Positions 1 to 46,080 of a DNA stretch of 46,080 bases are shown here, one piece after another (positions within the stretch are counted from its first letter, which is position 1; the number at the start of each line of letters is the position of its first letter). Source of the stretch: a virus. The notes under the pieces were generated by a model. It had not been told where the DNA came from. It saw only the letters and a program-made list of their open reading frames with translations, and searched no databases. The DNA lies in the IMG/VR virus record IMGVR_UViG_3300031772_000059, positions 1 through 46,080 of that record; one strand, 5' to 3'. The position numbers were made by a program, and so were the translations under genes.

Positions 1-148
1 TGTGCAGGACCGTGATCCTGACACGCATCCCAACATCCTTCTGCTTTTTGGCGAGACGATCTTGCTTTTGTTCCCGTGCCATTTGCTTGACAATTGACCT
101 GATACCCTTGATGGCCTCGACAACCTTTGGGTCAATCGCGGTGTGCAT
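1..148 (-). CDS. Partial small basic protein of unknown function
   Basis: The reading frame opens with ATG at 148-146 and runs off the left edge of the window, so only the first 49 residues are seen. The start is well supported: AGGAGG lies about six bases upstream (complement of 154-160). The peptide begins MHTAIDPKVVEAIKG and is rich in Lys, Arg and Gln, with a probable amphipathic helix. It lies downstream of the PTH2-like frame on the same strand, separated by about 80 bases. The family is not recognised. The plus-strand frames over this region are taken to be shadows. Confidence 0.6.
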   Translation of the reverse strand, partial: MHTAIDPKVVEAIKGIRSIVKQMAREQKQDRLAKKQKDVGMRVRITVLH

Positions 149-230
149 CGTATGCCTCCTCACTCATTGCCAGTCTTCGCGACAATTGGTTCTGATAGGA
201 GGTGGCCCGCGAGGCATCTACGTAAACATG

Positions 231-545
231 CTACTCCCTCCAAAGATGGTATCTTGAGAATTGGCGTCTATCATCAACCGGCTCAGTGCATAATGCTGTC
301 GCCTGGTCGCCTATGTCGGGTTCACGGAATAGGATGCATTTAACACCGCCAGCTTCAATACGCTCATGCTCTGATAGAAGCTTATGTTCGTCAGGGACTT
401 CACATACGATAAGATAGTTGATATTGGACTTGTCGTGTTGAAGATTGATACCAGCTTCGTGTGCGGCGTGCGCCGCCTGAACGATTTGTTGGCAGGTAGG
501 TAGATCCTTGCGAACCAGAACGTAGTTGTACTTAATCTAGGACAT
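231..545 (-). CDS. PTH2-like peptidyl-tRNA hydrolase frame with an amber codon at position 3
   Basis: Read from 545 the frame is ATG TCC TAG ATT AAG, then about 100 open codons ending at TAG (233-231). The conceptual product contains YNYVLVRKDL followed by QQIVQAAHAAHEAG and a later NYLIVCEVPDE. This is the pattern of PTH2-type peptidyl-tRNA hydrolases, which release peptides from stalled peptidyl-tRNA. AAGGAGG sits five bases before the ATG, the ideal place, yet codon 3 is TAG, and no other ATG, GTG or TTG occurs early in the frame. The same TAG is the stop codon of the upstream zinc-ribbon gene, which is in the same frame. Options are a nonsense mutation (for example CAG to TAG), readthrough, or initiation at ATT. 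Family assignment is fairly firm; expression is uncertain. Confidence 0.55.
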
Positions 546-914
546 TGCACCCTCCTTCCTCTTACGCCTTTTTAAATACGTTTGTGTGTCAGATACCCAT
601 TTTTGGAATAACTCTCTTGTGTGCTCGATGTATCGCCTATGTCCACAAACTACATGCGCATATTTGGTTCTAGCGCTTAAGCACTTATCGCAAATTGCTA
701 TTTCCATGTGAAGGCGATCGTCTATCGGGTCCCACATCCCGCTTGCATAATTGCCATTAGATGAAAATACAATGGCGCGGCCAATTTCCTGAAAGTATCC
801 ACCATTGATCATCTTGGATGTCTTTGATACCTTATTGCCGCAAACCAAGCAGTGGTATTGCAACTTCCCAACATTTTTGGAACAATTCGAATTTTTCATA
901 ATTTTATTTACCAT
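537..914 (-). CDS. Zinc-ribbon protein, unknown function
   Basis: A 125-aa protein with two Cys pairs, CLVCG near residue 23 and CDKC near residue 76, spaced as in a split zinc ribbon. The tail is strongly basic (KRRKRK). The start ATG overlaps the stop of the preceding gene (ATGGTAA), suggesting translational coupling. It ends at the TAG that also interrupts the PTH2-like frame, and readthrough of that codon would fuse the two proteins. It belongs to a run of small Cys-rich genes at this end of the window. Function unknown; nucleic-acid or protein binding is only a guess from the ribbon. Confidence 0.7.
   Translation of the reverse strand: MVNKIMKNSNCSKNVGKLQYHCLVCGNKVSKTSKMINGGYFQEIGRAIVFSSNGNYASGMWDPIDDRLHMEIAICDKCLSARTKYAHVVCGHRRYIEHTRELFQKWVSDTQTYLKRRKRKEGAMS
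571..579 (-). promoter_or_regulatory. Candidate late promoter box GTATTTAAA
   Basis: On the minus strand GTATTTAAA lies about 25 bases before the AAGGAGG and ATG of the PTH2-like frame, inside the 3' end of the zinc-ribbon gene. The same nonamer occurs just upstream of the genes that start at 5953, 11009 and 30187. It resembles the T4 late box TATAAATA, and a gp55-like sigma factor is encoded in the window. No start-site data, so this is an inference from recurrence and position. Confidence 0.35.
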
Positions 915-1111
915 TGATCATCAAAATCTTTATTATATTGAATTATCCATCTTGTATTACATGTCGGACATTTAAATGCAACGCCATATGTCTTATCGGT
1001 GTTATATTTCTTCTCCTCTTCATTAGTCAATTTATCACGAATTACTTCTACACCACAACCGCATACTATTATTTTAGTATCTCTTTGCATTGCAATGTAT
1101 TTTTGAGTCAT
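908..1111 (-). CDS. Small zinc-ribbon protein, unknown function
   Basis: A 67-aa protein with a CGCG motif near residue 18 and CPTC near residue 49, consistent with one four-cysteine zinc ribbon. Between them is a charged stretch (NEEEKKYNTD). Its start overlaps the stop of the upstream gene (ATGA at 1108-1111), and its stop overlaps the next start, so it sits in a translationally coupled chain of three Cys-rich genes. The family is not recognised. A regulatory or nucleic-acid-binding role is possible but not shown. Confidence 0.7.
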   Translation of the reverse strand: MTQKYIAMQRDTKIIVCGCGVEVIRDKLTNEEEKKYNTDKTYGVAFKCPTCNTRWIIQYNKDFDDQW

Positions 1112-1293
1112 CGGAAGGGCATTTCGTCAATAGTCTTATGTACGCAATCACTACATCGTCGTTCATTTTTAGACCAATCTTTCCGTAGACTTCTGCCAAA
1201 TAGCGAACAATACCTTGGGTAACGATGGGTGCACCCAACGCCACAATACTTGAAATCTTGCTGATTAACTTTGATGTCTGATGTGTTTGACAT
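1108..1293 (-). CDS. Small Cys-rich protein, unknown function
   Basis: A 61-aa protein with six cysteines, including a CGVGC motif near residue 17, a lone Cys near 29 and CSDC near 47, plus a His in the first cluster. This suggests one or two metal sites. It starts two bases after the preceding stop (TAA, then ACATG) and its TGA overlaps the next ATG. No family is recognised. It is the first of three consecutive Cys-rich mini-proteins. Confidence 0.65.
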   Translation of the reverse strand: MSNTSDIKVNQQDFKYCGVGCTHRYPRYCSLFGRSLRKDWSKNERRCSDCVHKTIDEMPFR

Positions 1294-1295
1294 GT

Positions 1296-1505
1296 TTACT
1301 CCGGTTTAGCCAATCTTTTGGCTAATGATGGGAACTTCTCAGCTAATTCTTCTAATTTATCAAATTCTAAAGTGGCTATTACGTCCCAACAACCCATCTC
1401 GGCAGCAACCATAACATCCTGATACAACCTTCGATCTAGACGCAATTGAGCAATTCGTTTAAATAGATCTTGGGTCAGCAAGTATTTTTGCGACAATTGG
1501 GTCAT
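1296..1505 (-). CDS. Small protein with the shared C-terminal LAxxxPxxAKxLAxP motif
   Basis: A 69-aa, mostly helical protein ending LEELAEKFPSLAKRLAKPE. This tail matches the ends of three other small proteins in the window (1459-1713, 4325-4624 and 6420-6716), so the four form a paralogous set or share a short linear motif. It overlaps the upstream gene by 47 bases in another frame, and both ends carry the motif. No catalytic signature is visible and the function is unknown. Confidence 0.6.
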   Translation of the reverse strand: MTQLSQKYLLTQDLFKRIAQLRLDRRLYQDVMVAAEMGCWDVIATLEFDKLEELAEKFPSLAKRLAKPE

Positions 1506-1713
1506 TACCAGCCATCCATTCTAATAATTCAAACCCGCCGAAATTACCATGTGGGTGTCCACAATCCTCAACTTCGAAGTATTCACCGTGTCTCCATATA
1601 ACATAAGAGTGGCCGGTGGTCTCAAATTCCCATCTACTCCGAATTCTAGTTAATGCTTCAATTGCATTAAGAAATTTGATAGTATAATCAGACTTATCGA
1701 TGGGAATATTCAT
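1459..1713 (-). CDS. Small protein of the C-terminal-motif family
   Basis: The chosen start is the ATG at 1713 (MNIPIDKSDY), which overlaps the stop of the thymidylate synthase gene in an ATGA junction; a longer version from 1743 lies inside that gene. The product of 84 residues has a central segment (GHSYVIWRHGEYFEVEDCG) that looks like paired beta strands, and ends FELLEWMAGNDPIVAKILAD. The tail aligns with those at 1296, 4325 and 6420. The compact fold plus helical tail is shared with the 4325 and 6420 proteins. Function unknown. Confidence 0.65.
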   Translation of the reverse strand: MNIPIDKSDYTIKFLNAIEALTRIRSRWEFETTGHSYVIWRHGEYFEVEDCGHPHGNFGGFELLEWMAGNDPIVAKILADPRSI

Positions 1714-3119
1714 TTTAACTTGCCTATCTGATGCCCAATCCATAACGCATGCCCGATGTCAGATACTAATCTACGATTGGTAATTTCCCTCAACACATAT
1801 TCTGGGGCACCAGCTATATGCATAACTTCAAGCCCATCTGGATCAAGAAGTTTTGCTGTGACGCGCTCGTCATCAGCTCGATCAATGATCCATTGCCCTT
1901 TTTCGTCCCACCATGCTGTAGGTTTCCGATAGGTATTAATTATGTCTTTGGCGCCATCCCAGCAATCTTCATAAATATGTGCAGACTGTGAGACAATAAC
2001 TAAATCACCCAGCTCGATTTGTTTATTGTCCATAATTTCGCCACGCTCAGCGAGGATGGTTCCCCTAACATATTCTTGCAGGTTCCTGAGGGCATAAGCG
2101 TTCTCAGGCCAACCATAGAACATATCGTTTGATCTAATCGTTGCCGTCAGATTCAAACGCCTATCCAACACTCTAAACCATAAATGGTTTAAACATGGGC
2201 TTGATTTTGTGCTGTCGCTTGCATCCCAAAGTGATATTACTGCAGAGCGCGATTCTATGTCCTTAGCCAATTTCTTAATGACTTTCGTAACCTGATCAAC
2301 CCCGAATGCCTGACGCATTAGGTTACCATACGTATAAGACACGTCAGCAACCTTCTCACCAGACATAAACCTTTTGACATATTGATTAAGGTGATTGGCG
2401 TCAAATGGTAGGCATGGATGCACAAATTCTGGAATGATTCCATTTTCTTCCGTGATAACAACTATTAGATCGATAAGCTCTAGAGTATCTTGGTCATAAT
2501 GGGTATGTACACGCTTACCAAACGTCATTATTTGATATAGAAGCTCAGCATATCCATCGGCAATTGTCTTAGCCCTGATGGTATGAGCACAATATGGCCC
2601 CGGTAATCTATCTGGATTTTGAACTGGTGGTGGGTATATTTTCCGAAATTCAAAGATTACCGGAGTGATTTGACTTTTCTCAAATCTCGAGTTGATTTCA
2701 GCAATCGCCCCTTTGTCATCGGTTGCGCAATATAGTTTAACATTATTTCGAATAAATTCTATTTGTTCTACTGGGATATCTGATCCTATGTGAATTTTAG
2801 TTCCTTCAACGATAATTCCATCATTATTAATTATCTTAGCCCCACCAAAGAATCTGGTGAGATCATCAAATGCACCAGAAAGATCTTTACCATATGCGAC
2901 GATGTGCTTAATCCACGGACTGGCAAGCAGATTCCTTATCATCATATCAACGCCACGCTGCGATGTATAGAGATTGCCTATTAATGCTATCTTATCCATA
3001 ACCACAAGTAATTCGTCTCTGGTACGCTCTCGAGTGGTCCATTTTGAGCATACAGCAATGTTAGACTCTTGATTGCCAATTATAAACTGGTTCTTCAAAA
3101 ACGGTGGCCAATTGTCCAT
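1710..3119 (-). CDS. thyA-like: Thymidylate synthase, archaeal/cyanobacterial type with N-terminal DUF4346-like domain
   Basis: The start is placed at MDNWPPF (3119), where GGGGAGG lies five bases upstream; an in-frame ATG at 3173 is inside the previous gene. The product is 469 aa. Residues 1-150 (VAVCSKWT-like start, ALIGNLYTSQRG, HIVAYGKDLSG) resemble the DUF4346/MtrA-like domain attached to some thymidylate synthases. Residues 290-390 carry the synthase core: probable catalytic Cys309 in SSPCLNHLW, the phosphate-site RSND at 329-332, ENAYAL with Asn340, and SAHIYEDCW. The enzyme would methylate dUMP to dTMP using a folate. A pyrimidine hydroxymethylase making modified DNA bases is a real alternative, because these share the fold. 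The family match is strong and the exact substrate is not settled. Confidence 0.85.
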   Translation of the reverse strand: MDNWPPFLKNQFIIGNQESNIAVCSKWTTRERTRDELLVVMDKIALIGNLYTSQRGVDMMIRNLLASPWIKHIVAYGKDLSGAFDDLTRFFGGAKIINNDGIIVEGTKIHIGSDIPVEQIEFIRNNVKLYCATDDKGAIAEINSRFEKSQITPVIFEFRKIYPPPVQNPDRLPGPYCAHTIRAKTIADGYAELLYQIMTFGKRVHTHYDQDTLELIDLIVVITEENGIIPEFVHPCLPFDANHLNQYVKRFMSGEKVADVSYTYGNLMRQAFGVDQVTKVIKKLAKDIESRSAVISLWDASDSTKSSPCLNHLWFRVLDRRLNLTATIRSNDMFYGWPENAYALRNLQEYVRGTILAERGEIMDNKQIELGDLVIVSQSAHIYEDCWDGAKDIINTYRKPTAWWDEKGQWIIDRADDERVTAKLLDPDGLEVMHIAGAPEYVLREITNRRLVSDIGHALWIGHQIGKLK

Positions 3120-3120
3120 A

Positions 3121-4035
3121 TTATCCTCCCCAGCTGTGGATAACTGGCGTTCGTTTAATATCTTGCCAACCAATTATCCCTCTAGAAGAACATTTGCGGC
3201 ACTCTACGCGGAACGAATTAAGTGTCAGATACAGTGAGGCATCTTGCCACCATTGTTTGCCACAATTACATTGAAGTCTCACATTGATCCCATTGGGGTG
3301 GTGGGCATAACCGATGGCTTTTACTAGATGTGCATCCCTAATCATATTGTCGATTGCTTGCCTGACCTCGTCAATTACTGTACATTTTACAAAATTTTCC
3401 GGGGCGTATAATCGTTTCCTCCTGTCGCCAATCGTAAATTTCTCATACTTGCCACGACCAGAACTGAGTCGTATCTCACCAGTAGAGTCATAATATATTA
3501 TTGTTGGCACTATGCCAAACTCAGATGCTTTATCAAGGTTAATTACGGTTGGGTCATTGACAAAGAGTCCGTGGCTCATCACGATCAGTTCATCATAAGT
3601 GTACTTCATCGACCCCGTTATTGCAAACGCATGTATTCTAACAATACCACCTCCTAAAATTATTAGGTCTGGTGAGAGAATATCATTCCCATGTGAGTCT
3701 AAGAATTTTATACTCATTGACTCTTTCCATGTCTTGGTTATAATGCCATCGATAGAGTTTATTATAATCTCTTCGATTTCACGTCCATATTCTTTTCGAT
3801 TCCTAACCACCATATTCTTGAGTGCTATAGATCTAGCATTAGCCCATTCCATAAACTTTCTGAGCTCTGGATAATTGCTAAAGATGTTTCTTGCATTCTC
3901 TCCGTTGACTTTAAGTTTAACAAACATAGATATGTTACCAGTAGGTATCCTTCGACTATCCTCAATAACCTCGTGATTTTTTCGACAATCACTAACATGT
4001 ACTTCGGATGGCTTTCCTTTGACTTCCGTGGCCAT
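3121..4035 (-). CDS. Protein with C-terminal zinc ribbon, unknown function
   Basis: A 304-aa protein. The middle is a mixed alpha/beta region with LDSHGNDILSPDLIILGGGI and no recognised catalytic signature. Near the end are CNCGKQWW and, about 25 residues on, CRKC, giving a treble-clef or ribbon-type metal site. It ends at a TAA two bases before the thymidylate synthase ATG, and its last codons provide that gene's ribosome-binding site (GGGGAGG), so the two are probably co-translated. A link to nucleotide metabolism is suggested only by this neighbour. Not recognised. Confidence 0.7.
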   Translation of the reverse strand: MATEVKGKPSEVHVSDCRKNHEVIEDSRRIPTGNISMFVKLKVNGENARNIFSNYPELRKFMEWANARSIALKNMVVRNRKEYGREIEEIIINSIDGIITKTWKESMSIKFLDSHGNDILSPDLIILGGGIVRIHAFAITGSMKYTYDELIVMSHGLFVNDPTVINLDKASEFGIVPTIIYYDSTGEIRLSSGRGKYEKFTIGDRRKRLYAPENFVKCTVIDEVRQAIDNMIRDAHLVKAIGYAHHPNGINVRLQCNCGKQWWQDASLYLTLNSFRVECRKCSSRGIIGWQDIKRTPVIHSWGG

Positions 4036-4044
4036 TTAAGACTT

Positions 4045-4284
4045 TTACATGTCTTCTAAGGCTCTCTGGGCCTCTATGGCCCTTCTCGCGGCTTCACAAG
4101 CAGTCTTGGCTTCAGAACCATGAATAATCTCATTGTCAAAGATCCACTGTTCACCGCAGGTATCACATAAAAGCATCTCCTTTGGGGCTATCCAACATAT
4201 TCTACTGTGCTCAGGAATGCTACGACCACATTTATCGCATATTATGGTGCTTGGGATGGTTAACCATTTGTGTGGTTCTAACAT
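4045..4284 (-). CDS. Small zinc-ribbon protein, unknown function
   Basis: A 79-aa protein with CDKCGR near residue 16 and CDTCGE near residue 40, a standard four-Cys ribbon, followed by an Ala/Glu-rich helix (EAARRAIEAQRALEDM). It lies ten bases upstream of the 304-aa zinc-ribbon gene on the same strand. The ribbon-plus-helix arrangement is common among small phage proteins, but this one is not assigned to a family. Confidence 0.7.
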   Translation of the reverse strand: MLEPHKWLTIPSTIICDKCGRSIPEHSRICWIAPKEMLLCDTCGEQWIFDNEIIHGSEAKTACEAARRAIEAQRALEDM

Positions 4285-4324
4285 GTTTCCTCACCACTGT
4301 GAAACAAAGTATGCTGTCTAGGCG

Positions 4325-4624
4325 TTAGTCAATCATTGGTTCGGCTAATCTTTTCGCAATATCTGGGTATTCTTTGGCAACGCCCTCTAGCAGTTCAAAC
4401 CCGCTTTCGTAGTAGTTCACCTTTTGAAATTGTTTGTAGAGATAGAACCATATACAAGTCACATCTTGTTTCTTATAGTATAGTCTTAAATCAACGTCAT
4501 CTCCATTTGGTGAATTACTAGCATTCGGTACGGACCACTCAATATACCACGGATTATCAATCGTCCTCTTCGCGATCCTATCTAAAATATCGAAAGTGAT
4601 ATCGCTCATTTTAGTTTTGGGCAA
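4325..4624 (-). CDS. Small protein of the C-terminal-motif family
   Basis: A 99-aa protein. It opens with an amphipathic helix (ITFDILDRIAKRTID), continues with a beta-rich stretch (DDVDLRLYYKKQDVTCIWFY) and ends FELLEGVAKEYPDIAKRLAE. The tail matches the proteins ending near 1296, 1459 and 6420, and the order helix, strands, tail is also that of the 6420 protein. It overlaps the end of the preceding gene by 19 bases. Function unknown; the repetition of this design within a few kilobases points to local duplication and divergence. Confidence 0.65.
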   Translation of the reverse strand: MPKTKMSDITFDILDRIAKRTIDNPWYIEWSVPNASNSPNGDDVDLRLYYKKQDVTCIWFYLYKQFQKVNYYESGFELLEGVAKEYPDIAKRLAEPMID

Positions 4625-4923
4625 CGTGCAGAACAGTGTCTACCACTAAATTTCATACAAGTCCTAACATGCGATTTAATTTTGCCAAATGAATCGGGAT
4701 CACATAGATCGAACGATTCGCATTTACGATCCTCTCCTGGTGGCCTAAATATAACAGTTGAACCCTCGAATATAGCATTGATGCTATATCGACACGCTGT
4801 CTTTTCAATTAACACTATATCTTTAATATGATTATTGCAATTAGGCTCAACAAGTGATTTTATGTTATAGGCATTATACCCAGCTTCTTTCATTAGCTCA
4901 ACAAATATTTCGGCAGTTTCCAT
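4606..4923 (-). CDS. Small Cys-rich protein, unknown function
   Basis: A 105-aa protein beginning METAEIFVELMKEAG, with eight or so Cys residues concentrated in the last 40 positions (KCESFDLCDPD, then TCMKFSGRHCSARCPK). The Cys/His pattern suggests a metal-bound knuckle, but it is not a standard ribbon. The start overlaps the upstream stop (TGATGG), indicating coupling. Family not recognised. Confidence 0.6.
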   Translation of the reverse strand: METAEIFVELMKEAGYNAYNIKSLVEPNCNNHIKDIVLIEKTACRYSINAIFEGSTVIFRPPGEDRKCESFDLCDPDSFGKIKSHVRTCMKFSGRHCSARCPKLK

Positions 4924-5342
4924 CAGCTTCTTCTAAATGGATAACCATTGTTTAGTTCATCATTACCGCATACTAGCGTCTCGCATGGAAATTGCTTGCA
5001 ATCAAACGGAAATGGGCATGCACATCTTCTATCGCCCCAGTATGGACTGATCTCAGTATTCTTCTCCATTATTTTAGTCATTGTTGCTACTAAATCAGGA
5101 TATCTATCTGAGAATAAATGGAATATTCTTTCCAACTCAATCGGCTGAATATGTTCCCTCCTTGGATCCTTTGGTTGTTCATTCGGGTCAAACGGATTTT
5201 CTCCCGCTAATTTCCTTTTAAGTAGTATTCTGAATATTCCATATAACTCAGTCTCATCCACCATTTTACATGAATGAATGATTTCACTTGTCTTACCGCG
5301 CCGATCGATCTTCTTCCAGTCTTTATCTTTATTCTCTGGCAT
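4923..5342 (-). CDS. Unknown protein with C-terminal Cys cluster
   Basis: The start is taken at the ATG at 5342, preceded by GAGG with a five-base gap; a TTG at 5360 gives a longer frame with poorer signals. The product is 139 aa, charged at the N-terminus (MPENKDKDWKKIDRRGK), helical in the middle, with CACPFPFDCKQFPC near residue 112 and a further Cys, a plausible metal site. It overlaps the next gene start (TGATGG). No recognised family or function. Confidence 0.6.
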   Translation of the reverse strand: MPENKDKDWKKIDRRGKTSEIIHSCKMVDETELYGIFRILLKRKLAGENPFDPNEQPKDPRREHIQPIELERIFHLFSDRYPDLVATMTKIMEKNTEISPYWGDRRCACPFPFDCKQFPCETLVCGNDELNNGYPFRRS

Positions 5343-5394
5343 AATTACCTCATGAATCAATTCTATTCAAATATTCTCTGCTTCTTCGATGTCG

Positions 5395-5652
5395 TTATCG
5401 TGCATTTAATTCCGGCATTTCGCTACTTTGGCCTTCATAGTGGACCCACGCTCCTCGCAAAGCATTGACAATTCTATCGCGGCGATAACGCGCTGGCATT
5501 TTGCCTTTCTTGAATCGCTTGACGTCCTGGATGGAGACATTGAGGTACTCGGCAACCATAGCATCGGTCATCTTGCCATCGCAAGATAAGTATAGACCAT
5601 TAATCTTCTTTTTGAATTCGTCTGGCGCCATTGGTTTAACTCGGCCTGGCAA
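5395..5652 (-). CDS. Small helix-turn-helix protein
   Basis: An 85-aa frame from a TTG at 5652; an ATG seven codons later (5631) is an alternative and neither has a strong ribosome-binding site. The central part, TDAMVAEYLNVSIQDVKRFK, followed by a basic RYRRDR segment, reads as a helix-turn-helix in which a small residue and a Val-Ser-turn separate the two helices. It could be a DNA-binding regulator of the small-gene block. The first codons overlap the 15-codon motif remnant at 5636-5683. Confidence is moderate for the gene and lower for its role. Confidence 0.55.
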   Translation of the reverse strand: MPGRVKPMAPDEFKKKINGLYLSCDGKMTDAMVAEYLNVSIQDVKRFKKGKMPARYRRDRIVNALRGAWVHYEGQSSEMPELNAR

Positions 5653-5683
5653 ATTTCTCAGCTATCTTGGGATCTTCTGCCAT
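5636..5683 (-). other. Fifteen-codon remnant of the shared C-terminal motif
   Basis: The frame ATG GCA GAA to TAA encodes MAEDPKIAEKFARPS. It is in phase with the 5693-5953 gene, three codons after that gene's TGA, so readthrough would give VELE, stop, APWMAEDPKIAEKFARP. This resembles the FELLEWMAGNDPIVAKILADP tail of the 1459-1713 protein. It may be a leftover of a longer ancestral gene, a readthrough extension, or a chance match. Confidence 0.3.
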
Positions 5684-5692
5684 CCATGGCGC

Positions 5693-5953
5693 TCACTCCA
5701 ACTCAACATCTTCGTCGCATACTTTATTCGGAAGGTTGCTTCCGTACTCTTGCATCTTCTTAAACATCTTCTCGGTAATTGGAAATTGATCGGACTTCAT
5801 TTTATCAAGAAGATTGGCCAAATCAGCGATTTCGTCTGTCAGAATCGATGGATATAGACAACCTACCATCTGTCCAATAAGCTCTCTACGTATAACGATC
5901 TCCTCTTGCAATTCCACCGCCGATAGCCCTAGCCATTCAGATCTTGTCTTCAT
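5693..5953 (-). CDS. Small helical protein, unknown function
   Basis: An 86-aa acidic, helix-rich protein (MKTRSEWLGLSAVELQEEI). No ribosome-binding site precedes the ATG. Instead the candidate late box GTATTTAAA ends four bases before it, so if the box is used the mRNA would be nearly leaderless, as for the helicase gene at 30187. It ends at TGA, beyond which the same frame carries the shared tail motif. It is divergent from the 5998 plus-strand gene, with 44 bases between the two start codons. Function unknown. Confidence 0.6.
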   Translation of the reverse strand: MKTRSEWLGLSAVELQEEIVIRRELIGQMVGCLYPSILTDEIADLANLLDKMKSDQFPITEKMFKKMQEYGSNLPNKVCDEDVELE

Positions 5954-5957
5954 GTTA

Positions 5958-5966
5958 TTTAAATAC
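5958..5966 (-). promoter_or_regulatory. Candidate late promoter box GTATTTAAA between divergent genes
   Basis: The core is near-palindromic (TTATTTAAATACTC on the plus strand), so it could serve both directions. Toward the minus strand it ends four bases before the 5953 ATG; toward the plus strand it lies about 30 bases before the 5998 gene. The adjoining AAATACTCAAAAATACA (5961-5977) recurs exactly at 9881-9897, in front of a plus-strand frame. Confidence 0.35.
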
Positions 5967-5997
5967 TCAAAAATACATATATGAATCAGAGGGTGCG

Positions 5998-6423
5998 ATG
6001 AAACTCAGCGAATTATCTGATGACTTACAATTTAGCCGCAAGGTGTTTGGTCATATAATTAGACAAATATTTAGTGGTGTCTACGTTAAAATAGAAAACG
6101 ATTATTCAGCATTGCCAATATTCAGAGCGAAGTTGTTGGCGGCATGCGCGAAAAAGGGCGAACGTGATGTATTAATGGCTTTTAAGATGTCTGGGCAAAA
6201 TTTCTCAGTTGAAATATATAGCGATTTCCAATTGGGTTTTGATGGTCTAATCATTAATGATAACGTGGCAAATCCAAATATAATTACAGACATACAGACC
6301 AAAATTGCCGACCATTATAAAAATAATATCAAACCAAGAATAGTAAGATTGGTAGATGGGCCGATTAAGGATAAAAATGCCGAGGGGTGGCACGCTATTG
6401 ACATTTTCGCTAGATGGGTTTAA
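5998..6423 (+). CDS. Unknown plus-strand protein
   Basis: A 141-aa protein starting MKLSELSDDLQFSRK at the ATG at 5998, chosen because GAGGG lies upstream; the longer TTG-started frame from 5944 runs back into the divergent gene. It has alternating helix and strand character (FSVEIYSDFQLGFDGLIIND), no Cys cluster and no recognised motif. It converges on the 6420-6716 gene, with the two stop codons overlapping by four bases. Unlike its minus-strand neighbours it is read alone, behind the repeated AT-rich element at 5961. Confidence 0.6.
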   Translation: MKLSELSDDLQFSRKVFGHIIRQIFSGVYVKIENDYSALPIFRAKLLAACAKKGERDVLMAFKMSGQNFSVEIYSDFQLGFDGLIINDNVANPNIITDIQTKIADHYKNNIKPRIVRLVDGPIKDKNAEGWHAIDIFARWV

Positions 6424-6716
6424 TCTGGTATGCATAAGAGTTTCTTAACTCTTGGAATATTCTCCGCCAAAAATTCAAGCATTTCATACGGCCCAAAATG
6501 GTATGCATCTACTTTCCCATGACTATATTTGTGAACTGAGAAGATTTCATCACAACGACGCCACCGGTCATTATAGACATCAATACTACAGCCATCATAT
6601 TTCCATTCTATTGGATCTGGGATGATTCCAGTCTTTTCATCTGGATCTGGAGTCAATAAATGGCTGGCTGTACTATTTAAGATACCAATGGCGTATTCGT
6701 AATCGTTCATATCCAT
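6420..6716 (-). CDS. Small protein of the C-terminal-motif family
   Basis: A 98-aa protein starting MDMNDYEYAIGIL; a second ATG two codons on is equally possible and neither has a clear ribosome-binding site. An N-terminal helix is followed by a strand-rich middle (DGCSIDVYNDRWRRC) and the tail YEMLEFLAENIPRVKKLL. This is the most divergent copy of the shared tail, but the spacing of the hydrophobic and Pro positions is kept. It is divergent from the GroES-like gene, with 30 bases between start codons. Function unknown. Confidence 0.6.
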   Translation of the reverse strand: MDMNDYEYAIGILNSTASHLLTPDPDEKTGIIPDPIEWKYDGCSIDVYNDRWRRCDEIFSVHKYSHGKVDAYHFGPYEMLEFLAENIPRVKKLLCIPD

Positions 6717-6746
6717 ACGTATATAATCATTTATGAGGAGACACCA

Positions 6747-7031
6747 ATGAGCAAAGAGCCACCATTCGCTGGTCCGAAATTCGCGCCGTTAGGCAACAGA
6801 ATCCTAGCAGAAGTGGTCACCACCAGGGAATCAAAAGGTGGTATTCAACTACCAGATATGGCCAGAGGCGGCTCAAAGGAAGCGATCATCATATCGATGG
6901 GCGGCAAAACCAGCAACAATCTCAAGATCGGCGATAAGATCATGTTCTCACGCAGTTTGCCGATCACTGTCGACGAAAAGCAGTATATCATAGTCGTCGA
7001 AGACGACGTAGTCGGCGTGTTTGGGAAGTAA
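6747..7031 (+). CDS. groES-like: GroES/Cpn10-like co-chaperonin
   Basis: A 94-aa protein of normal GroES length. FAPLGNRILAEVV at residues 12-24 is the first GroES strand. RESKGGIQLPDMARG at 27-41 corresponds to the mobile loop that docks on GroEL. It ends DDVVGVFGK, close to the usual GroES terminus. GAGGAG precedes the ATG by six bases. In T4 the GroES analogue gp31 is needed to fold the capsid protein gp23, and a gp23-type capsid gene is present here. A similar role with the host GroEL is likely but inferred. It stands alone on the plus strand and converges on the lipoprotein gene with a five-base gap. Confidence 0.9.
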   Translation: MSKEPPFAGPKFAPLGNRILAEVVTTRESKGGIQLPDMARGGSKEAIIISMGGKTSNNLKIGDKIMFSRSLPITVDEKQYIIVVEDDVVGVFGK

Positions 7032-7036
7032 TCGCC

Positions 7037-9400
7037 TTATTGCGTGACGTCGAATAATACATTACCATTGACGTTGTCAATAAATCTTACTTGGATTGGA
7101 ACAGATTTCGTAGTTTGCGCTATGAAGAAGCTATGCGCAGATTGGAAGTTACTCATTGTATATGCGCCACTAGGCACCACAACGTCGACGCGCCTAGTTA
7201 AAACTGGTATTGCATTGTCAGTTTCGTATTCAATAATCTGCTCAGTGCCTGCCTTAATATAACCCCCAATGGTTGCGGTGTTTGTCCCAGCACCAGTTGT
7301 CTTCACTTCAGCCAATATGTTACCGCCAGCATATTTGCCAAACAAATCGGGTGTTTTTCTCGCACCCGTTGGGATATGCACACACTCATCAATCATGCTA
7401 GCTATCTTGACCATCGCTATTCTGGTCAATTCTGGATGGTTGCTACCAGCTGTTAGTTTCCACAATAATGTTGTTGATGCACGCGCATAATTCCTAACAT
7501 ATCTAATTGCGCTTAGAACCGAGCTCAACAATGAGCGATTTGAGATCGCCTCAGCACCAATCTTAGCGACTGGTCTTGATACAAGAGGGATTAAAACAAG
7601 CAAGTCAATGAGTTCAGGATCTCTCTCATACCATGTGTATTCAACACTGAGTGTAGCAATATCATAGACGAATCCAGCCGTTCCCATAGAAATAATATCC
7701 AACCCGATAGACCCAGCAACTTCTATTGCCATAAATATCATAAATGATTTCTTCTTATCGCTCGATACACCAGAAGTCAGGATATTTATAATGTTGTCCA
7801 AATATGAGTCAGCACTAATGGAGCTAACGTTGGCGCGATTATATGACGCTAAGTATGTATTTTGGCCCTTACGATATCCTGTGATCAATTTAATATCGCT
7901 ACCAGTGCACGATATAGAATAATAGCTTAGATTGGTGGTTTTATCTGACATTACCGATTCTAACGGTATGAAGAATTCTGGAATCTGCCACGTAGAACCG
8001 ATTAACTTTGTGAACGTAGCAAATGATTCATACCCATAATGTGATGGATGATGCGTGATGAAAGTAAGAGCAATCTGCCCACCACTTACCGTCAAATAAA
8101 GATCCGAGATCGGTTCGATGATTGAATTGTCATTGATGAGGGTAGTGGTCCCAGTAGCGTGCGTTGATCCTTCTTCCCAGAAATAAACCAGCGCTCTTGA
8201 TCCTTCATCGGTATCCCATGCGACATAGAAGCTCGGATCGGAGCCAAGCCCAGATGCAATCCCATAATCATCACGGTTGACTATCGTATCAAGAGTTGTT
8301 TTAGGAGCAGCGATATCATTCCAATAGGCCGATACGCTGCTATCGCCCACCCAAGAGTTAACCGATGATTGGAACCACACATTATAATAAGTATTATAAC
8401 CATCAGAATGATCATATAACTTATATAATATTGCTGTCCTGAATCCAGTTGATCCGCATATCTTTGGTTCAGTCGCATTATAAGTATTTGTGATATTCAC
8501 ATGGCTTGAACAACTCAAATATTCATCACTATATCGGCAAGCTTCAATATAATCAGAACCATTGTCTTCCCAAGCAACCCATGCATTATTATAGCAGTCA
8601 TTAGCTATGGTTCCATGGCATGTTCCGTCATATTTCGCAATAGTCGTTGACACAGTAGAGGTTCTGGTTATACCTGGTGCTTTAAAGGTAATCTTGAGAT
8701 AATCAACGCTTTTGTCTTTATACAAAATGAGAACATTTTCACCGTCTTTTGCACGCGCTATGCCATATAAGAACCCGTCCGAACAAATCTTAAAGGTGGT
8801 CGTGCTGCTTGTGGTCTTCCTAACATACCAAATCTCTTCGGTCGTTATGTAAGTAGATGGGTTATAGATTGAGTATTGATATGCGACGTGAGTGGTGCCA
8901 GAATATGAAGTTACGATTTGTGGACTATTGAAGTAATCATAGTTGCTGCACTGAGCCCACTGATAACCAGCGCCATTTATGCCATCGCCATACCATATCT
9001 TCCCCGAATCAAGCCATTTCTGGCTAGCATTAAGCGTGTAGTTAGAACATATCGTTGGATTTGAGACAGAGCAGGTAGGTAAAGTTACTTCGACAGGGAA
9101 GGTGCCACTTACCCCATCTGGAACTTTCGCCAATAAATGTCCTCTCGACAACGGAATAACATTGGTACAAGTGCCGTTGCATCTAATCTGGGCGCTGTCA
9201 TATTGTGGCCCAAATTCTCCGATGACATCGATATATAGCTCCTCTCTACCATCGGAGCTTGAGACATCAGAAATATATGCGGCACCAAGCGTCCCAGGTC
9301 CAGGTCCAGGCCCAGGCGTCACAGTCGTTGAGGCGTCATCATTGCTGCAGCCGATGAATACCATCAAAACGGCGCAGATGCAAAGAAGTAGGTTTTTCAT
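7037..9400 (-). CDS. Large exported lipoprotein with a PD-(D/E)xK nuclease-like C-terminus
   Basis: A 787-aa protein. Residues 1-19 are a lipoprotein signal: positive start, hydrophobic core, then VFIGC with Ser after the Cys, which would send it to the outer membrane. A Pro/Gly linker follows. Residues about 40-115 look like an Ig/TIG-type strand domain, and about 120-545 are beta-rich with repeated Trp/Tyr blades, propeller-like. Residues about 555-650 are hydrophobic. The C-terminal part has KTPDLFG, then NILAEVKT, placing Asp685, Glu698 and Lys700 as in PD-(D/E)xK nucleases and restriction-fold toxins. GAGGG lies eight bases before the ATG, and a near-consensus sigma70 promoter lies 57 bases upstream. 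It looks like an independently expressed moron. A toxin, defence or surface role is inferred; the nuclease call rests on a short motif. Confidence 0.7.
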   Translation of the reverse strand: MKNLLLCICAVLMVFIGCSNDDASTTVTPGPGPGPGTLGAAYISDVSSSDGREELYIDVIGEFGPQYDSAQIRCNGTCTNVIPLSRGHLLAKVPDGVSGTFPVEVTLPTCSVSNPTICSNYTLNASQKWLDSGKIWYGDGINGAGYQWAQCSNYDYFNSPQIVTSYSGTTHVAYQYSIYNPSTYITTEEIWYVRKTTSSTTTFKICSDGFLYGIARAKDGENVLILYKDKSVDYLKITFKAPGITRTSTVSTTIAKYDGTCHGTIANDCYNNAWVAWEDNGSDYIEACRYSDEYLSCSSHVNITNTYNATEPKICGSTGFRTAILYKLYDHSDGYNTYYNVWFQSSVNSWVGDSSVSAYWNDIAAPKTTLDTIVNRDDYGIASGLGSDPSFYVAWDTDEGSRALVYFWEEGSTHATGTTTLINDNSIIEPISDLYLTVSGGQIALTFITHHPSHYGYESFATFTKLIGSTWQIPEFFIPLESVMSDKTTNLSYYSISCTGSDIKLITGYRKGQNTYLASYNRANVSSISADSYLDNIINILTSGVSSDKKKSFMIFMAIEVAGSIGLDIISMGTAGFVYDIATLSVEYTWYERDPELIDLLVLIPLVSRPVAKIGAEAISNRSLLSSVLSAIRYVRNYARASTTLLWKLTAGSNHPELTRIAMVKIASMIDECVHIPTGARKTPDLFGKYAGGNILAEVKTTGAGTNTATIGGYIKAGTEQIIEYETDNAIPVLTRRVDVVVPSGAYTMSNFQSAHSFFIAQTTKSVPIQVRFIDNVNGNVLFDVTQ

Positions 9401-9456
9401 TCTTATTCCCTCTAAAGATGGACTCTACCAGGTGCCTCTGTCGGGTGATTGATTTT

Positions 9457-9485
9457 ATTGTATCATCTGACCCGCTTGGTGTCAA
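9457..9485 (-). promoter_or_regulatory. Near-consensus sigma70 promoter for the lipoprotein gene
   Basis: On the minus strand TTGACA (9485-9480), a 17-base spacer and TACAAT (9462-9457) match the bacterial housekeeping promoter at 11 of 12 positions with ideal spacing. Transcription would start near 9450, giving a leader of about 50 bases with GAGGG before the ATG at 9400. No equally good sigma70 promoter was noticed elsewhere in the window, so this gene may be read by host polymerase independently of the phage programme. Confidence 0.7.
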
Positions 9486-9491
9486 GTATTG

Positions 9492-9854
9492 CTATTCAAT
9501 CCTTGTTATATGACATCCACAAAAACAAGGCCCTTCTGTCTTGCGACAAAGCTCAATCAAGCTTTCCTTTGCCATCGTCTTATGCGAATCAATGATTAGA
9601 CCATCCTGTGTCCATGCGCGCACCATTTCAATTGCCTTCTTCTGTCGCTCTACTTGGACACGCAGGTGCTCGCTATCATCTAGTGAATCAGATTTCAGCA
9701 AGGCTCTTGCCTTGCAGGGCACACACCATTTCTCCTTGTCAGGTGGGTGCGGGTGATTTTGGTTGTCACACGAATAACCACTATCGCCATACCAATCAAC
9801 CATCTGACATGACATCCTTGCAGCTCCCTTGATCAGAGCAATAATCTCTTCCAT
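9492..9854 (-). CDS. Cys/His-rich small protein, unknown function
   Basis: The start is taken at MEEIIALIKGAARM (9854), preceded by GAGG five bases upstream; a TTG frame from 9890 is longer but lacks such a signal. The product is 120 aa with CDNQNHPHPPDKEKWCVPC near residues 29-47, probably a metal site, a long charged helix, and CFCGCH at the end. It ends at TAG seven bases before the -35 element of the lipoprotein promoter. No family recognised. Confidence 0.6.
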   Translation of the reverse strand: MEEIIALIKGAARMSCQMVDWYGDSGYSCDNQNHPHPPDKEKWCVPCKARALLKSDSLDDSEHLRVQVERQKKAIEMVRAWTQDGLIIDSHKTMAKESLIELCRKTEGPCFCGCHITRIE

Positions 9855-9899
9855 CTTAACCTCACAATCTACAGATAATAAAATACTCAAAAATACAAT

Positions 9900-10058
9900 A
9901 TGAATCCCGAAGACATAGCTAGACTGATCACCGAAGACCCAGACGCAAGCCCAACTTCACAAGAGTTGGTGGCAGATTTTATTGTAGAGTCCGGAGTCGG
10001 CATTATCGAAAAGACCGAATGGCCATATGGGAGCATAATTACTAAATGCGCATGCTAA
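9900..10058 (+). CDS. Possible 52-aa plus-strand peptide
   Basis: ATG at 9900 opens a frame starting MNPEDIARLITEDPDASPTS, an amphipathic helix of protein-like composition, ending at TAA 10056-10058. There is no ribosome-binding site. Support comes from the 17-base element AAATACTCAAAAATACA just upstream, which also precedes the plus-strand gene at 5998. It overlaps the minus-strand frame 9957-10184 by about 100 bases, so probably only one of the two is a complete gene. Confidence 0.35.
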   Translation: MNPEDIARLITEDPDASPTSQELVADFIVESGVGIIEKTEWPYGSIITKCAC

Positions 10059-10184
10059 CTCGTGCATGCTAAACTTCCCGAAAGACCCAATATCTCCCAG
10101 TTTGGGCTTTGGGGCACCGGCTTTAGCTAATTCAATCAACGCTAATTTTTTGATTTTAACTCTGCTGTGGTAGTTATTAAGCAT
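9957..10184 (-). CDS. Small unknown protein, possibly a degraded gene
   Basis: A 75-aa frame whose first half, KIKKLALIELAKAGAPKPK then MHELACAFSNY, has the composition of a genuine helical protein and resembles a motif seen in small phage proteins (helix, Pro/Lys turn, Leu-rich helix ending in NY). The second half is less convincing and overlaps the plus-strand frame at 9900-10058. It follows the HNH gene on the same strand by about 30 bases. Function unknown; the 3' part may be decayed. Confidence 0.45.
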   Translation of the reverse strand: MLNNYHSRVKIKKLALIELAKAGAPKPKLGDIGSFGKFSMHELACAFSNYAPIWPFGLFDNADSGLYNKICHQLL

Positions 10185-10186
10185 CG

Positions 10187-10230
10187 TCCGTTATCCAGTG
10201 GTTAAGGGATTATCTCACTCTTCACTTATT
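10187..10230 (+). other. tRNA-like 5' half, no complete tRNA
   Basis: GTCCGTTATCCAGTGGTTAA followed by GGGATTATCTCACTCTTCAC looks like the acceptor, D-arm and anticodon-loop start of a tRNA-Glu-like gene. The 3' half is missing: no T-loop or matching acceptor strand follows, and the sequence continues into the HNH coding end. If real it is a fragment left by recombination; it could also be chance. Confidence 0.2.
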
Positions 10231-11009
10231 TGGGTGCACCCGCAATGGATGCACTGATTGTTATTTCCATCTAGAGAATTGCCACAGTTATGGCACTTGT
10301 AGATGTCAGATACTTGAAGAGAAACGAGAGACTTGGAATGGGCCTCGAAAGCCTCGGAAAGGAATTGTATTACCTCCTCGTTAGTGCTCTCTTGCTTCCC
10401 AAGATTAATAAATTTACAAACAAGCTGAACATTATCTTTCGTGTATCCCTTAGATGAATCGATTCGATCTACTGATGCAGATTTCAATAAACCATATTTG
10501 TGTTCCATTTTCAAGCCAGACAGTGCACAATAACCATCTTGTTTATCCCAAAGCCCGACCAAAAACGTTTTATCTATGTCAAAGGGGTGCAGGGTTTCTC
10601 GATCTTTCCCATTAATTCGCCTTCTTGACATTTTCTTCGTTCTGTTTAGTAGTTCTGATATGAAATGTTCTGGGCAGCTCTGCCAGTAGTCATTCGCCCG
10701 TGCTCTTATTCTTTTTTGGTTCTTTTTGTAATATTCTTTCTTTTTCTCTAATATTGTCCCACGATTTTTATTATTCCAATCTTTCATATACTCATTGTAG
10801 CAATCTATACACAAATTCTTACGTTGTTTGAAACCAACGCCATCTTCTTTCTTAGCACCACATTTAGTACAAATCCCAGTTTGTGGCTTGGTTCCTCTTG
10901 CTACAACAACATTTTGACATTTTACACAAATCCATCGCTCAGGATGAAATTCCCTCTTGAGTTCATCACTGCCGCATCTACATTTTTGCGGCTTACTCAG
11001 TCCTGCCAT
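10215..11009 (-). CDS. HNH endonuclease with several zinc ribbons
   Basis: A 264-aa protein. Cys pairs at 10/12 with 28/31, at 47/50 with 67/70, and at 239/242 with 253/256 give three zinc ribbons around a basic linker rich in Lys and Arg. The HNH core lies at residues 155-200: YCALSGLKM supplies the first part, then SVDRIDSSKGYTKDNVQLVC with the Asp-Arg-Ile-Asp and Asn-Val-Gln signature. Free-standing HNH genes of this type are commonly mobile homing endonucleases that cut phage DNA near their own site. Position next to the capsid gene but beyond its terminator, with its own GTATTTAAA box and AAAGGA ribosome site, fits a self-contained insertion. Specificity unknown. Confidence 0.8.
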   Translation of the reverse strand: MAGLSKPQKCRCGSDELKREFHPERWICVKCQNVVVARGTKPQTGICTKCGAKKEDGVGFKQRKNLCIDCYNEYMKDWNNKNRGTILEKKKEYYKKNQKRIRARANDYWQSCPEHFISELLNRTKKMSRRRINGKDRETLHPFDIDKTFLVGLWDKQDGYCALSGLKMEHKYGLLKSASVDRIDSSKGYTKDNVQLVCKFINLGKQESTNEEVIQFLSEAFEAHSKSLVSLQVSDIYKCHNCGNSLDGNNNQCIHCGCTQISEE

Positions 11010-11038
11010 AATAATGTCCTTTCAAAAATCCAACATCC

Positions 11039-11047
11039 TTTAAATAC
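11039..11047 (-). promoter_or_regulatory. Candidate late promoter box GTATTTAAA before the HNH gene
   Basis: On the minus strand GTATTTAAA lies just after the poly-T of the capsid terminator and about 30 bases before the HNH ATG, leaving room for a leader with AAAGGA. Same nonamer as at 571, 5958 and 30192. Confidence 0.4.
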
Positions 11048-11049
11048 AT

Positions 11050-11082
11050 ATAAAAAAAGCCCCAGGCATTTCTACCTGGGGC
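11050..11082 (-). terminator. Intrinsic terminator after the capsid gene
   Basis: On the minus strand GCCCCAGG, an eight-base loop and CCTGGGGC form a perfect GC-rich stem (11082-11059), followed at once by seven T residues. It lies 22 bases beyond the capsid stop codon and would end the head-gene transcript before the HNH gene. Confidence 0.9.
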
Positions 11083-11104
11083 TTAGGACGTTAGGGACAC
11101 CGGG

Positions 11105-12652
11105 TTACAAGTTACTCACAGTAACCACGCCATAATAGAGACCCCCGTCCTCGATCAATTTTTTGCCATAGCGTGTCATTATTCCCTTGTTCGGCGTGAA
11201 GCTGTTCGGGTCGAGGACGGTCGGAGTGCTCAGCAGCGGGATGTACGGGGCGTAGAAATACCCGCTGTCCAGAACCGAGTTCCCCTTGAATCCCATGAGG
11301 ATCTTGCAGTTCGGGAAGAGCGGATCCTTGTACAGGCGCAGCTTGCCCTGAATAGTCCCGGCTGTCGTGATCCCGATGTCGATCCCGTCCATCGCGAGGG
11401 CATCGCTGCCCCTGAAGTCGTTCAGCTGCTCGAACTTCGAGGCGATGTCGGCGCTCGTCACCATCCAGTTCGCCGGGCCGCGCAGGGTTGTCCGGTGGAT
11501 GATGTTCGCCACCTCCAGGACCTTGTAGAGCAGCGCGATGTTGCGGTCCGTGAAGTTAACCGAGGCCCCAGCCGCCGTCGCGAAGTTGTGCTGAGCCCGG
11601 ATCGCGGCAGCGATGATGAGGTCGTTGATGATTTCGCGGTCGATCTCGGCCACCATTTCATCGGCCATGAGATCGGTGAGGGTGCTCTCGGCATCGATGT
11701 TGTGAACTGACTTGAGGTCCTGAGCGGCCTCGAGGCTCCAGGACGTCTTCAGCTTGCGGGTGACGGCGGCGACCGAGTCGCTGTCGATGCTCATCGTCAC
11801 TTCGGGCTGGAACGGGTTGTTCTCGAGGTCGTACTCGTAGTCGGCCCTAGCCACTGCACCAGCAGGAAGGCTGCCGCTTGCGAGGGTGACCGTTACCTGG
11901 CCATTGGAGTGATCGAACTTGGTAGCGCCAGAGGTCGACTCGTCCACCTCGATGTCGGACGTCTCGCCGACAAGAATGGTGTCTGGGTGACCATCGGCAT
12001 CGAAGGACACCTGCAGGATCGGGGTCGGGGTCTCGCAGTCCTCAGCCATGCTGGCAGCCGTGAACACGTTGACCACAACCGTCCCAGCCAGGATCGGCTT
12101 GTGCACTAGGGTGCCGGTGACGACCGTGCCACCAGCGCCAATCGTGATGTCCTCGTCCTTAACCACCTGAGAGGTGTAATAAGGATCGAGAGCCCACGCG
12201 TTCTGGCGGGCGAACTGCTGAGCGGTGTTCTGACGCATGATCTGCGTCCCGGCTACCGTCTGCCCCTTGTTCATTGCATAACGATAGCGGATGTAGAAAA
12301 TGAGGCTCGCGGGCTGGCTCATGGGTTGAACGCCCACGAGGTTGTCCGCGATGAGGCGCGGGTAAGACTTGCGAATCAGCGGCAGGGCGAACCTGGTGAA
12401 GTCCGCGATGTCGCCAGTGGTGGTCGCGTCCTCGAGGAGGACGTTCCGATTCTTCGGATCCCATGCATTGAGCTGGTTCTCAAGCAGGGCGGCCATCAGG
12501 CCATACTTCTGGGGACCAATTTCCTTGCACTTGCGAAGGACTGGAGCCCAGCGGTTGACCGTCTTGTTCTTCTTAGACTCACGCTGTAGGATAGCTTCCC
12601 TTTCTTCGGTAAGCATCCTGCCGCGACCACGACCGCTTTCAACCATATGCAT
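11105..12652 (-). CDS. 23: Major capsid protein, T4 gp23-like
   Basis: A 515-aa protein, the length expected for gp23-type capsid proteins. Conserved pieces include RKSYPRLIADNLVGVQPM and FYIRYRYAMNKG around residues 95-130, and a C-terminal block with YAPYIPLL, TPTVLDPNSFTP and TRYGKKLIE. The middle (about 185-285) holds an extra beta-rich insert with VVNVFTAASMAED. AGGAG precedes the ATG. It would form the hexameric shell on the gp22-like scaffold and is probably trimmed by the gp21-like protease. GC content and codon choice are clearly higher than in neighbouring small genes, as expected for a very highly expressed gene. It ends the head operon at a strong terminator. Confidence 0.93.
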   Translation of the reverse strand: MHMVESGRGRGRMLTEEREAILQRESKKNKTVNRWAPVLRKCKEIGPQKYGLMAALLENQLNAWDPKNRNVLLEDATTTGDIADFTRFALPLIRKSYPRLIADNLVGVQPMSQPASLIFYIRYRYAMNKGQTVAGTQIMRQNTAQQFARQNAWALDPYYTSQVVKDEDITIGAGGTVVTGTLVHKPILAGTVVVNVFTAASMAEDCETPTPILQVSFDADGHPDTILVGETSDIEVDESTSGATKFDHSNGQVTVTLASGSLPAGAVARADYEYDLENNPFQPEVTMSIDSDSVAAVTRKLKTSWSLEAAQDLKSVHNIDAESTLTDLMADEMVAEIDREIINDLIIAAAIRAQHNFATAAGASVNFTDRNIALLYKVLEVANIIHRTTLRGPANWMVTSADIASKFEQLNDFRGSDALAMDGIDIGITTAGTIQGKLRLYKDPLFPNCKILMGFKGNSVLDSGYFYAPYIPLLSTPTVLDPNSFTPNKGIMTRYGKKLIEDGGLYYGVVTVSNL

Positions 12653-12687
12653 CGCTAAATCTCCTAAAGCCGTACTAAGGCATTAGC

Positions 12688-13503
12688 CTATTCCGGCATT
12701 TCGCCTGCGATCTTGCCAATGTCCGGAGACCCATCGGGTGTACGGGTCTTCACCGGAACCTCAGACTCAATGAGGGTCCTTCGAGTGGACTTGGGCTTCT
12801 CGGCTAGTGTGCGGCCAGCGTCGAGACGCTCAATTGGTTTCGCGGAAGGCTTGGCCTCAACGATGGCTTTGCCCTTGTTGACCCCTTCCGTCTTAACTCC
12901 CTTCATGTGTTTACCGCACGTCTTACAATTCGCGCCTTCTGCCACCGGCTTGGCACACTCACATACCTCGCCACTGCCACTGCCCTCAGAGATACCAGCT
13001 ACCTTGAGCTTTCCCTCAAGAAGCTGATTACGCTGAAGAACCTTGACGGCGATCGAGTTTGAGCGGTTTGCCTTGCTGACGGCACGATCGCGCTCTTCCT
13101 TGATCGTGACCAGAGCTTTACCGAGCCTGTCCGCTTTCTTCGAAAGAGCAGCGAGTTCCCGACTAGGTGCTCCGCCCTCAACATTGATGCCCTCAAGCAG
13201 ACACTTGGTCTTCTTGAGGAGGGCGGTAGCTTCGGTATCTTCTGCTACCCTCTGCTTCGTCATGGACTGCTCGATTGCCCTGGCCTTACTTTCAAGGAAG
13301 ACACCGATCTTCCTGGCGAGATTGACTTTCTCCCGAGCTACTTCCTCGATGCAGACTTGCTTGGCCTTGCCAAGCTTCGTCTGGAATTCTTTATCGTATT
13401 GTTCCTTTAGACTCTTGGAATAGCGTTCCATTTCCTCGCAAATTGACTTTGCGAGTTCCGGCGAGGCGCCGATCTTCTCGAGGAGCTCTTTCATCTTATC
13501 CAT
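12688..13503 (-). CDS. 22: Prohead scaffold (core) protein, gp22-like by position
   Basis: The start is MDKMKELLEKIGASPELAK (13503), with GGAGAGG upstream; an ATG nine codons earlier is less well placed. The product is 271 aa. Residues 1-160 are highly charged, long coiled-coil helices. A short metal-like motif (CECAKPV, CKTCGK) lies near 180-200, and the tail is basic and Pro-rich. Scaffold sequences diverge fast, so the assignment rests on the coiled coils, size and position directly before the capsid gene, the T4 order 21-22-23. It ends at TAG. GC-rich codon use matches the capsid gene. Confidence 0.7.
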   Translation of the reverse strand: MDKMKELLEKIGASPELAKSICEEMERYSKSLKEQYDKEFQTKLGKAKQVCIEEVAREKVNLARKIGVFLESKARAIEQSMTKQRVAEDTEATALLKKTKCLLEGINVEGGAPSRELAALSKKADRLGKALVTIKEERDRAVSKANRSNSIAVKVLQRNQLLEGKLKVAGISEGSGSGEVCECAKPVAEGANCKTCGKHMKGVKTEGVNKGKAIVEAKPSAKPIERLDAGRTLAEKPKSTRRTLIESEVPVKTRTPDGSPDIGKIAGEMPE

Positions 13504-13518
13504 TTCTACCTCTCCAAT

Positions 13519-13537
13519 CAAACCTATCATAGGTTTG
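13519..13537 (-). promoter_or_regulatory. Hairpin in the scaffold gene leader
   Basis: CAAACCTA and TAGGTTTG form a perfect eight-base stem with a three-base loop just upstream of the GGAGAGG ribosome site at the start of the scaffold gene. It could stabilise the mRNA 5' end or tune initiation. No T-run follows, so it is not a terminator. Confidence 0.35.
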
Positions 13538-13588
13538 CTTGAAGTTTAACTTTCGTAATTAATTTTTGCTCGGAGATGCATTCTTTTC

Positions 13589-13987
13589 ATGGACATAATC
13601 AATTATGCAATGAACAAGACTAAATTGGTGCCTAACCTAATTGACTGGGAATCATTTTCAGAGAAGGTGCCACCAATAAGTTCAACTGTTGTCATTTATT
13701 GTATTAAATGTCTATGCAAGATGACAATGACGATCGACGCAATCTACAGAAATGCGTTGAAGAAGAAATCAGTGATATGCATGAGCTGCCTGGTAAAGGA
13801 AGCACTAGCTAAACCGGAGACGGCTGAGAAAATAAAAGCTGATGCTAAGAAAAAGAAGAATAGCAAGAAATTTCACAAGGCATTGTCAAATGGGCAGATT
13901 AAAAGATTCTTGGATGATAAAGCTAGGAAGAATATGTCGCTATCGCTAATAAAATATTGGAAAACGCATAATCTCAAAGATATTTAG
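13589..13987 (+). CDS. Small basic zinc-finger protein, unknown function
   Basis: A 132-aa plus-strand protein inside the otherwise minus-strand head operon. CIKCLC near residue 38 and CMSC near residue 64 make a likely zinc ribbon. The C-terminal half is very basic (ADAKKKKNSKKFHKAL) with an SLSLIKYWKTHN helix. The arrangement resembles the N-terminal ribbon plus basic helices of the mobile endonuclease at 22974, so it may be a DNA-binding remnant or relative of such an element, but no catalytic core is present. Start codon choice is uncertain (no clear ribosome site). It ends TAG, overlapping the next GTG. Confidence 0.6.
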   Translation: MDIINYAMNKTKLVPNLIDWESFSEKVPPISSTVVIYCIKCLCKMTMTIDAIYRNALKKKSVICMSCLVKEALAKPETAEKIKADAKKKKNSKKFHKALSNGQIKRFLDDKARKNMSLSLIKYWKTHNLKDI

Positions 13988-14226
13988 TGGAACCCAAGAT
14001 ATCACCGATTGAATCTCTAGTCGGTATAGTAGTACCAGAAGAAGAGCAGCCGGTTCCTATCGTATATGCAGTTCAATGGAATAATAATTACACAAGCGTC
14101 GAAGCATTCGTAAAAATGTCATTACTATCTGATGGTTTAAGAAAGGCAATACTTTGCGAACTTGGCATCAATTTCATGTACATTTCGTCGAAATTGAATA
14201 CGAAGAAAGGTAGAAGAATATATTAA
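13987..14226 (+). CDS. Small unknown protein, GTG start
   Basis: A 79-aa frame whose GTG start shares its first G with the TAG of the upstream gene, suggesting coupling. The sequence (SPIESLVGIVVPEEEQPVP, then a helix around VEAFVKMSLLSDGLRKAIL) shows no known motif. It converges on the 277-aa gene with a four-base overlap of stop codons. With its partner it forms a two-gene plus-strand island between scaffold and the upstream head genes, which looks like an insertion. Function unknown. Confidence 0.5.
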   Translation: MEPKISPIESLVGIVVPEEEQPVPIVYAVQWNNNYTSVEAFVKMSLLSDGLRKAILCELGINFMYISSKLNTKKGRRIY

Positions 14227-15056
14227 CGAACGTTGGATTCCCGATAGTTATCCTCTATGTCTGTGTGATGTTGATCGTCGATTGACCATTCAACTGCCGC
14301 TATTAGATTATCAAAGAACTTTGGGTCAGCCATGCTAATAGTTTCTGAAAGATCCTCATTGTGAATGCCTATTACGCCTGGCTCTGGGTTGTCTATCGCT
14401 ATTGGTGAAACTTTCTGCATTGGCTTGGTTCCAGAAACAATCGCTCCTCTTGACACCATGATATATGAATAATTACCATCCAATAATCTAACACCTATAT
14501 CAATTAAATATCCATGCTCCTCTAGATATTCTTTCACTATTGATAAAGCAGTTGGCTCCGCTTCGTCTTCCATCAAATTGGCAATATTCTTCGGATCAAA
14601 CGACTCAGCGTATGGGTTACCCATAATGTCGAAATTAACCACAGGAGCAGATAGATCAAACGCTAATACAGCATCGATAAACTCTTGCGGTGGCTTATAT
14701 TGATGCTCAACCACATAATGGGCAACCATGTCTGGAAAATAATATTTCTTGCCACTATTTGGATCTTTAATTTGAATCGTTTTTGAACTCCAAGCATCAC
14801 CACATATCGGACAATCATGGTGCCCCATGAAACGTTCATAAATATATTTCTTAGATGTGCAAATCTCATCAATCTTAGATTTAAAATTACTAGAAGTTTC
14901 ACCTAACGTTGGTTCTGCGGTTGGTGGGTCAAGCCACCCAATATAAAAGACATTCTTATATGGTTCTAATACGCTATCGTCACCAGTTTCTGCAGCATAT
15001 TTCTGAGCCAATCTTCCAGCTGCAGACGCCACTTCTGTCATATCTGGATAATACAT
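14223..15056 (-). CDS. C2H2-type zinc-finger protein of the head operon, unknown function
   Basis: A 277-aa protein. Near residues 80-120, HDCPICGDAW and, after about 30 residues, MVAHYVVEHQYKPPQEFIDA make a Cys-x2-Cys ... His-x4-His-like finger followed by a Pro-Pro helix. The rest is alpha/beta without a known motif (DIGVRLLDGNYSYIMVSRG). It is preceded by a perfect 14-bp hairpin and a GTATTCAAA box. Its place between the 576-aa acidic protein and the scaffold suggests a head or assembly role, but this is inference from position. Confidence 0.7.
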   Translation of the reverse strand: MYYPDMTEVASAAGRLAQKYAAETGDDSVLEPYKNVFYIGWLDPPTAEPTLGETSSNFKSKIDEICTSKKYIYERFMGHHDCPICGDAWSSKTIQIKDPNSGKKYYFPDMVAHYVVEHQYKPPQEFIDAVLAFDLSAPVVNFDIMGNPYAESFDPKNIANLMEDEAEPTALSIVKEYLEEHGYLIDIGVRLLDGNYSYIMVSRGAIVSGTKPMQKVSPIAIDNPEPGVIGIHNEDLSETISMADPKFFDNLIAAVEWSIDDQHHTDIEDNYRESNVR

Positions 15057-15067
15057 CTTGCATTATC

Positions 15068-15076
15068 TTTGAATAC
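15068..15076 (-). promoter_or_regulatory. Variant late box GTATTCAAA before the 277-aa gene
   Basis: One base different from the GTATTTAAA boxes at 571, 5958, 11039 and 30192, and placed one base after a strong hairpin and 11 bases before the ATG at 15056. The same order, hairpin then box then gene, is seen at 11039-11082 and 30192-30228. Confidence 0.3.
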
Positions 15077-15077
15077 G

Positions 15078-15107
15078 CATCGGGCCAGGCACATGCCTGG
15101 CCCGATG
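15078..15107 (-). terminator. Perfect 14-bp hairpin between head genes
   Basis: CATCGGGCCAGGCA and its complement are separated by two bases, giving a very stable stem in the 59-base gap between the 576-aa and 277-aa genes. No T-run follows on either strand, so it may be an attenuator, a processing or stability element, or a factor-assisted terminator rather than a classical one. Confidence 0.5.
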
Positions 15108-15115
15108 GAACTTGA

Positions 15116-16846
15116 TTAGAATGGCTTTCCCCCTTTTTCCTTGTCCTCTTCTCCTTCTTCGCTCTCTTCCTCTTCGCCCTCTTCTCCTTCTTCGCTCTCT
15201 TCCTCTTCGCCCTCTTCTCCTTCTTCGCCCTCATCCTTCAATTCTTCTGGTAGGCCATCAGGCATTCCGTCTTCTCCCTCTTCCCCACCTTCTGCCCCAT
15301 CTAGCCCTTCTGGCATCTCATCTTCGAGTGCCTTATCAATCATCGCTTTTGCGCCATCGTCAGCCTTTACTTTCAGAGCATTGAAGATCTTCATTACTTC
15401 ATCTTTAGTGATGAGATCCTCGTCTACTTCTTCGATTTCTTCGATTTCTTCGGTATCTTCTGGCTTGGTTTCTAGCTCATCGCCAGATTCTTCGCCCTCT
15501 TGATCATCCAAACCCGCCTCTGGCGACGGAACTGCACCCTTGAACCCAGGAGGACCAACAATATTATCTTCACCGGCATTTGGAGGCATTGGCTGCTCCA
15601 TCAGAGGCTGCAGCACCCCCATTTGCGTGGCGAGTTTCATATTATCATCGCCAATCCTGTCTTTCCACTCACCCTCGGTCAGAATGCGGTTGCCAGACGC
15701 AACCTCACAAAGCCGCGCCATACGTCTGGTATAGCGACCCTTGGCTGACTCTGTGATGATTTTAAATTTCTTATCCAATGATCTATCCTCCATCTTAGCG
15801 GTATCTTGTTCTTCAGAATCTGCTTTAGTTGGTTTGCATCTTGAATGCGATCTTGTCGCCGCAGTCTTGCCGGATTGTTTTGGTTCTTCAGAGTGTCCAT
15901 TAACATAATTTGGGCAATCTGGAGTTTTACATCCCTTCCCGCCATCATCTCCGCCGCACATACACATCTTCTTACCAGACGGGCTTACTTCAGACATTGG
16001 TTCGCCGCCCTTAGCTGCTCGCCCAGCTGGCTCCGCATTAGCTTTCCCCTTGTACTTGCCTGCCGGAAAGCATTTTAGGCATTTCTGACCAGCTGTAGTA
16101 TTGCCACCACATTTTTGACAAGTTGTGGTATCACCACCAGAAACCTTAAGATTACGCACTTTGGCGTCTATTGTCTCAACCAACCGGTCGCCATTCAGTC
16201 CCTCAGGAGCAGTTATCTTCCTTCTTGCTAATTCATTCTCAGCGCATTTAATAAGATCGAATTCCGTCGAGGCATCCTCAGCCACCATGTTTCCGCCAAT
16301 ATCAAACGTGTACGATTCCGATTTGGTAGAATATGCCTTTTTGGCAGCAACTGGATCCTGCTTTATAATTTTAAGCAAATTAATTACTCTATCTAATTCA
16401 TCTGGGGTAAGATTCTTAATCGCTATTTCGTAAATCTTTTGGACATCATCGACTAATGGCGTCTTATCTGCCTTGTGCGGTCTTGGTAGATCAACTGTAG
16501 TCTTGCCTGACTGTTCTTTCTTTTCAATATCCGACCTTAACGATGGATAAGCCAGCTTAAACAAATCCTTAGTTCTCTGGTTTAATTCCTCATCTGATTC
16601 GACAATAGCGTCGAACGCATCACCAACATGATTGATGAGAATGCTGCGGAACTCCTCGAATGCTTCCTTAGTCGTCTTTTTCTTCGGAAGCTCCCCAGGA
16701 GTTTCACAAAACTTCCTAAGCTGTGCGGATGTCATCTTGGCCATCTGCTTTGAGGACCCCCTAAGCTTCTTAAGCTTTCCGGGGTGGCCCTTTGCTGCTT
16801 TAGCCGCACATGCAGCTTTTTTTTGTGCGTCTGATACAGATGGCAT
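15116..16846 (-). CDS. Acidic low-complexity head-core protein with DUF3008-like N-terminus
   Basis: A 576-aa protein. Residues 1-55 (MPSVSDAQKKAACAAKAAKG, then MAKMTSAQLRKFCE) resemble the small phage/bacterial DUF3008 family. Two Cys clusters follow, CQKCGG with CLKC (about 242-258) and CMCGG with CKTPDC (about 293-314). From about residue 440 it becomes extremely acidic and ends in an 11-residue Glu/Gly/Ser repeat, EEESEEGEEGE, encoded by a 33-base tandem repeat. RBS AGAGGATAGT overlaps the protease stop. Position beside the prohead protease suggests a core or internal head protein that is cleaved in the head, as T4 gp67/gp68 are; sequence homology to those is not seen. Confidence 0.65.
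   Translation of the reverse strand: MPSVSDAQKKAACAAKAAKGHPGKLKKLRGSSKQMAKMTSAQLRKFCETPGELPKKKTTKEAFEEFRSILINHVGDAFDAIVESDEELNQRTKDLFKLAYPSLRSDIEKKEQSGKTTVDLPRPHKADKTPLVDDVQKIYEIAIKNLTPDELDRVINLLKIIKQDPVAAKKAYSTKSESYTFDIGGNMVAEDASTEFDLIKCAENELARRKITAPEGLNGDRLVETIDAKVRNLKVSGGDTTTCQKCGGNTTAGQKCLKCFPAGKYKGKANAEPAGRAAKGGEPMSEVSPSGKKMCMCGGDDGGKGCKTPDCPNYVNGHSEEPKQSGKTAATRSHSRCKPTKADSEEQDTAKMEDRSLDKKFKIITESAKGRYTRRMARLCEVASGNRILTEGEWKDRIGDDNMKLATQMGVLQPLMEQPMPPNAGEDNIVGPPGFKGAVPSPEAGLDDQEGEESGDELETKPEDTEEIEEIEEVDEDLITKDEVMKIFNALKVKADDGAKAMIDKALEDEMPEGLDGAEGGEEGEDGMPDGLPEELKDEGEEGEEGEEEESEEGEEGEEEESEEGEEDKEKGGKPF
15145..15228. repeat. 33-base tandem repeat, about 2.5 copies
   Basis: The unit starting CCTCTTCTCCTTCTTCGC occurs at 15145, 15178 and, cut short, at 15211 with no visible differences. 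It encodes the acidic 11-residue repeat at the C-terminus of the 576-aa protein. Copy number could vary by slippage or recombination. Confidence 0.85.
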
Positions 16847-16847
16847 A

Positions 16848-17555
16848 CTATCCTCTTAGATTCTTCTTAAATTCATCAAGCAGCATTGCTTCGGCTTCCT
16901 CGCGCACTTTCTTGGGAGCCGTCTTGCGCAGCTGTTTGAGTAATTTCTCGCGACTCTCTCTAATGCTGAGATATGAACCTTGGACGCTCGGCTCAGCAAC
17001 CACATCAAACGTCACAAGGGTGAATCCAGGCATCACCTTATAATATTCATTACCTTCGTGAATCGTAGTCTCCATATCGCCGACGCCACGCGAAGAGATC
17101 CCTAGTTGGACTTTAGATTCTATGAGCGCCGAAGCAATTGCACCCATTGGAGTCTTCTGAATTACTTCGAGCTCACCATAACAAACCTTCCCCTCAAGCC
17201 ACAATCCGGTAATAAGATGCGATACTCTATCAAGATGGATCTTGGCATCTGGTGGGTGATCGAATTCACCCATCACTCGCCTAGCTTTGATATCCTCTTG
17301 GATCTCTTCTATCGCGTTTTTTAGGACCTCAAACGGATAGATGCGCCCATTGGCATTTGGTTTATCGCCAGCTTGGAATTGGCCACCAAGTTTCAATACT
17401 ATTACCGGGCCTGAACCTTTCTGTTCAGTGACAGATTGCTTGATCGTCTTAAGGGTCATATAGGTGTCAACCAGCAGCTGATGACACCCAATATTACCAG
17501 TGGTCATCGCCGTTAAACGGCTAGCACACCCACCAGAGCATTTCTTACAGATCAT
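16848..17555 (-). CDS. 21: Prohead core protease, T4 gp21-like
   Basis: A 235-aa serine protease of the herpesvirus-assemblin/gp21 fold. NANGRIYPFEVLKNAI (68-83) is the family's start motif. The catalytic His is His100 in MGEFDHPP and the nucleophile Ser lies in LGISSRGVG (Ser154 or Ser155), with TFDVVAEPS near 182-190 completing the core. It would cleave scaffold, core and capsid proteins and then itself during prohead maturation. The extra N-terminal CKKCSGGC segment is unusual and may bind metal or be removed. AAGG lies before the ATG. It sits between two large low-complexity proteins that are its likely substrates. Confidence 0.92.
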   Translation of the reverse strand: MICKKCSGGCASRLTAMTTGNIGCHQLLVDTYMTLKTIKQSVTEQKGSGPVIVLKLGGQFQAGDKPNANGRIYPFEVLKNAIEEIQEDIKARRVMGEFDHPPDAKIHLDRVSHLITGLWLEGKVCYGELEVIQKTPMGAIASALIESKVQLGISSRGVGDMETTIHEGNEYYKVMPGFTLVTFDVVAEPSVQGSYLSIRESREKLLKQLRKTAPKKVREEAEAMLLDEFKKNLRG

Positions 17556-17564
17556 GCTGACCTT

Positions 17565-20500
17565 CTATGCTTTGGGTTTCGTGGTCTTGGCTGGTGGAGG
17601 CGTTTCCTCTGCCTCTGCGCCCTCTGCGCTCTCTGCGCTCTCTGCGCCCTCTACGCCCTCTACGCCCTCTACGCCCTCTGCACCACTCTCTACCCCAGCA
17701 CCTTCTCCACCTGCCTCACCTTCAGCGCTCTCACCACCTAATGGTGATATCTCTGGTGCTTCGCCTGACGCCTCTGGTGTCTCACCTGCCCCAGCCTCTA
17801 TCTCGCCCCCAATTTCAGCTCCAGCCAATGCTGGAACATCAGCGCCGCCTATTGCCTGGATGCCAGGTAGTGCACCCCCGCCACCCTTTTCCATAGCACC
17901 AACGATCGCATTGATGACTTGATCAATGCTTTCATTATCAGCGTGTATAATTAGAGCGCCTTCCGAAAGCTTATTACCCTTCTTGGCTGCTTCCTTCTCA
18001 TTCAAGGAAGTTCTCTTGAACCCGATCGGCTTAATCCCCTTGGTTGGGCCTTTGTATTGGGCCTCTCCAAGTGGTCCGTCGATCGGCTCTTCAGGCTCAA
18101 TTCCTACCCTCTCAGGATGCTCTTCGTCATCAATATTGTGGATTTGAGATACTTCTTCGGGATCGGACACAGATTCAAGTGTACCTAGGCAATCGGGGTC
18201 TGGACATGCATCACCATGCACCCCGATAGTTTCAGCGCCGCACACGTTGCACAAGCAGCGTTCCCCACCCTCAAGATCGCCCTCCCCTCTGATCTCGCCC
18301 ATCCGCCTCGAGATTGATTCTGGCTCTTCTAGTCTCTCTGGGCCATATGGATCGTAATCGAACGGCCCTTCATCCTCAAGATCATCAAATCTCTCATTTA
18401 TCATAGCAAGTGACTTCTTGAGAGATTCATTCTTGACAGCAGCCGACTTCAGATTACTGATCGCCTCGACTACAACTGCCTTGCTGAACTCGTTATATCT
18501 AGGCATGAATGGCTTAAGGGTTGCCCAGAAATTCTTATCTTCCTTAATCGGAGGTTTGCCCTTATCCTCGCCCTTGTCCTCGCCCTTATCCTCGCCCTTG
18601 TCCTCGCCCTTGTCCTCGCCCTTGTCCTCGCCCTTGCCCTTCTTAGCAAACATCGCCTTAACATTTTGTGGCATTGCGCCTTCAGTCTTTATTGGTGGCG
18701 CGGCCTTCACAGCCTTCTTACCACTAGCAACGCCACCCTTAATATCTGGAGATGCAGGCGTCAGTTTATCGCCCTGGTCACCAGATTTAAGTTCTGCGGC
18801 AAGTTTGGCGGTAAGATCGTCAATCCACTTACCTTTATATTGCTTACCGGTTCCAGGCTGTACGCTCTCAGGCTTCCCAACGCTCTCGGCAACACCCTTC
18901 CCCTTCGGGCGATCCATCTGAGCCCCGCCAGTCTTCGGCTTCTCAAGCTCAGTTCCCTTATTGGGTTTTAGGTCAGGGGATGGCGATACACTCTTATTAG
19001 GTAATCCCTTACCGGTAGGCTTCCCAGCGCCCTCACCCTTGCCAGAACCAGAGAAGTCAGCCTCTCCAGAAGACTTATCAGCAAGGCCCTTGCCCTTCGG
19101 AGAATCCATCTTGTAGTCACCACCGGCAGCCTTGCCCTTACCGGCATACCCTGGCTCCTTGCCAGACTTATCAGCAAGGCCCTTGCCCTTCGGCGAATCC
19201 ATGCTCGCCGCACCGTATTCTTCGTTAATCTCAACTACCTGCAACCCGACGTCTAAACCAGCGTATGGATCATCGGAAATTTCTTCCTCTTCGATAACGT
19301 CATCGCCAGTCTTGACCATCGTCTCGCGAAGCAGTTCAAACTCATGACGGAGATCGTCGGCGCCTATCTCCTCGCATCTCCTGATGTATCTTGTGAACTG
19401 GCCATTGCAATCATCGAAGCCATCTTCTTCGAGGAAGATATGCCCCTCTGTCTTCCATCCCTCCAGTTCGCCCTGAAGTTGGACCATATTCATTTCTTCG
19501 ATCATTGTGGCATGCTCGACCGATTCCCCGATTTTAGGAGGCTTCGGCACTTTTGGTGCTTCCTCCTCTTCCTCACCCTCTTCTGGCGGTAATTCTAGGC
19601 CAGGTTCCCCAGCAGGTGCGGCTGGTGCGGCTGGTGCGGCTGGTGCGGCTGGCGCAGTTGGCTTCGGTGGGGCTCCAGGAATCGGCTTAGCCTCACCCTC
19701 CGGCCCCTCAGCGATCGAGGCCGGATCATTGTCGGACTTCTCAGTGAAGTTATCGAGCCCAGGAGCGGAAATTCTCTCGATTATGCTCGTCCCAACAGAC
19801 GCTAGAAGTTTCTTAGCTTCCTCAACGATATCGTCGGACGGTTCCGGCTCGCGTAGTTCAGCCGTAATCTTCTGACATTGCTTGGCAATGTCTTCCTTAC
19901 CCTCTAACTTCCTTAGAACGGATTCGACAAATTCCAATGTTGCTAGAAGCGACTTCGCCTCAGTTACCTTCCTACCCATTCCTTCGTCAAGGGTTCTGGC
20001 GAGGAAGATATCATAGTCGCCTGGGAAGTCACCAGAAGATTCAAGAAGCTTGACGCCGTGCATCAGTTCGGCGTTCTCAGCTTTAACAGCGGTCTTCGAC
20101 CACGCGTCGATAATATCTTCCTTGTTCACCCTAGCGTTGACACGATGAAATAGCGTCGCAACATCCTCTGCCAAGAGAGAGTTAAATTCGCCATTGGCAG
20201 CTAGAGCATTTTCGATCAAGGTGACGAACCCATCGCCAGTCAGCATACTAAATTCCTGCTCTTCCTTCAGGAATTTGGCAGAAAGCTGGATGGCTTCCTT
20301 AATATTGCCCTTAGAAACTAGTCCAGCGACGTTCTTAGCTAGTTTCTGGAATGTTCCGGATTCCCAAGCGCTCTCAGCAACCGACTTCATGTGCTTGGCG
20401 ATAATCTGACGCTTGTCCATCTCATTGATAGGAATATCAAACTTAAGCTGCGACTCGGGGAATTCACCCTTGATGACTTTGCCGGTTTCGTCTAATTCGA

Positions 20501-21035
20501 CAAAATCAGACACCGCTTCGCAGAATGCTTCAGCAATAGCTGGAATATCGATCTTATTGTCGTCTTCGATAGTGATATGATGAGCCATGCTATCTCTAGT
20601 TGTGACCCATCCGCTCTCGGGGATAACCGATGGGCGGAAACGCTGCATTTCAATGGTGCGGAAGACTTGATCTGCACCCTTGAAATCATCAGCCGATAAC
20701 GATTCAACGAGGGCACAACAATGCTTGTCGAATGATTCTGGTTTCTGTTCTTCGACAACTTTAATCGGCCTCACGTTGGTAATCGCGATCCGATTGTGCT
20801 GAGCTCTACTGATGTCAGCGTGATAATATGCATTATCTCCGACATCTTCAAAGATCAGCGAATTAGCTTCAAGAGAGGTTAATTTATAATCTCTCTTAGC
20901 TTCCTTACCGATCTTCTTAACAATGTCTTCGAAGAACGCAACCTTGGATTGAGCCGACGAGTTGATTGCACGCAGAAACTTCCTTGCGTCCATAATGAAG
21001 GCCGCAGGAGTCATGTTCTGACCAGTGCTTGACAT
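17565..21035 (-). CDS. Giant low-complexity head protein with several internal repeats
   Basis: A 1156-aa protein between portal and protease. Residues 1-430 are a predicted helical domain with no recognised family. Beyond that it is mostly disordered: an APAAPAA tract (about 459-474), two copies of MDSPKGKGLADKS (about 611 and 642) with looser copies after them, six GEDK repeats (about 800-825), a Cys cluster (CLCNVCG ... CPDPDC, about 925-945), and an acidic GVEG/AES tail. It occupies the position of the T4 gp67/gp68 core proteins, so an internal head or core role with proteolytic trimming is plausible. No nuclease, kinase or other catalytic motif is visible. It ends TAG. Confidence 0.65.
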   Translation of the reverse strand: MSSTGQNMTPAAFIMDARKFLRAINSSAQSKVAFFEDIVKKIGKEAKRDYKLTSLEANSLIFEDVGDNAYYHADISRAQHNRIAITNVRPIKVVEEQKPESFDKHCCALVESLSADDFKGADQVFRTIEMQRFRPSVIPESGWVTTRDSMAHHITIEDDNKIDIPAIAEAFCEAVSDFVELDETGKVIKGEFPESQLKFDIPINEMDKRQIIAKHMKSVAESAWESGTFQKLAKNVAGLVSKGNIKEAIQLSAKFLKEEQEFSMLTGDGFVTLIENALAANGEFNSLLAEDVATLFHRVNARVNKEDIIDAWSKTAVKAENAELMHGVKLLESSGDFPGDYDIFLARTLDEGMGRKVTEAKSLLATLEFVESVLRKLEGKEDIAKQCQKITAELREPEPSDDIVEEAKKLLASVGTSIIERISAPGLDNFTEKSDNDPASIAEGPEGEAKPIPGAPPKPTAPAAPAAPAAPAAPAGEPGLELPPEEGEEEEEAPKVPKPPKIGESVEHATMIEEMNMVQLQGELEGWKTEGHIFLEEDGFDDCNGQFTRYIRRCEEIGADDLRHEFELLRETMVKTGDDVIEEEEISDDPYAGLDVGLQVVEINEEYGAASMDSPKGKGLADKSGKEPGYAGKGKAAGGDYKMDSPKGKGLADKSSGEADFSGSGKGEGAGKPTGKGLPNKSVSPSPDLKPNKGTELEKPKTGGAQMDRPKGKGVAESVGKPESVQPGTGKQYKGKWIDDLTAKLAAELKSGDQGDKLTPASPDIKGGVASGKKAVKAAPPIKTEGAMPQNVKAMFAKKGKGEDKGEDKGEDKGEDKGEDKGEDKGKPPIKEDKNFWATLKPFMPRYNEFSKAVVVEAISNLKSAAVKNESLKKSLAMINERFDDLEDEGPFDYDPYGPERLEEPESISRRMGEIRGEGDLEGGERCLCNVCGAETIGVHGDACPDPDCLGTLESVSDPEEVSQIHNIDDEEHPERVGIEPEEPIDGPLGEAQYKGPTKGIKPIGFKRTSLNEKEAAKKGNKLSEGALIIHADNESIDQVINAIVGAMEKGGGGALPGIQAIGGADVPALAGAEIGGEIEAGAGETPEASGEAPEISPLGGESAEGEAGGEGAGVESGAEGVEGVEGVEGAESAESAEGAEAEETPPPAKTTKPKA
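17607..17685. repeat. 9-base tandem repeats (GVE/AES codons)
   Basis: Repeated CTCTGCGCC and CTCTACGCC units, eight to nine in a row, encode the Val-Glu-Gly and Ala-Glu-Ser tail of the 1156-aa protein. Confidence 0.8.
18559..18639. repeat. 12-base tandem repeats (GEDK codons)
   Basis: Six to seven near-identical CCTCGCCCTTGT units, with single T/A differences, encode the Gly-Glu-Asp-Lys tract of the 1156-aa protein. Confidence 0.85.
19072..19202. repeat. Direct repeat of 38 bases (MDSPKGKGLADKS)
   Basis: The segment GACTTATCAGCAAGGCCC... at 19072-19109 recurs at 19165-19202 with one visible difference. Both copies are in frame in the 1156-aa protein and suggest a recent internal duplication of about 93 bases. 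Confidence 0.8.
19614..19658. repeat. 9-base tandem repeats (APA codons)
   Basis: Four to five GGTGCGGCT units encode the APAAPAA hinge-like tract of the 1156-aa protein. Confidence 0.8.
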
Positions 21036-21051
21036 CTCTCTATCTCCTATA

Positions 21052-22977
21052 CTAATTAGAATTTTCTATGTCTATATTTGCTGGAATTTCACCATCTGAT
21101 TCGAGTGATTCGGGTTGTGTTGATTTTAGTAACTTTTCCATCTGGTTTTTAGCATCAATTGCGTCCCCATCTCCTCTATTGATAGCACTCTCGATTAATA
21201 TGATTTCTTGTTTATTACTGTTAGTTTTAGATAATCCATCAAGTTCCCCAGAATTCAGTAGATACTCAAATCCAGAATGTAATTTATCATTGCTCTTATG
21301 GTTAATTGCCTCTGATATTTCAACCTTTTTGATTGGCTTAGATTTGTTTACTTCCTCGTTCAAAACTCTTTCAAGCTCATAATCATACCCCTCAAGTGGC
21401 GGCAGGCCCGGTGGACCAGCACCTTCTCCACCCTCACCGGCACCTTCTCCGCCTTCTTCACCTGGGATTGGCGGACCGGCTTCCTTACCACCAGGCATTG
21501 GCAATGGTGGTAATCCTCCGCCACCCCCACCCAGCCCTCCGCCACCCCCACCCAGCCCTCCGCCACCCCCACCACCCTTACCACCCTCAGCAGCACCACC
21601 CTCAGCAGCCGCTTTTTCTTTTTCCTTCTTTATTTGCTTGATTTCATCGTCTGTCATATCAGTGAATCGTTTCAGTATCCATTCGTCAGGAAACATATCT
21701 GTTCCCTTTAAGGCGTCAATAACATCGGCCCTAGATGACCAAGTCTCGATGCGATATAGTTCATCTATAGCAGAACTTGCTGTCATATGCAGCGAGAAAC
21801 TCTTAAGGTCCTTCTCTGTATATCCTCTAAGGGCAAGATGAATTATGGCAATTTTTTTAAGCCCCATAACTACTTCGCGCTGAATCCATTGCACCGCCTT
21901 GGCAAATTCAGGTGCTACGTGAGACAGCGATTTTGATTCATTATCAGATGGTTCACCAATACCAACCCTACTAAATGGAATCTTAAGCCCAGCTATCATC
22001 TTCTTCTTGAAATATTCTATGTCTGCAATCTGGTCAAGGTTCTCGGCGCCTGGCAGAGTCTCGACCTTTGGCCCTGAACCATCTGGTCTTTGCGGCAGCC
22101 AGAAATCATCTTCTTGGATTAGAGGGTGCCATCTCTCGTTAATATCGCCGGTCGCTGGATCAAAGAATCTCTTCTTTTTGAACCTTGACGCGATCTTCTC
22201 AATGTAGTTCGGAACTTCATGCGTTGGAATGTGCCCGACAGGTATTGTAAACACGCGCTTTTCTGGAGCACGAGTTAGACGATATATAATTGCCGCGTCT
22301 TCCATCAACCTCAATTGCTTAAAATGCTTTCTTGCGCCGTTAAGCAGCGATCTTCCGTATGGGTGGAATATATTCTCATATGAAGTCAACCTCATATGGG
22401 CTACTTGCCACGGGTGAAAGAATTCTGGATTTCTAATAATCTCATCTTGGTAAAAGAAGCCAATCAAATCACCATATTTGGTCTCTATTCTTGTAAAGTT
22501 GTACACATTCATAAACCGCAAACTGGCCACACCATCGCGGTTCTTGGTCGGAACTATTTCAGTTGGAAAATCACCATATTTGCATAGATACCTAATCATT
22601 GGACGCAATACATTGTCCAACGATAAAGTTTCATATAGAAGATCTTCGATCTCATCTTTGATAATTTTGGCATCGGCCTTGACCATTATTGAGTGTTTTA
22701 ATTCAGGATCGATTAACGATGCTTCGTCTGCGTACAGATCTAATGCTAGAGTAATTTCACCAACTTCATCCATTTGATCATAGTCTTTGTAGCGCTCCAA
22801 ACGATTAATGTGTAGGTTAGTTTGCTCAAGTAGCGCATGTTGTGACCCAAGATTGATAAAGTCGCCAGACGCAATAAGCTTATCAATAGACGACTGGTCA
22901 GTGAATAAACGATCGCCACGATGGACGTTTATTCTTTTAAAAAAGGCTGATAGTCTATCAAATAATTGAAAGCTCAT
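21052..22977 (-). CDS. 20: Portal vertex protein, T4 gp20-like
   Basis: A 641-aa protein. The gp20 core is clear: YRLTRAPEKRVFTIPVG (about 233-249), DEDFWLP-like EDDFWLPQRPDGSG, a TLPGAENLDQIADIEYF block and KIPFSRVG. Twelve subunits would form the ring through which DNA is packaged and to which the neck binds. After residue 445 comes a Lys/Ala/Glu stretch and then a Gly-rich tract (467-488) encoded by three 21-base repeats, followed by an acidic tail of about 110 residues. This C-terminal extension is not part of the usual portal core. The start overlaps the upstream endonuclease gene stop (ATGA). Confidence 0.93.
   Translation of the reverse strand: MSFQLFDRLSAFFKRINVHRGDRLFTDQSSIDKLIASGDFINLGSQHALLEQTNLHINRLERYKDYDQMDEVGEITLALDLYADEASLIDPELKHSIMVKADAKIIKDEIEDLLYETLSLDNVLRPMIRYLCKYGDFPTEIVPTKNRDGVASLRFMNVYNFTRIETKYGDLIGFFYQDEIIRNPEFFHPWQVAHMRLTSYENIFHPYGRSLLNGARKHFKQLRLMEDAAIIYRLTRAPEKRVFTIPVGHIPTHEVPNYIEKIASRFKKKRFFDPATGDINERWHPLIQEDDFWLPQRPDGSGPKVETLPGAENLDQIADIEYFKKKMIAGLKIPFSRVGIGEPSDNESKSLSHVAPEFAKAVQWIQREVVMGLKKIAIIHLALRGYTEKDLKSFSLHMTASSAIDELYRIETWSSRADVIDALKGTDMFPDEWILKRFTDMTDDEIKQIKKEKEKAAAEGGAAEGGKGGGGGGGLGGGGGGLGGGGGGLPPLPMPGGKEAGPPIPGEEGGEGAGEGGEGAGPPGLPPLEGYDYELERVLNEEVNKSKPIKKVEISEAINHKSNDKLHSGFEYLLNSGELDGLSKTNSNKQEIILIESAINRGDGDAIDAKNQMEKLLKSTQPESLESDGEIPANIDIENSN
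21515..21577. repeat. 21-base tandem repeat in the portal gene
   Basis: CCTCCGCCACCCCCACCCAGC occurs at 21515 and 21536 exactly and at 21557 with its end changed. It encodes the LGGGGGG tract of the portal protein. Confidence 0.85.
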
Positions 22978-24284
22978 TGGTCGATCTCTAATTTGTACTT
23001 CTTCAACGGTGGAGAATTGACTCTTTTATAATTAAATTTTGTGGCAAATTCATTTTCATTCATATGCATCGCTTTGGCTTGATTATATAATGTCTTCTTA
23101 TGCATTTTCCATCCTTCACCGTTTACATAAAAATATGATGGTTTGGTATCACCAGCGAATTTCCAATTCGCAGCCTTATATATTGTTCCATAATGACCAG
23201 CGCTAGGATCGGCATAACTAACAATTGATTTGGTGCCATGTGGCACGAAATTAATTAACTTAGATAAGAAAAATGACCCAAGATTATGATTGTGTACGAA
23301 CGACGATATGGCAAACCTAGTAAGTTCTAACATCTCAGATTTTTCAAGCCCGTCTGACACGTACATTTCTCTCCTGGTTGGGTGTGCCATAATTGCTCCG
23401 CACACCATTTCGTCGTCAATATATCCGCCAATGCACGTTCCAGACCTACCCATCCCTCCAAGATAATGATAATTACTCATAAACCTACGCATGTCATCAA
23501 TATCGGCGATTTTAAACTCAATATCACATAAATTAATATGCCTTCTCTGTGGTTCTCTACCAACCCACATCGCCACTAATGTCTTAAGTCTATCAACATC
23601 AGATAGTTGATTTTCCCAGATAGTCTTGAGCTCAAAATCATTAAGATTATCAATATATGATGACTTCGCCGCATCCTTACGCATAACATATGGCCTAGTA
23701 TGCCAATAATTACCATTAATTTCTATTAAAAGCTTCGGACGAGCAATTCGTTCGATTATGTAGTCGAACGTATATGGCCCAACAACATAATTTGTATCAA
23801 ATGCGATTCCTAAATCTAATAAAATGGTATCAAACTTAATCTCAGTTTTAGGTCTTGATACCAATTGGTTAGCTAAAGAAATAGCATGTTTCGATCTATA
23901 AACTGGGTCACTCCACGCTTTAATTGCTGCGTCGGAGCATTTCGATCTACTTTCGACAGTGTTAACTGCATTGTGGTGTTTTGATTTAAACCCTTGATCA
24001 TTCCACAGATCCAAGCTCGACTTAGACCTAACAGATTTATAAGAATCATCCTTCCACTGCTCCGTTGTGCTTTTTGATAACTTAGCTCTTACTTCTTCTC
24101 TTCCACCAACACATCTTGAGCATTGCCAGCTTTGCTGGTTATTATTTATTTTAGACTTGACTCTTATCGTAATTACATGAGGTTCATTACAATTATCGCA
24201 TCTACATATGACTTTTGGTCTATATAAATTAAGGCACTCAGTTCCATGCCCCAATTCTCTAGATGTAGCTGTCCAATCTATCAT
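22974..24284 (-). CDS. Vsr-like homing endonuclease fused to a Mom-like GNAT domain
   Basis: A 436-aa protein. Residues 28-57 form a zinc ribbon (CRCDNC, WQCSRC). Residues 60-140 hold basic helical repeats (TEQWKDDSYKS, LDLWNDQGFKS, IKAWSDPVYRS), a probable DNA-binding array. Residues 145-240 match the Vsr/EDxHD-type nuclease: KTEIKFDTILLDLGI, YTFDYII with Asp174, and LIEINGNYWHT with Glu188 and His195. Residues 250-420 resemble the phage Mu Mom acyltransferase-like domain: YHYLGGMG, ELTRFAISSF, SYADPSAGHYGTIYKAANW with Asp359 and Tyr369. It sits between terminase and portal with four-base ATGA overlaps on both sides, a typical spot for a mobile endonuclease. Whether the Mom part still modifies adenine is unknown. 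Confidence 0.75.
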   Translation of the reverse strand: MIDWTATSRELGHGTECLNLYRPKVICRCDNCNEPHVITIRVKSKINNNQQSWQCSRCVGGREEVRAKLSKSTTEQWKDDSYKSVRSKSSLDLWNDQGFKSKHHNAVNTVESRSKCSDAAIKAWSDPVYRSKHAISLANQLVSRPKTEIKFDTILLDLGIAFDTNYVVGPYTFDYIIERIARPKLLIEINGNYWHTRPYVMRKDAAKSSYIDNLNDFELKTIWENQLSDVDRLKTLVAMWVGREPQRRHINLCDIEFKIADIDDMRRFMSNYHYLGGMGRSGTCIGGYIDDEMVCGAIMAHPTRREMYVSDGLEKSEMLELTRFAISSFVHNHNLGSFFLSKLINFVPHGTKSIVSYADPSAGHYGTIYKAANWKFAGDTKPSYFYVNGEGWKMHKKTLYNQAKAMHMNENEFATKFNYKRVNSPPLKKYKLEIDQ

Positions 24285-26188
24285 TTCTTGAGCGATTGCA
24301 ATTTATATTTTTTAAATTTAACAGTCTCAATGTTATTTTTGGTCTTAGTATCTATCATAATACCGCCAAGCTGGTGTTGAAATTTGACAACCTCAGCGTC
24401 AATACTACACCTGCCGGTTTCATATTCGCTATTTACACTAATCGGAGCCATAATATTCTTATCACCTAACATAGGAAGAATATCTTCTGAACTATCAACA
24501 ACAGTCATTGGAACGTCAACATTGTGGAACGGCAAAAGATTGTGGCTTCCAATTCTAATCGCGTCAGTTATACCAATGAATGCCAGACCCACCGAAATTA
24601 TTAGGTCATCATTATTACCAACTCCTGGTTCTGCACCAGTCTTGTTTCCGCTTAACTGAACATATATCAATGCCTCTTTATATAGCCTTCCCGAATATAT
24701 AGCATAACCATTTTCTCCAAGCCCATCGATCAACGACTTGTTCAGCACATGCTTACTCTGGCCTGTGGTTGAGAATCCAAGGAATCCAGCTTTAATCTTA
24801 AGATCTGCCCTTTTCCTGCGGCTTCTATAGACGTTCGGATACGCTAAATCTTCAAACAACTCCTGGCATGTGGCCCTACCTATACCAGTGTTTTCGACAA
24901 CAGCACACGCATTATTGTACCATCTACCAACGTAATCAATCATCTTGGCGAACACTTTTGGCCTAACCTTGATTTTAAGTTCTGCTACTTGTTCACCTTC
25001 GCTAATATCGAATACTTCGATCGCACTATAGTCATCACCCTCACCAGTTGCAACGTCGCACCCCATTATATATTGATGCGGAGATTCTTCATAAACTTTC
25101 CCGTCCTCACCTTCCCTCTCTCCTCCCTTCTCTGGCGTCTTCCAAATCCACAAATCATTCCTAAAATCAAGTACCTCTCTTTCGGATGTCGTTGGGTTCA
25201 CATAATCAATCACGCCGACTGTCTTGTAATTCTTGCCTTCTCTAGCAACTGTGCTACTAATAATTGCAAGAGTCTGCCTAGATAGAATTGTATGCCCTGT
25301 GCCGACAAATTCGGCCAAAACTTCTTGTCTAAACTTAGCGTCATCACCTTTTTCTGTAAGGTTTCTATACTCTCCTTCGAGCCATGGGCTCCAATAAGGG
25401 CCATATTTTTCAATCTCTTCAGATGTCTTGCACGGCCTAATTTCTTTTGTTGGACAGATTTCGATTTGGGATCTAGCCAATTCATCTCTATACTTTATTG
25501 ACCATGTCATATCCCACCAATTAATGACAATAGGATTAAAGTCATTTTGACCAGCTTCAGCGTCAGTCCAGAATCTCCAATACCAATTTCCTAAGCCCTT
25601 AACAGTTGAAATAACAATAGCCGATCCGCCGTGAACCATTGTCGGCCAGCCGCCGCTCCACATATCATCCATGTGAGGCATAAATGCCGCTTCGTCAATA
25701 ATATTGAGTGATGAAGCGTGCGAGCGTAATGTGTCGGGGCTTGATGTAAGGCTGGAAACTCTAGACCCATTATTAAATCCAAGTTCATGCTCGTTTCTAA
25801 TCCCACCAACATCAGCTGAGTCTTTCCATACATCGTGGAACCATGATGGCAACTGATCATATACGAATTTGACGTTCTTCTTTAGGAAATTCTTAGCATC
25901 AGTATCTCTCTTGGAAACTATTAAAACTGTCTTATTGTTGAAAAACATTGCATACCATAGCGCAAATGCACCAGCTAAGGTAGATATACCACATTGTCTT
26001 GTTTTTCTGTAGATCGAAAATCTATGACTTAGGAATGCCGCTAAACTTCTTCTTTGGTAATCAAATAGTTTAAATGGTATAATACCGGCCTTGGGATGCT
26101 CTACTTTACAGAAATTCTCAATCCAGAATGCAGGATTCTTCTGGCATTTCCTAATAAGCTGCTCAAGTTGTTTTGGGTTTATCGCCAT
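24281..26188 (-). CDS. 17: Terminase large subunit, T4 gp17-like
   Basis: About 635 aa. The ATPase half has YRKTRQCGIST, a Walker A variant with the lysine shifted upstream, and SLNIIDEAAF as Walker B with the catalytic Glu. The C-terminal RNase H-like nuclease has the acidic triad in MGCDVATGEGDDYSAI, VVENTGIG and NNDDLIISV. It cuts concatemeric DNA and pumps it into the prohead through the portal. The ATG at 26188 is preferred over 26194 because GAGG is then six bases away. It overlaps the small terminase gene by 26 bases and the next gene by four. Confidence 0.93.
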   Translation of the reverse strand: MAINPKQLEQLIRKCQKNPAFWIENFCKVEHPKAGIIPFKLFDYQRRSLAAFLSHRFSIYRKTRQCGISTLAGAFALWYAMFFNNKTVLIVSKRDTDAKNFLKKNVKFVYDQLPSWFHDVWKDSADVGGIRNEHELGFNNGSRVSSLTSSPDTLRSHASSLNIIDEAAFMPHMDDMWSGGWPTMVHGGSAIVISTVKGLGNWYWRFWTDAEAGQNDFNPIVINWWDMTWSIKYRDELARSQIEICPTKEIRPCKTSEEIEKYGPYWSPWLEGEYRNLTEKGDDAKFRQEVLAEFVGTGHTILSRQTLAIISSTVAREGKNYKTVGVIDYVNPTTSEREVLDFRNDLWIWKTPEKGGEREGEDGKVYEESPHQYIMGCDVATGEGDDYSAIEVFDISEGEQVAELKIKVRPKVFAKMIDYVGRWYNNACAVVENTGIGRATCQELFEDLAYPNVYRSRRKRADLKIKAGFLGFSTTGQSKHVLNKSLIDGLGENGYAIYSGRLYKEALIYVQLSGNKTGAEPGVGNNDDLIISVGLAFIGITDAIRIGSHNLLPFHNVDVPMTVVDSSEDILPMLGDKNIMAPISVNSEYETGRCSIDAEVVKFQHQLGGIMIDTKTKNNIETVKFKKYKLQSLKK

Positions 26189-26702
26189 CGGCATCCTCGT
26201 CGAGCAGGCTCGATAGGTCTATAATCGTAGATGATGACTGGAATATATTAGTGTTCTTGGTGGCGCCAACCAATCTAGCAAATGAATCTAATAATTTAAT
26301 TATGCTGGCGTTGGCCTCCGCTTTGGTGCGCAGAGCTGATACCAAACCCATTACTATGTGTTCCTGCGGTTTGCTATTCTGGTTGAATAAATCCTTAAGA
26401 GATGCTATCGTCTCCTCTATCTCATCCCTATCTGAGCCAAAATTATCAAGAATCCTGTCGGCTATGTCGTTGAATTTCTTGAATGTATGTTTTAGATCAA
26501 CTACAGCTTCCTCCTTGATCGGCAGTTTCTCCTGAATAGGCTGCGCGGCAGGCAATTTACTAACATCAACATCAGCGCTTGGTAGGGGATCAGCCGCTTG
26601 TGCCAATAATTTTGTTAGTTCGGGATCAATATTGTCTACGTTGGTTGGCTTGCTTTCTGGTTTATCTGTTCTCTTATCTTCTTTGTCTCTTGTCTCATCC
26701 AT
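26163..26702 (-). CDS. 16: Terminase small subunit, gp16-like
   Basis: A 179-aa protein just upstream of the large terminase. The N-terminal 60 residues are charged and probably disordered. Residues about 70-150 are helical (FKKFNDIADRILDNFG, EEIEETIASLK-like, HIVMGLVSALRTKAEANASI), like the coiled-coil oligomerisation core of gp16-type subunits. It would recognise phage DNA and stimulate the large subunit. Sequence similarity in this family is weak; position and helical pattern carry the call. The start has GGAG ten bases upstream. Confidence 0.75.
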   Translation of the reverse strand: MDETRDKEDKRTDKPESKPTNVDNIDPELTKLLAQAADPLPSADVDVSKLPAAQPIQEKLPIKEEAVVDLKHTFKKFNDIADRILDNFGSDRDEIEETIASLKDLFNQNSKPQEHIVMGLVSALRTKAEANASIIKLLDSFARLVGATKNTNIFQSSSTIIDLSSLLDEDADGDKPKTT

Positions 26703-27781
26703 TCTACGTGCTCCACTATAGCGGTAGACTCTTCCTTTCTCCTCTCACCCAAAGCCTTCGTGGCTTTTTCAATAGCGACATTGATTTTGTCTAGATGATC
26801 TGACAATTCGGATCTGGTGACCATTCTTTCAAGTATCTTTCCGATGGTCTCCAAACCATCGGCATCAACTACACCAAGACCATTGAACTTGTCATCGAAT
26901 ATCAATTTCGTCACAACAATAGCTTGCTCAGCCATGCGTTCAAAATGCATTTTGGTAGCTTTGGCGCGCTGAATTGGCCTCTTGGCCTTTCTTTCCTTAT
27001 ATCTCTGATCTTCCTTGCTCTTATCCCTCTTTGGTCTTCCTCTGAGTCCTGGACCTGGAACGCGCATTGGTACTTCGCCGTCTTTGTCACCCTTCTTTTG
27101 GTGCTTAGATCCAAGAGTGGTCCTAGTTTCAAGAGATGGTTGGTTGTCATGCGATAATAATGACATCCCCTCAGCTACCGCATGCTCAGTTGTCTTAACA
27201 ACCTCCTTTGATCCTTCATCAATCATCGACGGTGTAATTGTTAAACTTCTTAATATTGTATCGTCATAGACGGCCTTGACGGCAAATACCGCACCGTGAT
27301 ATTTAACTGGCACCGAGATTGCCTTTTCAGCTAACTCATGATCATCAGATAATGCCGATGCATCCACAATAACAAATTTATTGCTTGGAGCGGTAAACTC
27401 TTCTTCAAAATCTTCCGGTTCTTCGTGTTTGCTAGTTTTATCGGGTTCATCAGTCTTATTAGATTCGTCAGATTCATTTTTAACCTTGCTAAGATCAAAT
27501 TTATCAACTAACATTGCTGATGTTCTTAAGTGGCAGATCGGCACATTTATCTTAACGGTACCAATTGCCTTATTTGAATCCGGTGAAATCCCATCTATCG
27601 TCACTGAACCATCAGGGCCACTACGGAACCACATCTCAATTCCATCAGTTTTAATGACTACCTTCTGTTGGCCGTGAAGGTCTGTTTTCTCCTCAATGTT
27701 GGTCACATTTACATGATATGCATCCTTCAACTGATCTTTTACCATTGTGGCGAATTCTAATAAATTGCTTTTATCTGGCAT
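26636..27781 (-). CDS. Unknown charged protein upstream of terminase
   Basis: About 381 aa from the ATG at 27781 (GAGG nine bases upstream). Residues 1-100 look alpha/beta (KVVIKTDGIEMWFRSGPDGS). A disordered acidic segment with repeated SDE/TDEPDK follows. The middle includes a basic RGRPKRDKSKED patch like an AT-hook. The C-terminus is a long coiled coil (MVTRSELSDHLDKINVAIEK). It overlaps the sigma-factor gene upstream and the small terminase gene downstream, so it belongs to the same transcript. A DNA-binding or regulatory role is conceivable from the patch; not recognised. Confidence 0.65.
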   Translation of the reverse strand: MPDKSNLLEFATMVKDQLKDAYHVNVTNIEEKTDLHGQQKVVIKTDGIEMWFRSGPDGSVTIDGISPDSNKAIGTVKINVPICHLRTSAMLVDKFDLSKVKNESDESNKTDEPDKTSKHEEPEDFEEEFTAPSNKFVIVDASALSDDHELAEKAISVPVKYHGAVFAVKAVYDDTILRSLTITPSMIDEGSKEVVKTTEHAVAEGMSLLSHDNQPSLETRTTLGSKHQKKGDKDGEVPMRVPGPGLRGRPKRDKSKEDQRYKERKAKRPIQRAKATKMHFERMAEQAIVVTKLIFDDKFNGLGVVDADGLETIGKILERMVTRSELSDHLDKINVAIEKATKALGERRKEESTAIVEHVEWMRQETKKIREQINQKASQPT

Positions 27782-28616
27782 CGTATTCATCCTCTTCGAA
27801 GGTTACGTGAGACTTAGTTATTCTGCCATCCTCTTCTTTTATATCCTTTTCTTCTGATATTGGTGCGTCTGTAAACTCGAAGCTCCTCAGCCTTATTGTT
27901 CTCAAAAATGATGATATTTTAGACCTCGATTTGCCGGAAGCCTTAACTAACTTTCCAATTAATCCTTCATGTGGCTTCTGGTCAACATCGTACAACTTCC
28001 CGAGTGATCCCAAGATATCAAGATACTCCCTATTATGTTTGCATACTTCTCTAGCCTCATCAACAAACCTCCTTAGGATGACGCTGCGTTGTAGTGATTT
28101 AGTATCAAGATGCTTCTTATAAGACTTGTAATTTTTCTTGTCTCTCATCTCCTTCTTAATATGGGCCAACATTACTGTCTTGGCCACTTGACTCCACATG
28201 TTGAAGACTTTGGTGTGGCCTTGAGATGAATCAAATTTGTATAAAGTTGATTCTATCTGAACCCACGCAACTTGGAATAAATCATTAAATGAAGCGTCAT
28301 CGGCCCCAGGATAAATGTTGTGGAAATTATGGGTTCTAATAATCTGTCTAATCAGTTCTGATGCATGACTCATTATCTCGTCGCGCTTCTTAACATCTAT
28401 ACATCCATCATTGACATATACTATTAAAAGTTGCTCAACTTTATGATTATCAAAATAGTATCCCTTGCGTTCTGCTTCTGTGCTAGGATCATCATCTGGT
28501 TCAATTACCTCTATAACAGCCACTTCCTCAAGATCATTCACCTTGAGCTCACATTCAACGGCCCTAAGCTCTTCCGTCAATCTGAGTTTTTTCTTCGGCT
28601 TGTCTTTGGCTATCAT
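27771..28616 (-). CDS. 55: Late-transcription sigma factor, T4 gp55-like
   Basis: A 281-aa protein. The sigma region-2 signature is visible at residues 110-129 (FNDLFQVAWVQIESTLYKFD), followed by NMWSQVAKTVMLAHIKKEMR at 139-158, the part that contacts RNA polymerase and the -10 element. In T4, gp55 directs host polymerase to late promoters with only a TATAAATA box, so this protein probably reads the GTATTTAAA-like boxes in this window. No ribosome site precedes the ATG, and the upstream 46 bases are very AT-rich (ATTGAAATATATTATATATT). It heads the packaging and head operon, which would place terminase and portal downstream of the sigma gene in one transcript. Confidence 0.8.
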   Translation of the reverse strand: MIAKDKPKKKLRLTEELRAVECELKVNDLEEVAVIEVIEPDDDPSTEAERKGYYFDNHKVEQLLIVYVNDGCIDVKKRDEIMSHASELIRQIIRTHNFHNIYPGADDASFNDLFQVAWVQIESTLYKFDSSQGHTKVFNMWSQVAKTVMLAHIKKEMRDKKNYKSYKKHLDTKSLQRSVILRRFVDEAREVCKHNREYLDILGSLGKLYDVDQKPHEGLIGKLVKASGKSRSKISSFLRTIRLRSFEFTDAPISEEKDIKEEDGRITKSHVTFEEDEYDAR

Positions 28617-28663
28617 AATATATAATATATTTCAATGATAATATATTTACTCTTAGAAGTGTA

Positions 28664-30187
28664 TTATAAAGAGGACTTTTGAGGCGGGCGTCTAAATCTA
28701 GAATGTACGAATTGCTTTCCGTCTATAATGCCAGACTTGAATATAATTGTAGATGGATATCCCATATCGATTAGTGCTTTGAGTTGCTCCCTTCCATGCC
28801 TATAAAGATAAAAATTATTTAAAAACAAAAAACTAAATACTCTTGCCCATCCCTTGCTATTGTTGCGGACTGACCTTCCTAGCTTTTGGTCAAACTCAGA
28901 CCATAATTTCCCACCACCTATGATGATTAGATTCTCCACACCACCATTTAAATCAAGCCCTCTCTTAATTATTCTACCGCCAATTAAACATTTAAGTTTT
29001 CTACTTTCAAATGACTTTATGCAATCTTTGCGGGATACTTTGCCAGTCTTGCCATATATAAATACCGAATTTGGTATCGTATGCTCAAGAGCCACACCAA
29101 GATCTTCAATATTACTAGTATCGAGAAGTATAAGTGTCCCATCATCTGGAAAGGCTTGTACTATTTGTAAGACTTTCTTGTGAAAGTCAGTATTATCTAT
29201 TATTGTTTCTCTTTCTGCAATATCAAATGCCGTTTTATCTTGTGGATCACCGTTCTCACCGCACGCAAACATATAAAATTTAATTGGTATAATTCTTCCT
29301 ATTTTCTCAAGTTCTCTTCTATCGGCCTGACTAATAATCGAACCCAAATGCTCTCTCAAAATGAGAGATTCCACGAGCTTCTTTTTATCAAATGGTGTTC
29401 CACTAAATCCATATTTTCTCCTTCCATTGAAATAGAATTTAAATAGCATGCGATATTGCTTACTAACTGCTTTATCGCATTCATCAACCATTAGAAGATC
29501 AGCCTGTCTCACTATCTCCTGAAATTGCTCTGCTCTATGTTTCCTTTTCCTATAAATTTCAGGGCTTTTCCTTTTTAATGAAGCTGGCGGTGATGACAAA
29601 GATTGTATAGATCCAACCACTATCGATTGGCCATTTGGGGTAGTACCACCATAAAATAGCCCAACCTCATCTATTACATCTCTTAATTCTAGCCTTGCTT
29701 TAATTTGTTCAATGATTATCCTCTGATCAGCAATAATGACTGTCGGACACCCAAACATTTTGGCGATACCAGCCATCATCTCTGTTTTCCCGGCACCTGT
29801 CGGGGCATTTAAAATTCCTATTTCATTGATACAAGCGGCTGCAATAGCATCAATTTGATGATGCTCAAGAATAATACCACTTAGCATGTTCGGATCAATC
29901 TTTGAGGGATCTGGGGCAGACGCCTTTGGTAGCTCTCTGAGATCCAATATATCCAGTGGAATTTGTTTCTTATCACATAATTCTTTTAGCTCACACAAAA
30001 ATGGCAACGCTAATCGTTGTCTCTTCGTGTCATATTTACGATAATATCCGTCCCAGCTTTGCTGCTCAACATCGATAAATCTAGCTCGAGGGTGTTTTGC
30101 ACTGAAGTGATCATCTAACATTATGCTAATATTAGAGTCGACCTGTTCTAGGTTAATATATTGATTATCAGTTATTTTAGCTATCAT
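28664..30187 (-). CDS. uvsW: SF2 DNA helicase, UvsW-like
   Basis: A 507-aa protein. Walker A APTGAGKT at 128-135, Walker B VDECD at 234-238, motif III FSGTP near 261-265, and motif VI QKLGRSVR in the C-terminal half are all intact. The N-terminal 90 residues (ARFIDVEQQSWDGYYRKY) match the UvsW accessory domain. T4 UvsW unwinds R-loops and branch structures, shutting off origin replication and promoting recombination; the same role is likely. The GTATTTAAA box ends four bases before the ATG and there is no ribosome site, so the mRNA may be leaderless. It ends 47 bases before the sigma gene. Confidence 0.9.
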   Translation of the reverse strand: MIAKITDNQYINLEQVDSNISIMLDDHFSAKHPRARFIDVEQQSWDGYYRKYDTKRQRLALPFLCELKELCDKKQIPLDILDLRELPKASAPDPSKIDPNMLSGIILEHHQIDAIAAACINEIGILNAPTGAGKTEMMAGIAKMFGCPTVIIADQRIIIEQIKARLELRDVIDEVGLFYGGTTPNGQSIVVGSIQSLSSPPASLKRKSPEIYRKRKHRAEQFQEIVRQADLLMVDECDKAVSKQYRMLFKFYFNGRRKYGFSGTPFDKKKLVESLILREHLGSIISQADRRELEKIGRIIPIKFYMFACGENGDPQDKTAFDIAERETIIDNTDFHKKVLQIVQAFPDDGTLILLDTSNIEDLGVALEHTIPNSVFIYGKTGKVSRKDCIKSFESRKLKCLIGGRIIKRGLDLNGGVENLIIIGGGKLWSEFDQKLGRSVRNNSKGWARVFSFLFLNNFYLYRHGREQLKALIDMGYPSTIIFKSGIIDGKQFVHSRFRRPPQKSSL

Positions 30188-30191
30188 GCCA

Positions 30192-30200
30192 TTTAAATAC
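30192..30200 (-). promoter_or_regulatory. Candidate late promoter box GTATTTAAA before the helicase
   Basis: On the minus strand the sequence runs CGTATTTAAATGGCATG, so the box ends four bases before the helicase ATG. It follows the hairpin at 30203-30228 by two bases. Confidence 0.4.
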
Positions 30201-30202
30201 GA

Positions 30203-30228
30203 TAACGGCGGGCAAAAGCCCGCCGTTA
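30203..30228 (-). terminator. Strong hairpin after the small membrane-protein genes
   Basis: TAACGGCGGGC, four loop bases and GCCCGCCGTTA form a perfect 11-bp stem 22 bases beyond the 106-aa gene stop codon. It probably ends or attenuates the minus-strand transcript. No T-run follows; the next bases form the GTATTTAAA box. Confidence 0.65.
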
Positions 30229-30249
30229 CATAATAGCTGTTTAATATTA

Positions 30250-30570
30250 TTATGACTTTGCGTTAAGACCAAGCTCCAGAAGTTTTGCGTCCATTGCACT
30301 CTTTAGACCAACCTTCTCTAATTCCGCGCCCTGAATTTTCAGAGCGTCTGTCACAACGGCTCGTGCAGGAGTTCCGTCTGTCTTGCCCTTGATCGTATCG
30401 ATTGTCTTGGCGCATTCATTGGCTAGTTTGCCGGTCTCCTCTGCTACTCCCTGCCAATTCCCAGCCTTGATTTTATAGATGATAGCAATCACCGATGTAA
30501 TGATTGTCAATAGCAGAGCAAGGCATGTCAGGATCGTATTGACATCAGTGAATGCAAATGCGAGAACCAT
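30250..30570 (-). CDS. Small membrane protein, possible lysis or holin-type
   Basis: A 106-aa protein with one clear membrane segment at about residues 8-33 (VNTILTCLALLLTIITSVIA) followed by a polar, charged helical domain (GKLANECAKTIDTIKGK). AGAGGTGG precedes the ATG. It pairs with the 118-aa membrane protein just upstream, and two adjacent single-span proteins with cytoplasmic tails are typical of holin/antiholin pairs, but no endolysin lies beside them. GC-rich codon use resembles the capsid gene, suggesting strong expression. Function unproven. Confidence 0.6.
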   Translation of the reverse strand: MVLAFAFTDVNTILTCLALLLTIITSVIAIIYKIKAGNWQGVAEETGKLANECAKTIDTIKGKTDGTPARAVVTDALKIQGAELEKVGLKSAMDAKLLELGLNAKS

Positions 30571-30586
30571 GAGCCACCTCTTAGAA

Positions 30587-30943
30587 TTATTTCTTATTGA
30601 TTAGGGCCGTCTCGAACTTGAGCTTCAAGATCTCATCAGGCACGGCTTTGGCGGCGGGAATGTAAGCCCTAAGCAACTCGAGAGCTTTGGTCATCTTGGC
30701 CTCGCCCTTCGGAGGCAAGGCTGTGGTGCGAGGCGGAACTTCTTCAGCCTTTGAGTCCCAGTGAGCCGCCCACCACTCCACCCACTCGACTACCTGCGGG
30801 ATGAGCGCGGAGATCAGGGCTTCCAGGTGAGCCTGCTGCACCCACTTTTGCTTAAGCAGCCAGGAGATGACGAACGGCGAGATCGACGCCACGATAGCCG
30901 CTAAACCCACAAATATAATTCCCAAAATGATGGTCCAATCCAT
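30587..30943 (-). CDS. Small membrane protein, holin LLH-family-like
   Basis: A 118-aa protein. Residues 4-30 form a membrane segment (IILGIIFVGLAAIVASISPF). Then come an amphipathic helix with VEWVEWWAAHW, a Pro-rich turn and GEAKMTKALELLRAYIP, a layout resembling LLH-type phage holins. AGGAG lies upstream of the ATG. It stands between the ribonucleotide reductase gene and the 106-aa membrane protein, with a short gap to each. GC-rich relative to flanking genes. Holin is the best guess; a virion membrane-contacting protein is an alternative. Confidence 0.6.
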   Translation of the reverse strand: MDWTIILGIIFVGLAAIVASISPFVISWLLKQKWVQQAHLEALISALIPQVVEWVEWWAAHWDSKAEEVPPRTTALPPKGEAKMTKALELLRAYIPAAKAVPDEILKLKFETALINKK

Positions 30944-30992
30944 AACTCTCTCTCCTATCTAGGTTATTGCTGAAATCATATATTTGACACGC

Positions 30993-33900
30993 TTATGCTG
31001 AACAACCGCCAAGAGGAGTGCCGCATCGTACGCATACTGGACATGGATATTTTTCTATGTCAGACGATCCACATTTTGGGCATCTATTATCAATTGGTCT
31101 GAGTAAATCGGACGATTTTTCTTCTAGTTTAACTTCCGCATTTTGTTTTTTAGTCTTTAGTTTGCCACATCTAACTTCGTGTAGCGGTGGTTTACGATGG
31201 CAGAACGTTATGTCACCCTCATATTCAAGCATGGCAAGCTTGATCGCAAGATCTATCACGCTCTTGCAATATGTGATATAAGGATGGTCAGTTCTACCAC
31301 ATGGACCACCCTCTTCATTGCCATACGATTTGCATATATCAGATAGCGGCGCACCATATTGAATGGCATTAGATATCGCTCGAGAGGCCCATTTCATGGC
31401 AAAATGAAATGATGGAATATCCTTAGTTACTTCGATCCATATCTCCGCCAACGAACCATCTTCGTACTCTCCAAACTTAAAGACTACCTTTTGCCATTTA
31501 GCGGGATCGTATATTGTAACCTCATGTGCTAGCATATTCCTTCTTGTTGGAGCTCTTCGCCTTGCTCCCCTGGGCAAAATCATATCTGGTGGTAGTGGGT
31601 CCCACCAATTTATATCATATGGATTAACTAGCGGTTGTGATTTCTTCGACCCATCTCTATATAGTGCGATACATTTAGCGCCCCCCTCATATGCCATTAG
31701 TATTGCCGACTCAATATCCTCTCTTGTAGCATCATTTGGCATATTTAGTGTTTTGCTGATACCCCCAGAAATATGCGGAGATACCGCAATAACCATTTTA
31801 ACGTGCGCTTCCCACCTTAAATATCTCTTACCATATCCTGACCTGACGGCACAATCAAAGATTGGCAAATGCTCAGGTTTAAGATATGGTGCGCCCTCAA
31901 GAGTACCGTAACCACATATCCATTTGGTTGCCTCCAGATATTGTTCTTTCGTGAAATTCATCTGCATAAAAATGTTAACGCCGCACTTATAGTCGGATGG
32001 TAAGCCAATCGCTTCTTTTGATTTAGGCGTCCATTTTGAAGCATCAAATGCATCACATAGCTGAATAGCTGGATCGAGATCTTTTTCGATCATATCGATG
32101 TCTTTTTCGACAATACCGAGCGCCATCAAAGATGATCTATTAATAAATGGAGCGTCATCCAGCGTGTTATTACCAGCCACATGCGTTTCAATATCTTCAA
32201 TTTGGCTATCAGTATATCCAAGATTCTCCAGCGCTTTGTGTATTGACCTATTGACCATTCTCATTGAACTACCACCAGATAGTCTCTTCAGTTTCACAAT
32301 CCTATAATCTGGCTCAATCGAAGTTGTGTCACATCCCATTAGTAACCCAACAGTGCCAGATGGTTGGATAAGTGTAACAAAAGCATTCCTGTATCCATAT
32401 TTGTTGCCCAATTGTAGTGCTTCATCCCACGCATTTATTATGGCCTTGCCAAGATCCTTATTGATTACAGAATGATTGATTTCCCACGGTGTGATCTTAC
32501 CCTCATAGCCAATCTTGTTGGGATTACCAGATGATGCCAACCTATGATTCCTAATAACTTTTAGCATATCCGTCTTGTTTTCCTTAAACGCCGCAAACGT
32601 GCTAAGGTGTTTGGCTAGTCTAGAGCTTTGAATGTAACATTGCGCGGTCATCAGTGATGTCACAGCGGCACCAAGGTGGCAAGCTTCTTCGCTATCATAT
32701 GGAATACCAGATCGTTCCAAAACTGCACCGAGGCCAGTATGCCCCAAGCCAGTGGTGCGATATCTTGCAGTTCCTTCAGCAAGTTGCCGAGATGGCAACT
32801 GTGCGGCATCAACCGAAATATCGAGGATAGTTAGCCAGTGGCTGCATACATATATGAAGTCGGCAACCTTAAGCTTGTCACCAGTTTCCTCAAACAATTT
32901 CTGCAAGTTGATGCTAGCTAGATTACATGATGAATTGTCTTTGAAAATGTATTCAGCACACGGGTTGGTGGCTCTAATTCTACCGTCTTTGGGGCATGTA
33001 TCCCACGCTTGTATCGTTGAATCAAATTGCACTCCTGGATCGCCACTATACCAGCATGCATCGACTATGGATTTCCATAGCTCCTTTGCCTTCATTTTCC
33101 TAACAATCTCACCAGTTGTCCTACTGGTCATCGGCCAATCTTCATCGGTCTTAGCTAGCCGCATAAAACTATCCTGCATCCTGACAGAATTGTTTGAATT
33201 CTGCCCAGACACAGTCTTATACGCTTCGCCTTCCCATGACGAACTATACCCAGCGGCAACCAACGCTTCAACCTTCTTTTCTTCCTTCTCCTTCCACACG
33301 ATAAATTCTGGTACCTCTGGGTCATCCATATCCTTAATGACCATTTTGGCTGCGCGTCTTTGACCAGATCCAGACTTGATCACACCAGCACTTTTATCGT
33401 CAATGACAGCAAATTCCATTGATCCACTGGCTCTACTACCGGTTCTCAAATATTCAAATTTGGATCTAATATTACTCGTGTTCTTACCAACACCGCCACC
33501 AATAGCGAAAGCTTTAGCCTCAATCATTAAATCGTCATATATTCCGCCCTCATCAAATAACGAATCGTTGCAGTTTATGATGTGGCAAGCATGAATCCCA
33601 GGGTATTGATAGAAATTGGTGGTTTCTTCAGCTTTGCCGGTTTTAGGATTATATCTCCACAATCCCTTTTTGTCGCCTTCGATGCCATAAGCCCAATAAA
33701 GACCACTGTTAAACCACTGTGGCGTATTTGGGGCCGCTATCTGGTTCTCTAGCATGTATATTGTTTCGTCGTAGAATATTCTTGCATCATCTTCTGTACC
33801 AAAATAATCGTTCATCCAACCCCAATATGCCCAGAAACCAGCCAACCTAGAAAAAACTTGCTTAGCGCTCCTCTCATGTGTGAAATGTTTGTTGTATTCG

Positions 33901-34319
33901 CCTCTAAGAGCGGTTAATTTTTCTCTAATGATCTTAAGTTCCCCAGCAATCTCAGGTATATTAACATCGCATTTTAATCGAAGGTAATCCTCACGATCTC
34001 TCGTGGTTTTAAGCGCGACCCTAAGATCCTTAACAGCTGCAATTGGTTCACGCCTTCTTAACCAATCTGGCACCTTTTTACCACTATCGCTAACTTCATC
34101 TATGTGCACCAGATCTACTGGTACCTCGGTCATTCTAAAATATTTGGAGGTCAATACCTCACGTGAGTTTTTATCAAATGTCGATGGTACTTCGGCTCCC
34201 TTGATTCTAAAAATTATATCTCCTGTCAAATCATTTTTAATCTCAACATCTTCTTTTACCCATTCCACGTATTCAAATGGATGCATTAAGTTTTTAGTAA
34301 AGTGCCTAACAAATTTCAT
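30993..34319 (-). CDS. nrdJ: Adenosylcobalamin-dependent (class II) ribonucleotide reductase
   Basis: A 1108-aa protein of full class II length, needing no small subunit. Landmarks include APNTPQWFNSGLYWAYG (196-212), GIHACHIINC with redox Cys245 or Cys250, an AIGGGVGKN loop, NPCAEYIF with the radical-site Cys and catalytic Glu near 465, and SSCNLASINL. The C-terminus has CPKCGSS and CPVCVRCG, the swinging thiol/zinc tail. It reduces ribonucleotides to deoxyribonucleotides with vitamin B12 coenzyme, supplying replication together with the thymidylate synthase. AGGAG lies seven bases before the ATG, which overlaps the upstream stop (ATGA). No intein or split is seen. Confidence 0.95.
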   Translation of the reverse strand: MKFVRHFTKNLMHPFEYVEWVKEDVEIKNDLTGDIIFRIKGAEVPSTFDKNSREVLTSKYFRMTEVPVDLVHIDEVSDSGKKVPDWLRRREPIAAVKDLRVALKTTRDREDYLRLKCDVNIPEIAGELKIIREKLTALRGEYNKHFTHERSAKQVFSRLAGFWAYWGWMNDYFGTEDDARIFYDETIYMLENQIAAPNTPQWFNSGLYWAYGIEGDKKGLWRYNPKTGKAEETTNFYQYPGIHACHIINCNDSLFDEGGIYDDLMIEAKAFAIGGGVGKNTSNIRSKFEYLRTGSRASGSMEFAVIDDKSAGVIKSGSGQRRAAKMVIKDMDDPEVPEFIVWKEKEEKKVEALVAAGYSSSWEGEAYKTVSGQNSNNSVRMQDSFMRLAKTDEDWPMTSRTTGEIVRKMKAKELWKSIVDACWYSGDPGVQFDSTIQAWDTCPKDGRIRATNPCAEYIFKDNSSCNLASINLQKLFEETGDKLKVADFIYVCSHWLTILDISVDAAQLPSRQLAEGTARYRTTGLGHTGLGAVLERSGIPYDSEEACHLGAAVTSLMTAQCYIQSSRLAKHLSTFAAFKENKTDMLKVIRNHRLASSGNPNKIGYEGKITPWEINHSVINKDLGKAIINAWDEALQLGNKYGYRNAFVTLIQPSGTVGLLMGCDTTSIEPDYRIVKLKRLSGGSSMRMVNRSIHKALENLGYTDSQIEDIETHVAGNNTLDDAPFINRSSLMALGIVEKDIDMIEKDLDPAIQLCDAFDASKWTPKSKEAIGLPSDYKCGVNIFMQMNFTKEQYLEATKWICGYGTLEGAPYLKPEHLPIFDCAVRSGYGKRYLRWEAHVKMVIAVSPHISGGISKTLNMPNDATREDIESAILMAYEGGAKCIALYRDGSKKSQPLVNPYDINWWDPLPPDMILPRGARRRAPTRRNMLAHEVTIYDPAKWQKVVFKFGEYEDGSLAEIWIEVTKDIPSFHFAMKWASRAISNAIQYGAPLSDICKSYGNEEGGPCGRTDHPYITYCKSVIDLAIKLAMLEYEGDITFCHRKPPLHEVRCGKLKTKKQNAEVKLEEKSSDLLRPIDNRCPKCGSSDIEKYPCPVCVRCGTPLGGCSA

Positions 34320-34939
34320 TTTGGTACTCCTGTGTCTAGCAAATCGTCGCCAAGTATTTCCTTCATTGCCTCGTAATTGCTATGCCTAGATAGCAGCCGA
34401 ATTCTAGTTTTAAGCATGTCTATATCCGATGGCATGCAATCACGATCACTACTAGTTTGTTGCAAGGCAAGCGTGCACTTTTTAGATACTGCAACCAACT
34501 CGATTGGAACTAACCCACTATTTACTAACCTAATAAGCTTAGGATAGCCTCCAATCGACTCTGGTATGGCTAAATCGCCGTTAATGAACGATGATGCCAA
34601 TTTAATAGACTCGATAAGCCTATCAGATGAAACCGACGACGCCTCGATTCTATTATAACAAATAACAAATATATTAGACATGTTTAATATCGCAGTGCCT
34701 CTGCCAAGTAGCTTTTTATCTTTGGCGTAACGAATTATCTCGGTGACTAGAGATTCTATTTCATTCTTCGTTAAACTCATTTTTAATACTTTATCGGCGA
34801 ATTGGCTAACGGATCGATATTGATACGTCTTGGTGATGTCATTGCATTTTGGTCTCCTAATAAATCTCCCATTAGAGGCCATAACTTTTCTAAACCATTC
34901 ATAAATAGATAAAACAGTGTCAGATGGTGCGGAACTCAT
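34316..34939 (-). CDS. Unknown protein coupled to the reductase gene
   Basis: The start is taken at MSSAPSDTVLSIYEWF (34939), because the frame upstream to 34993 enters the divergent gene. The product is 207 aa, helical, with KMSLTKNEIESLVTEIIRYA and a hydrophobic NMSNIFVICYNRIE strand. Its last codons supply the reductase ribosome site and its TGA overlaps the reductase ATG, so the two are co-translated. No known family; a partner or regulator of nucleotide metabolism is possible only by position. It is divergent from 34967, with 27 bases between starts. Confidence 0.65.
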   Translation of the reverse strand: MSSAPSDTVLSIYEWFRKVMASNGRFIRRPKCNDITKTYQYRSVSQFADKVLKMSLTKNEIESLVTEIIRYAKDKKLLGRGTAILNMSNIFVICYNRIEASSVSSDRLIESIKLASSFINGDLAIPESIGGYPKLIRLVNSGLVPIELVAVSKKCTLALQQTSSDRDCMPSDIDMLKTRIRLLSRHSNYEAMKEILGDDLLDTGVPK

Positions 34940-34966
34940 GATAATGAAATACGATTTGAGGCGCAC

Positions 34967-35215
34967 ATGGAACCCAAAGACACATCCACACAAGAAGAAA
35001 ATCCAGAAATGATTGCGATCATTTCAAAAGTCGAGAAAATGATATCAGAGTTAAAGACTGAGCATAATATCAAGAGTGCTGTATTCGTATTCACCAAAGA
35101 GGATAATACAGAGCCAACAGTATGGTGGAATTCACATTTTTATGAAGCAGGAAAATTGATGGCGATGGCTGTGAGAAAGTTTAAGGAGAAGATATTTCAA
35201 GAATTAGATTGTTGA
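34967..35215 (+). CDS. Small acidic plus-strand protein, unknown
   Basis: An 82-aa protein starting MEPKDTSTQEENPEMIAI with GAGG seven bases upstream. Helix, then strand (IKSAVFVFTKEDN), a WWNSHFYEAG turn and a final helix suggest a compact alpha/beta fold. It converges on the 35197-35532 gene with a 19-base overlap and diverges from the 34939 gene. No family is recognised. Confidence 0.6.
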   Translation: MEPKDTSTQEENPEMIAIISKVEKMISELKTEHNIKSAVFVFTKEDNTEPTVWWNSHFYEAGKLMAMAVRKFKEKIFQELDC

Positions 35216-35532
35216 TCGATTTCACAATATAGCGCGCCACCACAATTCGGGCATATTCTTATAAATTCGGTATCCTTAGGACCAGTCGGACACTTATCGT
35301 CTTGCCAATGCACTGGCAATTTGGCTCCACATTTTGGACATATGCCAGAATGAGCGTTGTAAACATTCTTAGGCATAATGCACCACCACTGAACTCTGGT
35401 GCCAGAGCCACACTTTCGCGTGGCTCTAGCAACTATATGGATGATGATAGGATCTGGAGGTCCATCCCTCCACCGACCATCGTTTGCCCTCATGTAGCGG
35501 ACAGCACATACAGTTTTGAGTACCTCTCGCAA
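35197..35532 (-). CDS. Double zinc-ribbon protein, unknown function
   Basis: The frame has 111 aa from a TTG at 35532; an ATG 13 codons later (35493) is an alternative. CPKCGAKLP near residue 65 and CPNCGGALYC near residue 94, with CPTG between, give two Cys-pair knuckles. The N-terminal region is basic. A short inverted repeat, CCTCTCATTGCGAGAGG, covers the TTG start, and TATAAATG lies just upstream, close to a T4-type late box. No recognised function. Confidence 0.6.
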   Translation of the reverse strand: MREVLKTVCAVRYMRANDGRWRDGPPDPIIIHIVARATRKCGSGTRVQWWCIMPKNVYNAHSGICPKCGAKLPVHWQDDKCPTGPKDTEFIRICPNCGGALYCEIDQQSNS

Positions 35533-35559
35533 TGAGAGGATCTCATTTATAGCTTTCGC

Positions 35560-35946
35560 TTACATGGGTAATTCGGTGGTCATCCCATCAGGATCCTCAA
35601 ACACTGTTTCTTTAATATATTTCAACGCAATCTTAGTAATATATTTATCAGTTAACCCTTGCTTGAATGTGATTGCTCTATCTATATCGTGCGGCGAGCA
35701 ACTATTTGATTCTATTACTACATCGCCATCAGTCAAGATAAATCTTTCTCTTTTGGGGCCATTAAAATGGCCGCACAATAAAACTGCCACAATCCACAAC
35801 TCGCCATCGGTGGGGGCTGCCGCCGATTTCTCATTTAAATCTTTAACGGTTGTGGTGTGACTATTTCTGTATGCTATTTTTAACTCTTTCAGGCTCCCCA
35901 ATCCTATTGGGTCGAATATTTTTTGGAGCCTTTTGGGCACACTCAT
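35560..35946 (-). CDS. Unknown protein, start uncertain
   Basis: The frame is open from 35967; the ATG at 35946 (MSVPKRLQKIFD) is the best visible start, but its first 28 codons overlap the well-supported zinc-ribbon gene 35861-36028 in another frame. The clearly protein-like part begins around VKDLNEKSAAAPTDGELWI and includes LLCGHFNGPKRERFILTDGD and DIDRAITFKQGLTDKYI. A later non-ATG start or a frameshift joining the two frames is possible. No family recognised. Confidence 0.5.
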   Translation of the reverse strand: MSVPKRLQKIFDPIGLGSLKELKIAYRNSHTTTVKDLNEKSAAAPTDGELWIVAVLLCGHFNGPKRERFILTDGDVVIESNSCSPHDIDRAITFKQGLTDKYITKIALKYIKETVFEDPDGMTTELPM

Positions 35947-36028
35947 CACACACCCACTTACCATCAATTAAATATGATGTCATCTTTACTGGCTTACCAC
36001 AACTTTCGCATATTTCTTCAGAGTGCAT
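35861..36028 (-). CDS. 55-aa zinc-ribbon protein
   Basis: ATG at 36028 follows AGGAG by seven bases. The peptide has CESCGKPV at residues 7-14 and CDECAQK at 27-33, a complete four-Cys ribbon around YLIDGKWV, then a basic tail. The preceding gene's stop lies inside the ribosome site (AAGTAGGAG). The ribbon and the ribosome site make this a real gene despite its size. It ends TAG, and the next frame overlaps its 3' half. Function unknown. Confidence 0.7.
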   Translation of the reverse strand: MHSEEICESCGKPVKMTSYLIDGKWVCDECAQKAPKNIRPNRIGEPERVKNSIQK

Positions 36029-36038
36029 GACATATCTC

Positions 36039-36188
36039 CTACTTAGTTGGCCCCCTTAAATATCCCCTACCGAACCCGATAGGAGCTGGGCCAAACCGTT
36101 TCTTGCCCAGCTTCTTACTACCTTTTGGTGGTGGCGATCCATTTATTGCCTTAAGTGACTTGCTACCACAGATTACTTTCTTTGCCAT
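36039..36188 (-). CDS. 49-aa basic Gly/Lys-rich peptide
   Basis: ATG at 36188 follows GAGG by six bases. The product begins MAKKVICGSKSLKAING and continues KKLGKKRFGPAPIGFGRG, ending at TAG. It is strongly basic, has a single Cys and no predicted secondary structure. It could bind nucleic acid, but nothing more is shown. The stop codon overlaps the ribosome site of the next zinc-ribbon gene, so the two are probably co-translated. Confidence 0.65.
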   Translation of the reverse strand: MAKKVICGSKSLKAINGSPPPKGSKKLGKKRFGPAPIGFGRGYLRGPTK

Positions 36189-36212
36189 GTTATACCTCAA
36201 ATACTACTCAGT

Positions 36213-36569
36213 TTACATTTGAATCTTGTACGGCCAAAGTTGAGATGATTCATCGATCTGCATCATCTCAAAAGATTTTAGTTCAAAGCAAGTGCTATTA
36301 CTAGTCTGGATAAGAATATTTTCCTTTAACGGCAATTTATCGATAATCTCATGAATCGTTTTTAATTTAAATTCTTCAAAACCATATGTTTGGAATACAT
36401 GCCTATCATTAAATGTAGCGACAATTATCCATCCTTGTTCGCATAATGATTCTCTGCTATTACCAGGCTTGTTTTCGTCTATCCACTGCCCATGCGTCTT
36501 ACCTTCTGGTAACTCAAATAATCCAGTCGGCAATGAATAAAAATAATTTTTCTCAAATGGATATATCAT
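36213..36569 (-). CDS. Unknown protein following the gp6-like gene
   Basis: A 118-aa protein (MIYPFEKNYFYSLPTGLFEL) of mixed strands and helices, with a GQWIDENKPGNSRESLCEQG turn region. The start overlaps the gp6-like stop (ATGA), so it is the last gene of the tail module by position. No similarity to known baseplate proteins is recognised; a tail role is inferred only from coupling. Confidence 0.6.
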   Translation of the reverse strand: MIYPFEKNYFYSLPTGLFELPEGKTHGQWIDENKPGNSRESLCEQGWIIVATFNDRHVFQTYGFEEFKLKTIHEIIDKLPLKENILIQTSNSTCFELKSFEMMQIDESSQLWPYKIQM

Positions 36570-38137
36570 GCTTCATAATAGAATCTGAGTTGGGTTTCTC
36601 CTAACACGATCAATTCATTGATACCAATGCCATATTCATTTGGATCTGCTAGTTTACCGGTCTTTAGGATATCATCGGCTGGTTGAAATATAGTCGTAAA
36701 ACTTACACCATCAATGCCCTTGATAGCAGTTGAAATATCGTCGATGTGTAGTTCTTGCCCCATATCAAACTTTGTAACGTCGAATAAGTCTTTGACCGCT
36801 TTTTCTACCTGATCCTTAACTGTCGATGCTATAGCATTACGATTCAAGACGATATTAGCTTCAAGTTTTATTCTTTTGATTGAACCATCTAAAACCCTTA
36901 CTTCATCTGATAATACATTAATCTCTTCTAGATAATTCTTAAGTCCCTTCTTAAGTCCAACACTTGGTTTAACCGGCTCGTCAGTTCCCTCGGCGAGCAC
37001 ATATAACTCAACAATATTGGCATTCAAGGATGTTCTAACTGTGGCCACTGACTTCGACACTGTACCAAACACAGGATGTGAGAAACTCGATGCCATTTGT
37101 GCATAGTCTGGCCCGGAAACTGCTGCATTCAACGTTGCGGCTTCACGTGGCGCCCTTTTCTTAGCATCGCTTATTACTTCTTCATCCATTCCTCCCTGTG
37201 ATGGTTTTGGGTTGTTAAATGACACCTCGACTGGTGCCGAAGCTGGTGGATCTGGTTGGAATGGTCTTGTAGTATTGATGCGACCAGATCCAATTCTACC
37301 TCTACTTCCACCACCAACCCTATACAGAACAGTAGCCTCTTCTCCAGCAAGAGGTGCCTTACCAGCTTTGTCATCACCAAATTTTATTCTTATCCCACCA
37401 TCGATAGTAATCACCTCATATACCTGATCTTCTGGGCCAGACCTCTCTATAATCAACACCCTTTTCCATTCTTTTACTAACGATCCACTCTTGATGTTAA
37501 CGAATATTGGATCACTTAATATATTATCAGCAATAATATCGATAACCTGATTCGCGCCACCAGCTGATATTGCTACAAACGGCGTGTCAAATTTACCTTC
37601 AATCCCAAATGCGACCACACCACGTTTCCCTGGCAAAACTTGGATCGAATCAGTCCAGTTATTTGGTGCTCTGAACATCTCGTACGTTAAAGACTTTCCA
37701 TCTGCACCAGTGAGATTGAATATGACGCCAGCTGGAATTTGTAGACTCGTTTGAAGTGGCGAAGGTACGCTCGCTTCTATATCCACTACAGCCGGTGTCG
37801 CTGTGTGTATCTGCTCGTTTATGAGAGACAAGTGATTTGCAACTGCCTCCCTCGAGTAAGACGTTGGTAAAAATGATTCTTGCACTAATACTTCACCTCT
37901 CTCAGCAATCGCCGAGGCAATGAAACTAATTAGATCCACCATCATTATAATGCCGTTATTTTCAACAAAGTCATTAAACTGTGCGGGATAGTATGTCTTA
38001 ATATATTCGATAGCCGCTCTAGTAATAGTATCGAACTCAAGAGATGTATAGTCGATCTTCCTGAGGTCAGCTGTTGGTAACTTTACGCCGAATTCATCAG
38101 GTGAATTTGGTAGATTAAAATAAGTCTCGTTACTCAT
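36566..38137 (-). CDS. 6: Baseplate wedge protein, gp6-like (baseplate J family)
   Basis: A 523-aa protein. The N-terminal wedge region (TYFNLPNSPDEFGV, DTITRAAIEYIKTYYP, NNGIIMMVDLISFIAS) matches the gp6/BPJ family. The centre has a beta-rich part with IRIKFGDDKAGKAPLAGEEA, a classic baseplate J segment. The C-terminus ends in helices and NELIVLGETQLRFYYEA. It would form the inner ring of wedges around the hub together with the gp25- and gp53-like proteins. Its start overlaps the gp25-like stop. Confidence 0.9.
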   Translation of the reverse strand: MSNETYFNLPNSPDEFGVKLPTADLRKIDYTSLEFDTITRAAIEYIKTYYPAQFNDFVENNGIIMMVDLISFIASAIAERGEVLVQESFLPTSYSREAVANHLSLINEQIHTATPAVVDIEASVPSPLQTSLQIPAGVIFNLTGADGKSLTYEMFRAPNNWTDSIQVLPGKRGVVAFGIEGKFDTPFVAISAGGANQVIDIIADNILSDPIFVNIKSGSLVKEWKRVLIIERSGPEDQVYEVITIDGGIRIKFGDDKAGKAPLAGEEATVLYRVGGGSRGRIGSGRINTTRPFQPDPPASAPVEVSFNNPKPSQGGMDEEVISDAKKRAPREAATLNAAVSGPDYAQMASSFSHPVFGTVSKSVATVRTSLNANIVELYVLAEGTDEPVKPSVGLKKGLKNYLEEINVLSDEVRVLDGSIKRIKLEANIVLNRNAIASTVKDQVEKAVKDLFDVTKFDMGQELHIDDISTAIKGIDGVSFTTIFQPADDILKTGKLADPNEYGIGINELIVLGETQLRFYYEA

Positions 38138-38538
38138 TCTGCTTTCACCAACTTAATGCCACCATCAGAAATGCCTATTTCAATCTTAAATCTTTCATTT
38201 GGGTTAAGATTGACAGCACCAGCAATCGTAATGGTCATCTCCGACTGATCAGGATTAAGATTCACATCTATTAACGTGATCGTTACTCTTGGCTCAAAAT
38301 TTCTAATGGCTGATAATATGCCAGATTTGATGGTGCTAATATCACCATCAATAATATTCTCAAATTGTAGAAGTGGAATCGGGCTACCGATTGCTGGCCT
38401 CATTATACGCTCGCCAGGCGCTGTAAGCAATAATTGGATTAAATCATTTTTAATTAGCCTCTCATCATGCTGCATCGGAAGGACGGTGCTTTGGTTATAA
38501 AATGGCGGATTGTATCCAGTCCAAATTGGAGCAGCCAT
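38134..38538 (-). CDS. 25: Baseplate wedge protein, gp25-like
   Basis: A 134-aa protein, the usual gp25/GpW size. ERLIKNDLIQLLLTAPGERI (26-45) and the diagnostic EPRV at residues 82-85 within NFEPRVTITLIDV identify the family, a structural sheath-initiator/wedge protein once misnamed lysozyme. Preceded by GTGAGG at the previous stop. It sits between the coiled-coil baseplate protein and gp6, a common order. Confidence 0.92.
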   Translation of the reverse strand: MAAPIWTGYNPPFYNQSTVLPMQHDERLIKNDLIQLLLTAPGERIMRPAIGSPIPLLQFENIIDGDISTIKSGILSAIRNFEPRVTITLIDVNLNPDQSEMTITIAGAVNLNPNERFKIEIGISDGGIKLVKAE

Positions 38539-38540
38539 TG

Positions 38541-39251
38541 TTACCTCACAAGCTGAGAGACTGCCAGCAACTTGTCTCTCAGCTCAGCAGACTGCGCTAT
38601 GAGATCATTAGTCTCGGCAATCTTCGTTGCTTGCTCAGCCATAGCATCATTCAGAGTCTTAACAATCTTAGCCTTTATTTCTTCGCTACCACCCATAACA
38701 TTTAATGCGCTTAAAACTTTATTGGCTTCATTAATTTTCTTCTGCAGATTGGTTACGGCAGATTTATCATCGGCGATTGAATTCTGAATTGTAGTCAGTT
38801 CGGCCTCAATCAAATCTTCCAACGATGTTGATTGCGTAGTAATAGATATAATATCTGACTCACTCAATCCAAGACTTTCAAGATCGAGTAAATTAGTATT
38901 ATGTTGTAATTCAAGCCTATCAGGCACTATATTGGTGTCGGTTGACCCAATCTCAGTATCTGTAAACTCTAGTACCTGTCCGACTTCAAATAGTTTAACA
39001 TTCGTCCCGTCTGACGTTACACCGCCGCCGGTTACAGTATAGATAAGATCACCTAAGCGAACGCGCCTTTGTTGATTAGTATAAACCTTCGGCGGCCTTT
39101 TCTTAACCTGCTCCGCTATAGGAAATAAGATGAAGTCACCAGGTAGTTCTGATGGCTCTTCATTTGATATAGTGAAGGTAACATTCCCAACGTCGCTTGG
39201 GCTGGTTGGGATTTGTCTAGAATACAGTCCAGTTGGGTAACGTACGATCAC
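38541..39251 (-). CDS. Probable baseplate protein with C-terminal coiled coil
   Basis: A 236-aa protein. Residues 1-115 are beta-rich (YPTGLYSRQIPTSPSDVGN, VRLGDLIYTVTGGGVTS). From about 130 on it is a long coiled coil (LEDLIEAELTTIQNSIADDK onward). Placed between the gp5-like and gp25-like genes and overlapping the former by four bases, it is very likely a virion tail/baseplate component. Not assigned to a T4 gene. Confidence 0.7.
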   Translation of the reverse strand: MIVRYPTGLYSRQIPTSPSDVGNVTFTISNEEPSELPGDFILFPIAEQVKKRPPKVYTNQQRRVRLGDLIYTVTGGGVTSDGTNVKLFEVGQVLEFTDTEIGSTDTNIVPDRLELQHNTNLLDLESLGLSESDIISITTQSTSLEDLIEAELTTIQNSIADDKSAVTNLQKKINEANKVLSALNVMGGSEEIKAKIVKTLNDAMAEQATKIAETNDLIAQSAELRDKLLAVSQLVR

Positions 39252-41797
39252 TCAAAGATCTCCAAGTATTGCTTGTTTATGCTATCGCCATTATATCTAA
39301 CAATTTCTATATCTGGGTCTCTTTCAAGTAGATCACCATCATCTACTGCTACTATCCTGTAGATTCGTTTCTCCCCTCCATATCTTTGTACGCTAATACT
39401 AGCAAATTTATCGCCCTTTGCTATATCAGAAGTGGTTGCAAGTGGAATATAGCTCGAAACAAAATCATCATGATTCAACGGATTTGCGAGAGAAACTCTT
39501 AATATACCATGGGTACGAATTTCATCATCAAACTTTGATGATGTTCCAAACCATATTACTCCATCTTCACAGTATTGGTCGATTGGGTCGACCACTGGAT
39601 CAGCTGGTGGTGGAGGTCCAGCCGATGGATCATTAGTGATATCTGGTGGGCCACTAGATGGATCGTGCACGCCTGGATTATTGCCATTTTTATCCATATC
39701 TGGTGGATTATCATTTCTGCCACCCTGGCCAGGACCACAATGAACCACCTTTGAGTCAACTGGACCCTTCTTACTCTTAGTTGGGTCACATCCCCTTTCC
39801 TTGTCAAAATCTTCCGGCTTAAGAGGATTGCATTCCATCGGAGATGGCGATTTGGGAGATGGAGACCCACCACATGGAGGCGCTGACCCAGCGGGGTGCC
39901 TCGGCATCTGTATGGCCCTATGTGTACCGCACATCTTATCAGTATAGAAATCTTTAGTCCTTAGCACTGGGCCAGCTCTAACTTCAGCACCACGAATGTT
40001 GACCTGGCCACCAGCCAGCATATCAATGTTACCACCAGCTTTCATTTGGATATTACCAGCCGCAATGATTTCTACGTCCTTTTGTGCAAATATTTGTACA
40101 CTCTTTAAACCATTGCGTATGATGATATAATCAGTCGAATCGTTTATACAGATATATTTCTTTTTCTTTCTATCTCTCCAAATTGCAAAATCATTATCCT
40201 TGGATAGCCATATGCCTCTATCGTCGGCGTCCTTCATCTCAGTCCACGTACCACCGCACGATTCCTTTCCGCCACTATCGCGCATTTCTATGCCCTGACC
40301 CTTCGGGGTCTTAAGCCGAACATATTTGTTTCTCTCATCTAGGACTAAATGGAATGAATATTTTTCAACATTAAGACCCTTGAATGTCTTAAGAGCCCAT
40401 GGCACTCTTTTATATGGCCCGTCAAATTCCCTCGATATTGTCTGCGGCGGTTTGGTTGTTAGGCATGCATAGTCCCACTTCTGGTTAAGCTCTAAGCCAA
40501 TACCGTTTGCGGTGTACATCGCCCATCGTTGAAGTTCATCTTTTAAATTGAATTCACAACCAAAGTGATAGCCGTCTCTTCTACCACCGATAAAAATACC
40601 ATTCCCAAATGGTTTTTCCTTATTTTGTGGGTCTTTTGGGTCTGACCCAGCATCATCTGCGGCAAACACTAATTGCCACGGTGTGCACCAATACCATCCT
40701 CTAGCATCCCCCTGGCCATCGCCCCATTGTTCATCATTAAACGGTTTAGTGCCAACATCGGATTTATTTAATCTCTTAATGAAATTATTCTTCTCAAGAT
40801 CGGCGCCCTTGGACCACGATCGCATATATGTGCCGTCCTTAGTCGCCATCCTAATCCATAACTGATTTTTCTCATCTTTACCATCAACATCAGTCAAGTC
40901 TTTTACGCCATCAAATTCTCCTGGTCTCGATTTCTTATATCCAACATCTCTCATCTCTAGCTTATGACCAAAGCGAGTTCTCCATTCTATTCTGCGCTCG
41001 TCATATCCCTTTGGCTCTCCTTCCGACAGCATCTTCTGGAAATATTTCCACCTGCTAATTTCAAAATCTTCATCTTTATCAAAATCGCCGTCGAATTCAT
41101 TCTTCCATTTATATCCAACATCAGACATCGTCATGAAATTCCCATATTTTGATATGTGCGCCATCAATTTGAAATCTGGCTTGTTCTCTTCTGGTGGCTT
41201 CACCGAGGCTTTATATTCACCTTGTGAGACTGGGTCTGTTCCAACTGGTGCTGGTTTCTCGGCGTGTTCCTTCGGGAAGAATCCAACGGCACCCATGAAG
41301 AATAAGTTACCATATCTGTCCTTAAGACCGGTGTTCATCGGCCTTTCGTCTTTTGGAAGATAATCCTCATCATAGTCATTTGGTGAACCGGCTGGTTCTC
41401 CCCTTTCATTTACAGCCAATTGTGTCTTACCATAAATTGACTCTAGTGTATATAGTTTCCTTCTGGTGGGGTTTGCGGCTCCGGTCCACATTATGCCATA
41501 AGGATGACCTTTTTCAAAATTCACCCATACCCAATCGCCCTTACAAATACATGGCCAGAAACCAGCTCTCTTACCACCAGCTGGAGGGGCTGGAATTGCC
41601 CATGGACATTCCTCGGGCTTTAGATCCTCATTGTGTAATTCTGGAACTTGAACTCTTACCCTATGCATTCTCAGAGGATCATTAGTCTCAACTACTTTGG
41701 CTCTATACCAACCCTTGAATTTTTCTGGTAGTTCTTTGACACGATCGCCAAAGAAGTCATTCCATATTTTATCGACTTTGGTAACGCCGCCGCTCAT
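39248..41797 (-). CDS. 5: Baseplate hub/spike protein, gp5/VgrG-like
   Basis: About 849 aa from the ATG at 41797 (GGAGAG four bases upstream; a GTG start at 41809 is possible). Residues 20-115 form the gp5-type OB fold (GWYRAKVVETNDPLRMHRVR, GDWVWVNFEKGHPYGIMW). Residues about 210-290 contain repeated GxxxxMxDVGYK modules (MTMSDVGYKW, LEMRDVGYKK, and later IEMRDSGGK). Residues about 560-600 hold short beta-helix repeats (AAGNIQMKAGGNIDMLAGGQ), the needle. A Pro/Gly/Cys-rich linker and a small beta domain follow. No T4-type lysozyme domain is evident. It would form the trimeric puncturing spike. Confidence 0.88.
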   Translation of the reverse strand: MSGGVTKVDKIWNDFFGDRVKELPEKFKGWYRAKVVETNDPLRMHRVRVQVPELHNEDLKPEECPWAIPAPPAGGKRAGFWPCICKGDWVWVNFEKGHPYGIMWTGAANPTRRKLYTLESIYGKTQLAVNERGEPAGSPNDYDEDYLPKDERPMNTGLKDRYGNLFFMGAVGFFPKEHAEKPAPVGTDPVSQGEYKASVKPPEENKPDFKLMAHISKYGNFMTMSDVGYKWKNEFDGDFDKDEDFEISRWKYFQKMLSEGEPKGYDERRIEWRTRFGHKLEMRDVGYKKSRPGEFDGVKDLTDVDGKDEKNQLWIRMATKDGTYMRSWSKGADLEKNNFIKRLNKSDVGTKPFNDEQWGDGQGDARGWYWCTPWQLVFAADDAGSDPKDPQNKEKPFGNGIFIGGRRDGYHFGCEFNLKDELQRWAMYTANGIGLELNQKWDYACLTTKPPQTISREFDGPYKRVPWALKTFKGLNVEKYSFHLVLDERNKYVRLKTPKGQGIEMRDSGGKESCGGTWTEMKDADDRGIWLSKDNDFAIWRDRKKKKYICINDSTDYIIIRNGLKSVQIFAQKDVEIIAAGNIQMKAGGNIDMLAGGQVNIRGAEVRAGPVLRTKDFYTDKMCGTHRAIQMPRHPAGSAPPCGGSPSPKSPSPMECNPLKPEDFDKERGCDPTKSKKGPVDSKVVHCGPGQGGRNDNPPDMDKNGNNPGVHDPSSGPPDITNDPSAGPPPPADPVVDPIDQYCEDGVIWFGTSSKFDDEIRTHGILRVSLANPLNHDDFVSSYIPLATTSDIAKGDKFASISVQRYGGEKRIYRIVAVDDGDLLERDPDIEIVRYNGDSINKQYLEIFE

Positions 41798-42129
41798 AAT
41801 TCTCTCCACACCGATGGTCTATTCGGCGCTTCAATAACGCTACCAGCTACTGGCCAGCCATCGAACGGATTTTCGACATTATTGAAAATCAACAGCACCC
41901 ATTTAAAAATCGTCGTACCATATATATCATTGGATATTAGATCTGGCCTGCCAGCTCTACTGCCGTTGATTTCTATTTTAATAATGTTATTGGTGCCAAG
42001 CTTATCTCTATCAAGGAAATCAAATCTCTTCATCATGGCTGGTGTAAGATGGCTATTATATTGTATAAGCTCGGTAAGCTTAAATCTCGATGTCGATTTA
42101 AATATTGTGCTATCTGTAAAGATGGCCAT
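41794..42129 (-). CDS. 53: Baseplate wedge protein, gp53-like
   Basis: A 111-aa protein from the ATG at 42129, with AAGGAG upstream. SRAGRPDLISNDIYGTTIFK followed by a hydrophobic WVLLIFNN stretch is the gp53/LysM-type wedge signature, and it ends with a PFDGWPVAGSVIEAP segment. gp53 holds neighbouring wedges together. The start overlaps the upstream stop (TAATG) and its own stop overlaps the gp5-like ATG, in the T4 gene order 53-5. Confidence 0.85.
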   Translation of the reverse strand: MAIFTDSTIFKSTSRFKLTELIQYNSHLTPAMMKRFDFLDRDKLGTNNIIKIEINGSRAGRPDLISNDIYGTTIFKWVLLIFNNVENPFDGWPVAGSVIEAPNRPSVWREL

Positions 42130-42746
42130 TAATACCACTCCTTAAGTGGCTTTTGCACAGCCGATTCAATATCTTGCTTTGCTTTCTCATTTCTATCAAA
42201 GATTCTCGTGTACATCATAAGATTCATAGTAACAGTAGCCTTCTGGTGGTATGCTTTACTGCCATCAAGTATAATCTCATCACTATATGAAACGCTTGCA
42301 TCCAGCACGCGCCATGTACTAATTTGCCCTTGCGCGAATGGAGCAACTTCATACATCCTAACTTGCAACAATGGAGACATGGCCTTTTGCTGTCCGGCTA
42401 CAATATCACGATAAAAATAACTCATGACCGTATGGACGGCGCTAGATACGCCAGCGACATTCCACGCTCCTCCTGTAACGACATATGTTAACTCCACAGT
42501 CATATTTGTTCCCTTAGATCCCTTCCAGACAGCAACTGGCTCATATGCATCTGAATCTTGCTCTTCATAATTTCCAGCTTTAGAAGTTGTTTTAACCCTT
42601 GGAGGAAACTGCAACGGAATTTTTTTACCGAGTACCTGGGTTGAAGGATCGCTACCACCAGGAAATCCATCAATGGGATCTGGTGGCATCATTGTTAAAG
42701 ACACTGCGTTTAATATATCAGTGTCAGCTTTAATTTTACTAAACAT
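42129..42746 (-). CDS. Tail-tube initiator/baseplate protein, tube-fold-like
   Basis: A 205-aa protein right after the tape measure. IPLQFPPRVKTTSKAGNYEE and the later VAVWKGSKGTNMTVELTYVV resemble the tube-associated proteins of contractile systems, where a short N-terminal strand precedes a beta barrel. In T4 the genes after the tape measure encode the tube caps gp48 and gp54, so an equivalent role is plausible. The assignment is by fold-like pattern and order, not clear sequence identity. Confidence 0.65.
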   Translation of the reverse strand: MFSKIKADTDILNAVSLTMMPPDPIDGFPGGSDPSTQVLGKKIPLQFPPRVKTTSKAGNYEEQDSDAYEPVAVWKGSKGTNMTVELTYVVTGGAWNVAGVSSAVHTVMSYFYRDIVAGQQKAMSPLLQVRMYEVAPFAQGQISTWRVLDASVSYSDEIILDGSKAYHQKATVTMNLMMYTRIFDRNEKAKQDIESAVQKPLKEWY

Positions 42747-42753
42747 AGGTCAC

Positions 42754-45700
42754 CTACCAAGCCGAAACGGCTGGCCCAAGTTCTGATGGTCTTTCAGATA
42801 TCTTCGGCAAATGCTCCTCGAGTATGGCGACGATCTTCTTAGCCTCATCGCTATTCTTCAATATTGATATTATTTCTGCTAATGGCGCTGATAATTTAGC
42901 GAACTTCTCAACAAGTTCTTTTAATTCTCTCTCTCCCTTAGATTCTCGCCCCATCTCTTGGTCAATGGTCGTGCTAACTGGACTAGCTCGTTCTGGTGGA
43001 ACACCAGTAATGGCATATTTAATTTGCTCAAGTGGTGTCATCACTTCCGATATGTCAGTCGGCTTTTTAGCGCCACCACCAACCATTTTATTAATGTCAG
43101 CTATTGGATCTAATAACCTATCAAAGAACCCTCCAATTATTGGGAACTGTGACATGGCCGATTTGCCAATCTTCATAAATTGCGGAGCAACCATCGCTAC
43201 GTATGGTAACGCAGCCCGGACAAGTTTATCAATTCCTAATAGCCCAGATCCGCTTAATTTACCTTTAGCCCACGTAGCGGCTCTACCAATTAGTGGTATC
43301 TTCTCTGCTACTCCAAGGACGCCCGACACTGCAGCCTTGGCCCCCTGAGCGATATACTTAAATGGATGAGCTGCAACATCAGCAATTTTGACCAAAATGT
43401 TAAAAAAGTCCTTGACTACACCAATTAAAACCTTAAATGGCGATATAATAGCAGACCCAATTGAACTCAAAAGCCCAATGAAACCTTTAACTCCATATGA
43501 TATAAGTTTAAATATTGCAAGCAATGGGAGCAGAGCAACTTTGATTGTTATTTTAACAATATCATAAAAGAACTTGAAACCTTGTATTAATTTCCCTATC
43601 GGAGTCATACAGAAAAATATGGCTTTGGTGACTTTCCAAATATAGTCCCCAATAGACCCGAATACTCCACCAACTACTTTTAACGAAGGAGACTTAAACA
43701 CTGAGATGAGCGCCTTCATCGCGCCGATCAGCAATTTTACCGGTAGCATTATTATCCAGATAGCAGCCTTAAGAGGAAGCAATGCTACCTTCACTAACCA
43801 CGTTGTGGCCGAAGTTATTGATGTTAGTACGCTGCCCCATGATTTACCAGCACTAGCACTACCAAATATAGCTTTCTTTAGCTCGCCCCATGCTTTAGAC
43901 AATTCATCTAGAACATCTTTAAGTGGCTTAATAGTTGCTTTCCATGCATCACCAAATCCCTTTTTTATGGCCCCAGCCACATCTTTAATTGCACCCCATA
44001 TTCTACCAAATATCTCATATATTAGCTTACCCGCCCATATAATTGGCATTAACACAATTCCAGCCACAAATTTTAACGCTTTAAATGCCACACCAAGCAA
44101 AACCACGGTTGCCACAATGGTTATAAGCGGTAGCATAATTGGAGCCAGCGAAGTGATAAACATCAAACCAAGGGCCATCACTATATCAAGCACCACAGCT
44201 GTTGCAGCATATATCATCATTTCGACTGCGCCCAACTTCTCGAGTATATTCATGAAGAAACTAGTTGCCTTAATTATTGGATTTAAGACCATAAATATCG
44301 TCGAGAATACCTTCGATAGTGGTTTTAAAGCCTTGACCATTATTGCCATTATTGGCTCAAGCATGCGGATAAATTCTTGCTTGATCGTGGTCAGAGATTG
44401 TTTAAATGAATCATTTATCTTCTTCGATTTCTCCATCTCAGCATATTGCTGCTTGAGTTTCTTATTTAGACCCTCCACCCCACCCTCTGCTTTTGCCATC
44501 TTATGCATCATGTCAATTTCAGCTTCGCTAACGCCATAAATCTTAGCGATTATAGACTTCTGAGCAGCATTCATCTTATCCCAGTTAGCAGTTCTCTTAA
44601 CAAGTTCAGTACCAACATAAGCCATTCTATCCTGCAAATTAGTGAATTGCTTACCAAGCGCACCAGTCAATATTGACGTTTTACTCCAGACGTCGGTTAC
44701 AGCCTCCATAATTCTCTTTGCGTTTTCGGCTGATCCTCCGAACTTCTTAAATTGCTCGGTCAATACCATCATTGACGATGCGTATTGTTCAACAGCTTCG
44801 TCTCCAAATAGAGCTACAAGTTTAGACGCCTTCGAGGTCATATCGCTAAGAATCTCACCGGCCTCTGCTGAACTTAAGCCCAATCTTTCCATTCCTGATA
44901 CAATGACATTTAACGATTTGGTCACACTAGTAGTGTTCTTTGTTAAACCAACCACAGTTCTGGTGAAATCTGCAGTTGTCTTTTCGCTGATTCCCGTGGC
45001 TACGCTAAACTTAGCGACTGTTTGACTAATTTCCCTATATTGTCTGCCAGTGGCTACTGTACTCATGCCAGACTCAATTACCGCCTTGGTAAACTTAATT
45101 GCTTCTTCACCTGTCAACCCGAGGCTTGACCTTAAATCCTGCGATGCGTCAACAGCATCGTGTATTGAGCCTACCGCTCGATATGTGGTGGTCCTAAACG
45201 CATCTTCAACTTCCATGAATTCTTCATAAGCATGTTTAAGTAGTACCATCGAAGCACTTACAAAGTTTCCTGTTTTGGCGGCATCGATGAACGCCTGGGT
45301 TACTTGAGCTTCCTTTGGCAACAGTGCTTCCAACGGCGTAAGCAACAATGTCCATGCTGCTTCGGATAATTTAATGGCTGCATACGCAACTCCCAATGGC
45401 CCTGCAACGGCTCCAGCTGCCGCACCAGCGGTACCCATGGCCGCACCAGCTCCCCCGGTGGCTGCACCCATTTTGGCCATTGCGCCGCCAGCCTTACCTG
45501 CTGTAGTACCAAGGCCACTCATAGATTTGGACGCGATACCACTCGCATTGGCCACAGTCTTGCTGCTACTAGATGCTGAAGATCCAATATCGTTGAAAGA
45601 TTTAATAGTTGCATGACTTGCCTTACGGTATGTCGTACCAGATTTCCCAAACGATTGGGACATTTTAACCGCTGATTCACCAGTTTTCCCACCCTCTTTA

Positions 45701-46080
45701 ATTATAGTCTTGTTATTTTTTGTTAACTCAGATCCAATATCGCCAATGGATTCATTAGTAGTTTGACTCGCTTTTGATATTCCATTGCCGTTTTTCGCAA
45801 ATAGCTGCGACAATTTGGACATAGATTGTGGCATCTGCGTGCCAGTTGCCTTCAAGAACCCACGCGATGCACCGAGAAATCCTGAAAATGCTTGGCTCAT
45901 CTTCGAGCCAAAGAGGCTTTTAGTTAGACCTTCTGCACCTTCAGTAAAATTTTCCCATTCAGTGTTCTCTATAGTTTCCCTAGTGCTATCGAGTTTATCA
46001 TTAAAATCTTCGAGCTTCTCCCTAGCCTCCTGAGCTTGATCGCTATACTCACCAAAAGCATTCTCCATCTCAATGACTTG
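42754..46080 (-). CDS. Tail tape measure protein, partial at the window edge
   Basis: The frame is open to the last base of the window; the ATG at 46068 is internal or at least not supported by a ribosome site, so the N-terminus lies outside. At least 1104 aa are seen. The N-terminal part is Ser/Thr/Gly-rich coiled helix (ANASGIASKSMSGLGTTAGK). The TMP core around residues 295-560 has repeats such as LGLTGEEAIKFTKAVIESGM. About residues 570-970 hold many hydrophobic segments (PIMLPLITIVATVVLLGVAF), as expected for a protein that leaves the tail and enters the membrane at infection. It sets tail length. It ends at TAG, eight bases before the next gene. Confidence 0.9.
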   Translation of the reverse strand, partial: QVIEMENAFGEYSDQAQEAREKLEDFNDKLDSTRETIENTEWENFTEGAEGLTKSLFGSKMSQAFSGFLGASRGFLKATGTQMPQSMSKLSQLFAKNGNGISKASQTTNESIGDIGSELTKNNKTIIKEGGKTGESAVKMSQSFGKSGTTYRKASHATIKSFNDIGSSASSSSKTVANASGIASKSMSGLGTTAGKAGGAMAKMGAATGGAGAAMGTAGAAAGAVAGPLGVAYAAIKLSEAAWTLLLTPLEALLPKEAQVTQAFIDAAKTGNFVSASMVLLKHAYEEFMEVEDAFRTTTYRAVGSIHDAVDASQDLRSSLGLTGEEAIKFTKAVIESGMSTVATGRQYREISQTVAKFSVATGISEKTTADFTRTVVGLTKNTTSVTKSLNVIVSGMERLGLSSAEAGEILSDMTSKASKLVALFGDEAVEQYASSMMVLTEQFKKFGGSAENAKRIMEAVTDVWSKTSILTGALGKQFTNLQDRMAYVGTELVKRTANWDKMNAAQKSIIAKIYGVSEAEIDMMHKMAKAEGGVEGLNKKLKQQYAEMEKSKKINDSFKQSLTTIKQEFIRMLEPIMAIMVKALKPLSKVFSTIFMVLNPIIKATSFFMNILEKLGAVEMMIYAATAVVLDIVMALGLMFITSLAPIMLPLITIVATVVLLGVAFKALKFVAGIVLMPIIWAGKLIYEIFGRIWGAIKDVAGAIKKGFGDAWKATIKPLKDVLDELSKAWGELKKAIFGSASAGKSWGSVLTSITSATTWLVKVALLPLKAAIWIIMLPVKLLIGAMKALISVFKSPSLKVVGGVFGSIGDYIWKVTKAIFFCMTPIGKLIQGFKFFYDIVKITIKVALLPLLAIFKLISYGVKGFIGLLSSIGSAIISPFKVLIGVVKDFFNILVKIADVAAHPFKYIAQGAKAAVSGVLGVAEKIPLIGRAATWAKGKLSGSGLLGIDKLVRAALPYVAMVAPQFMKIGKSAMSQFPIIGGFFDRLLDPIADINKMVGGGAKKPTDISEVMTPLEQIKYAITGVPPERASPVSTTIDQEMGRESKGERELKELVEKFAKLSAPLAEIISILKNSDEAKKIVAILEEHLPKISERPSELGPAVSAW

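Follow-up and report, generated by a model that had tools for sequence, protein, structure and literature searches.

A modular homing-endonuclease-like protein with a fused Mom domain at the terL-portal junction of an uncultured virus

In an uncultured virus contig (IMG/VR record IMGVR_UViG_3300031772_000059), a gene encoding both a DNA-cutting domain and a relative of a DNA-modifying enzyme lies between the genes for the large terminase subunit (terL) and the portal protein, which raises the question of what such a protein does at this position. The stretch analyzed here, hereinafter referred to as the window, comprises all 46,080 bases of the record. Genes for a T4-like portal, TerL, major head protein, tape measure, baseplate, helicase, and ribonucleotide reductase were identified in the window. 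The gene in question, on the minus strand, starts with ATG and overlaps each of its two neighbors by ATGA, and the coordinates agreed with an earlier sequence-only reading in this respect (Table 1). At 100% identity, it was found in two IMG/VR contigs (L001/L014 and L003), the latter covering only its first 178 residues, where the contig ends. The comparative analysis was based on IMG/VR contigs, denoted by L numbers. Scanning the window for Rfam families and tRNAs gave no hits, NCBIfam contained no family for the 436-aa protein, and blastn of the terL-gene-portal stretch against a phage collection gave no match. Elsewhere in the window, a 1156-aa gene after the portal (17565-21035, minus strand) contained a GEDK tandem repeat and had a weak PHROG match and no Pfam match, and a glycine-rich stretch was present near the C-terminus of the portal (21396-21600, minus strand).

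Table 1. Features of the gene and its two neighbors in the window.
Feature	Coordinates	Strand	Basis
Whole gene: modular homing-endonuclease-like protein, 436 aa	22974..24284	-	ORF list, domain profiles, predicted structure
terL, large terminase subunit, 637 aa, intein-free; stop overlaps the ATG of ORF 22974-24284	24281..26194	-	
Portal protein (T4 gp20-like), 641 aa; ATG overlaps the stop of ORF 22974-24284	21052..22977	-	
Zinc ribbon, ~residues 28-59 (CDNC...CSRC), opening the site-tracking N-terminal module	24108..24201	-	
Helical W-D-x-x-Y-R repeat region, ~residues 60-138; motifs W77, W94, W124	23868..24107	-	
EDxHD (Vsr-like) nuclease domain, ~residues 145-243	23556..23852	-	
Mom (GNAT-fold) domain, residues 252-436	22977..23531	-	

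A zinc ribbon, a Vsr-like nuclease, and a Mom domain had been proposed to share one chain, and all three were recovered by profile matching and structure prediction. The zinc-ribbon cysteines are C29/C32 and C55/C58, and the motifs LIEINGNYWH and SYADPSAGHYGTIY begin at residues 186 and 356, respectively. The Pfam Mom family (PF25680) matched residues 255-430 (E 1.4e-22; 80.8 bits against a cut-off of 27.1), PADLOC assigned residues 106-241 to a homing endonuclease (E 8e-10), and the PHROGs homing-endonuclease profile spanned residues 57-422 unbroken (E 1.7e-15). By sequence, residues 150-241 matched the solved endonuclease I-Bth0305I (3r3p; E 5.8e-6). An AlphaFold2 model built from 46 relatives had a mean pLDDT of 92.3 and a pTM of 0.60, so that the domain folds are reliable and the domain placement is less so. 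In this model, residues 252-436 were superposed on Mu Mom (PDB 8bv8) with Z 17.5 and rmsd 2.9 over 165 residues, which was the best fold match, 3 Z units over the next GNAT. The GNAT/Mom fold expected for the C-terminal part was thereby found, and the domain belongs to the Mom family by both its score over the curated cut-off and its fold.

Residues 145-243 of the model fitted I-Bth0305I (3r3p) with Z 13.3 and rmsd 2.1 A over 92 residues at 27% identity. The conserved residues of the nuclease are E148, D174, E188, N190, H195, D204, W223, and E224; among the 46 relatives, D174, H195, and D204 are invariant, E188 is nearly so, and E148 is often Q. With its Vsr-like fold and conserved acidic, His, and Asp residues, the nuclease belongs with the EDxHD homing endonucleases. 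Very long W-D-x-x-F-R arrays were observed in two relatives (L159:2129-5947 and L147:2834-5137; 27 and 16 motif hits), with repeats spaced 13, 17, or 30 residues, and possibly represent a modular DNA-reading array. In relatives rich in repeats, matches to Pfam GerD were discounted as artefacts of the repeats.

Whether the Mom domain retains an active site was assessed in 72 relatives picked on profile score alone. H273, Y274, R323, and Y369 were invariant (72/72), D359 was present in 71, and the S337 column contained S or T in every sequence. All six residues ranked within the 18 most conserved of 176 columns, and the mean column identity across the 46-sequence alignment of relatives was 25%. 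Apart from the serine, these residues reportedly matter for Mu Mom activity, as judged from mutagenesis. S337 aligns with S124 of Mu Mom (241-aa numbering), which is alanine in 8bv8, and the title of that entry calls the serine-to-alanine mutant inactive. The six residues thus correspond to the active site of PF25680, including the serine mutated in 8bv8. The same set was present in stand-alone Moms (n = 10), except that S was T or A in two of them. In 19 Hef-type proteins, H, R, S, D, and Y were largely retained, the position of Y274 was never Tyr (0/19), and H364 was mostly lost. Judged from these residues, the Mom domain of the 436-aa protein is apparently catalytically intact.

An insertion at the terL-portal junction, with relatives lacking the gene, had also been suggested, and such relatives were found. 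In three portal relatives fetched by sequence (L015, L016, L017), the junction was empty, with 16, 8, and 11 nt between terL and portal, respectively. These are the closest portal kin of the window (84-86% on the portal core) and clustered with it at full support in the portal tree. Occupancy switched at least eight times on this tree, which is unrooted, so that each switch may be a gain or a loss, and pairs such as L031/L037 and L033/L030 were in opposite states. Occupied and empty versions of one site in close relatives are what characterizes a homing endonuclease. By Mom domain, the nearest relatives were L095, L040, L027, and L002; the portals of these phages are clearly further from the window portal than are the portals of L015-L017, with 60-66% in L002, L027, and L040. 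The gene directly adjoined the portal in L002, L027, L040, L095, L037, L059, L098, and L123, and stood beside it in divergent orientation in L068 and L100. Since its distance to terL varied, reaching 1,000 nt in L123, the portal (5' end) is the constant neighbor of this site type. The window portal start resembled that of the empty relatives, and comparison of the portal 5' end with those relatives revealed no co-conversion footprint. Separately, in-frame intein-like inserts were observed in terL of the nearest empty-site phage (L015:2360-3100) and of L018, L021, L024, and L040, and the window terL carried none. These inserts interrupt the RQC-GIS motif of terL near residue 67, start with C, and end in VVHN-C or similar; a further insert lies near residue 184 in L024 and L040.

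The N-terminal module was found to track the insertion site. In a search with residues 1-110, the 11 portal-adjacent copies scored 41-95 bits, all at least 76 except L068, whereas the 55 copies elsewhere scored at most 65 bits (p 9e-8, with the reservation that the copies are related and thus not independent draws). For the catalytic half, portal-adjacent and other copies were not separated (p 0.06). L097 was left out of the site comparison, as its flank is bounded by a further gene of this kind and by the end of the contig. Further, portal-type N-termini were joined to catalytic halves typical of other sites in L037, L068, L100, and L123. In L061:1503-2906 and L089:3484-4887, the same insertion site and N-terminal module were combined with an HNH-like cutter, the motif of which was spotted by eye with no Pfam HNH hit; the Mom-fold domain of these two was altered (Y to F, giving HF for HY; D to E; Y to H). 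In L062, L066, and L067, genes on the opposite strand joined a Hef-type cutter to a related N-terminus. Three different cutting modules are therefore combined with one N-terminal module at the portal site. One exception was L163, with two moderately related N-terminal modules beside a DUF2201 gene. Because the module tracks the site and the cutters differ, the N-terminal module most likely sets the insertion site and the cutting half is exchanged.

Copies of the family were also found at many other sites. Mom domains were present in 13 of 15 large contigs, the maximum being eight Mom-bearing genes in a single contig of 341 kb. Of the 49 Mom matches in these contigs, 47 fell in long, fused open frames of at least 440 residues. 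The other copies adjoined genes for helicase, major head protein, DNA polymerase fragments, clamp loader, SSB, and tail sheath. Such dispersal of several copies next to conserved genes is the mark of a mobile gene. A nuclease of the same type lacking Mom was encoded in L165. Three contigs binned as Lokiarchaeota (L171, L172, L173) carried window-type genes; in L171 a tail sheath gene adjoins the copy, so this contig is more likely from a phage than from an archaeon. The copy at L146:1244-3664 adjoins an 807-aa protein matching the PHROG for 2-aminooxy adenylosuccinate synthetase (PurZ-like), and adenine replacement alongside the copy is possible in this phage. At L103:2528-3904 and L156:1432-3492, the ORF immediately ahead of the gene covers no more than the N-terminal part of a DNA polymerase family, which suggests insertion inside a split polymerase gene.

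The gene is likely a free-standing homing endonuclease with a fused, probably active Mom domain. We infer cleavage, homing, and DNA modification with its purpose as follows. The zinc ribbon and helical repeats most likely recognize the portal gene start or the terL-portal junction, the EDxHD nuclease would cut genomes lacking the gene, and repair off the carrier would copy the gene into the cut genome. The Mom domain most likely still modifies adenine, since the residues of a working DNA-adenine acyltransferase are kept. With these residues in place, both purposes proposed in the sequence-only reading, self-protection or modification and cutting at one target, may be compatible with the protein. 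The modification would probably be placed on the DNA of the carrier itself or close to it, and could there shield an uninterrupted target or aid the carrier phage against restriction. Free-standing homing endonucleases usually escape cutting their own DNA because they interrupt or alter the target site. A target inside the portal would stay uninterrupted, since the gene is located outside the coding sequence of the portal and the portal start is like that of empty relatives; if such a target is assumed, self-protection by modification becomes attractive. A junction-spanning site would be interrupted and would need no protection. In a tentative and somewhat unlikely extension, Mom would acylate adenines in or near the recognition site, leaving the carrier's uninterrupted portal target immune and unmodified rivals cut, so that homing and restriction-modification would be merged in one exchangeable protein.

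Other readings of the gene differ in what they ask of the Mom domain and of the site. If the Mom fold were a non-catalytic DNA-binding or structural module, the protein would still be a homing endonuclease and only the Mom activity would differ; this reading is not favored, yet it has a fair claim to attention, since Hef-like endonucleases persist despite losing Y274 and mostly H364, and L061/L089 carry the three substitutions described above. The conserved Mom residues could also be kept for binding and not for catalysis. However, four of them are invariant in all 72 window-type relatives at low overall column identity, and the window-type residue set is that of stand-alone Moms. A one-protein restriction-modification system, in which Mom acylation protects the phage genome and the nuclease destroys unmarked host or superinfecting phage DNA, agrees with two active sites that look intact and with a published prediction for the Mom-REase architecture (PMC7824862). 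We consider it quite improbable, as the N-terminal module tracks one insertion site, the nearest relatives have empty sites, several different copies per genome adjoin core genes, and the cutting module is swapped at one site; moreover, nucleases of this type are also found without Mom (L165), and among solved structures the closest relative of the nuclease is a homing endonuclease. The site data favor homing over restriction-modification. Homing endonucleases also exert a restriction effect on rival phages, and such an effect may be compatible with homing here.

HNH proteins adjoining terminase genes can be packaging-associated nucleases, and the tight ATGA coupling with terL and portal would fit a resident nuclease of this kind rather than a mobile gene. 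This is very improbable, given that the gene is absent in the nearest relatives, opposite to the portal in orientation in L068 and L100, and far from terL in L123, and that family copies adjoin unrelated genes.

Returning to a homing endonuclease with a probably active Mom domain, known systems share parts of this design. A complete base-modifying active site kept inside an endonuclease would link selfish homing genes to restriction-modification, and the window family provides natural combinations of a single site-recognition module with EDxHD, HNH-like, or Hef-type cutters, all at one site. No literature tying homing endonucleases to Mom in the present sense was found in a search that covered a minority of subscription papers. 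I-Bth0305I shares D, E, N, H, and D positions with the window nuclease; it is a mobile intron protein according to its deposition, and no Mom domain is present in the part that was solved, whereas the window gene is free-standing. Mu Mom (PF25680, PHROG 1384, PDB 8bv8), deposited in the last entry as a methylcarbamoylase, has the fold and the residues H, Y, R, S, D, and Y in common with the window domain, but is a stand-alone enzyme, whereas the window Mom shares its chain with a nuclease and the site-tracking module.

Also similar in design are Hef-like homing endonucleases (PHROG 3339; for example RaK2 ORF158, Campylobacter Hef73/74, Vibrio VP-1), which likewise combine zinc-finger-like N-terminal parts, a Vsr-like nuclease, and a Mom-like C-terminal domain in one chain and likewise adjoin core phage genes. 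Hef was described from phage U5 as a homing endonuclease targeting the nrdB region (PMC2988022). Hef Mom-like domains differ from the window type in having lost the second residue of the H-Y pair (Tyr in 0/19) and, in most cases, the H preceding G. In an unrooted Mom-domain tree, Hef-type and stand-alone domains formed separate supported groups (100/100 for Hef), and the window Mom domain fell outside the Hef clade, the Hef set being without the phage U5 Hef. Window-type Mom domains grouped together save for two HNH-swapped sequences, so that this group needs two changes, not one. One origin for all fused Moms was not rejected by the AU test (p 0.558).

In 2021, Iyer et al. (PMC7824862) described Mom-REase fusions from jumbo phages and interpreted them as combining restriction with protection. 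The 436-aa protein has this general architecture, a Mom domain fused to a REase-fold domain. The fusion of a DNA cutter with a relative of a modifying enzyme, noted in the sequence-only reading, thus stands with two refinements: the cutter is of the EDxHD homing type, and the fusion is shared with Hef-like proteins and those of PMC7824862. The word 'homing' does not occur in the text of that article, and the passages compared here contain no empty-site, module-swap, or site-tracking evidence. The present analysis adds that the window family forms a group of its own: its Mom signature is complete, its sites show a mobile pattern, and its site-tracking module is joined with different cutters.
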